Shown: piece by piece, positions 1 through 42,866 of the stretch
Layout: the number at the start of each line of letters is the position of its first letter
Position numbering within the stretch: position 1 is the stretch's first letter
Assembly: GCA_017408825.1 (NCBI GenBank)
Contig: JAFQTX010000014.1
Coordinates: 1 to 42,866 of the forward strand
Reading direction: 5' to 3'
From: Alistipes sp.
Lineage (GTDB): Bacteria; Bacteroidota; Bacteroidia; Bacteroidales; Rikenellaceae
Length of the DNA: 42,866 nucleotides
The notes under the pieces: model-generated
Database searches by the model: none
What the model was told of the DNA's origin: nothing
Seen by the model: only the letters and a program-made list of their open reading frames with translations
Position numbers and translations under genes: made by a program

Positions 1-56
1 AATCGCAGAGTAGGTCTTTCATGTCAGAGTGGTGCTAATTTGCCGCCGATCAAGAG

Positions 57-103
57 ATTGCCCCGGATGGGACATACTCGACGTATTTCCCATTCGGGGC
101 AAT
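57..103. repeat. Dispersed 47-bp hairpin element, copy 1
   Basis: An imperfect inverted repeat: a 16-base left arm beginning ATTGCCCCGG (57-72), a 15-base loop and a 16-base right arm ending CGGGGCAAT (88-103). The same element, including the flanking AAGAG and GATTGAG, recurs at 39911-39957 with two single-base differences in or near the left arm and loop. It lies just past the stop codon of the minus-strand lipoprotein gene, but no T-run follows on either strand, so it is not a standard intrinsic terminator. It is probably a dispersed intergenic element (REP-like). Bases 1-56 hold nothing else that I can identify. Confidence 0.7.
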
Positions 104-130
104 GATTGAGGTGGCGAAGTAGCACCGCTA

Positions 131-823
131 TCACATGAAAGAAATTTCGTCGAGGGCTATGTATAGGGGTGTATTCGCCCCCCACTCGCCAACATCAGTG
201 GTCTCAATCTTAACACTCACACGATCATAACCTTTACCAAGGCCCGTGAGGTCAAAAACATCCCAACGGGTAGCCATAAGTTGCTTGCCATCACGGTAGT
301 CCACAACATAGCACTCCACCTTGCCAATCTCCTTATCGCCCTTATGCGATGCAAACACCACCTTGAGATAGTCGCCATCGGCAAACACACGAGCAAAAGA
401 GTTGATATCCTCGTTAGTAATCGAGGCATAGGTATATGTCGTGAGGTTAAGGCGCACGCTGGTGAGCGTATGATCGCCCTTAAGAGTTATGTCGCAAGGC
501 TCGTTATAGCTATCATAGTAGTAGATAAGCGCACCGTTGCCGTGCGAGGCCGAACTATTATATACGGCATACTGATTCTCGAAGATACCATTTGCAGGGT
601 CAGTATCAAACTTCTTGGTCAGCGCAAAGCCACCCCAATAGCCGAACTCCTCGTTATAAAAGTGTTCAAAACAAAACTCGTCAGTCTCGTAGCCATACTT
701 GAAATGATTTTGGAGCTCCACCTCGAAACTCTCGACATACACCTTAGGCTTAACATCATCAACCCACTCCTTGCCACAAGCGACAAAAGCGACAAGCGAC
801 AAAAGCAAAATAAATCTCTTCAT
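131..823 (-). CDS. DUF4465-type secreted lipoprotein
   Basis: A 230-residue protein with a lipoprotein signal: a hydrophobic stretch followed by VAFVAC with Cys16, then GKEWVDD, acidic residues close to the Cys that in Bacteroidota lipoproteins often accompany surface exposure. The body resembles DUF4465: a WGGFALTKK segment, NQYAVYNSS, a strand-rich centre with VRLNLTTYTYASI, then VECYVVDYRDGK and a C-terminal TPLYIALDEISF. DUF4465 proteins are secreted beta-sandwich proteins with no established reaction. It is the last gene of the minus-strand run, 19 bases after the LolA-like gene, so it is probably co-transcribed with ftsK. The family call is from recall of motif order and was not searched. 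Confidence 0.75.
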   Translation of the reverse strand: MKRFILLLSLVAFVACGKEWVDDVKPKVYVESFEVELQNHFKYGYETDEFCFEHFYNEEFGYWGGFALTKKFDTDPANGIFENQYAVYNSSASHGNGALIYYYDSYNEPCDITLKGDHTLTSVRLNLTTYTYASITNEDINSFARVFADGDYLKVVFASHKGDKEIGKVECYVVDYRDGKQLMATRWDVFDLTGLGKGYDRVSVKIETTDVGEWGANTPLYIALDEISFM

Positions 824-842
824 CTATCTAAAATTTAACGAT

Positions 843-1445
843 TTACAAAAACGACACTACATCGTAGGCACGGTACGTCTCGCTATTCCAACGAGGCAGG
901 GTCTTATCGCTCACCGCAAGGGCCGAAAGCGCAATATCAACACTATCGCCATCGTAGTTATAGACAATCTTAGTGGGCACAACACCTCCCGACACTGAGC
1001 TGAGCGACAGCAGAATGTGGCTAATTCCGAGGCTTGTATCACGTGGCACGAGCTTGAGCACAACACCCTGTGTGAGCCTCTGTGCGATGGTCACGGTGAA
1101 CTCCTTATCAATAAAGCTGAAGGCACGAGTGGGATTTGTAAGCAGGTCTACAGCCTTGAGGTTCACACGATCCTCCGTAACCTCCTTACGCTCGTTGTTA
1201 ATCTCGTAGCGCAACTTGCCGTCGCTATATACCTCCATAACACCGAGCGTGAGATAGTAGCCATCGCCCTCAACCATATAGTAGCCCGAGATGCTGCCAT
1301 CTGCGGTTGTTACAGCGATGTTATAGGCATAGCGGCTACCAAGCGACGCATTAAGCCCTGCGACCCACTCCTGAGCCGTTGTCTGTGCCGAGAGGTTCAA
1401 ACACCCCAAAAGCACTCCGAATAATAGTGATATTACCCTCCTCAT
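843..1445 (-). CDS. LolA-like outer-membrane lipoprotein carrier protein
   Basis: A 200-residue exported protein with a signal peptide ending near NLSAQ (about residue 20) and no lipobox Cys at the cleavage point. The rest is beta-strand rich with alternating hydrophobic residues (YYMVEGDGYYLTLGVMEVYSD, then an FSFIDKEF segment), as in LolA/LolB half-barrels that carry lipoproteins across the periplasm. Bacteroidales commonly encode a LolA-like protein directly downstream of ftsK, and that position holds here: it starts 24 bases after the ftsK stop. Sequence similarity to classical LolA is weak, and another periplasmic half-barrel protein cannot be excluded. Confidence 0.65.
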   Translation of the reverse strand: MRRVISLLFGVLLGCLNLSAQTTAQEWVAGLNASLGSRYAYNIAVTTADGSISGYYMVEGDGYYLTLGVMEVYSDGKLRYEINNERKEVTEDRVNLKAVDLLTNPTRAFSFIDKEFTVTIAQRLTQGVVLKLVPRDTSLGISHILLSLSSVSGGVVPTKIVYNYDGDSVDIALSALAVSDKTLPRWNSETYRAYDVVSFL

Positions 1446-1469
1446 AGTAGTACTCTTTTTATACTAACG

Positions 1470-4226
1470 TTAGAAGATGCCCAATTCTTGTAGGCGGGCC
1501 TCCAAACTTGGCAAATCGTAGTATTTTATCTCACGTGGCTTTGAGCCTATCTGTGGGCCTACGATGCCAGCCCTCTCAAGCTGGAGCATAATGCGGCCAG
1601 CACGGTTGAAACCTACCTCGAAGTTACGCTGTATCATCGACGTAGAGATAATGCCGCTGGTAACGGCCTCACGAGCAATCTCGCCAAACTTAGGGTCGTA
1701 CTTCTGTGGCACGCCACTCTCCTCCGAGCCAAACGACACCGAGGCCTCGCCACCACCCTGCTCAGGGGTGTAGTCGGGCAGCGCATAGGCCGAAGGATAA
1801 CCCTGCTGACGGCCAATATGATCGACGATACGCTCCACCTCGGGAGTATCGACAAAGGCACACTGGATACGGGTGAGCTCGCCGCCATTCGACAGAAGCA
1901 TATCACCACGGCCAATAAGTTGGTTAGCACCCGGCTGATCGATAATCGTACGCGAGTCGGTCATCTGCATAACACGGAAGGCTATACGTGCTGGGAAGTT
2001 GGCCTTGATACCACCAGTAATCACTCGCACATCGGGACGCTGCGTAGCCACGATAAGATGGATACCCACTGCACGGGCCTTCTGCGCAAGACGCATAACT
2101 GGAGCTTCGACCTCCTTAGCGGTCATAATGAGGTCGGCGAACTCGTCGATAACAACCACAATATAGGGCAAGAAGCGGTGACCATGCTCAGGGTTAAGGC
2201 GGCGGCTGGTAAACTTCTCGTTATACTCCACGATGTTACGTGTGTGGGCCTGCTTACATAGCTCCAGACGGTTCTCCATCTCGGCACACAACGAGTTGAG
2301 CGTATATACCGCCTTGCGTGGGTCTGTGACAATGGCCTCGTCCTCAGACTCCATCTTGGCCAAGAAGTGTTTCTCGAGCTTGTTGAACAACGAGAACTCC
2401 ACCATCTTAGGGTCGATCAACACAAACTTAAGCTCGGCAGGGTGCTTGCGATAGAGCAACGAGGTGATGATAGCATTAAGACCCACCGACTTACCCTGAC
2501 CCGTAGCACCTGCTACAAGAAGGTGAGGCATCTTAGCAAGGTCGAACGTATAGTTGTCGTTCTGGATCGTACGGCCGATAACCACGGGCAACTGCGCCTT
2601 CGACTCCTGGAACTCACGTGAGCATATCGCCGAGTACATCGACACGGTCTGCTTGGTGATATTAGGCACCTCGATACCGATAGTACCACGGCCAGGAATT
2701 GGTGCTATAATACGGATACCCAACGCCTTAAGGCTCTGGGCAATATCATTCTCAAGACCCTGTATCTTAGAGATTTTAACGCCCTGCTCCTGAACAATCT
2801 CGTAGAGCGTCACGGTAGGACCTACCGTAGCGTGCATACTACGAATAGGAATGCCGAAGTTGAGCAACGTCTCACGAATACGCTCCTTGTTTTCGAATAT
2901 CTCCTGATCGTTGCTTGCAGCCACAACCTTATGGTCGGTAAGTAGCTGAGGCATAGGAGGGACATAGTGGCTCAAATCACGCATCGGATCGTATATTTCG
3001 GCGGTGATGTCGTCAGGCGACACAACCTCGTTCTTACGCTGTTCGACGGTGATAATCATACCCTCAGGCTCATCTTGCTCCTCGGCAACCTTAGCCTCAA
3101 CATCGGTACGTGGCACTGTCGTAAACACTGAATTTTGGGGAGCCTCCTCCGCAGTTGCAGTTGTCGCAGCCATCGCTGCAGCGGCAAGCTGTTCATCGGT
3201 GAGCGGCTCCTCGATAGGTGCATCAGGATCTTTGAATGGGTAGTCGTCAATAACCACTGGCGTGGCAGCAGTTGTGGCAGTGGCAGCAGCCGCAGCGGGG
3301 CCTACAACTACGATATTACCCTTATCATCAACCTCAACCTTAGAGCCTCGATCAACAGTCATAAAGGGACTATCCTGCACTACTGGCTGTGGTACTGGCT
3401 GTGGTGCTGGCTGTGGCGTTGGCTGTGGCGTTGGCTGTGGTGCTGGTTTGACAACTGGCTCTACCACAGGCTGTGGCGATGGCGGAGTGATAGGCGCCGT
3501 AGCCTCCTCGTCATCCATCTCGTCCATCAACTCATCATCAGCCACCTCACCATCTGCATCCTGCCTCTTATGGCGTAGCTTAGTCCAAATCCACGATGCG
3601 GCACCCGATACCCCCTCGGCGACGTGCTCACCAGCATTATCGACCGAACGCAAGAAGTTACGATTGATAAACAGACCTGTGAGAACCCAGCCCGCAATGA
3701 TGATAAGCAGTGTGCCGATACGTCCCACGTAGCCATCAAGATAGCCATTGAGGGCCAAGCCATAGCTACCACCAAGACCCGACTCGTAGAGATCCCAGCG
3801 TGTGCCGAAGATATATGCCAAGGTCATCGAGCCAAGGATAAGTATAGCACAAGCGATGACCGTGATGTAGATCAGTCGAAGATGCTTACTACGGAACAGA
3901 CGCCAGCCAAGAACAATGCAGTAGAGCGGGATGATGAGTGCAAAGACTCCAAAACCATCACCCACAAGCATCTGGCCAAGGCGTGCTCCTGTCGAGCCAC
4001 ACACGTTGTTGTATATCTGCTTATAGAGCGGGTTTTCACCCTGAGTCATAACGCTCATATCGTCACGCCAGTAGAAGAGGTACGAGACCAAAGAGCAGAT
4101 CAGAAATATACCTACTGCAAGGAAGATGAACCCCGTCATCCACCTTATATTATCTCGACGTATGGCCTTAAGCTCCTGCTTCTCGGCAGCGCTCATAGCA
4201 CTACGTTTTTTACTCTTTTTTGCCAT
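1470..4226 (-). CDS. ftsK: DNA translocase FtsK
   Basis: Septal DNA pump that moves chromosome termini through the closing septum and supports XerCD dimer resolution. The N-terminal part has four membrane segments (roughly residues 35-200). A Pro/Gln-rich linker follows (3385-3444 encodes repeated PxPQ units), then the RecA-like motor. In the longer reading frame from 4235, Walker A GATGQGKS is at residues 576-583 and the Walker B Asp-Glu at 697-698. A C-terminal gamma winged-helix domain (RNFEVGFNRAGRIMLQLE) should read polar guide sequences. I chose the start at 4226 (MAKKSKKRS) over the ATG three codons upstream because a Lys-rich N-terminus right after Met is usual; either is possible. 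It follows murI by 28 bases in the same direction. Confidence 0.96.
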   Translation of the reverse strand: MAKKSKKRSAMSAAEKQELKAIRRDNIRWMTGFIFLAVGIFLICSLVSYLFYWRDDMSVMTQGENPLYKQIYNNVCGSTGARLGQMLVGDGFGVFALIIPLYCIVLGWRLFRSKHLRLIYITVIACAILILGSMTLAYIFGTRWDLYESGLGGSYGLALNGYLDGYVGRIGTLLIIIAGWVLTGLFINRNFLRSVDNAGEHVAEGVSGAASWIWTKLRHKRQDADGEVADDELMDEMDDEEATAPITPPSPQPVVEPVVKPAPQPTPQPTPQPAPQPVPQPVVQDSPFMTVDRGSKVEVDDKGNIVVVGPAAAAATATTAATPVVIDDYPFKDPDAPIEEPLTDEQLAAAAMAATTATAEEAPQNSVFTTVPRTDVEAKVAEEQDEPEGMIITVEQRKNEVVSPDDITAEIYDPMRDLSHYVPPMPQLLTDHKVVAASNDQEIFENKERIRETLLNFGIPIRSMHATVGPTVTLYEIVQEQGVKISKIQGLENDIAQSLKALGIRIIAPIPGRGTIGIEVPNITKQTVSMYSAICSREFQESKAQLPVVIGRTIQNDNYTFDLAKMPHLLVAGATGQGKSVGLNAIITSLLYRKHPAELKFVLIDPKMVEFSLFNKLEKHFLAKMESEDEAIVTDPRKAVYTLNSLCAEMENRLELCKQAHTRNIVEYNEKFTSRRLNPEHGHRFLPYIVVVIDEFADLIMTAKEVEAPVMRLAQKARAVGIHLIVATQRPDVRVITGGIKANFPARIAFRVMQMTDSRTIIDQPGANQLIGRGDMLLSNGGELTRIQCAFVDTPEVERIVDHIGRQQGYPSAYALPDYTPEQGGGEASVSFGSEESGVPQKYDPKFGEIAREAVTSGIISTSMIQRNFEVGFNRAGRIMLQLERAGIVGPQIGSKPREIKYYDLPSLEARLQELGIF
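3385..3444 (-). repeat. 12-bp minisatellite in the ftsK linker
   Basis: Five head-to-tail 12-base units of the pattern GGCTGTGGYRYT on the plus strand, encoding PQPT/PQPA-type tetrapeptides in the flexible linker between the FtsK membrane domain and motor. Because 12 is a multiple of three, unit gain or loss would change linker length without breaking the frame. Confidence 0.85.
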
Positions 4227-4254
4227 ATATATCAAACATTCAAATTATTCGTTA

Positions 4255-5049
4255 TCAACACCTTGCACACAGCTCCTCCTCGATTGCCGCCGCCTTACGC
4301 TCCAAGCCTTGGCGATACTCCTCAGAGGCGAAGCTGAGGAACTTAAACTCGGGCGTAGCACCCTCCTCGGCCGAGATATTATAACGCTCAAGCAGCCACT
4401 TAACACGTCGTGCAACAGCCGCACCCGAGTCTATAACCTCGATGTCGTGGCCGGCAACAACTCGCTCGATGGTTGAACGCAGGAATGGATAGTGCGTACA
4501 TCCCAACACAATCTTATCGACTCCCTGGCCGAGTAGTGGCTCAACAGCCTCACGCACAGCCCTCTCAGCACGTTCGGTATGCTCCTCGCCACCCTCGACA
4601 ATCTCGACAAAATCACGGCCAACGACCTTAATAACCTCAATATCGTCGGCATATCGGCTTGCCGTGCGCAGAAACATATCACTACGCAAGCTATGCTCCG
4701 TGGCCAACACCGCAATCTTACGTGTACGCGTAGTAAGGCAAGCGGGCTTCACTGCGGGCTCAAGGCCCACGATAGGCAACTCGGGCCAGCGCTGACGAAG
4801 ATGCTCGATAGCTGCCGTAGTAGCGGTATTACACCCTACGACCACCATCTTAACACCTTCGGCCAAAAGGCGCTCGACAGCCTGCTCGGCAAAGCCTGTA
4901 ATCTCCTCGCGCGAACGACCCCCATAGGGGCAGTTCTTACCATCGCCAAGATAGGTGAGCGACTCCGAGGGGAGCAATCGACGTAGCTCACGCCACACCG
5001 ACAACCCTCCAAAACCCGAATCGTAGACACCTATCGCTCTATGTCGCAT
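4255..5049 (-). CDS. murI: Glutamate racemase MurI
   Basis: Cofactor-independent racemase converting L- to D-glutamate for the peptidoglycan stem peptide; cytoplasmic. The 264-residue length fits the family. The N-terminal IGVYDSGFGGLSV motif is present, and the two catalytic cysteines are Cys73 (VVGCNTATTAA) and Cys184 (VLGCTHYPFL). It starts 2 bases after the aroK stop and ends shortly before ftsK, so it is almost certainly translated from the same transcript. The C-terminus (EELCARC) has two extra cysteines not needed for catalysis. Confidence 0.96.
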   Translation of the reverse strand: MRHRAIGVYDSGFGGLSVWRELRRLLPSESLTYLGDGKNCPYGGRSREEITGFAEQAVERLLAEGVKMVVVGCNTATTAAIEHLRQRWPELPIVGLEPAVKPACLTTRTRKIAVLATEHSLRSDMFLRTASRYADDIEVIKVVGRDFVEIVEGGEEHTERAERAVREAVEPLLGQGVDKIVLGCTHYPFLRSTIERVVAGHDIEVIDSGAAVARRVKWLLERYNISAEEGATPEFKFLSFASEEYRQGLERKAAAIEEELCARC

Positions 5050-5051
5050 AG

Positions 5052-5564
5052 CTACTCTATTTTGCTTACAATATACTCGACAAGCTCATCATCCGAGAGC
5101 GTCGCACAATCCACAACAATCTTTGAGGCAGCATAGTAGGCCTCACGCTGAGCAAGTTGCTCATGCATAAACGCCAGAAGTTCCTCGTCGTTCTTACCTC
5201 GAAACATTGGGCGTTTCTCACGTCCGTAGGCCGACAGACGCGATAGTATCTGCTCTGGCTTACGACGCAGGTAGATGGTAATGCCCATACGATTGAGCAG
5301 CTCCATATTATCGCTCCACGTGGGCAGTCCCCCACCCGTTGCCACGATCAAATCGGCATCTGAGGCAAGCTCCTCAACGACCTTGCGTTCCGAACGGCGG
5401 AAGTACTCCTCGCCCTCGTAGAGGAAAATATCAGCTACCGAGGCACCAACCTGCTCTTCGACACACTTGTCGGTATCGACCACACGCAGTCCCAAGCAGC
5501 GTGCTATGCGTCGAGCAATGGTGCTCTTTCCCGAGCCTGCGTATCCCACCAAGAAGAGTATCAT
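5052..5564 (-). CDS. aroK: Shikimate kinase AroK
   Basis: ATP-dependent phosphorylation of shikimate in the aromatic amino acid (chorismate) pathway. The 170-residue length is typical. P-loop GYAGSGKST occupies residues 7-15, the substrate-binding Asp is in the DTD at 30-32, a shikimate-contacting Arg is in FRR (56-58), the ATGGGLPTW loop is at 75-83, and the lid arginine is R118 in KRPMF. It sits 9 bases after parC and 2 bases before murI. Nothing unusual is visible. Confidence 0.95.
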   Translation of the reverse strand: MILFLVGYAGSGKSTIARRIARCLGLRVVDTDKCVEEQVGASVADIFLYEGEEYFRRSERKVVEELASDADLIVATGGGLPTWSDNMELLNRMGITIYLRRKPEQILSRLSAYGREKRPMFRGKNDEELLAFMHEQLAQREAYYAASKIVVDCATLSDDELVEYIVSKIE

Positions 5565-5573
5565 AGGTCTACA

Positions 5574-8330
5574 TTAGAAGAGGTCCAACTGCGCAGCCGA
5601 GAATCCAGCATCGTCAATCTCGCCCTTCGACTTATAATCTACATTAGGGTCTGCCTTAATATCGTCGCCAAGAAGTTCGTCTACATCGATTGCAGCATCG
5701 GCATCTTGGTCAATATCTTCGGCCATTGGCTCGTCGTCGAGCTCCTCCTCAAGTTCGGGCTCTTCGGGCTCGATGAACGTGAGCTTCGCAACCTCGTAGG
5801 TGGTTATACGCTTACCCTTTGCACGATGACTCTTTAGGCCGATAAACTCATCCACGTCGATAATCTCCATAGGTCGCTGCTCGTGCTGTCCACCGAACTC
5901 AACAGCGAGCTTTGCTCCCGCCTTATCGGTGATGGCCACAAAGCGCATAGGAGCACCCTCGTCGAGGAAATATTGCGTCTTATCTCCCTTCTCGAGCTGG
6001 AAGCGCTTAAGGTAGTAGTACTCCTGCTCGCCATCGTAGTAGCACAACGAGTAGATGCGCTCCTCGCGATAGCGCTCCACACGTATGGTGTCATCGGGGA
6101 AGTGCTGCTGAATATCGTAGCCAGTGATGTAGTACTGGTTCTTTGATGTCCACACCACAATCTTATCGTCACCCTTGAACTCGCCAAGCAGCTGACCACG
6201 ACCATCTGCATTAAGCCTACGCACATCGTCGTCGTACCATATATTCTGGCCACCGAGTGTCGAGGCACCACGCTCCTTAAGCACAATCTTGTTAATCGAG
6301 TAGCGAGTAACTAAGTTACCCACGCTCTGACGACCTTTGATAGCCAAGGTCGAGAGGTCGAGGTCGATAATGCACTTTTTGAGGCGTGCACGGGGGCGCA
6401 AGTATATCTTGAGCACCTCGGCCTCGCCATTAGGATTTACCGACAAGTATAACAATTCGCTCTTGGGTGTACCCTTTGTTAGGTCGTACTCTTTATCACG
6501 TGTTATCGACTTGATGGCGCAGCGCTTCATCATAATTGCGCCGCCACGGCCATCACGATATAGCATATTGTAGATCGTGCGCTCGTCGTTGCGCTTGTAG
6601 ATGCCAATATAGTAGATACCCTTATCGAAGAAGGCCTTGTCCGAGATCTTGGTGATCTTATAACGGCCATCCTTGAGGATTATTATCACGTCATCGAGGT
6701 TCGAGCAGTCGCACACAAACTCAGAATCCTTCATACTCTTGCCATAGCCGAAGAAGCCCTCCTCACGATCGACATAGAGCTTTGCGTTCGACGAGGCCAC
6801 CTTCCACGCCTCGATGGTGTCGAACTCACGAATCTCGGTGCGGCGCTCATGGCCCTCGCCATACCTCTGCAAGATGCGCTCAAAGTAGGCAATGGCGTAG
6901 TCGGTAAGGTGGTCGATATCGTACTTTGTCTGCTTAATATCCTTCTCGATCTGCTTAATCTCGTTATCAGCCTTGTCCGAGTCGTAGCGTGATATACGTA
7001 TGAACTTAAGCTCCGTGAGGCGCTGCACATCCTCCAACGTAACCTCACGACGCAGTTTCGACTTAAAGGGCTCAAGACCCTTATCCACAGCCTCGTAGGC
7101 AGCCTCACGTGTACGACAACCCTCGATGAGCTGATAGAGCTTATTCTCAATAAAAATACGCTCGAGCGATGCAGCGTGCCAAGCCTCGTTAAGCTCGTCT
7201 AGCTTGATTTGCAGCTCCTTACCAAGCAACGCACGTGTGTGGTCTGTCGAGTATCGCAAAATATCGCTAACGCCCATAAACACAGGCTTATTATCGACAA
7301 TAACACAGGCATTTGGCGAGATAGATACCTCGCAGTCGGTAAAGGCGTATAGTGCATCTATGGTCTTATCCGACGACTCGTCAGCGGCCACCTGGATGAT
7401 GATCTCCACCTTCTCGGCAGTGTTGTCATCGACCTTCTTAATCTTAATCTTACCCTTGTCGTTAGCCTTGATGATCGACTCCTTGATACTCTCCGACGTA
7501 GTGGTAAAGGGTATCTCGGTGATTGCCAGCGTGCGCTTGTCAATCTTAGATATGCGGGCACGCACACGCACCGAGCCACCACGCAGACCGTCGTTATAGT
7601 TGCTGGCATCCATCACGCCACCAGTCTGGAAGTCGGGCAGCAGTTGGAACTCCTCGCCACGAAGATAGGCTATCGAGGCATTTATAAGCTCGATAAAGTT
7701 GTGAGGCAAGATCTTCGAAGCGAGACCTACGGCGATACCATCAGCACCCTGCGCCAAGAGCAGCGGGAACTTCACAGGAAGGGTCACAGGCTCCTCCTTA
7801 CGGCCGTCATAGGCCAACATCCACTCCGTGGTCTTCTTGTTATATACCACCTCAAGGGCGAACTTCGACAATCGTGCCTCGATATATCGTGCTGCGGCAG
7901 CCTCATCGCCTGTAAGAATATTACCCCAGTTACCCTGCATGTCGATGAGCAGACCCTTCTGGCCGAGCTGCACCAGCGCATCCTTGATTGAGGCATCGCC
8001 GTGAGGGTGGTACTGCATAGCCTGACCCACGACATTTGCCACCTTGTTGTAGCGGCCATCCTCGACACACTTCATAGCGTGAAGAATACGACGCTGCACA
8101 GGCTTTAGGCCATCCTCCAAGTGGGGCACGGCACGCTCGAGGATAACATACGAGGCGTAGTCCAAAAACCAATTCTTGTACATACCCGTAAGGCGGCGCA
8201 TACTATCTTCAGCCCCTGTTAGCTGGGCATACTTACCCTTAGGCTCATCGCCAGCCACCTCGGCATCCTGAGCCTCCTCATCACGAGTGATAGGCTCATC
8301 AACCTCCATAATATCTCTGTTATCCTCCAT
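5574..8330 (-). CDS. parC: DNA topoisomerase IV subunit A (ParC)
   Basis: Breakage-reunion subunit of the type IIA topoisomerase that decatenates daughter chromosomes. 918 residues. The motif LEDGLKPVQRRILHAM (71-86) and catalytic Tyr149 in AAARYIEARL are intact. I prefer ParC to GyrA because of the pairing with a ParE-type partner, the PVQRR form of the motif and the degenerate C-terminal domain without a clear GyrA box. The first 45 residues are an acidic extension, and the C-terminus is also very acidic (EEPELEEELDDEP). In the quinolone-resistance region the sequence is HPHGDASIKD (108-117), so Ala113 occupies the position that is Ser in the E. coli enzymes. Its ATG overlaps the parE stop by one base. 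Confidence 0.93.
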   Translation of the reverse strand: MEDNRDIMEVDEPITRDEEAQDAEVAGDEPKGKYAQLTGAEDSMRRLTGMYKNWFLDYASYVILERAVPHLEDGLKPVQRRILHAMKCVEDGRYNKVANVVGQAMQYHPHGDASIKDALVQLGQKGLLIDMQGNWGNILTGDEAAAARYIEARLSKFALEVVYNKKTTEWMLAYDGRKEEPVTLPVKFPLLLAQGADGIAVGLASKILPHNFIELINASIAYLRGEEFQLLPDFQTGGVMDASNYNDGLRGGSVRVRARISKIDKRTLAITEIPFTTTSESIKESIIKANDKGKIKIKKVDDNTAEKVEIIIQVAADESSDKTIDALYAFTDCEVSISPNACVIVDNKPVFMGVSDILRYSTDHTRALLGKELQIKLDELNEAWHAASLERIFIENKLYQLIEGCRTREAAYEAVDKGLEPFKSKLRREVTLEDVQRLTELKFIRISRYDSDKADNEIKQIEKDIKQTKYDIDHLTDYAIAYFERILQRYGEGHERRTEIREFDTIEAWKVASSNAKLYVDREEGFFGYGKSMKDSEFVCDCSNLDDVIIILKDGRYKITKISDKAFFDKGIYYIGIYKRNDERTIYNMLYRDGRGGAIMMKRCAIKSITRDKEYDLTKGTPKSELLYLSVNPNGEAEVLKIYLRPRARLKKCIIDLDLSTLAIKGRQSVGNLVTRYSINKIVLKERGASTLGGQNIWYDDDVRRLNADGRGQLLGEFKGDDKIVVWTSKNQYYITGYDIQQHFPDDTIRVERYREERIYSLCYYDGEQEYYYLKRFQLEKGDKTQYFLDEGAPMRFVAITDKAGAKLAVEFGGQHEQRPMEIIDVDEFIGLKSHRAKGKRITTYEVAKLTFIEPEEPELEEELDDEPMAEDIDQDADAAIDVDELLGDDIKADPNVDYKSKGEIDDAGFSAAQLDLF

Positions 8331-10204
8331 TAGTTAAGCATTTTCAGGTTTTCGATAATATCCTCCTCAACACGTAGGTTGCCTACGATGAAGTCCTTAC
8401 GGTCGGGCGTATTCTTGCCCATATAGAACTCAAGCATATCCTGTATTGGGTCATCCTTCGTTAGGCGTACCTTGTCAAGACGCATACCCTCGCCGATGAA
8501 CTCCTTGAACTCGGCTGCCGAGATCTCACCAAGACCCTTAAATCGAGTGATCTCGGCCTGCGCACCACACCTCTTAATTGCTGCCTGACGCTCATCATCG
8601 GTATAGCAGTAGAGGGTCTCCTTCTTGTTACGCACTCGGAACAGCGGTGTTTGTAGGATATAGAGGTGGCCAAGACGAATAACATCGGGGAAGAACTGCA
8701 GGAAGAACGAGGTGAGCAGCAGGCGGATGTGCATACCATCGACATCGGCATCGGTGGCGATGATAACCTTGTTGTAACGCAGGTTGTCCATATCCTCCTC
8801 GATGTTGAGCGCAGCCTGCAACAGGTTGAACTCCTCATTCTCATACACCACACGTTTTGTCAGTCCGTAGCAGTTGAGCGGCTTACCACGCAACGAGAAT
8901 ACCGCCTGAGTACGTGGGTCTCGGCTTGAGGTTATAGAGCCAGATGCCGAGTTACCCTCGGTGATAAATATCATCGTCTGGTCGGCAAGTTCCGACTTGT
9001 CGGTATAGTGTATCTTGCAGTCACGCAGCTTCTTATTGTTCAGCGACACCTTCTTGGCCGCCTCACGTGCCTTCTTCTGCACACCAGAGATTGCCTTGCG
9101 CTCCTTCTCGTTTTCAACAATCTTACGTTGCAGGGTCTGCGCCACCTCGGGGTGCTTATGCAGGTAGTTATCGAGGTTGGTAGCCAGGAAGTCGCCAACA
9201 AACTGACGCATCGTAACGCCCTCCTCCTTATCCTTAGAGCCGAGCTTGGTCTTTGTCTGCGACTCAAATATAGGGTCATTCACACGCACCGAGATAGCTG
9301 CTATAATCGAGGTGCGGATATCTGCTGGCTCGTAGTCCTTATGATAGAACTCCTTGATAGTCTTGGCTATAGCCTCACGAAAGGCCGCCTGATGAGTACC
9401 ACCCTGTGGGGTATACTGACCATTCACGAACGAGTAGTAGGCCTCGCCATAGCCATTGCCGTGAGTGATTACCACCTCGATATCCTCGCCCGAGATATGC
9501 ACGGGAGCATATAGCGGGTCACTCGAGAGATTATCATTGACCAAGTCCAGAAGACCATTCTTCGACACATATGCCTGACCATTGAGCATCACGGTAAGGC
9601 CGAGGTTAAGGTATGTGTAGTTCTTGACCATCTGCTCGACATACTCAAGGTTGTAGCTATACTCACCAAAGACCTCACGATCGACAATGAACTCTACGTA
9701 TGTACCATTAGCCTCCGACACCCCACTCTCCGAGCGGTCGGTAAGCTCCAATCCCTGTGAGAATGTCACCGTACGTGCCTCGCCATCACGCACCGAACGG
9801 GCAAGGAAGTGGCTCGACAGCATATTTACCGCCTTGACACCCACACCATTAAGACCTACGGTCTTCTTGAAGGCATCGCCGCCATACTTACCACCGGTAT
9901 TCATCTTGCTTACCGCATCCGACAGCACCTCCAAAGGTATGCCTCGACCATAGTCACGTACCGACACCTTATCCCCCTCGATACTAATCTCGATACGCTT
10001 GCCCGCACCCATGATAAACTCGTCGATAGAGTTATCCACCACCTCCTTGAGAAGCACGTAGATACCATCATCGGCCTGAGTACCATCGCCGAGCTTGCCG
10101 ATGTACATACCGGGGCGCAGACGTATATGATCTCGTGGCGAGAGTGTTATTATCGAGTCTTTGTCGTACTGCGCTGGTTGGTTCATTAAGTTCTGTTCAG
10201 CCAT
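8330..10204 (-). CDS. parE: DNA topoisomerase IV subunit B (ParE)
   Basis: ATPase subunit partnering ParC. 624 residues. The GHKL ATPase motifs are present: [10 protein letters not shown] with the Mg-binding Asn, DYGRGIP, and the [11 protein letters not shown] lid. The transducer follows, then the TOPRIM domain with [26 protein letters not shown] and the metal-binding [10 protein letters not shown], ending with the QTPLF region. The TOPRIM motif reads EGNSASG where gyrase/topo IV enzymes usually have EGDSA(G/S)G; the catalytic Glu and the DAD acids are intact, so activity is expected. It is translationally coupled to parC (one-base overlap) and lies 13 bases after plsC. Confidence 0.94.
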
Positions 10205-10217
10205 ATATCTCGTTCAC

Positions 10218-10952
10218 TTATTTACTGTTGTTAGCACGAATTTCGGCCAATGTATCTACCATCGAGTCGTGCACCTCGGCGATAATCTCCTTGATGGGTC
10301 GCTCGGCAATCTCCTCAGGCGAGATTGGAGGCAACACCTTGACTGTGATTTTATTTGTCCAGTTCATAAATATGCCCTTTCGCAACACACGGTTCGTACC
10401 GTCGAGCACCACAGGGAGGATAGGCACACCAGCATCTTTAGCAAGGAGGAAGGCACCTGCCTTGAAGTTGTGAATCTCACCATCCTTTGAGCGTGTACCC
10501 TCAGGGAATATCGATACCGACGCACCCTTTTTCAACCACTCCAAGCCCTTGGTATGTACAAGCTGCATCGCCTCCTTGGTGCTGGCACGGTTAATCACAA
10601 TGTCGCCGTGGGCCAAGAGTAGACGGCCGATAAGTGGTATGCGATACACCTCACGCTTTGATACCCACTTGAACACCAGCGGAAGCTGATAGATGCTCAT
10701 AATGTCTATCATCGAGTTATGGTTGAGTACTATGACGTACGACTTGCTTGGATCGATATTCTCAACACCCTCGACCACACGCTTCATTCGTGGAGGCAGA
10801 CCAAAGAACACATCGGTAATCCATTTCGATAGTGTGTGTACCACAACTCGCTTTTTATCAAATGGATAGCATACAACCAAAGCGATAAATGTTGCCACGT
10901 AGAGTATCAACGCAGCCACCAAAACAACAATGTAGTAGAGCAAACTTAACAT
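10218..10952 (-). CDS. plsC: 1-acyl-sn-glycerol-3-phosphate acyltransferase (PlsC family)
   Basis: Acylates lysophosphatidic acid to phosphatidic acid at the inner membrane. 244 residues with an N-terminal membrane anchor (residues 3-28). The acyltransferase catalytic motif HX4D is His78 to Asp83 (NHNSMID), and the substrate-binding motif FPEGTRS is at 149-155. It is the first gene of the minus-strand run, behind the promoter at 10991-11023. A paralogue acting on another acyl acceptor (for example an ornithine or glycine lipid enzyme) is possible, but the motifs are classical PlsC. Confidence 0.9.
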   Translation of the reverse strand: MLSLLYYIVVLVAALILYVATFIALVVCYPFDKKRVVVHTLSKWITDVFFGLPPRMKRVVEGVENIDPSKSYVIVLNHNSMIDIMSIYQLPLVFKWVSKREVYRIPLIGRLLLAHGDIVINRASTKEAMQLVHTKGLEWLKKGASVSIFPEGTRSKDGEIHNFKAGAFLLAKDAGVPILPVVLDGTNRVLRKGIFMNWTNKITVKVLPPISPEEIAERPIKEIIAEVHDSMVDTLAEIRANNSK

Positions 10953-10990
10953 AATAAACTTCGTTTTTAACGACTATATCTTCAATTTTG

Positions 10991-11023
10991 CAAAGATACG
11001 AAAATTTGCGAAATTAATCGAAA
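10991..11023 (-). promoter_or_regulatory. Promoter of the plsC-parE-parC-aroK-murI-ftsK run
   Basis: On the minus strand a perfect Bacteroidota -7 element TATCTTTG (10991-10998) lies 20 bases downstream of TTTCG (11019-11023), a near match to the -33 TTTG. Transcription would start near 10984, about 30 bases before the plsC ATG. No other -7 match of this quality lies between plsC and the end of the run. Confidence 0.65.
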
Positions 11024-11118
11024 AAATAAGCAACAAAAAATCATCATTTTTTTCGATATCGCATGCATAAAAAATAAAAATAGGTATTAACATTTTTTTG
11101 TAAAAATCCACCTAATTA

Positions 11119-11150
11119 TTTGGATATAGAAAATTAAGAGTATATATTTG
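11119..11150 (+). promoter_or_regulatory. Distal promoter of the TonB-receptor leader
   Basis: TTTG (11119-11122), a 20-base spacer and TATATTTG (11143-11150) match the Bacteroidota consensus exactly. Just downstream, at the expected start of transcription, is a 9-bp inverted repeat AGTGTATTA / TAATACACT (11152-11160 and 11167-11175), which could be an operator or a 5' hairpin. A transcript from here would have a leader of about 195 bases before the receptor start at 11353. Confidence 0.6.
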
Positions 11151-11203
11151 CAGTGTATTAGTTGTGTAATACACTATATCTGACAACTAAAATTCACATA
11201 ATT

Positions 11204-11242
11204 ATGTTACAAATAGTGACTATGATACGTTATATGCAATAA
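11204..11242 (+). CDS. Possible 12-codon leader ORF
   Basis: An ATG-to-TAA frame of 12 codons (MLQIVTMIRYMQ) in the transcript expected from the 11119-11150 promoter. It lies inside a long-range inverted repeat GACAAC (11182-11187) / GTTGTC (11266-11271). No homology is recognised, and a frame this short arises easily by chance. It is listed only as a possible leader peptide or part of a small RNA. Confidence 0.15.
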   Translation: MLQIVTMIRYMQ

Positions 11243-11277
11243 AATGCGACACCTGCCTAAAAAAAGTTGTCTAAAAT

Positions 11278-11307
11278 TTTGGCGGGGGGGGGAAAGCATT
11301 ATCTTTG
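11278..11307 (+). promoter_or_regulatory. Proximal promoter with a G9 tract in its spacer
   Basis: TTTG (11278-11281) and a perfect TATCTTTG -7 element (11300-11307) are separated by 18 bases, of which nine are an uninterrupted G run (11284-11292). The Bacteroidota spacer optimum is about 19-21 bases, so gain of one or two G would bring spacing into the optimum and loss would move it away. Transcription should start near 11314, which rules out the ATG at 11311 and supports translation from 11353. Confidence 0.65.
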
Positions 11308-11352
11308 TAAATGAGTAACGAGAAATTAGAAATTGGCAAACAGATATTGGCT

Positions 11353-13746
11353 ATGAGAAACTTTAGTTTTACACTATTTATGGCAGTGGCGCTCATGAAC
11401 GTTGTAACTGCCACGGCACAGAAGATCGAGCTTACGGGTCGTGTCATTGACGAGAACAAGCAAAACATTCCATATGCTACCGTGGTGCTTACCACACCCG
11501 AGGGACAGGCAGCTGGTGGTGCAACATCGGAGAGTGGAGGATTCTCGCTCTACGCTCCTAAAGGCGAGTACACGCTCAACATCAGCTACATAGGTTACAC
11601 CACATACACCACGCAGCTCACACTATCGGAGCGCACCAACCTTGGCGACATAACCCTCAAGAGCAACTCGGAACAGATTGACGAGGTGGTGGTAACAGCA
11701 CAGCTCATACGACGTGAGGCTGACCGCTTCGTGGTAGACGTAGCCAACTCCCCCATTGCCCTGGGCAAGGATGGTGAGGAGCTGCTAAAGAGCGCACCAG
11801 GTGTATGGATTCAGGATGACAAAATCTCGATTAACGGCGCATCTGGCTCTAAAATCTACCTCAACGACCGCGAGGTAAAGCTCGACGACGCACAGCTTAT
11901 GGCCTATCTGCGTTCGCTCTCGGCAAACGACATTCAGCGTATAGAGGTAGTGCCACAGTCGGGTGCCGACTACGATGCATCAAGTTCGGGAGGCATCATC
12001 AAGATTACCACCAAACGCCGCCTCGACACAGGCCTTATGGGTTCGGCATCGTTTGTTGCAAATGGCACTAAGGGCATATACAACATAATGCCTTCAGTAT
12101 CGCTCAACTACAATCGTGGCAATCTAAATGCCTATGGTCGTGCATGGGCAGGAACAAACTCTCTGGACTACATAATGGACGAGCATACCGACTACACCTC
12201 ACAGACCATCATAGATGCTGCCTCAGAGCAAAAAGATAAGACCGTTTGGGGCGGTGCAAACATTGGCGTAGTGTACGACTTCAACAGTAAGCACTCGGCA
12301 GGCGTGGAGCTTCAGTACAACTACTTTGGTGGTGACAGCAAGACCAACACATGGACAGAGCATCAGCAGGGAGGCATCACAACACGAACTGATGGCAACT
12401 ACGCCAATAAGTATCATAGTCAGATGATTACTGCTACGGCAAACTACATCTATAAGCTCGATGACAAAGGCTCGGTACTCAAGCTTATCGGCGACTACAC
12501 CGACTCACGTATGCCTAACCACAACGACTATTTTGACACCACAATAGACCCTGCGACACTCATTGCTCGTGACTCTACACACCGCAACAACTCGTTTAGT
12601 AACTATCAGCTCACCACAGCGACACTTGCCCTTGAAAAGGTATTATCGCCAAAGGTAACACTTAAGGCGGGTGCTAAGTATACCTACAACACCAACTCCA
12701 ACACAGGCCTTTACGAGTATCTTAAGGGCGAGCAGTGGCTGAAGAACGAGATTAACAGCTACGATATTGGCTACACCGAGAATATCGGCGCAGCATACAT
12801 CATCGCCTCAGCACGCCTTGGCCGTCTGAGCCTTGTGGGTGGCTTACGTGGCGAGTACACATGGTTTCACTCGGCAGATGGCCTTGTAGAGCAGAACTAC
12901 TTCGACCTGTTCCCCAATGCCAACCTCTCATATGCCCTTACCAAAGATGGAGCATACTCGCTTATAGCGCAGTACTCTCGCGCCATCTCACGACCCTCGT
13001 TCTGGGCACTCTCGCCCAACGAGACAAAGATCTCGGAGTATATGATACAGCGAGGCAACCCCAACCTTAAGCCCTCGTATAACAACTCAGTATCGGTAAC
13101 CGCAGTGCTTAAGTATAAGTACACAATAACCATAGGTACACAGATTATGCAGAATGCCATACAGCAGGCTACAATCTCTGATAGCAATAACCCAGAGCTG
13201 CTCATTTTGCAGACTATAAACTACCCTACGCTCAACAACTTCTACGCCTCGGTAAACCTCCCATTCCAATTTACCAAGTGGTGGAGTGCAAACTTCAACC
13301 TTACGGGAATGTATATGGGTCAGCGCATCTACCCCAATGAGCCTGTGCGCCGCAACTTTATGGGCATGGAAACGTGCCAAATGGCATTTACGCTACCTAA
13401 GGAGTTTATCATCGAGGCAAGCGGACGATATATGCATGGTATACAGGCGGGTAACACCAAGATTAAGGACTTCGGTAATGTAGACATCTCGATAAAGAAA
13501 CGCCTTGTGAACAACAAGCTAACGCTGAAGCTCGGCGTAAACAACATTGTCCCTGTGAAGCAGACGATATCTATCGAGGAGCCTACGTTCAAGCGTACGA
13601 TGACCGTAGACCAGGCTTGGATGCGTACGGCGGTAAGTTTCTCAATATCGTATAACTTCAACTCTGGCAAGCAGTTCCAGGCTAAGAGTGTGGAGAGCGG
13701 TTCAGAGGAGGATCGTAGCCGACTTGGAAGCGGCGGAAATAACTAA
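11353..13746 (+). CDS. TonB-type outer-membrane receptor with carboxypeptidase-regulatory-like N-terminus
   Basis: A 797-residue outer-membrane protein. The start at 11353 gives a clean signal peptide (MRNFSFTLFMAVALMNVVTA, cleavage near ATAQ); the in-frame ATG at 11311 would add 14 polar residues and overlap the promoter. Order of domains: a carboxypeptidase-regulatory-like beta-sandwich (GRVIDENKQNIPYATVVL, about residues 25-105), a plug-like region (IDEVVVTAQ, then KSAPGVWI and SGGIIKITT), and a long beta-barrel with alternating aromatic strands. This resembles the 'outer membrane beta-barrel family' TonB receptors rather than SusC; no SusD partner follows. The substrate is unknown. A GIN-domain lipoprotein follows after 41 bases and probably shares the transcript. 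Confidence 0.88.
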   Translation: MRNFSFTLFMAVALMNVVTATAQKIELTGRVIDENKQNIPYATVVLTTPEGQAAGGATSESGGFSLYAPKGEYTLNISYIGYTTYTTQLTLSERTNLGDITLKSNSEQIDEVVVTAQLIRREADRFVVDVANSPIALGKDGEELLKSAPGVWIQDDKISINGASGSKIYLNDREVKLDDAQLMAYLRSLSANDIQRIEVVPQSGADYDASSSGGIIKITTKRRLDTGLMGSASFVANGTKGIYNIMPSVSLNYNRGNLNAYGRAWAGTNSLDYIMDEHTDYTSQTIIDAASEQKDKTVWGGANIGVVYDFNSKHSAGVELQYNYFGGDSKTNTWTEHQQGGITTRTDGNYANKYHSQMITATANYIYKLDDKGSVLKLIGDYTDSRMPNHNDYFDTTIDPATLIARDSTHRNNSFSNYQLTTATLALEKVLSPKVTLKAGAKYTYNTNSNTGLYEYLKGEQWLKNEINSYDIGYTENIGAAYIIASARLGRLSLVGGLRGEYTWFHSADGLVEQNYFDLFPNANLSYALTKDGAYSLIAQYSRAISRPSFWALSPNETKISEYMIQRGNPNLKPSYNNSVSVTAVLKYKYTITIGTQIMQNAIQQATISDSNNPELLILQTINYPTLNNFYASVNLPFQFTKWWSANFNLTGMYMGQRIYPNEPVRRNFMGMETCQMAFTLPKEFIIEASGRYMHGIQAGNTKIKDFGNVDISIKKRLVNNKLTLKLGVNNIVPVKQTISIEEPTFKRTMTVDQAWMRTAVSFSISYNFNSGKQFQAKSVESGSEEDRSRLGSGGNN

Positions 13747-13787
13747 ACAATTAGTAAAGAGTAATCTATAAATTAATCCATACTACT

Positions 13788-14507
13788 ATGAAACGACTAC
13801 TTACAATCCTAACAGCAACACTCTGCCTTGCATCATGTACAATAGTGATTGGCGAGCCAGCTAAGGGCGAGATTATAGAGAAGAGTATCGCCATAAGTGG
13901 CGAGCCCGTAGCATTAGCCATATCACACGGCTTTGATGTGGTAGTAGACCCTACCCTGCCTCGTGGCGAGGTGCTGGTATCGACACATAGCGACCTTATG
14001 GACTTAGTAGACATCAGAATGGAGGATGCTACACTCAACATCAAGCTAAAAAGTACAACGCTGCGTGCCAAGACCCTAAGTGTGCGTGTCCCAGAGTATG
14101 ACTTTAATACCGTTGCTATCTCAGGTGGCGCAGACCTCGAGTGGCACAACAGCAAGGCAAACACACTCACGGTGGCTGCATCGGGAGGTGCTGACGCAGA
14201 GATTACGACACTAAGCGAGCGAGTGACACTCGCTGTATCGGGAGGTGCCAACGTCGAGCTTAAGGGCAGTAGCAAGCAGCTCAGCATTGCGGCATCAGGG
14301 GGCGCAGATGTGGATACTTCGGAGCTTAAGGCCGAGAGTGTCGAGGTATCGGCATCGGGAGGTGCCGACGTGGAGGTATACGCCACAAACAGCCTTAGCG
14401 TCGAGGCCTCAGGAGGTGCTGATGTAAGCTATACCGGCAACCCAGCAATAAAGAGCATCAATACGTCTGGAGCTGCAGACGTCTGGTCTACGGGCATAGA
14501 TGACTAA
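13788..14507 (+). CDS. GIN-domain (DUF2807) beta-helix lipoprotein
   Basis: A 239-residue lipoprotein: signal peptide with lipobox LASC (Cys17), then a right-handed beta-helix-like region with a repeated SGGADV motif at about 17-25 residue spacing (SGGADL, SGGADA, SGGANV, SGGADV three times, then SGAADV). This periodic SGGA pattern is the hallmark of the head GIN/DUF2807 domain, common in Bacteroidota cell-envelope proteins and without a known activity. It lies 41 bases after the TonB receptor. The repeats diverge at DNA level, so they are old protein repeats rather than a recent expansion. Confidence 0.85.
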   Translation: MKRLLTILTATLCLASCTIVIGEPAKGEIIEKSIAISGEPVALAISHGFDVVVDPTLPRGEVLVSTHSDLMDLVDIRMEDATLNIKLKSTTLRAKTLSVRVPEYDFNTVAISGGADLEWHNSKANTLTVAASGGADAEITTLSERVTLAVSGGANVELKGSSKQLSIAASGGADVDTSELKAESVEVSASGGADVEVYATNSLSVEASGGADVSYTGNPAIKSINTSGAADVWSTGIDD

Positions 14508-14594
14508 TCAACGAGTGGTTCTATGGGTTGCGATGAGGTTCACTGAGTTGCTTCATACTAACCCATATTAACGGGTGCGAGTGCAACACTCAGC

Positions 14595-14650
14595 AAAAGA
14601 AACCACCGCAGGATAGTACTGTTACGTACAGCCTGCGGTGGTCTACTTTT
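14595..14650. terminator. Bidirectional terminator-like hairpin, repeat family copy 1
   Basis: An 11-bp stem ACCACCGCAGG (14602-14612) / CCTGCGGTGGT (14632-14642), with an inner GTAC pairing, flanked by AAAAGA on the left and TCTACTTTT on the right, so a T-rich tail follows the hairpin on both strands. It lies between convergent genes (GIN lipoprotein and tsf). A second copy is at 40032-40087, also between convergent genes. Upstream, 14508-14594 has further inverted repeats (CTGAGTTGC / GCAACACTCAG and ACCC / GGGT) and no gene. Confidence 0.7.
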
Positions 14651-14686
14651 GGGATGGGCCGAGAATGACCCCTTATATCCAAGAAA

Positions 14687-15517
14687 TTATGCCTCGAGTG
14701 CAAAACGCTTGTAAGCAACAACTGTTGCCTCCTTGTCAGCACGCTGGATAAACTCACGGATAGACTCCTTCTCACCAACAACGCACTGGTTAAGAAGAGT
14801 ATTCTCCTCGAAGAACTTACGCATCTTACCCTCAGCGATCTTCTCAAGGATAGCCTCAGGCTTGTTAGCGTTCTTAGGATCCTGCTTCATCATCTCCATC
14901 TGGATAGCCTTCTCCTTCTCAACAACCTCTGCTGGGCAGTCGTTCTCGTCGATTGAGATTGGAGCCATAGCAGTTGCCTGCATAGCCACCTTCTTAGCTA
15001 CCTCCTCGTCGATAGCCTTATTGAAGCCGAGGATAGTACCGAGCTTCTTGTTGAAGTGTACGTATGATACGCAGTAAGGAGCCTCGATACGAGCATAGTA
15101 TGCAAGCTCAACCTTCTCGCCTGTCTGACCAGACTTCTCGGTTACCATCTCCTCAACAGTGTTGCCTGCCTCGTTCTTAGTTGCCATAAGAGCGTCACGG
15201 TCAGCTGCATCAGCAGCAACAGCAACCTCCAACATAGCGCTTGCTGAAGCACCGAACTCAACGTTCTGAGCTACGAAGTCAGTCTCGCAAGCAAGGCAAA
15301 GGATATAAGCCTTCTGGCCAACGATCTTAGTTACAACAACACCCTCAGTAGCGGTACGGTCTGAACGCTTAGCTACTACGAGCTTACCCTTCTCGCGGAT
15401 GATATCCTTAGCGCGCTCGAAATCGCCCTCTGCCTCCTGAAGAGCCTTCTTGCAATCCATCATACCTGCGCCGGTCATCTTGCGGAGCTTCATTACATCA
15501 GCTGCTTTGATTTCCAT
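14687..15517 (-). CDS. tsf: Elongation factor Ts
   Basis: Guanine nucleotide exchange factor for EF-Tu. 276 residues. The N-terminal UBA-like region with LRKMTGAGMMDCKKAL and the core motif LACETDFVAQN are both present, and the coiled-coil/dimerisation part follows. It is the last gene of rplM-rpsI-rpsB-tsf, separated from rpsB by 109 bases containing a terminator-like hairpin; no clear promoter lies between them. Confidence 0.97.
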   Translation of the reverse strand: MEIKAADVMKLRKMTGAGMMDCKKALQEAEGDFERAKDIIREKGKLVVAKRSDRTATEGVVVTKIVGQKAYILCLACETDFVAQNVEFGASASAMLEVAVAADAADRDALMATKNEAGNTVEEMVTEKSGQTGEKVELAYYARIEAPYCVSYVHFNKKLGTILGFNKAIDEEVAKKVAMQATAMAPISIDENDCPAEVVEKEKAIQMEMMKQDPKNANKPEAILEKIAEGKMRKFFEENTLLNQCVVGEKESIREFIQRADKEATVVAYKRFALEA

Positions 15518-15551
15518 ATGTGTAAATGTTTTTTTCGGTTAAAATAATTGT

Positions 15552-15594
15552 AAAAAACCGAGGCGAGCGGACCTACTGTCTACCCGCTCTCGGT
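15552..15594 (-). terminator. Terminator-like attenuator between rpsB and tsf
   Basis: On the minus strand, ACCGAG-A-GCGG pairs with CCGC-TCGC-CTCGGT across a 13-base loop and is followed directly by six T. It resembles an intrinsic terminator inside the operon. Because tsf has no evident promoter of its own, partial readthrough is the likely consequence, setting EF-Ts below S2. Confidence 0.6.
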
Positions 15595-15626
15595 ATAAAA
15601 TTTGCCTCTTCGGCGGTGAGAAAGGA

Positions 15627-16457
15627 TTAAGCCTCCTCGGTTGCAGCAACAACCTCAGCAACGATAGCCTCCTCAGCATCTACAGCAGCCTTAACAGCCT
15701 TCTTGATGCGTGGCTTAGCCTGCTTTGCGCCCTCAGCTACCTCAGCCTCCTGAGCCTCCTTCTCCTTCTCGAGCTTGCGCTCCTCAGCACCCTCTGCAAT
15801 AGCACCGCAAACTACATCAAGGATAGTAGCGATTGACTTTGCAGCATCGTCATTTGCAGGAATAACGTAATCAATGTCGGTTGGATCACAACAAGTATCT
15901 ACCATTGCAAATACGGGGATGCCCAAACGCTTAGCCTCCTTAACAGCGTTCTGCTCCTTCTGTACGTCGATAACGAACAAAGCAGCTGGAAGACGGTTAA
16001 GGTCAGCGATAGAACCGAGGTTCTTCTCGAGCTTAGCACGCTGACGAGCGATCTGAAGCTTCTCACGCTTTGAGAAATTGTCATAAGTACCGTCGTTGGT
16101 CATCTTGTCGATGGTAGCCATCTTCTTAACGGCCTTACGTATAGTTGGGAAGTTTGTAAGCATACCGCCTGCCCAACGCTCAGTAACGTAAGGCATACCT
16201 ACGGCTGCTACCTTTTCGGCAACGATCTCCTTAGCCTGCTTCTTAGTTGCTACGAACAATACACGACGACCGCTCTTTACGATCTGCTTAAGTGCAGCAG
16301 CTGCCTCGTCGAGCTTGATTGCAGTCTTGTGAAGGTCGATGATGTGGATGCCGTTCTTCTCCATGAAGATATATGGAGCCATTTTAGGGTTCCACTTACG
16401 CTTCAAGTGACCGAAGTGTACGCCAGCCTCCAACAAAGTATTAAAATCTGTACGCAT
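15627..16457 (-). CDS. rpsB: 30S ribosomal protein S2
   Basis: Small-subunit protein uS2. I chose the start at 16457 (MRTDFNTLLEAGVHFGH), which matches the conserved S2 N-terminus; the frame stays open 13 codons further upstream through a Lys-rich stretch that is really the A-rich leader. The protein is 276 residues with HLKRKWNPKMAPYI and AGGMLTNFPTI conserved. The C-terminal 55 residues or so are a charged Ala/Glu/Lys extension. No Shine-Dalgarno is seen; an A-rich tract precedes the ATG. Confidence 0.97.
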   Translation of the reverse strand: MRTDFNTLLEAGVHFGHLKRKWNPKMAPYIFMEKNGIHIIDLHKTAIKLDEAAAALKQIVKSGRRVLFVATKKQAKEIVAEKVAAVGMPYVTERWAGGMLTNFPTIRKAVKKMATIDKMTNDGTYDNFSKREKLQIARQRAKLEKNLGSIADLNRLPAALFVIDVQKEQNAVKEAKRLGIPVFAMVDTCCDPTDIDYVIPANDDAAKSIATILDVVCGAIAEGAEERKLEKEKEAQEAEVAEGAKQAKPRIKKAVKAAVDAEEAIVAEVVAATEEA

Positions 16458-16692
16458 TGTTTTCTCTTTTTTTGTTTTTTTTAACTCTTTAATCAACCCA
16501 CGAGTAACACCCCGCTATGGAGTAAGGTTCTCGGAGGTTTAATCGCAATCGGGCAATCGCTGTGGCAGCACACCTAAAGTGTTATGCTACGCTCGGGCAA
16601 CGCTGTTCAGCCGCTCTCACGCAGCCAAGGTGTAGTCCGCAGGATTTCGAAACCCAGATTGTGCTTTTTTGCCGAAAGTAGGTCGGTAAGGA
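16458..16692 (-). promoter_or_regulatory. Long structured spacer / possible rpsB leader
   Basis: 235 bases between rpsI and rpsB with no ORF. On the minus strand ACACCT (16628-16633) can pair with AGGTGT (16570-16575). Two related modules, ACAGCG-TTGCCCGA-GCG (16590-16606) and ACAGCGATTGCCCGATTGCG (16544-16563), follow one another about 45 bases apart. S2 autoregulates rpsB-tsf in E. coli through its leader; a comparable control element here is an inference. No convincing TAnnTTTG promoter is present. Confidence 0.35.
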
Positions 16693-17079
16693 TTAACGCT
16701 TACTGAACTGGAACTTACGACGTGCGCCTGGCTGACCTGGCTTCTTACGCTCAACCTCACGTGAATCACGCATAAGGAAGCCATTCTTCTTCAATACAGG
16801 ACGCATCTCTGCATCGATCTGGCAGAGTGCACGAGCGATACCCATACGTGCAGCCTCAGCCTGACCCTTGATACCACCACCTACGAGGTTGATAGTAACG
16901 TCGTAGTTCTCCAAGGTGTTAGTAACCATCAAAGGCTGCTTAACCTCATACTGGAGAATGTGCAAGGGGAAGTATACCTCGAGCTCCTTGTGGTTGATTG
17001 TAATCTTACCATTGCCGGGCTTCACGAATACGCGAGCAACAGCTGCCTTACGGCGACCTACGGTGTTTACAACTTCCAT
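16693..17079 (-). CDS. rpsI: 30S ribosomal protein S9
   Basis: Small-subunit protein uS9, 128 residues. The conserved GRRKAAVARVFVKPG motif is at residues 7-21, GGGIKGQAEAARMGIARAL is in the middle, and the basic C-terminal tail RRKFQFSKR, which reaches toward the P-site tRNA, is intact. It follows rplM by 5 bases, the universally conserved bL13-uS9 pair. Confidence 0.98.
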   Translation of the reverse strand: MEVVNTVGRRKAAVARVFVKPGNGKITINHKELEVYFPLHILQYEVKQPLMVTNTLENYDVTINLVGGGIKGQAEAARMGIARALCQIDAEMRPVLKKNGFLMRDSREVERKKPGQPGARRKFQFSKR

Positions 17080-17084
17080 AATTC

Positions 17085-17546
17085 TTACTTAATCTCGTTT
17101 AACTTAATCTCCTTTGGGTTCTGTGCAGCGTGAGGATGCTCAGCGCCAGCATAAACCTTCAAATTCTTCATAATTGCCTCACCAAGGCGGGTCTTTGGCA
17201 ACATACCACGTACAGCGTGCTCAACAACGAACTGAGGCTTCTTGTCGGTTGTAAGGAAGTCCTCTGGAGTAGCGAAACGCTGACCACCGGGGAAACCAGT
17301 GTAACGTGTGTAGACCTTATTGGTCATCTTAGCGCCTGTAAGCTTCACCTTATCAGCATTGATTACGATAACATAGTCACCGCAATTAGTGTGTGGGGTG
17401 TAGCTTGGCTTGTTCTTGCCGCGGAGGATCTTAGCAACCTGCGAAGCAAGGCGTCCCAAAATCTCGTTCGTAGCGTCAATCACGAACCACTCCTTCTGAG
17501 CGTCCTCTGCCTTGACCGAGATTGTCTTGTAGCTTTTTGAATCCAC
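17085..17546 (-). CDS. rplM: 50S ribosomal protein L13
   Basis: Large-subunit assembly protein uL13, 153 residues. Conserved WFVIDATNEILGRLAS, the YTPHTNCGDYVIVINA core and the VRGMLPKTRLG motif are all visible. First gene of the rplM-rpsI-rpsB-tsf operon, behind the promoter at 17613-17641. Confidence 0.98.
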   Translation of the reverse strand: MDSKSYKTISVKAEDAQKEWFVIDATNEILGRLASQVAKILRGKNKPSYTPHTNCGDYVIVINADKVKLTGAKMTNKVYTRYTGFPGGQRFATPEDFLTTDKKPQFVVEHAVRGMLPKTRLGEAIMKNLKVYAGAEHPHAAQNPKEIKLNEIK

Positions 17547-17590
17547 TTTTGTTTACGTTTAATTAATACTTAAAATATTGTAATCCAATA

Positions 17591-17608
17591 CCTGAAAACT
17601 ATTTCAGG
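17591..17608 (-). promoter_or_regulatory. rplM leader hairpin
   Basis: A perfect 7-bp stem CCTGAAA / TTTCAGG with a 4-base loop, at the 5' end of the predicted rplM transcript. Ribosomal protein leaders before rplM have been described in several bacterial groups, so autoregulation by L13 is plausible; the sequence alone shows only the hairpin and its position. Confidence 0.4.
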
Positions 17609-17612
17609 CCTG

Positions 17613-17641
17613 CAAAGATACTAATTTTTCGAAAGATACAA
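17613..17641 (-). promoter_or_regulatory. Promoter of rplM-rpsI-rpsB-tsf
   Basis: Minus strand: TTG (17639-17641), an 18-base spacer and a perfect TATCTTTG (17613-17620). Transcription would start near 17605, giving a leader of about 60 bases before the rplM ATG at 17546. Confidence 0.7.
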
Positions 17642-17746
17642 CCATATACCATATTCTTTTTTTTCGCTAAAGTGTCAAACCATTGGTTATTAGCAATTTA
17701 ACACATTTTTAACCCAGTGTTTTTTGTGTGTTATGAGATAAGACTC

Positions 17747-17781
17747 CTATGGTCCTGATGGTCTTAATGTCCTAATGGTCC
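17747..17781. repeat. Degenerate 9-bp tandem repeat (TAATGGTCC family), copy 1
   Basis: Four units, CTATGGTCC, TGATGGTCT, TAATGTCC (one base short) and TAATGGTCC, in the intergenic space between the rplM promoter and the lipoprotein operon terminator. The same motif forms a cleaner array at 39828-39866. The rest of 17642-17851 is AT-rich non-coding DNA with a run of nine C at 17843-17851. Confidence 0.65.
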
Positions 17782-17851
17782 TCAAAGAGTTGCCCCACCA
17801 GTTTTGCGAACTGATCAGATATAACACTATCCACGTTCATAGCCCCCCCCC

Positions 17852-17884
17852 AAAAAAAGAGCTTAGAGATCAACCTCTAAGCTC
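17852..17884 (-). terminator. Intrinsic terminator of the subtilase/lipoprotein operon
   Basis: Minus strand: 10-bp perfect stem GAGCTTAGAG / CTCTAAGCTC (17875-17884 and 17859-17868), 6-base loop, then seven T (17852-17858). It lies 14 bases past the stop of the last gene and closes the operon running from trpS or ychF. Confidence 0.9.
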
Positions 17885-17897
17885 CTTATGCCATATC

Positions 17898-20312
17898 TTA
17901 GCGTGCTATACGGCGAGTGTCACTCCTACGACTCTCATTGCGCTTTGCAACCTCTGATTGAAGTGTTGCCCTACGCTGCTGCTCGATAGCCTTGCGGTCG
18001 GCATCGCTAACCGTAAACTCAACGCCCTGTGTACGCTCAATGCGGATATCGCTAACCATTGGGGCCTTAACATTCAACGTTCGTAGCGTCAATGCTGAAG
18101 GCTCGCCACCATAGGCCTTGAACGTCTCTGGCTCCGAGGCACCATCCTCCGTCAAGTAGATAACCTTACGGAAGAGCTTGCTTGGCATAAACATAGCGTC
18201 GTAGGCAACAGCAACCACAGTCATCTCGGTATCCATAGGCACCGAAAGAATTATGTTCTTAAGAGTATATCCCACATTGAGGTCCTCATAGAACATATCA
18301 TCGGGGAAGGTGTTCTCATCGCTAAGGTCACGGTTATATACTGCGAAGTAGAACTCCTCGTACTCGCCCTCGATATTTACAGACATAGGCACGATAGCCT
18401 CATTCTCGCAACCCTCAAACTGCGAGTAGCCATACTCAAATAGTGCCTTGCCATCCCAATACTCGCTCCACTCTACCGAGATGTTGATATCGGCATACTC
18501 CATAGCTTTGGTTGTAAAGACATCGCTAAATACCACATCGGTGATAAACTCTGCGGTATCGTAGTCCATAATCACCACACCTATCTTATAGTCGGTCTCG
18601 GGACGCAGGTCGTAGGCCGTAGTGTTGATATATCCCTGAGTAAGCTCCCATGATGAAAATGCTGGGATGTCACCATCATAGTAGTTGTTCACAATGGTTG
18701 TGATATAGGCCTTAGCCTCCTCCGCCGTAAAATCAGCAGGATAGACTAACCAGTTATAGAAGTGGCCCTTGTCCGAAGGGTCAATCTCAATCCAGGCGGT
18801 GTCAGAGCCAGGAACGACATTAAACGCAAAGGTACAATCCTTAGGATCGCCAGAGGCTGTTGTGGTCACCTCAACCTTTACCATATCGGTAGTCATCGTA
18901 CCCGCAGTGCTACCAAATGCGAGGATAGTGTAGTTGGTCTCGGGGCGCATACGTGAGAATATGCGGAAAGAGTCGCCATTGGCCATATACTCCGATACCA
19001 GGTAGTCGTAATTGGTCATCACATAGTTATATATCTCATCATCTTTCATACCTGCGATATCCTCACTCTTCATCGGAATGACCACATATGGGTCGTTATT
19101 GGTGGTCGTTACAGCCACAGAGACCTGCGACTGATTAACCTCACGAATCTCTACCGTAAGTTTATTGTCGGACATCTCTGCAGCTGGCGCAGTATACTCT
19201 GCGGTAGATACCTCGCCAATAAGCCTACAATCCTCGTCCCACTTAGCGGCGTAGAGTATATACTTTTTACCCGCCTTGACACGCTCCCAACCATCATCAA
19301 CAGTATCAATCTCGTTATACATATCAAAGAAGTCCTTGCGGTCGTCGATAAAATCGTAGTACATGAAGTCCTCGATGCCAGCCTCAATCTCGCCCTGCTG
19401 AATAGCATCACGTAGATTATCACTTCCGGCCAACGCCTTCCACGCCTCGATCTCCGACTCGGTAGCCACTCCATGGTAGAAATTAACACCCTTATGCGAT
19501 GGTGTCACCACAAACTCCATGATGTAGTCCTCCTCTTTAATATCGAAGGTAAAGGTGATGTCGCCCTCGTAGGGTTTCTCGGTAGTCGCCTCTCGTGCCA
19601 CGATGTCGGTAGTACGCTCACCATCGACCGTAAGGCCATAGACATATACCACAAACTCGGTCTCGGGCGTAAGACCTGTAATCTCAATATCACTCTGCGA
19701 GCCCATACCTACCATATCGGCAAGGAACTCATCACGTGAGATACCGGCGTTATCTGCCAGGTACTCGAAATATGCCAAGTCAGAGATATAGATCTCCTCA
19801 TCGCTGAGTTTCTGATCCCAATACTCCTTGTAGGTTACCATAGGTATCCATGTCATATCGGGGTGCGAAGCCGTCACGTTGAAGGTAATAGATACGGGGC
19901 TTACCCCAGTAATCTCCACCTCGAGCGATAGGTTCTCACGTGGGACCTCGATATTAGGTTGCTTTACGGCAATCTCAACCGACTCAGCACCCTCATACTT
20001 TAAGACTACGTTGGTTACACGACCTTTCGTCGTAGCATTCTTGTCTGCCGAGAAGCTGATCTTGTCGTTAGCTACCTCTACAAGCAGCCACTCAGCAAGG
20101 TTCTCGACCTCGAGCTCGGTGCGCTCTTCGGCCCTCACATTTTCGATTGTGTAGCCAATCTCAAGACTCTCGCCATGCGAGTTGAGAGTCACCTCTAAGG
20201 CATCGACCTTTATCAGCGGTGCCTTCTCTGGAGTTGTTGATGGCTCCTTCTCGCACGACGTCAAGCCTGCTACAAGAAGCAGTGCCATCAACAATAGTTT
20301 GATGTGTTTCAT
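17898..20312 (-). CDS. Large surface lipoprotein with BACON-like and fibronectin-like domains
   Basis: 804 residues. Signal peptide with lipobox LTSC (Cys20) followed by EKEP, so probably exported to the outer membrane. Residues about 35-120 look like a BACON domain (ELEVENLAEWLLVEVANDKISFSADKN, a typical Trp-Leu strand pattern), followed by several fibronectin-III-like modules, each ending in a 'LTPETEFVVYVYG' or 'LRPETDYKIGVVI' type strand. The body is strongly acidic, but the last 30 residues are Arg-rich (QQRRATLQ, RNESRRSDTRRIAR). It ends the operon behind the subtilase and the 485-residue lipoprotein. Function unknown; binding of glycans, mucin or the protease are inferences. Confidence 0.8.
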   Translation of the reverse strand: MKHIKLLLMALLLVAGLTSCEKEPSTTPEKAPLIKVDALEVTLNSHGESLEIGYTIENVRAEERTELEVENLAEWLLVEVANDKISFSADKNATTKGRVTNVVLKYEGAESVEIAVKQPNIEVPRENLSLEVEITGVSPVSITFNVTASHPDMTWIPMVTYKEYWDQKLSDEEIYISDLAYFEYLADNAGISRDEFLADMVGMGSQSDIEITGLTPETEFVVYVYGLTVDGERTTDIVAREATTEKPYEGDITFTFDIKEEDYIMEFVVTPSHKGVNFYHGVATESEIEAWKALAGSDNLRDAIQQGEIEAGIEDFMYYDFIDDRKDFFDMYNEIDTVDDGWERVKAGKKYILYAAKWDEDCRLIGEVSTAEYTAPAAEMSDNKLTVEIREVNQSQVSVAVTTTNNDPYVVIPMKSEDIAGMKDDEIYNYVMTNYDYLVSEYMANGDSFRIFSRMRPETNYTILAFGSTAGTMTTDMVKVEVTTTASGDPKDCTFAFNVVPGSDTAWIEIDPSDKGHFYNWLVYPADFTAEEAKAYITTIVNNYYDGDIPAFSSWELTQGYINTTAYDLRPETDYKIGVVIMDYDTAEFITDVVFSDVFTTKAMEYADINISVEWSEYWDGKALFEYGYSQFEGCENEAIVPMSVNIEGEYEEFYFAVYNRDLSDENTFPDDMFYEDLNVGYTLKNIILSVPMDTEMTVVAVAYDAMFMPSKLFRKVIYLTEDGASEPETFKAYGGEPSALTLRTLNVKAPMVSDIRIERTQGVEFTVSDADRKAIEQQRRATLQSEVAKRNESRRSDTRRIAR

Positions 20313-20348
20313 AGTGTGTTATTAATGGTTTATGTGTGTGTCTAAAAT

Positions 20349-21806
20349 TTACAGGAATCGCTCCGCAGTCGAACGTGTTACCTCTGACTGCGACATAGGG
20401 ATACCCGCAGGCAGCTCTGAGCGTGTATATACCGAAATATCCGTTGCATCTGCGACATCAGTCCAGGTCATAGTGTCGCCATCGACAACCACGCCGTACG
20501 ATGCGCTCCACGCTACCCCATCGACATATACGCCTGAGATGATGCCATTCTCATAGCCTACGTTACTATAATACAGCTCCCACTCACGGCTCTCGATACG
20601 CTGCCATAGCGATACCACGCCATCCTCCGTGATCGAGAGATATACGTCGAACGATGGCTCAGCGCCACGCCACTGCGTTAGATGCCAAGTGCCTGCCAAA
20701 TCTGAGGTATCGGCATCGCCACCCACAGGAGGTGTTGGGGGCGTTGGCGTATCCCCCTTAGGGATTGTGATTGTCACAACCTCCGAAAGGCGCACCTTCT
20801 GCTCAGCTCCTGCAACAACAGCTCCTGCAAACTCATACTCTTTGCCCTCATCGAATGATGATAGCGCAACCGAGAGGCTTATGCCGCCATTGGTTAGCTC
20901 CACCTCAGCCTTATTCTCCCAATAGTATGGCTCGCCACCCTTCTCACGATAGTATACGTAGTAGTCCAAGTAGTGGTAGTCGGGACGCTCCACGCCATCG
21001 AACCACACCTTGACACTCTCAACCTCAACCTCGATATTATCGTCTACAATAGCCACATTTGGCTTTGATAACTCGGCCGTAACCTCGGCATACTCAGTCT
21101 CAAACTCACTCTCATTGGTGGTTATAGGCTCAAACTCACTATTTGCAGGAGTGATAGTCACACGGTAGAGATATGTGCTACTCTCATCGAGATAGACACC
21201 ACCCTCCTCAGGCAGTGTCACACTATCCTTACCGGTCATATTTACCTCAACCCACTCAGGTTCTGTACGTTTACGTGCATACTCAAGCTTAACACTACTC
21301 AGCTCCTGAGCCACGCCATCGACCAAGTATTCTACATTCGAAAGCGTGATAGATGCAGTAAAGCCTTTAGCCTCAACCTCAGCATCGCACTTTATCTCGC
21401 ACGTAGGCGTATGCTCCTTAGTAACGATTGGGAATGGGCTACCACTCGCACTGCCATACTCACTATCTTCGATACATACATAAGCATTGTAGCGAGTTTC
21501 AGGCTCAAGGTCATCTATTTGGAAGATTATATGTGTTGCATTGCTCTCAGAGATTGAGTAGTGCGTAACCTTCGTTTTGTTTGACTCATTGCCCTCAACA
21601 TAGTACTCCAAGTAGATAGTTGCGCCATCGTGCTTCACGCCATCAACGGTGATATATGGTTTGAGCATATCAATGGTTGCGCTATTCGTCGTGGTAGTCA
21701 CCTCAACAGGGCCAAAACAGAAGTCAGCATCAGGCTCAGTGGTTATAGTTGGTTCACAGGCAGCAAATAGCAGTGCGCCTAATAATATATATAGGTATCT
21801 TTTCAT
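20349..21806 (-). CDS. Fibronectin-like lipoprotein with a C-terminal lipocalin-like domain
   Basis: 485 residues. Signal peptide and lipobox FAAC (Cys16). Residues about 30-350 form three or so fibronectin-like beta-sandwiches (repeated 'LEPETRYNAYVCIEDSEYG' and 'ESSTYLYRVTITP' strands). A Pro-rich linker (PTPPTPPVGG) leads to a C-terminal 110-residue module starting LAGTWHLTQWRG, the opening strand typical of lipocalin-like domains in Bacteroidota lipoproteins. It sits 18 bases after the subtilase gene and 36 bases before the 804-residue lipoprotein. Ligand unknown. Confidence 0.75.
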   Translation of the reverse strand: MKRYLYILLGALLFAACEPTITTEPDADFCFGPVEVTTTTNSATIDMLKPYITVDGVKHDGATIYLEYYVEGNESNKTKVTHYSISESNATHIIFQIDDLEPETRYNAYVCIEDSEYGSASGSPFPIVTKEHTPTCEIKCDAEVEAKGFTASITLSNVEYLVDGVAQELSSVKLEYARKRTEPEWVEVNMTGKDSVTLPEEGGVYLDESSTYLYRVTITPANSEFEPITTNESEFETEYAEVTAELSKPNVAIVDDNIEVEVESVKVWFDGVERPDYHYLDYYVYYREKGGEPYYWENKAEVELTNGGISLSVALSSFDEGKEYEFAGAVVAGAEQKVRLSEVVTITIPKGDTPTPPTPPVGGDADTSDLAGTWHLTQWRGAEPSFDVYLSITEDGVVSLWQRIESREWELYYSNVGYENGIISGVYVDGVAWSASYGVVVDGDTMTWTDVADATDISVYTRSELPAGIPMSQSEVTRSTAERFL

Positions 21807-21824
21807 CTTTATTCTATTTTGAGG

Positions 21825-23729
21825 TTACAACCATCCGCCATTCTCGGCCTTAGCGCCACGAACAACCAACTCGAACTCTCGCTCTACGACCATACCGCCC
21901 ATAATATCGCCACCAGTCGTCGGGCCACCGATGATAGCATACACCTTAATACGGCCTGAGCCAGGCTTGTTACACTGTATCGAGAGCATACCATTCTCGA
22001 TACGTGGTTTACCCTGCATACCGAGCTCATCACGCACCGAGTCTGAAACCTCACAGCCCTGATATGTAAGATCCTGAGAGCCTCCACCAAAGTACTCATC
22101 CAACGAGAGGAGTGCAGCAGCTCCTGTCTCAAAGTATAGGCATGGGGTCGAGTCGAGCTGCATAAGAAGCAAGTGTGCATCGATATATCCTGAGCCGAGT
22201 TTCTTGGCATAAGGCTCAAGCTGCATATTGAGGTATGAGCCTGTGGTATAGTCAAAGTAAGGCTTTACACCTGTCTGATACTGATTTATATCGTGTACCG
22301 AGGTCTGAATAAGTGTACGCAGATAGTCGGGCGTAAGCGTATAGCCCTGCTTTAGGGCATACGACAGTGCAAGGGCTGCACAACCCGTAACATGAGGCGT
22401 AGCCATCGATGTACCCTGCATATACTCATAGCCATAAGTTGTGTTAAGCGATGTTGATGATACACAGAATAGCGTACCATAGTTAGCATCGCCACCTGGA
22501 GCCACAACATTGCATCCAGGGCCATAGTTGGTGTAGTAAGCTGCTGTATAGTCCGACGACATAGCCGTAACACAGACATACTCGTGATAAGCACCTGGGT
22601 AGCAAGGCTGAGGGTAGGTCTCATTACCCGCAGCAAAGATTGCCACGCCACCCTCCATAACACCCTCCAAGCGAGCGTTACTCTGGAAGTAGTCGATAGC
22701 CTCCTTAAGCACCGAGTCATATCTCACAAACTCATTGTCCGAGATATAGGTATCTGGCTCATAGCCCCACGAGTTGTTGATAAGCACAGCACCATTGTCG
22801 GCAGCATAATGGAAGCCACGTGCAATCTGATGCTGATAGCAGCTCTCATCGCCCTCAAAAATCTGGATAGACATAAGACGAACACCATCGTTGTTACCTG
22901 TACCACCAGCTATACCACATACGGCATATCCATTGTTGTTCACTGCTGAGATAGTACCCGCCACATGAGTACCGTGATCATCTGCGGTAATTTTACCTGA
23001 GTCCGTAAGGAAGTTATAGCCATATATATCATCGACATAGCCGTTGCTGTCGTCGTCGATACCCATCTGGCCATTCTGCTCCGCCTCATTAACCCACATA
23101 TTATCCTTAAGGTCGGGATGATCGGTCATAATACCACCATCCACCACTGCCACAACAACACGCCTATCACCTGCGGTATACTTCCAGGCATTAAGCAGGT
23201 TAATATCTGCTCCTGCCAAGCACTGATTAGGGTCATCGGCATAGTCTGCAAGCGAGCCATCGTTGTAGTAGTGCCACTGCCATGGTAGCTCAGGATCATT
23301 AAATGGCATCTCGACAGAGCGAGTAGGCTCGGGACGTGATGTGGGCATAGGCTGAGCCTCGCTCACAATACGCTTAACTTTAACATCAAACTCCACACGT
23401 TCAACCTCGTCGAGAGCGGCAATACTCTCGGCAACAGCCTTAGTATCAAGCTCCTCGTCGAAATGTACCAACATCCAGCGGTCGAGACTCTCGCTACCTG
23501 TAGCCTTTGGGAACAGAGACTCGACAGTTAGCTCAATGCCCTCAACGGCAAGTTGTGAGTTGAGATCTGCAACACGCACCAGAAGGCGGCCACGTGCTGC
23601 GGTGTCGCTCCAATTATAAATCTTGTCGCTCGAAGGCGTAGGGGCCACTCCGCTATCAACACTCTCTCTCGCACACGACGAGAGAGCAAAGATGGCAAAT
23701 ATTATTAGAAATAATCTATTCATTTTCAT
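21825..23729 (-). CDS. Subtilisin-family (S8) serine protease, lipoprotein
   Basis: 634 residues. Signal peptide with lipobox LSSC (Cys19) means it is membrane-anchored, probably at the outer membrane. Residues about 45-130 resemble a subtilase pro-domain (RWMLVHFDEELD, DEVERVEFDVKV). The S8 catalytic triad is complete: Asp197 (VVDGGI), His252 (HGTHVAGT) and Ser441 (GTSMATPHVTG), with the oxyanion Asn in FAAGNE. A C-terminal beta-rich domain follows. It starts 8 bases after galM and is followed by two surface lipoproteins, which suggests either that it processes them or that all three act at the cell surface. The substrate is unknown. Confidence 0.92.
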   Translation of the reverse strand: MKMNRLFLIIFAIFALSSCARESVDSGVAPTPSSDKIYNWSDTAARGRLLVRVADLNSQLAVEGIELTVESLFPKATGSESLDRWMLVHFDEELDTKAVAESIAALDEVERVEFDVKVKRIVSEAQPMPTSRPEPTRSVEMPFNDPELPWQWHYYNDGSLADYADDPNQCLAGADINLLNAWKYTAGDRRVVVAVVDGGIMTDHPDLKDNMWVNEAEQNGQMGIDDDSNGYVDDIYGYNFLTDSGKITADDHGTHVAGTISAVNNNGYAVCGIAGGTGNNDGVRLMSIQIFEGDESCYQHQIARGFHYAADNGAVLINNSWGYEPDTYISDNEFVRYDSVLKEAIDYFQSNARLEGVMEGGVAIFAAGNETYPQPCYPGAYHEYVCVTAMSSDYTAAYYTNYGPGCNVVAPGGDANYGTLFCVSSTSLNTTYGYEYMQGTSMATPHVTGCAALALSYALKQGYTLTPDYLRTLIQTSVHDINQYQTGVKPYFDYTTGSYLNMQLEPYAKKLGSGYIDAHLLLMQLDSTPCLYFETGAAALLSLDEYFGGGSQDLTYQGCEVSDSVRDELGMQGKPRIENGMLSIQCNKPGSGRIKVYAIIGGPTTGGDIMGGMVVEREFELVVRGAKAENGGWL

Positions 23730-23737
23730 TATTTTGG

Positions 23738-24793
23738 TTAAAATGTACCAAGCTTAAAGACAATCTTGTTGCAGTATAGCTCATCGGCATGAAGCACAAT
23801 TGATGGGAAGTCTGGGTGGTTCACAGCATCGCTGTACCCCTGGCACTCGATAGCCACACCAGCGTAGTCATCGTAGTACTTGCCCGACTTGGTCTTAGGA
23901 CATCCTCCCGAGAGCCAATTGCCGGTATAGAGTACTGCTGCTGGCTGTGACGACAGCACCGTAACCTTACGTCCTGTGGCCTCACAGCGTAGCTCGCCAA
24001 CCTCCTTAAGTATGTTCTTGCGATAGCCATCGACCACAAAGCAGTGGTCGTAGCCTCTATATGTGCGTATGTTATTATACTCGGCATCAATCTCGTCACC
24101 AAACTTTCGCCAAGAGGTGAAGTCGAGTGGTGTGCCAGCAACATCGAGCAGCTTACCCGTAGGAATCTGCACCGTATCCATCTCAAGCACCTTAGAGCAG
24201 TCGAGGCGCAGCTCGTGATCAAGAATGGTCTTGCCCGAGCCCTCGCCATGAAGGTTCCAATATAGGTGGTTAGTGAGGTTTACCACAGTTGTTTTATTCG
24301 ACTTAGCGAGGTATGTAATCTCGAGGTTGTCCTCATCATCAAAGTCGTAGACAGCCTCAACAACAAGCTCGCCAGGGTATCCCTGCTCCATATCCTCGGC
24401 TACGTAGCTGAATACCACACGATTGGTCTCAACACGACCCTCCCAGTAGCGGTTGGCAAAGCCCTTAGAGCCACCATGAAGGTGGTTAGGGCCATTGTTC
24501 ACCTCAAGGCGATACTCTACGCCATCAATCGTCATATGGCCACGTGCAATACGGCCAGCAACACGTCCTACGCTCTTACCACTCGCAGCACCATCGCCAA
24601 TATAGCTCGTAGGCTCTGCATAGCCCAGAGCCACGTCGTCGATATTACCATCACGATCGGCAAACTTAACGCTTACAATCGAAGCACCGATGTTACATAG
24701 CTGCACCTCCGAGCCACGTGCATTGCGCATTGTGTAGAGGATGATGCCCTCGCCCTCAGGTGTAGAGCCCCAAATATGCTGTAAAATCTCCAT
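23738..24793 (-). CDS. galM: Aldose 1-epimerase (galactose mutarotase)
   Basis: Interconverts alpha- and beta-anomers of galactose/glucose. 351 residues. Conserved catalytic sites are visible: NHLHGG (general acid His region), VNLTNHLYWNL (second His), YDHCFVV, and the catalytic Glu in VAIECQGYSDAVNHP. No signal peptide, so cytoplasmic. Its ATG overlaps the gltX stop (TAATG), giving translational coupling with a functionally unrelated gene. No other galactose gene is nearby. Confidence 0.93.
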   Translation of the reverse strand: MEILQHIWGSTPEGEGIILYTMRNARGSEVQLCNIGASIVSVKFADRDGNIDDVALGYAEPTSYIGDGAASGKSVGRVAGRIARGHMTIDGVEYRLEVNNGPNHLHGGSKGFANRYWEGRVETNRVVFSYVAEDMEQGYPGELVVEAVYDFDDEDNLEITYLAKSNKTTVVNLTNHLYWNLHGEGSGKTILDHELRLDCSKVLEMDTVQIPTGKLLDVAGTPLDFTSWRKFGDEIDAEYNNIRTYRGYDHCFVVDGYRKNILKEVGELRCEATGRKVTVLSSQPAAVLYTGNWLSGGCPKTKSGKYYDDYAGVAIECQGYSDAVNHPDFPSIVLHADELYCNKIVFKLGTF

Positions 24794-26322
24794 TACTCTA
24801 CGGGTGTTACGTTATTCATAAGAGCGTCGATACGCTTTATACACTCCGCCTTGCCGATAAACTCAGTCACGTCGAACATACCTGGACCCTTACCAGCACC
24901 TACCAACGCCAAACGCAGTGTATTCATAACCTGACCAAGAGAGTAGCCCTCAGCCTCGATCCAAGCACGTACCACCACCTCGGTATTCTCCTTTGAGAAG
25001 TCCTCGATACCCTCAAGCACACCACGCAAAGCCTTGAGCATAGCTGGGTTATCGCCCTTCCACTGCTTCTTCGTGAGTTTCTCCTCATACTCCGTAGGTG
25101 CCACGAAGAAGAATGACGTGAGATCCCACATATCGGTCGTAAGCGTCATACGCTCCTTCATAATGCCTGCAGCCTTGCCAGCAACCTCGTCCGAAACCTT
25201 GATGCCGTGCTCACGCAAGATAGGCTGCATAAACACTGCAAGCTCCTCGTCCTTGAGGTTGTGCATATACTGGGCGTTAAACCACTTAGCCTTGTCGGGC
25301 TGGAAGCGAGCACCCGCCTTAGATACACGATCGAGCGAGAATGAGTCGATGAGCTCCTGCATAGAGAAAATCTCCTGCTCGGTACCAGGATTCCAGCCGA
25401 GCAACGACAACATATTGATAAATGCCTGTGCCAGATAGCCATCCTCACGATAGCCACGTGCGGTCTCACCCGTAGGCGATGTCCAGAATAGCGGGAATAC
25501 GGGGAAACCCATCTTATCGCCATCACGCTTCGATAGCTTACCACTACCCGTAGGCTTTAGCAATAGTGGCAAGTGAGCAAACTCGGGCTGAGTATCTGTC
25601 CAGCCGAAAGCACGATAGAGCAGGTAGTGCAGAGGCAATGATGGCAACCACTCCTCGCCACGGATAACGTGCGACACCTCCATAAGGTGGTCATCAACGA
25701 TATTTGCGAGGTGGTAGGTAGGGAGTGCATCTACCGACTTATACAACACCTTATCATCCAACGTAGAGGTATTGACCTCAACGTGGCCACGGATCAGGTC
25801 GTCCATCTTGACAACCTCGTTCTCGGGCATCTTGAAACGTACAACCCACTGATCACCACGTGCAATACGGGCCTCTACCTCCTCTTTCGAGAGGCTCAGC
25901 GATGTAGGTAGCTTCTCACGCACCTCATAGTTATATGCGAAGGTCTTGCCAGCCTCCTCAGCCTCCTTACGTAGTGCGTCAAGCTCCTCGGGGGTATCGA
26001 AAGCATAGTATGCCCAATCAGCCTCGACAAGCTGCTTAGCATACTTCAAATATATCTCACGGCGCTCGCTCTGACGATAAGGAGCGTGTGGACCACCAAC
26101 GCCCACGCCCTCGTCGATCTCGATGCCGCACCACTTAAGCGACTCTATGATATACTCCTCAGCACCTGGAACAAAGCGCTGTGAGTCGGTATCCTCGATA
26201 CGAAGAATCATCTTGCCGCCATGACGACGTGCAAAGAGGTAGTTATATAGTGCCGTACGAACGCCACCAATGTGCAACGGACCTGTTGGACTTGGTGCAA
26301 ATCTTACTCTTACTTCTCTCAT
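24793..26322 (-). CDS. gltX: Glutamyl-tRNA synthetase
   Basis: Class I synthetase charging tRNA-Glu. 509 residues. HIGH-type motif [18 protein letters not shown] at residues 7-24, KMSKS-type motif KLSKRDGD at about 262-269, and the C-terminal alpha-helical anticodon-binding cage. Whether it is discriminating or also charges tRNA-Gln cannot be read from the motifs alone. It lies 12 bases after the SIMPL gene and overlaps galM. Confidence 0.96.
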
Positions 26323-26334
26323 AATATTTCAATT

Positions 26335-27069
26335 TTAATTGTTTCTAATCTTATACTCGGCACGCACCGTAACACGTGCCTTCTTCACTCGTGACGATAG
26401 GTTGAACGAGCCTCCTGCCGAGAACTCCTCGTTGCCCGTTGCCGAGGTGATCTGGAACACACCAGCACGTGAGTTCGAAAGCTCGCCGAGGCGTGTTTCA
26501 GAGTTTGTAGCAATAATATCGGCACGCTCACGGGCATCCTTCGCCGCAGCGCCAATGAGGTCGTGTTTCACACTCTCGAGCTTGGTGTAGTAGTACAACG
26601 GATCATCGACCGACACCATAACACCCTCGGCCATAAGCGAGGGGAGCTCACGAGCTGCCACCTCGGTCTTGTCGATATCGAGCGACTCGATGCTGAACGA
26701 CTGAGTGAATGTATAGCCCACAAAGCGCTCGCCACGATACGAGCCATCCTCGTACACATTCTCGAAGGACTCACGTGCCGAAGGCATAGCAAACGAGATG
26801 CTCTCCTCGGCAACGCCCTTGCTCACAAGAAACTCACGCACAAGTTTACTCTTATTCTCGAGCTCGACATATCCCGCCGCAGCATCCTCACTCTTTACCT
26901 TCACCTTGCCGTTGATAACAACCATATCCGACGTGAACTCGGTCTCGGCAAGACCTGTAACCGAGATAGTACCCTCGCCACGTGACTTAGAGGTGTAGGC
27001 CGCAGCGAGCACCATAGCCGCCAACACTACGGCCGACGAACAGATGATATATTTCCACAACTTATCCAT
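26335..27069 (-). CDS. SIMPL-domain (DUF541) membrane-anchored protein
   Basis: 244 residues. An uncleaved-looking N-terminal membrane segment (residues 9-25) is followed by the SIMPL/DUF541 pattern: ISVTGLAETEFTSDMVVINGKV at the start, VGYTFTQSFSIES in the middle, and a C-terminal strand KKARVTVRAEYKI. The family is periplasmic, forms cage-like or oligomeric assemblies in some bacteria and lacks an agreed function; OMP26 in Brucella and YggE in E. coli (oxidative stress) are members. It is 12 bases from ychF and 12 from gltX. Confidence 0.85.
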   Translation of the reverse strand: MDKLWKYIICSSAVVLAAMVLAAAYTSKSRGEGTISVTGLAETEFTSDMVVINGKVKVKSEDAAAGYVELENKSKLVREFLVSKGVAEESISFAMPSARESFENVYEDGSYRGERFVGYTFTQSFSIESLDIDKTEVAARELPSLMAEGVMVSVDDPLYYYTKLESVKHDLIGAAAKDARERADIIATNSETRLGELSNSRAGVFQITSATGNEEFSAGGSFNLSSRVKKARVTVRAEYKIRNN

Positions 27070-27081
27070 AATCGTACGCTA

Positions 27082-28179
27082 TTACACGTTAAAGAGGAAG
27101 TGCATAATGTCGCCATCCTCAACCACATACTCCTTACCCTCGATACCAATCTTACCAACATCACGGCAAGCACGTTCCGAGCCGAGCTCTACGTAATCGG
27201 CATACTTGATAACCTCGGCACGGATGAAACCACGCTCAAAGTCGGTGTGGATGATACCCGCTGTCTCAGGGGCCTTCATACCACGACGGAAGGTCCACGC
27301 ACGGCTCTCATCAGCACCCGTAGTGAAGAATGTCTGGAGGTCGAGCAGGCGGTAAGCAGCCTTAATCAGACGACTTACGCCCGACTCCTCGAGACCCATA
27401 TCCTGAAGGAACATCTGACGCTCCTCAAAGGTCTCAAGCTCGGCAATATCTGCCTCGGCCGACGCTGCCACAATAAGCATCTCGGCCTTCTCGTTGGCAA
27501 TAGCCTCACGCACAGCCTCAGTATGAGCATTACCCTTTACGGCAGCACTCTCATCGACATTACATACGTACAACACTGGCTTGTCGGTAAGCAGGTTCAA
27601 GTCCCACACCGCTTTGCGCTCCTCGGCGGTAAGCTCCACGGTACGGGCCGAGAGACCCTGCTCCAGAGCCTCCTTATAGCGACACAGGATGTCGTACTGA
27701 CGCTTAGCCACCTTATCGCCCGCCGTTGCCTGCTTCTGGCACTTGCCGATACGGTTCTCGATAGTCTCGAGGTCCTTGAGTTGTAGCTCGGTGTCGATGA
27801 TACCCTTATCACGTACTGGATCAACAGTGCCATCCACGTGTGTGATATTCTCATTTTCGAAGCAGCGCAACACATGGATGATAGCGTTGGTATTACGGAT
27901 GTTTGCCAGGAACTTATTACCGAGGCCCTCGCCCTTAGATGCGCCCTTTACCAAGCCTGCGATATCCACAATCTCGATTGTTGTGGGCACAACACGCTTA
28001 GGGTTGTCAATCTCAACGAGCTTCGTAAGGCGCTCATCGGGTACGGTGATCACGCCCACGTTGGGCTCGATAGTACAGAACGGAAAGTTTGCCGCCTGCG
28101 CACGAGCATTCGACAAACAGTTAAACAGTGTAGACTTACCCACGTTTGGAAGTCCTACGATTCCACATTGTAATGCCAT
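27082..28179 (-). CDS. ychF: Redox-regulated ATPase YchF (Obg family)
   Basis: 365 residues from MALQCGIVGLPNVGKST; the frame is open for 24 more codons upstream, but these are a Lys-rich leader. P-loop GLPNVGKST is at residues 9-17. The nucleotide-specificity motif reads NVDE (in VLYVCNVDES) instead of NKxD, as in YchF/OLA1 proteins that prefer ATP. A coiled-coil insert and the C-terminal TGS domain (FFTTGADESRAWTFRRG onward) are present. YchF is ribosome-associated and linked to oxidative-stress responses. A weak TTTG-N22-TAGATTTC promoter may lie just upstream. Confidence 0.95.
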   Translation of the reverse strand: MALQCGIVGLPNVGKSTLFNCLSNARAQAANFPFCTIEPNVGVITVPDERLTKLVEIDNPKRVVPTTIEIVDIAGLVKGASKGEGLGNKFLANIRNTNAIIHVLRCFENENITHVDGTVDPVRDKGIIDTELQLKDLETIENRIGKCQKQATAGDKVAKRQYDILCRYKEALEQGLSARTVELTAEERKAVWDLNLLTDKPVLYVCNVDESAAVKGNAHTEAVREAIANEKAEMLIVAASAEADIAELETFEERQMFLQDMGLEESGVSRLIKAAYRLLDLQTFFTTGADESRAWTFRRGMKAPETAGIIHTDFERGFIRAEVIKYADYVELGSERACRDVGKIGIEGKEYVVEDGDIMHFLFNV

Positions 28180-28284
28180 TTTATCTTCTTTTTTTTGAAT
28201 TAACTTTTTTTGATTAACGAAATCTAACATCTCTCTCATCTCTGGTTTCAAATTCCTCGTCTCTAATCTTGCGGATTAAGGAGA

Positions 28285-30084
28285 TTAGTCGGCCTGGGAT
28301 ACGCTCACAAGTGCCTCTCGGTAGGCATTGAGGATGCGTGACTTAGAGATAAAGCCGAGATAGTGATTCTGCTTATCAACCACCGGGAGCATCCACGTAT
28401 TACCCTGCTCGAAGCGAGGCATAATGCTCTGGATCATCTCGTGCTCGAGGATCTTGTCGGGAGGCTGAATCATATAGTCCGTGATGGGCGTATGCCACTT
28501 ATCACGGTTAAACATATCGTGACGCAGGTCGTCGAGCTGCACCACGCCAAGGAGTTTGCCGTAGTTGTCGATAACGGGGAAGATGTTACGACGAGCACTC
28601 GAGATGATATTCACAATATCTCCCAGCGTCAGCGACTCACGGATGCGGATAAAGTCGGTCTCCATAAGCTGATCCAAGCGCAAGAATACGAATGCCGACG
28701 AGTCTTTATCGTGGGTAAGTAGCTCGCCACGCATACGCAGCTGCTTTGTGTATATCGAATCACGATCAAGGCCGTAGTTTACGGCAAACGACACACACGA
28801 CACGATCATCAGCGGAATAAACAGGCCATAACCACTTGACAGCTCGGCGATAAGGAAGATTGCCGTAAGCGGCGCCTTCATCACACCCGACATAACACCC
28901 GCCATACCGGCCAGCGTAAACGACGTAATCGAGACATCCCAGCCAAATACCGAGCGACAGACAACCGCTATGGTAGCACCAGCAAAGGCGCCCACGAACA
29001 GCGATGGAGCAAACGTACCACCCACACCACCTGCCGCATTTGTCGTAGCCATAGCCACAACCTTAAACAGCATAATGGCGATAAGGTAGATGATAATAAA
29101 CCAGTCGGCATCGCTGAACGAGTAGAATATCGAGTTGTTGAACAACTCCGACGTGCCACCCGACATCAACGAGCCAAAGCTGTCGTGACCCTCACCATAG
29201 AGCGGTGGAAAGAGGAATATCAACACACCAAGCGAGATACCGGCATAGAGCCACTTTTTCCACTGCTCCTTGATCGAGTTATAGAAGCCACCGACCTTAG
29301 AGTTTACCGACGTGAAGTAGTATGCCATCACACCGCAGAAACAGCCTAACAGCACAAACAGAGGTACTTGAGCTACCTTGAACATATCATCGGCCGAGAG
29401 CGACACGGCGATAATTGGCGAGAAGCCGTGCAACACCAGCGAGGTGATAGTCGCCGTCATCGAGGCCATAAGCAGCGGGATGATCGACTTCGACGTGATG
29501 TCGAGCATCAAAATCTCGAGCACGAATACCACACCCGTGATTGGGGCTTTGAAGATTGCCGCCACCGCAGCACCCGCACCGCAGCATAGCAGCAGTGTGA
29601 TATTTTTGTAGTTCAGGCGTGCCAGCTTACCGACATTCGAGCCTATGGCAGCACCCGTGAGCACAATAGGGGCCTCAGGGCCTACCGAACCACCAAAACC
29701 GATAGTCGTAGCACCACCCACAATCGAGGTCCAGGTATTATGCCCCTTGATACGTGAGCCACCACGCGACATCGCATAAAGCACACGTGTGACACCCTCC
29801 GAGATACCATCCTTGACGATATACTTTACAAACAGCGTAGCGAGGATAATACCGATACCCGGGTAGACCAAGTAGAGCCATTGAGCTTGGTCGTCGGGAG
29901 TCCACGACGTAAGTAACTGTGTGATGGCGTGCAACAACGTATTGAACACGAAGGCGCCAACACCTGCCAACAGACCAACGATGATAGCCAATATTGCCAT
30001 CACCTGCGAGTTCGACAAGCGATGTGTCAGGCTTTGGAAGCCTTCGTAGATACGATCCTTAATATTTTGTTCGAGTTTTATCAT
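28285..30084 (-). CDS. ClC-family chloride channel/antiporter with two CBS domains
   Basis: 599 residues; about ten hydrophobic helices over residues 25-440, then a pair of CBS domains (about 465-590: LDQLMETDFIRIRESLTL, then MLPVVDKQNHYLGFISKS). The gating-glutamate loop is GPEAP (residues 135-139, Glu137), equivalent to GREGP in E. coli ClC, and the GGTFAP loop is present. The first selectivity loop is GGSRI rather than GSGIP, as in other CBS-bearing bacterial ClCs. CBS pairs usually sense adenine nucleotides. It sits 27 bases after trpS and about 105 bases before ychF. Confidence 0.9.
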   Translation of the reverse strand: MIKLEQNIKDRIYEGFQSLTHRLSNSQVMAILAIIVGLLAGVGAFVFNTLLHAITQLLTSWTPDDQAQWLYLVYPGIGIILATLFVKYIVKDGISEGVTRVLYAMSRGGSRIKGHNTWTSIVGGATTIGFGGSVGPEAPIVLTGAAIGSNVGKLARLNYKNITLLLCCGAGAAVAAIFKAPITGVVFVLEILMLDITSKSIIPLLMASMTATITSLVLHGFSPIIAVSLSADDMFKVAQVPLFVLLGCFCGVMAYYFTSVNSKVGGFYNSIKEQWKKWLYAGISLGVLIFLFPPLYGEGHDSFGSLMSGGTSELFNNSIFYSFSDADWFIIIYLIAIMLFKVVAMATTNAAGGVGGTFAPSLFVGAFAGATIAVVCRSVFGWDVSITSFTLAGMAGVMSGVMKAPLTAIFLIAELSSGYGLFIPLMIVSCVSFAVNYGLDRDSIYTKQLRMRGELLTHDKDSSAFVFLRLDQLMETDFIRIRESLTLGDIVNIISSARRNIFPVIDNYGKLLGVVQLDDLRHDMFNRDKWHTPITDYMIQPPDKILEHEMIQSIMPRFEQGNTWMLPVVDKQNHYLGFISKSRILNAYREALVSVSQAD

Positions 30085-30111
30085 ACTATGTTAGGGTATA
30101 GCCTCTACGGA

Positions 30112-32302
<2,191 letters not shown>

Positions 32303-32329
32303 ATCGAGAAAAAAGACTATATTCCTACA

Positions 32330-32367
32330 AGCGAGCAGGCCATTGCGAGGTCTGCTCGCTCTCCTTT
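32330..32367 (+). terminator. Intrinsic terminator of oxyR
   Basis: 9-bp stem AGCGAGCAG (32330-32338) / CTGCTCGCT (32352-32360) with a 13-base loop, followed by CTCCTTTT. It lies 28 bases after the oxyR stop. Confidence 0.8.
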
Positions 32368-32412
32368 TAGGTCATTAGCTCGCAAATTGTGGCTACAACT
32401 TAGTGCAACAGG

Positions 32413-32443
32413 TTGGAAATTTGACATATTTTTCCTATCTTTG
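32413..32443 (+). promoter_or_regulatory. Promoter of the rsfS-ftsH-cdsA-psd operon
   Basis: TTG (32413-32415), 20-base spacer, TATCTTTG (32436-32443). A second -7-like TATATTTG lies at 32451-32458 without a good -33. The leader of about 80 bases has a small hairpin CGCAC / GTGCG before the rsfS ATG at 32531. Confidence 0.65.
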
Positions 32444-32530
32444 CCAAGATTATATTTGCATACGCAATATGCGCACACGAGAGTGCGTTCAAAGCGTAGC
32501 CACTAAACAACTGATTAGAAAACGATTATT

Positions 32531-32890
32531 ATGGAGAATTTGGAGAAGCTTATTAATGCGATAGTAGAGGCAATTGACGACAAGAAGGGACAGGGCATCG
32601 TCTCGCTCGATCTTTCGGGTTTTGATGGTGCGATTTGCTCGCATTTTGTAGTGTGTCACGCCGACTCAACAACCCAGGTAGATGCCATCTCGCAGAGTAT
32701 CGAGGAGAAGGTATTCGAGGTTATGCACGAGTGGCCTATGCGAGTGGAGGGTCGTCAGAACTCATTCTGGATTGCGATGGACTACTCAGATGTCATCGTA
32801 CACATCTTCCAGACCGATCTTCGCGACTACTACCGTCTTGAGGAGCTATGGGCAGATGCACCTATGAAACGCTACGAGTTCGGCAATTAA
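32531..32890 (+). CDS. rsfS: Ribosome silencing factor RsfS (Iojap/YbeB)
   Basis: Binds ribosomal protein L14 and blocks subunit joining under starvation. 119 residues. The family core is present: VSLDLSGFDGAICSHFVVCHADS, followed by VDAISQSIEEKV, and the WPMRVEGRQNSFWIAMDYSDVIVHIF segment. The usual family neighbour nadD is absent; instead ftsH follows after 52 bases, an order common in Bacteroidales. Confidence 0.95.
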   Translation: MENLEKLINAIVEAIDDKKGQGIVSLDLSGFDGAICSHFVVCHADSTTQVDAISQSIEEKVFEVMHEWPMRVEGRQNSFWIAMDYSDVIVHIFQTDLRDYYRLEELWADAPMKRYEFGN

Positions 32891-32942
32891 GAGCTCGAAG
32901 AGAGAGTTGTGAATATGATTTTGTGAGTTAATTTAAGAATTT

Positions 32943-35012
32943 ATGGCAGAGAACAGAGCCAGCACACCACGTGGACCACGCTTTAGCTTTATGTGGTTCT
33001 GGGCATTGGTGGCTGTAGGAATAATTAGCGCCTCGCTATTTGGCGAGACGGAGGGTCGTCCACTCGAGGGCGACTGGGATATGATTAACGGTCTTGTGGA
33101 GAATGGTTGCGTGGAGCGCATCGAGGTGCGTGACCGTGAGAATGCCAACGTATACCTCACCAAGGCTATGGTAGACTCTTTGGCTAAGGATGAGCGCTTC
33201 AAGGGTATGCCCACAACAGGAGCACACATCCAGTTTAACACCGGCGGTGATGTTCAGGACTTCCGTGAGCAGATTGAGCGTGCCGAGGCACGTGCCGCAG
33301 AGAATGGCATCGAGGCCGAGAAGGTCAAGATCAAGTATCTGCGCTCGGAGAAGGGCTGGGGTGAGTACCTCATCGAGTTTTTACCATGGATACTCATCAT
33401 CCTCGTATGGTTCTTCATTATGCGTAGTATGATGCGTGGTGCTGGTGGCGGTGCCGGTGGTGGTGGCCTTATGAACGTAGGCAAGGCACGTGCACAGATG
33501 GCCGACAAGAACAACAAGGAGAAGGTGACATTCAAGGATGTTGCCGGCTTGGAGGAGGCCAAGGTCGAGATTATGGAGATTGTGGACTTCCTCAAGAAGG
33601 CAGATAAGTATAAGGCATTGGGAGCTAAGATACCTAAGGGTGCACTGCTTGCAGGCCCTCCAGGAACTGGTAAGACACTGCTTGCCAAGGCTGTCGCTGG
33701 CGAGGCCAACGTACCATTCCTCTCGATCTCGGGTTCTGATTTCGTAGAGATGTTTGTGGGCGTTGGTGCCTCACGTGTTCGTGACCTCTTCGAGCAGGCC
33801 AAGAAGGTAGCTCCCTGCATCGTCTTTATCGACGAGATCGACGCTATTGGTCGTGCTCGTGGTAAGAACTCTGGCTTCTCGGGCAACGACGAGCGTGAGA
33901 ACACACTCAACCAGCTGCTCACCGAGATGGATGGCTTCCAGACCAATACTGGCGTTATCGTGCTTGCCGCAACAAACCGTGTTGATATCCTCGACAAGGC
34001 ACTTATGCGTGCTGGCCGCTTCGACCGCCAGATCGAGGTGGGACTACCCGACGTCAAGGAGCGTAAGGAGATCTTCGACGTGCATCTCAAGCGCCTGAAG
34101 CTCGACAAAAAGCTCGACCGAGAGTTCCTCGCAAAGCAGACCCCAGGATTTGCCGGTGCCGACATTGCAAACGTATGTAACGAGGCAGCACTCATCGCTG
34201 CACGTAACGATAAGGATTGCGTAACTCAGGAGGACTTCCTCGCCGCTATTGATCGTATCGTAGGTGGTCTTGAGCGTCGCAATATGCCGATGACAGCTAA
34301 GGAGCGTCGTGCCACAGCTATCCACGAGGCGGGACACGCCACAGTTATGTGGAGGCTCAAAAACTGCGATCCTGTGCTCAAGATTACGATCATACCCCGT
34401 GGTCGTTCGCTGGGTGCTACGTGGTACTTGCCCGAGGAGCGTGTAAACCACAACGTGGAGCACTTTATGCATAAACTCGCAGGCTTGCTCGGAGGACGTA
34501 TCGCCGAGCAGCTGCTGCTCGACATCACCAGCACAGGAGCTATCAACGACCTGGAGCGCACGACAAAGACCGCTTATGCTATGGTGGCATACTACGGTAT
34601 GAGCCCTAAGGTGGGTAACATCAGCTTCTACGACGCTACGGGCCAGCGTGATATGTTTACTAAGCCATTCTCAGAGCAGACTGCTGTGACCATCGACGAG
34701 GAGGTACGACGCATCGTCGAGGAGGCCGTAGAGCTTACACGTCGTATCATCACCGAGGAGCGTGAGAATATCGAGCGTCTGGCCGACCTACTTCTCGACA
34801 AGGAGACGATCTTCTCGGAGGATGTGGAGGCAATCCTCGGCAAGAGCGCTCAGCAGATCGAGAAAGAGCTAAACAGCACTGAGGAGGAGAGCGCAAACCA
34901 AGAGCAGAAGGCCGAAGAGGTCGAGAGCGAGGTGTTATCGACCAACGAGGGCGATATAACCTACATCGTAGAGCCCGCAAAACCCGAAAACGAAAGCGAC
35001 AAAACGGAGTAA
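32943..35012 (+). CDS. ftsH: ATP-dependent zinc metalloprotease FtsH
   Basis: Inner-membrane AAA+ protease. 689 residues: two membrane segments (about 17-35 and 145-165) bracketing a short periplasmic domain, a Gly-rich linker, Walker A GPPGTGKT at 238-245, Walker [12 protein letters not shown], the SRH ending [10 protein letters not shown], and the zinc site HEAGH at 461-465. The C-terminal 60 residues are an acidic Glu-rich tail. It is followed 15 bases later by cdsA, so quality control and phospholipid synthesis are co-expressed. Confidence 0.97.
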
Positions 35013-35027
35013 TAAATCGAAGGGAGT

Positions 35028-35882
35028 ATGAGTGATAAACTGAAAAATTTCTTAGTTCGCACCGCCAGTGGCGCAGTGCTACTTGCCATCGTTGCAGGCG
35101 CATCGCTGAGCATATACACCTATGCCCTGCTACTATTCGCCATTATGGTTATCGGCCTTGTGGAGTTCTACAAAATGGCCCGTCACAACGGTTCTAAGCC
35201 TCAGTTTGTCACCGGCATAGCTACGGGCATCGTACTCTTTAACGCATTTGCACTACCAGCCATCGGAATCCACAACAATAACTTTGAAGGCCTTGAGATA
35301 TTACTCTCTGCAACGGTTGTCTTCATCGCAGCAAGCACACCTCTTTGCCTTATTATCGAGTTATTTAGGGTCTCGGAGACACCTCTGCGCAATATCGCCA
35401 CGACCATTCTCGGTGTGTTGTACATTACGATACCATTGTCACTAATGATGTATATCCCTTTGCTATTGGCAGGAAATGAGTGGCAGCCTTGGTACTTCCT
35501 ATTCTACCTCTTCATCGTCTGGGCCAATGACGTATTTGCCTACCTTGTGGGCGTGACGATGGGTAAGCACCGCTTGTGTGAGCGCATATCGCCCAAGAAG
35601 TCGTGGGAGGGATTTTTCGGTGGTATCCTCGGAGCTATCGGCGTGGGTGCACTCGGCGCATACTTCCTTGATGGCCGATACGAGATATGGATCTGTCTTG
35701 CAGTCATCATCGCTATCACCGGAGTGCTCGGCGACCTTGTGGAGTCGATGTTTAAGCGAGAGGCAGGTGTCAAGGACTCAGGAAATATAATGCCTGGTCA
35801 CGGCGGTGTGCTCGACAGATTTGACGCACTGCTCGTCTCAGCACCATTTGCATTTATCTTCGTGCTCTTTTTTATAAGCTAA
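35028..35882 (+). CDS. cdsA: Phosphatidate cytidylyltransferase CdsA
   Basis: Makes CDP-diacylglycerol from phosphatidate and CTP. 284 residues with about seven membrane segments. The CDP-diglyceride synthetase signature is intact near the C-terminus: SMFKREAGVKDSGNIMPGHGG, then LDRFDAL. DVFAYLVG and SPKKSWEGFFGG upstream are also typical. It supplies the substrate for the next gene's pathway. Confidence 0.96.
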   Translation: MSDKLKNFLVRTASGAVLLAIVAGASLSIYTYALLLFAIMVIGLVEFYKMARHNGSKPQFVTGIATGIVLFNAFALPAIGIHNNNFEGLEILLSATVVFIAASTPLCLIIELFRVSETPLRNIATTILGVLYITIPLSLMMYIPLLLAGNEWQPWYFLFYLFIVWANDVFAYLVGVTMGKHRLCERISPKKSWEGFFGGILGAIGVGALGAYFLDGRYEIWICLAVIIAITGVLGDLVESMFKREAGVKDSGNIMPGHGGVLDRFDALLVSAPFAFIFVLFFIS

Positions 35883-35908
35883 ACACAAACTACTAAATCT
35901 ATACACTT

Positions 35909-36580
35909 ATGAAGATTAACAAAGAGGGTTACTGGATAATCATCATCACAGGACTCGTTTGCCTGTCGATATGGGGACTTGTCTACTACCTTGTAGATGC
36001 GCCTAATCCCGCTCTTATGTGGTTTATGGCGGGCTTCCTCTTTATTTTCTGGTTCTTCGTGGCCGCCTTCTTCCGCGAGCCTCGTCGAGTGCAGATTCAC
36101 GACTCGGAGCTGATATTCTCGCCTTGCGATGGCCGTGTGGTAGTAACTGAGGTTGTCACCGACGACGAGTATATCAAAGGTGAGATGATGCAGATCTCGA
36201 TATTTATGTCGGTAACCAACGTGCATATGAACTGGCTACCCGTAGGCGGTAAGGTTGAGTATTTCAAGCACCACCACGGCCGCTTCCTCGTCGCTTGGCA
36301 CCCTAAGTCATCAACCGAGAACGAGCGTACCACAACAGTTATCCGCCTTAAGGATAATCGTCAGGTGCTCATTCGCCAGATTGCAGGCTTTGTGGCTCGC
36401 CGCATCGTATCGTATATGAAGCCTGGCCACGACGTTGAGCAGAATAGCGTTATGGGATTTATCAAGTTCGGCTCGCGTGTCGATATTCTCATTCCAAAGG
36501 ACTCTGAGCTCTTTGTCGAGATTGGCGACCCTGTAATCGGCTCGCAGACACCTATCGCCCGTCTTAAGCGCCAAGCCTAA
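35909..36580 (+). CDS. psd: Phosphatidylserine decarboxylase, short (PSD-A type)
   Basis: Forms phosphatidylethanolamine by a self-cleaved pyruvoyl enzyme. 223 residues, as in the short 'PSD-A/archaetidylserine decarboxylase-like' class. Two N-terminal membrane segments (9-29, 36-56), catalytic Asp74 in SPCDGRVVV, His106 in SVTNVHMNW, and the autocleavage Gly188-Ser189 in IKFGSRVDIL. The partner pssA, adjacent in some Bacteroidales, is not in this window. Confidence 0.94.
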   Translation: MKINKEGYWIIIITGLVCLSIWGLVYYLVDAPNPALMWFMAGFLFIFWFFVAAFFREPRRVQIHDSELIFSPCDGRVVVTEVVTDDEYIKGEMMQISIFMSVTNVHMNWLPVGGKVEYFKHHHGRFLVAWHPKSSTENERTTTVIRLKDNRQVLIRQIAGFVARRIVSYMKPGHDVEQNSVMGFIKFGSRVDILIPKDSELFVEIGDPVIGSQTPIARLKRQA

Positions 36581-36601
36581 CACTAAACCTAAGGATCAAA
36601 T

Positions 36602-37693
36602 ATGGAGCTAAGTAAAGCATTGAAGGGTTTTGTGACTATCGCCATCATAGCTATGGTGCTTGCCGTAGTGTGGTATCTATCAAGCGTGGTAGTATACATT
36701 CTCCTTGCTGCAATCTTGGCTATCGTTGGCCGACCACTGGTGAACCGCCTATCGAAGATACACATTGGAGGGTGGTGCATATCACGTAGCGTGGCAGCAA
36801 GCATCACGCTGATGATTATGTGGATTATCATCGGTGGCTTAGGCATCATCTTCATACCACTTGTCGTAGGCAAGGTGGACGAGCTTCTGGCCCTCGATTG
36901 GAGAGGACTGGCGGAGTCTCTACGAGAGCCTCTCACCGAGTTTGAGAACTCGATAAACCAATCCTTCAACAAGCCAGTACTCGACATAGTGAAGCTCCTC
37001 GAGCGCATCTTTACGGAGGTGTTCAACAAGGATGTGCTTGCGACATTCTCCAACGTAGCCTCATCACTGGCCTCGGTGGCTGTCGGTATGTTCTCCGTAA
37101 CGTTTATCAGCTTCTTCTTCCTACGTGACGAGGGACTATTCCGTAAGATTGTCGCTATGTTCTTCTCGGAGGATATTCGTGACAACATCTACAAGGCGTT
37201 AGACTCTATCACCTCGTTGCTTAGGCGCTACTTCGGAGGCCTGATGGTCGAGAGCACGATGCTTATGATTGTTATCTCGGCGGCTATGATGCTCTTCGGC
37301 ATGAAGTTTGGCAACGCCCTGCTCACAGGACTCATTATGGGCGTTATGAACCTTATACCCTACGCTGGACCTGTTATGGGATGCGCCGTGGCGATGATCA
37401 TGGGTGTTATTACACCTATCGACGGCAATATCGGTTACACGCTAATTGTCATAGGAGGCACTATCATGGTGGTAAAGATTATCGACGACTTTATCATCCA
37501 GCCTACGCTCTACTCTGAGCGTGTCAATGCCCACCCTCTTGAGATATTTATCGTCATACTTATCTCGGGACATATCGGTGGCGTGCTTGGTATGCTGCTG
37601 GCAATACCTCTATATACTATCGTGCGTGTGATAGCTCGAGAGTTCTTCTCGGAGTATGGTGTTGTGCGCCGATTAACACGAGAAATTAAGTAA
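36602..37693 (+). CDS. PerM/AI-2E family membrane transporter
   Basis: 363 residues, about eight membrane segments. Family pattern: N-terminal helices (IIAMVLAVVWYLSSVVVYILLAAILA), a soluble stretch (about 100-160), then NLIPYAGPVMGCAVAMIMG and the C-terminal HPLEIFIVILISGHIGGVLGMLLAIPLY. Members have been linked to autoinducer-2 export or Na+/H+ antiport; the substrate here is unknown. 21 bases after psd and 7 bases before the riboflavin kinase. Confidence 0.88.
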   Translation: MELSKALKGFVTIAIIAMVLAVVWYLSSVVVYILLAAILAIVGRPLVNRLSKIHIGGWCISRSVAASITLMIMWIIIGGLGIIFIPLVVGKVDELLALDWRGLAESLREPLTEFENSINQSFNKPVLDIVKLLERIFTEVFNKDVLATFSNVASSLASVAVGMFSVTFISFFFLRDEGLFRKIVAMFFSEDIRDNIYKALDSITSLLRRYFGGLMVESTMLMIVISAAMMLFGMKFGNALLTGLIMGVMNLIPYAGPVMGCAVAMIMGVITPIDGNIGYTLIVIGGTIMVVKIIDDFIIQPTLYSERVNAHPLEIFIVILISGHIGGVLGMLLAIPLYTIVRVIAREFFSEYGVVRRLTREIK

Positions 37694-37700
37694 CGGCAAG

Positions 37701-38054
37701 ATGATTGATATCGAGGCAGAGGTAATACACGGCAAGAAGATAGGTCGAGCGCTTGGTTTCCCTACGGCGAATATGTCGCTCGAGGGCTACGATGTGGAGC
37801 GTGGCGTATATCGTTCTACGGTTATGATCGATGGTGTGGAGTATAGAGCAATGTCGAACGTGGGCATACGCCCCTCGGTAGGTGGCAAGGAGCTACTTCT
37901 CGAGACTCACGTCATAGGATACAGTGGCGACCTCTACGGTCGTAGGCTATGTGTGCGATTAGTGGAGAAACTTCGTGATGAGAAACGCTTCTCATCAATC
38001 GGCGATCTTAAAGAGCAGCTGATGAGAGATTATGACTCGATAGTCAATGGATAA
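37701..38054 (+). CDS. Stand-alone riboflavin kinase domain
   Basis: 117 residues corresponding to the flavokinase half of bifunctional RibF only. GRALGFPTAN (residues 15-24) holds the ATP/Mg-binding PTAN motif, SNVGIRPSVGG (52-62) and the catalytic Glu68 in LLETHVIGYSGDLYG follow; the C-terminal helix with LRDEKRFSS is conserved. No FAD-synthetase (nucleotidyltransferase) domain is present upstream; the preceding gene ends 7 bases earlier and is a transporter. Predicted to turn riboflavin into FMN. A full RibF may exist elsewhere. Confidence 0.85.
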   Translation: MIDIEAEVIHGKKIGRALGFPTANMSLEGYDVERGVYRSTVMIDGVEYRAMSNVGIRPSVGGKELLLETHVIGYSGDLYGRRLCVRLVEKLRDEKRFSSIGDLKEQLMRDYDSIVNG

Positions 38055-38061
38055 AAGAGGC

Positions 38062-38171
38062 TGAATAAAAAGTGTATTTTGTCGTTAAGCTCGCCCTCAA
38101 AATGCTCATTTACGCTTAGTAAACTCCGCTTTTTCGGGCTTCGCAGGCCTAAAACTACATCTTTTTATTCA
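38062..38171. repeat. 110-bp element with imperfect terminal inverted repeats
   Basis: Both ends read TGAATAAAAAG inwards (38062-38072 and the complement of 38161-38171), with the match continuing less exactly (TGTA.TTT) for several bases. No ORF inside. Structure and size are MITE-like; it sits between convergent genes. I see no target-site duplication that I would trust, and no second copy in this window. Confidence 0.5.
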
Positions 38172-38176
38172 ACCTT

Positions 38177-38228
38177 ATAACAAAACGGAGGTGACTAAAA
38201 AGTTAATTAGTCACCTCCGTTTTGTTAT
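38177..38228. terminator. Perfect 21-bp bidirectional terminator hairpin overlapping the ric stop codon
   Basis: Arms 38177-38197 and 38208-38228 are exact reverse complements around a 10-base loop (core GGAGGTGACTA / TAGTCACCTCC). A/T-rich outer arms (ACAAAA / TTTTGT) give a U-rich 3' side on both strands. It ends the rsfS operon and, because the right arm contains the TAA of ric at 38225-38227, it also terminates the opposing gene. Confidence 0.85.
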
Positions 38229-38950
38229 GCACCCGCTCCTTCGAGCGTAATAAAGCGTGGAAAGAGGATGTTATTCTCAATGTGTATATGCTCAAATAGC
38301 CCGTCCATAAATGCCTCAAGGTCCTGCAACATCAGCCTGTACGTGGGGCAAGCATCCTCAGGAACTTCAAAGTTATTCATCAATGTGCGAATATATTTGT
38401 AGCGAGTTCCCTCGTCGCTATGCTCACGCAACATCACTCGTATAGGGTTTGCCACTGTGCCACAGTGCATCGGCTCACATCTTTGACCCTGCTGCTGCGC
38501 CTCGAATAGTCGGTAGCAGTATGGGAAGAGCACTTGCTCCTCCTTTTGCAGATGGTTCTCAAGATCCTCCAACGAGTCGGCAAAGAGTGTCACAAGTTTG
38601 CGTAGCTCGGGGTGACGCTCGCCGTGGGCACGCTCCACACGCTCAATGTCGGCAAGTAGCTGGGGCCCCTTAGCACGTATGCCACGATGGTGAATCTTAA
38701 GCACATAGTCGATAAGAAGATCCGTTGGCCAGCTATCGAACGGGATAGACTCGGCACTCTGATCGGTATAGTCCTCTAAAGCCTCAACAACTCGCTCAAT
38801 ATCTACACCCGCCATTCGACAGGCATCGGCGAGAGAGGCTGTTCCGCCACAGCAAAAATCTATGCCAAAATTTTTGAATATACGAGTGGTAGCAAAGTTC
38901 TCGTTTACGATAGAACCCACACTACGAAGAGCATAAGCATTGGTATTCAT
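38225..38950 (-). CDS. ric: Iron-sulfur cluster repair di-iron protein (RIC/YtfE/ScdA)
   Basis: Repairs Fe-S clusters damaged by nitric oxide or peroxide. 241 residues. The N-terminal ScdA_N domain carries DFCCGG (Cys33-Cys34). The hemerythrin-like domain carries the di-iron ligands: KIHHRG, LENHLQKEEQVLFP, REHSDEG and FEHIHIENNILFP. Cytoplasmic. Its stop codon lies within the terminator hairpin at 38177-38228, and a strong promoter lies at 38991-39021. Confidence 0.93.
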   Translation of the reverse strand: MNTNAYALRSVGSIVNENFATTRIFKNFGIDFCCGGTASLADACRMAGVDIERVVEALEDYTDQSAESIPFDSWPTDLLIDYVLKIHHRGIRAKGPQLLADIERVERAHGERHPELRKLVTLFADSLEDLENHLQKEEQVLFPYCYRLFEAQQQGQRCEPMHCGTVANPIRVMLREHSDEGTRYKYIRTLMNNFEVPEDACPTYRLMLQDLEAFMDGLFEHIHIENNILFPRFITLEGAGA

Positions 38951-38990
38951 ATAATATCTTTTTAGTCGTTTTGTTTAATTATTTCGCCCA

Positions 38991-39021
38991 CAAAAGTAAT
39001 ACAAAAAATATTACGTTCAAA
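38991..39021 (-). promoter_or_regulatory. ric promoter
   Basis: Minus strand: TTTG (39018-39021), 19-base spacer, TACTTTTG (38991-38998). One of the best consensus matches in the window, with start near 38984 and a 33-base leader. No obvious NO-responsive operator was identified. Confidence 0.7.
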
Positions 39022-39104
39022 TCGGAAATTTTTATATCTCGATAAGCAAAAATTATACATAGGCAACAACATTTCGCCAAAAGATACAATTTATGCCACA
39101 GCTA

Positions 39105-39135
39105 TTGCTTTTATAAAAAAAAGTTTATAACTTTG
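39105..39135 (+). promoter_or_regulatory. Promoter of the isochorismatase-family gene
   Basis: TTG (39105-39107), 20-base spacer, TAACTTTG (39128-39135). Expected start near 39142, about 48 bases before the ATG at 39190. Confidence 0.65.
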
Positions 39136-39189
39136 AATTAGTTTAACCAAATCCAAAATTAAACACACAAACCTTATACTTTAACTACT

Positions 39190-39741
39190 ATGGGAAAGCT
39201 AAACAAACCTGCAATCTTGGTTGTTGATATGCTCAACGACTTTGTCTATGGTGCTCTGACATGCGAGCGTGGCAAGGCCATCGTTCCCGCAACAGCACGT
39301 CTGCTTGATGCTGCCCGCAAGGCAGGAGTGCCTGTCATCTTCTGCAATGATGCTCATCGTAAGGGTATCGATCGAGAGCTTACTATCTGGGGCGACCACG
39401 CTATTGCTGGCACACCTGGCGCAGAGGTAATCCCCGAGCTTAACCTCTCGGAGTGCGACTATGTTGTGCCAAAGCGCCGTTATAGCGGTTTCTTCCAGAC
39501 CGACCTCGACATTCTGCTCAAGGAGCTCGGCGTTAAGACCGTGGTTATGACAGGCCTGCATGCTCATATGTGCGTACGCCACACCTCGGCAGATGCCTTC
39601 TCACTCGGCTACGACGTTGTTGTTGCTAAGGAGGCTACCGACTCATTTACCGAGGAGGACTACATCGGCGGCTTGGCATATCTCAAAACGTGCTACGGCG
39701 CAGACGCCTACTCGAACGACGAGCTTATCGAGATGTTCTAA
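39190..39741 (+). CDS. Isochorismatase/nicotinamidase-family cysteine hydrolase
   Basis: 183 residues. The catalytic triad of the family is visible: Asp13 (VVDMLNDF), Lys95 (VVPKRRYSGF) and Cys128 (HAHMCVRHT). The cis-peptide region before the Cys (MTGLHAHMC) fits too. It could be a nicotinamidase, a maleamate-type amidase or another amide hydrolase; true nicotinamidases have a metal-binding DxHxxxH motif which is not clear here (NDAHRKGID is the nearest). Single gene with its own promoter and terminator. Confidence 0.85.
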   Translation: MGKLNKPAILVVDMLNDFVYGALTCERGKAIVPATARLLDAARKAGVPVIFCNDAHRKGIDRELTIWGDHAIAGTPGAEVIPELNLSECDYVVPKRRYSGFFQTDLDILLKELGVKTVVMTGLHAHMCVRHTSADAFSLGYDVVVAKEATDSFTEEDYIGGLAYLKTCYGADAYSNDELIEMF

Positions 39742-39760
39742 TAGCGTGACACACAATAGT

Positions 39761-39789
39761 AAGGCGAGCCTGTTGCTCGCCTTTTTTTT
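39761..39789 (+). terminator. Intrinsic terminator of the isochorismatase-family gene
   Basis: AAGGCGAGC (39761-39769) / GCTCGCCTT (39775-39783) with a 5-base loop, running into a tract of eight T (39782-39789), 20 bases past the stop codon. Confidence 0.92.
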
Positions 39790-39827
39790 GTAAGGGTTGA
39801 TGTGGACAACGCTGATACCCGACCTCG

Positions 39828-39866
39828 TAATGGTCTTAATGGTCTTAATGGTCCTAATAGTCCTAA
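39828..39866. repeat. 9-bp tandem repeat (TAATGGTCY), copy 2
   Basis: Four exact-length units TAATGGTCT, TAATGGTCT, TAATGGTCC, TAATAGTCC, ending in TAA. Same motif as 17747-17781. No ORF or promoter here; 39790-39827 shows nothing else. Confidence 0.75.
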
Positions 39867-39883
39867 AAAATTTTTGATTAGAA

Positions 39884-39981
39884 GGTCGTAGATGTGGCCT
39901 CGATGAAGAGATTGCCCCGGATGAGACATACTGAGCGTATTTCCCATTCGGGGCAATGATTGAGAGGCCGCAGATGCGGCC
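39884..39981. repeat. Composite repeat: 47-bp hairpin (copy 2) between two 16-bp boxes
   Basis: The hairpin at 39911-39957 repeats the one at 57-103. It is bracketed by two direct copies of a 16-base box, GGTCGTAGATGTGGCC (39884-39899) and GGCCGCAGATGCGGCC (39966-39981); the second is itself a perfect GGCCGC / GCGGCC hairpin. Function unknown; non-coding. Confidence 0.7.
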
Positions 39982-40031
39982 TTATAATCGAAAAGATTTT
40001 TGATTTTAGTGGAGCTGGTTTAGCCTATCGC

Positions 40032-40087
40032 AAAAGAGACTACCGCAGGATAGTACTCAAACGTACAGCCTGCGGTAGTCTACTTTT
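40032..40087. terminator. Bidirectional terminator-like hairpin, repeat family copy 2
   Basis: Stem ACTACCGCAGG (40039-40049) / CCTGCGGTAGT (40069-40079), flanked by CAAAAGAG and CTACTTTT. Compared with copy 1 at 14595-14650, one C:G pair of the stem has become T:A on both sides, preserving pairing. It lies downstream of aspA (minus strand) and most likely ends that transcript. Confidence 0.7.
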
Positions 40088-40121
40088 AGGGATGGCTAAA
40101 GATGCCCAATAAAATCGAAAA

Positions 40122-41555
40122 TTAACGGCGAGGCTTAATATCAAGCTTCACTGGCTTAATCATATTCTCAGGTGAGAGAATAGTATCAAGCTCCTCCTTA
40201 GTGAGAATACCGTCCTCGAGAACGATGTCGTAAACACGACCACCAGTAGCCATAGCCTTCTTAGCAATCTTTGTAGAGTTCTTATAGCCGATAATTGGGT
40301 TAAGAGCTGTTACGATACCGAAGCTATCCTGAACATACTTGCGGCACTGCTCCTCGTTAGCCTTGATGCCATCAACGCAGTTTACACGCAATGTATCGAA
40401 GCCGTTCATCATGATCTCAGCAGACTCGAAGCAGCACTGTGCCATTGTAGGCTCCATAGCATTAAGCTCCATCTGAGCCTCCTGAGCGCACATAGCCACG
40501 CAAGCGTCGTTACCGATAACCTTGTAGCATATCTGGTTCATCACCTCAGGGATAACAGGATTAACCTTACCTGGCATGATTGAAGAGCCTGGCTGACGTG
40601 CTGGAAGGTCAAACTCGTGGAGACCGCAACGAGGACCTGAAGCCAAGAGACGAAGGTCGTTACAGATCTTGTTGAGCTTAACAGCTACACGGCGCATAGC
40701 CGATGAGTAGCCTACCATACAAGTGGTGTCAGAGGTAGCAGCTACGAGGTCCTCAGCAAGCTTGATATCCCAGCCTGTGATCTGGCGCAAAGCAGCGATA
40801 CACTTCTCAGAGTAGCCTGGCTCAGAGCAGATACCTGTACCGATAGCCGTAGCACCCATATTCACTGTGAGGAACTCCTCAGCAGCGAACTCAAGGTTCT
40901 TGCGCTCCTCCTTAAGTATCTGAGCAAAAGCGCCAAATGTCTGACCAAGGGTCATAGGCACAGCGTCCTCAAGCTGAGTACGGCCCATCTTAAGGATGTG
41001 AGCAAACTCCTTAGCCTTCTTCTCGAACGACTCGATGAGGGCGTTGAAGTGCTTCATATAGATCTGGTGTGTTGCGTACAAACCGAGGTGGATACCACAA
41101 GGATAGGCGTCGTTGGTAGACTGTGAGCAGTTCACGTGGTCGTTAGGCGAGCAGTACTGATACTCACCAGCCTCGTGGCCCATAATCTGGAGTGCACGGT
41201 TAGCGATAACCTCGTTAGCATTCATATTTGTTGTAGTACCTGCACCACCCTGGATCATATCGCAAGGGAACTGGTCGTGGTGCTGGCCCTGCATAATCTC
41301 AAGACAAGCCTTTGAGATACCGTCGAACTGCTCGTCGGTCAAGAGGCCGAGCTGGTGGTTAGCCTCAGCGGCTGCGAGCTTAGTGATTGCCAAGCCATTG
41401 ATAAACAATGGGTAGTCAGAGAGGTGGAAACGGCTGATAGGGAAGTTCTCAATACCGCGCAGTGTCTGCACACCATAAAGAGCCTCAACGGGCACCTGCA
41501 TCTCACCGATAAGGTCACTCTCGAGACGAGTTTTACCTGAAAAATTAGTAGCCAT
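40122..41555 (-). CDS. aspA: Aspartate ammonia-lyase
   Basis: Deaminates aspartate to fumarate, feeding the fumarate-reductase branch used by anaerobic Bacteroidales. 477 residues. The superfamily signature GSSIMPGKVNP is at 323-333 and carries the catalytic Ser; GGAGTTTNMNANEV (103-116) and GRTQLEDAVP are also conserved. I prefer aspartase to class II fumarase because of the N-terminal LFINGLAITKLAAAEAN and TGICSEPGYS segments. A small C-terminal K/R-rich tail is present. It is a single gene. Confidence 0.9.
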   Translation of the reverse strand: MATNFSGKTRLESDLIGEMQVPVEALYGVQTLRGIENFPISRFHLSDYPLFINGLAITKLAAAEANHQLGLLTDEQFDGISKACLEIMQGQHHDQFPCDMIQGGAGTTTNMNANEVIANRALQIMGHEAGEYQYCSPNDHVNCSQSTNDAYPCGIHLGLYATHQIYMKHFNALIESFEKKAKEFAHILKMGRTQLEDAVPMTLGQTFGAFAQILKEERKNLEFAAEEFLTVNMGATAIGTGICSEPGYSEKCIAALRQITGWDIKLAEDLVAATSDTTCMVGYSSAMRRVAVKLNKICNDLRLLASGPRCGLHEFDLPARQPGSSIMPGKVNPVIPEVMNQICYKVIGNDACVAMCAQEAQMELNAMEPTMAQCCFESAEIMMNGFDTLRVNCVDGIKANEEQCRKYVQDSFGIVTALNPIIGYKNSTKIAKKAMATGGRVYDIVLEDGILTKEELDTILSPENMIKPVKLDIKPRR

Positions 41556-41627
41556 AGTTGGTTGTTTGTATTTTATTGGTTATTTAGATATGTTACAACG
41601 TTATCTTCGTAGGATATATACATTATG

Positions 41628-41635
41628 CAAAGATA
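41628..41635 (-). promoter_or_regulatory. aspA promoter, -7 element
   Basis: Perfect TATCTTTG on the minus strand; the -33 region has no clear TTTG at the right spacing. Start near 41621, about 65 bases before the aspA ATG at 41555. Confidence 0.55.
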
Positions 41636-41731
41636 GCAATTTTTTGAGAACTACTACCCTGTTTTCAAAATTAATTACCCATAACACCGCTTTTTCTACA
41701 ATTATTAGAAAATTCAGCCTCGCCAAAGGGC

Positions 41732-41739
41732 TATTTTTG
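41732..41739 (+). promoter_or_regulatory. Promoter -7 element of the spanin-like gene
   Basis: TATTTTTG matches TAnnTTTG, 36 bases before the ATG at 41776; the -33 match is weak. No other promoter candidate lies between aspA and this gene. Confidence 0.45.
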
Positions 41740-41775
41740 CCGATATAGTCTACTACATCTTAAAAACTTTATCGT

Positions 41776-42399
41776 ATGAAAAAGATCCTTTTTACGGTAG
41801 CATTGATAGCCACCGTCACAGCGACTATCTTAGGCATATTGCTACACCGTACACGCTCGGAGCAACAGCGCTTGGAGCGCAACCAGAGAGCACTTCTCGG
41901 CGAGGTAACACTCTACAAGACACGCTCCGAGGAGAGTGCCGCATCTGTTGCTGTACTCGAACTACGCATCGACGAACTACGCCGCGAGCGAAAGCGTGAT
42001 GCGCAGGAGATACGCTCGCTGGGTATTCGTCTACGTCGTGCCGAGAGCTATGCGAAGAGTATCGCCGAGGGCGAGCAGCATCGTAGCATTGCACTGCGTG
42101 ACAGCGTCATACTGCGTGACACGATACGTGATACCATATGGGTATTCAGCACGGACGATGGTCACACATCACTAAGAGGACGCATCGACCACGACTCCTT
42201 ACACTACGACCTACGTCACTGCGACACAATCTACCAAGTGGTACATCGTGTGCCTCGCAAGTTTCTATTCTTGCGCTTTGGCACTAAGGCCATACACCAA
42301 GATGTGTGGTCGTCAAACCCAAATACAAAGATTGTGTACACGGAGTACGTAGAGTTTGAGAATAAGAGTAAGCGCCGCAGAGATAAGCGAAAGAGATAG
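41776..42399 (+). CDS. Membrane-anchored coiled-coil protein, phage-spanin-like
   Basis: 207 residues. One N-terminal membrane segment (residues 4-23), then a long heptad-rich Glu/Arg helix (about 27-105: SEQQRLERNQRALLGEV, then VAVLELRIDELRRERKRD), then a compact C-terminal part with FLFLRFGTKAIHQDVWSSN and TEYVEFENK, ending in a Lys/Arg cluster. This architecture matches proteins of Bacteroidales phages and integrated elements that I recall as DUF6549, possibly i-spanin/Rz-like; that name was not searched. No phage genes are adjacent, so it may be a remnant or domesticated gene. Lies between aspA and the tandem repeats before coaD. Confidence 0.6.
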   Translation: MKKILFTVALIATVTATILGILLHRTRSEQQRLERNQRALLGEVTLYKTRSEESAASVAVLELRIDELRRERKRDAQEIRSLGIRLRRAESYAKSIAEGEQHRSIALRDSVILRDTIRDTIWVFSTDDGHTSLRGRIDHDSLHYDLRHCDTIYQVVHRVPRKFLFLRFGTKAIHQDVWSSNPNTKIVYTEYVEFENKSKRRRDKRKR

Positions 42400-42469
42400 A
42401 GAAATATAGAAATGGCAGCGGAAAGGCTCTGTTTTGTGGCATAAAATTTAGTTTTCAAGTTTTTTTACT

Positions 42470-42737
42470 TATCCTTGGCGTCATAATGACGCTCCTACTA
42501 CAACATCCATATACATCAAAGTAGGTCAGACGTGATGAAAAGTCACAACTTTTTTGTATCTTTGGCGTCATAATGACGCTCCTATTACAACATCTTATAT
42601 ATCAAAGTTGGCCTCACGTGATGATAAATCACAACTTTTTCGTATCTTTGGCGTCATAATGACGCATCTACTCCATGAGCGTTTTGCGCTAAAGTAGGCC
42701 TCACGTGATGATAAGTCATAACTTTTTCGTATCTTTG
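42470..42737. repeat. Three 86-87 bp tandem repeats upstream of coaD
   Basis: Units start at 42470, 42557 and 42643, and a fourth partial unit at 42730 merges with the coaD promoter. Each unit opens with TATCTTTG (TATCCTTG in the first) followed by the palindrome GCGTCATAATGACGC (42478, 42565, 42651); the third lacks only the downstream part of the palindrome's flank. Each ends with CGTGATGA...TCAC/TCAT and AACTTTTT. Units 1 and 2 are closest; the centre of unit 3 differs and contains a hairpin AGCG / CGCT. 42400-42469 shows no other feature. Confidence 0.85.
42730..42737 (+). promoter_or_regulatory. coaD promoter, -7 element
   Basis: TATCTTTG 14 bases before the coaD ATG. It is the fourth copy of the element that opens each tandem repeat. 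No clear TTTG at -33. A start near 42744 would leave a leader of under ten bases. Confidence 0.5.
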
Positions 42738-42751
42738 TAAAAAATATATTT

Positions 42752-42866
42752 ATGGATAAGCTACGAGTAGCCATATTCCCGGGTTCGTTCGACCCCTTCA
42801 CCCGAGGCCACGAAGCGATAGTCGAGGAGGTACTGCGCCTTTTCGACAGGGTTGTCATAGCCATAG
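42752..42866 (+). CDS. coaD: Phosphopantetheine adenylyltransferase (partial)
   Basis: The first 38 codons of a gene cut by the window edge. The translation ([20 protein letters not shown], continuing [18 protein letters not shown]) contains the diagnostic nucleotidyltransferase motif GSFDPxTxGH of CoaD, which makes dephospho-CoA from phosphopantetheine and ATP. The start is fixed by the ATG at 42752, since the motif lies 8 residues in as in the family. Confidence 0.93.

Follow-up and report, generated by a model that had tools for sequence, protein, structure and literature searches.

We propose that the promoter P2, at positions 11278 to 11307 of the Alistipes DNA analysed here, is tuned by slippage of a poly-G tract in the manner of porA and that it is part of a genus-wide set of such promoters. 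We consider this reading probable. The window, that is, the whole stretch of 42,866 nt from Alistipes sp. (Rikenellaceae; contig JAFQTX010000014.1, positions 1-based on the forward strand), carries on the + strand a TTTG element (11278..11281), a run of nine G (11284..11292) which fills half of the 18-base spacer, and the -7 element TATCTTTG (11300..11307). This architecture was described in the initial annotation and is present exactly as claimed. The two boxes correspond to the TTTG near -33 and the TAnnTTTG near -7 of sigma-ABfr promoters, which together with a variable AT-rich spacer have been described in Bacteroides thetaiotaomicron (PMC7366714). As in porA, the homopolymer lies between two promoter boxes, here assigned by sequence match.

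A run of nine G is not in itself exceptional in this organism. The window contains 66, 10 and 1 runs of G or C with lengths of four, five and six, none of seven or eight, and two of nine. Words of seven G are only mildly unusual there, with six matches, a number which is reached by 7 of 100 shuffled sequences. The genome to which the window belongs holds 33 tracts of G8 or G9 (24 G9, 9 G8, none longer) and five of G7, and thus G9 as such is common there. The length profile climbs from 5 (G7) over 9 (G8) to 24 (G9) and then ends. Only two of the 33 tracts are inside promoter spacers, both of 18 bases; since the other 31 are elsewhere, G tracts must arise for other reasons too. What goes beyond chance is the placement of the tract and not the G9 itself: the genome has two matches for G9 with a subsequent TAnnTTTG and none for the backward control. 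The second G9 of the window (17843-17851, - strand) follows a hairpin and a T run at a gene end. Genome-wide, six of the 33 tracts come after T runs and six adjoin a TAA, TAG or TGA triplet, irrespective of frame. An intramolecular G-quadruplex at P2 was rejected by reasoning, since there is a single G run.

The arrangement recurs throughout the genus. In a set of 180 Alistipes genomes, one genome per species, a tract of G8 or longer within TTTG..TAnnTTTG is matched 218 times in 101 genomes, against three matches for the pattern read backwards; the figure of 218 is a table sum in which nested matches are counted twice and some matches use a nested TTTG. The C8 version of the pattern has 13 matches in seven genomes, seven of them in one species (G088), and one match when read backwards (G150). 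A chance origin of the G tracts in the spacers was rejected on these orientation and backward controls. Individual sites were taken from the main pattern up to genome G122 and, for later genomes, from a narrower search of the family, in which 69 of 268 genomes matched with at least 119 sites, two of the 69 being outside the genus (backward control: two, in G180 and G206). In a species-genome collection of 84,980 species, a still narrower pattern returned 78 stretches. Sixty-six of these are from Alistipes or Rikenellaceae, isolate C35 (G144) included; among the remaining 12, five precede signal-peptide-like open reading frames in other Bacteroidales, three in one Muribaculaceae-titled genome. 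The Muribaculaceae-titled HAN050 has spacer promoters with G11, G9 and G9 (L241, L281, L282) before large exported-looking proteins and is perhaps an independent case. In the viral collection IMG/VR, 4 of 20 matches are Alistipes-like in appearance and the others look unrelated.

Two further observations concern these sites. In G088, C9 replaces G9 at seven promoters (on C20, C37, C44, C48, C63, C70 and C74), all with a spacer of 21. Several poly-G promoters are situated at most about 160 bases from contig ends (G012:C13, G020:C3 and C4, G055:C4 and C5, G098:C129, G166:C90); repeated copies of promoter plus leader may be breaking the assemblies there.

The spacing of the poly-G promoters is off the optimum. 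We compared 131 poly-G sites from fetched loci, merged where they share the same downstream protein start and restricted to spacers of 15-26, with ordinary promoters of the same DNA. Ordinary promoters have spacers of 19-20 in 117 of 181 cases and of 18 in only 7, which by this count makes 19-20 the optimum of the genus; the initial annotation gave about 19-21 bases for Bacteroidota. The genome of the window behaves likewise (19-20 in 59 and 18 in 4 of 99 ordinary matches listed out of 298, P2 omitted). The poly-G promoters, in contrast, have spacer 18 in 68 of 131 cases, 19-20 in 36 and 21-22 in 21; with one vote per protein family, 18 is found in 25 of 47 families and 19-20 in 13. The dominant tract length is G9 (98 of 131 sites). 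With its spacer of 18, P2 falls one short of the ordinary 19-20, and a gain of one or two Gs would give it the optimal distance. A change of spacing would thus cross the optimum as in porA, as judged from spacing counts rather than activity.

Two layouts can be distinguished. In class A (90 of 131 sites; 58 with spacer 18 and 13 with 21), the tract begins 0-3 bases after the -33 box and is followed by an A/T stretch such as AATTTT. In class B (37 sites; 23 with spacer 19 and 9 with 18), the elements come in the opposite order, with the tract directly against the -7 box and a typical sequence of TTTGGAAAATTCGTG9TAAATTTG; this class had no match in the viral collection. As class B G9 sites are mostly at 19 and 21 of the 131 sites are at 21-22, a spacer of 18 is not the rule for all. 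The spacer minus the tract measures 9, 10 and 12 bases in 51, 51 and 17 of the 131 sites. Both the boxes and the motifs upstream of them match those of ordinary promoters but are more sharply defined, which makes use of the ordinary polymerase probable. The upstream profile likewise lends no support to a regulon operator upstream of the poly-G promoters.

The genes behind these promoters mostly encode exported proteins. An open reading frame starts within 250 bases at 114 of the 131 sites, and the product is predicted to be exported in 102 of these 114 cases, compared with 46 of 86 for ordinary promoters of the same loci. Here exported refers to a home-made signal-peptide rule and not to SignalP, and export is no proof of surface location; the control (118 sites), coming from the same loci, stems from the neighbourhood of the poly-G sites. 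Counted by family, 39 of 47 downstream protein families are mostly exported, and 12 of the 114 proteins are without a predicted signal peptide. Pfam was run on 90 of the 114 proteins, most receptor orthologs and the open reading frames of an RNA-like family being left out. It found M16 peptidases (9), OMP_b-brl barrels (7), DUF3575 (5), redoxins (3), Ig-like (2) and BACON (2) domains and one GntR regulator, among others. These families together with the export counts point to surface molecules as targets, as in porA.

The RNA-like family just mentioned, which one group of poly-G sites drives in place of a convincing protein, is present in multiple copies in Alistipes (L167, L168, L121, L158, L156, L169, L174, L172, L047). 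It consists of a poly-G promoter, a 5′ hairpin, the invariant core CTGGGATGnnGACGCAACTCAC and a terminator-like hairpin, usually with a T run. In the nine sequences, 7 of 28 predicted pairs have double-sided changes. Eight of the nine loci were covered by an Rfam search at gathering scores and gave no match; among 20 loci mostly without a convincing open reading frame, the only Rfam match was a tRNA on the strand opposite to the promoter (L046).

At the locus itself, P2 precedes an outer-membrane beta-barrel protein of 797 amino acids (11353..13746, + strand), in which Pfam, run on the longer open reading frame, finds OMP_b-brl_3 and CarbopepD_reg_2. The longest open reading frame starts at 11311, only three bases past the -7 box of P2. 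However, the true start, which we took from the signal peptide, is likely to be 11353, where the signal peptide is clean as judged by eye; the gap between the -7 box and the gene would then be 45 bases. The gene had been called a TonB receptor. It does encode an outer-membrane barrel with carboxypeptidase-regulatory-like domains, but Pfam detects no TonB plug domain at E ≤ 0.001 and the name is therefore loose. The co-oriented GIN lipoprotein gene reported behind it is indeed there: it lies 41 bases downstream (13788..14507, + strand) and has a DUF2807 (head GIN) domain by Pfam. Both genes probably form one operon.

A second promoter, P1, is found upstream on the + strand (11119..11150). It reads TTTG-N20-TATATTTG, has ordinary spacing and is without a G tract. 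Two bases after its -7 box begins the palindrome GTGTATTA-N6-TAATACAC, that is, GTGTATTAGTTGTGTAATACAC (11153..11174, + strand), for which 0.04 occurrences are expected in shuffled sequences and which is retained in most of 30 ortholog upstream regions. Judging by its position and retention, the palindrome is a probable operator or leader element of P1. A strict pattern finds P1 or its -7 box in 21 of these 30 regions, a set which includes the own locus. Since this ordinary upstream promoter serves the operon, a full on/off switch at P2 is unlikely.

The tract is maintained among the orthologs of the barrel gene. Matches to the barrel protein are found in 122 of the 180 genus genomes, and upstream regions were compared in the 30 genomes with fetched loci, the own genome included. 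A tract of G7 or longer is in the promoter spacer of 18 of the 30, and in 17 of these 18 it is an uninterrupted G8-G9; the other 12 have no tract. The proteins of the tract-bearing orthologs are 67-80% identical to the barrel of the window, and the tract adjoins the -33 box in one part of them and the -7 box in another. This persistence despite protein divergence, together with the shifting position, argues for selection for a tract in the spacer rather than for a binding site at a fixed place. Six of the 18 tract-bearing orthologs lack P1 by the strict pattern within 260 bases, one of which (G070) has a P1-like box. Counting G in related genomes had been proposed in the initial annotation. 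Tract length or spacer does differ in some orthologs, but 14 of the 17 with an uninterrupted tract of G8 or longer keep spacer 18, the other three having 19.

We suggest that tuning at P2 would proceed in the following way. P2 would be an ordinary promoter of the Bacteroidota primary sigma factor in which half of the spacer is filled by the G tract. Replication slippage would add or remove Gs, thereby shift the distance from the -33 to the -7 box and, with it, the promoter strength. The present G9 with spacer 18 would be weak, G10 and G11 with spacers 19 and 20 would be strong, and G8 with spacer 17 would be weaker still. With P1 providing the basal supply, slippage at P2 could tune the amounts of barrel and GIN lipoprotein from cell to cell, and the same device is found again in the 101 genomes, which carry between one and about five such promoters each, mostly before exported proteins. 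We infer that strength follows spacing, that Gs are gained and lost reversibly and often, and that P2, too, undergoes this change. The initial annotation had it that receptor and GIN lipoprotein expression is either toggled or tuned by the number of Gs. The spacer architecture fits the predicted tuning; full toggling is unlikely given P1, from which the basal supply of the operon probably comes, so that the effect of P2 would be one of tuning.

Tract length does vary between near-identical copies at other loci. The tract of the isolate genome G004 (CHKCI003, L116) is G10 with spacer 18 and that of the IMG/VR contig L226 is G9 with spacer 17, neither spacer being at the optimum. This one G is the sole difference in the first 2377 aligned bp, in which other homopolymers up to A8 are identical. 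The goat-gut genome G055 contains a 270-bp stretch of promoter and signal peptide twice, once with G10 and spacer 20 and once with G8 and spacer 18; apart from this, the copies agree over roughly the first 250 bp and have two substitutions near the end of the stretch. The promoters of the receptor orthologs in G118 (G8, spacer 18) and G042 (G9, spacer 19) share their sequence except for one G. Sequencing errors could in principle account for the differences between G004 and L226 and within G055. More broadly, 5 of 14 site pairs differ in tract length among the pairs listed with flank identity of at least 68%. When further copies were sought, the viral collection contained only L226 itself of this element. 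A second allele was sought for three other viral-collection sites: for L216 none was found in the 180 genus genomes (a search without positive control), for L233 a single 76% relative among the 180, and for L228, sought in G004 alone, only short motif matches. Lost mismatch repair as the cause of tract instability was rejected, because the own genome encodes MutS1, as do 163 of the 180 genus genomes (158 over the cut-off). With MutS1 present, the slippage rate may be modest.

The strongest competing explanation, which we regard as unlikely though worth serious attention, is a fixed design: G9 with spacer 18 would be static and selected, the promoter would be weak or would rely on an activator or on DNA twist, and length changes would be rare noise that is purged. 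Spacer 18 is indeed rather uniform for a freely slipping tract, at just over half of all poly-G sites and in most intact receptor orthologs. Furthermore, of the five listed pairs whose 60-base flanks are 90% or more identical, four are equal in tract length, the fifth being the G055 copies, and G107 carries G8 plus one A in place of the G9 of its relatives, consistent with a G-to-A change, with spacer 18 kept. A fixed spacer, however, does not need a homopolymer, nor would its tract be expected to move within the spacer between orthologs or to be replaceable by a C tract. The number of Gs, and with it the spacing, is not the same in near-identical copies, and no additional operator is seen among the upstream motifs, which match those of ordinary promoters.

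It is improbable that the tracts have no function, in which case mutation would extend intergenic G tracts of this genus to about nine and some would happen to fall into promoters. The 31 tracts outside promoter spacers in the own genome and the sharp stop of the length profile at nine would fit; the strong bias for G over C in the spacers (218 versus 13), the conservation of the tract over about 30% protein divergence and the preference for genes of exported proteins do not. That the tract is a regulator binding site or the mark of an alternative sigma factor regulon is highly improbable: the long class B consensus does stand before unrelated genes, but the tract varies in position relative to both boxes, the boxes and upstream motifs are ordinary and merely sharper, and the C9 for G9 in G088 points to a length device more than to a factor that binds G.

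For slippage tuning at P2 thus speak the placement of the tract, the off-optimum spacing, the near-identical copies which differ in length, the maintenance in orthologs, the C9 promoters of G088, the length profile and the exported targets. Against it weigh the spacer of 18 in 14 of 17 orthologs, the dominance of G9, the equal length in four of five close pairs, the presence of MutS1 and the bypass of P2 by P1. A more far-reaching proposal, for which we see the chances as evenly balanced, extends slippage tuning to the whole set in the 101 genomes. Some 39 exported families and the small-RNA-like family would have recruited the device; the tract would hover around nine through mutation, and the remaining spacer bases would set the default state of each gene, 9 bases plus G9 giving a weak 18 and 10 bases plus G9 a strong 19. 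A population could then display many combinations of surface states without a recombinase.

If true, slippage could explain cell-to-cell differences of the surface and the escape from immunity or phages in a common gut genus. Surface variation in gut Bacteroidales has been described mainly via inversion, and such a system would be missed by tools that look for inversions. It can be checked directly by counting Gs in metagenome reads. The poly-G promoters are moreover a natural series of spacer lengths with which the tolerance of the Bacteroidota RNA polymerase could be gauged.

In gut Bacteroidales, phase-variable surface molecules (capsule, SusC/SusD) are controlled via invertible promoters (PMC12632263). 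The control of the surface within the same order is alike, but there it is brought about by invertase-driven DNA inversion and not by tract length (PMC12632263). The statement of the initial annotation that surface phase variation in this order proceeds mostly by inversion agrees with this 2025 review, which names inversion and in its text uses neither "slipped" nor "homopolymer" (PMC12632263). Alistipes is absent from another 2025 review, one on phase variation (PMC11868660). For Bacteroides fragilis, slippage in a four-C run of a polysaccharide locus was raised as a possibility in 2010 (PMC3090145). Among the titles listed from the open-licence PubMed Central literature, none is on promoters or slippage in Alistipes, and none for Bacteroides, Bacteroidetes or Bacteroidota is on this subject.

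Other phyla offer parallels as well. In opc, fetA and Bordetella fim, a homopolymer in or beside the promoter sets the spacing. The spacing-setting homopolymer is shared with Alistipes, but theirs is poly-C and they belong to other phyla. In Campylobacter the poly-G tracts are mostly frameshift switches inside genes, whereas the Alistipes tracts considered here sit in promoter spacers. Common to both are many G/C tracts per genome, which are hypermutable in the Campylobacter phasome (PMC6321876, PMC8355987). The closest known case is porA of Neisseria meningitidis. There, too, a poly-G tract lies between the promoter elements, as at P2, and its length alters the level of an outer-membrane protein and does not act as a plain on/off switch (PMC3639595). 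Unlike porA, the proposed Alistipes device belongs to another phylum with another sigma factor (TTTG / TAnnTTTG, spacing 19-20) and stands before 47 downstream protein families in a single genus.
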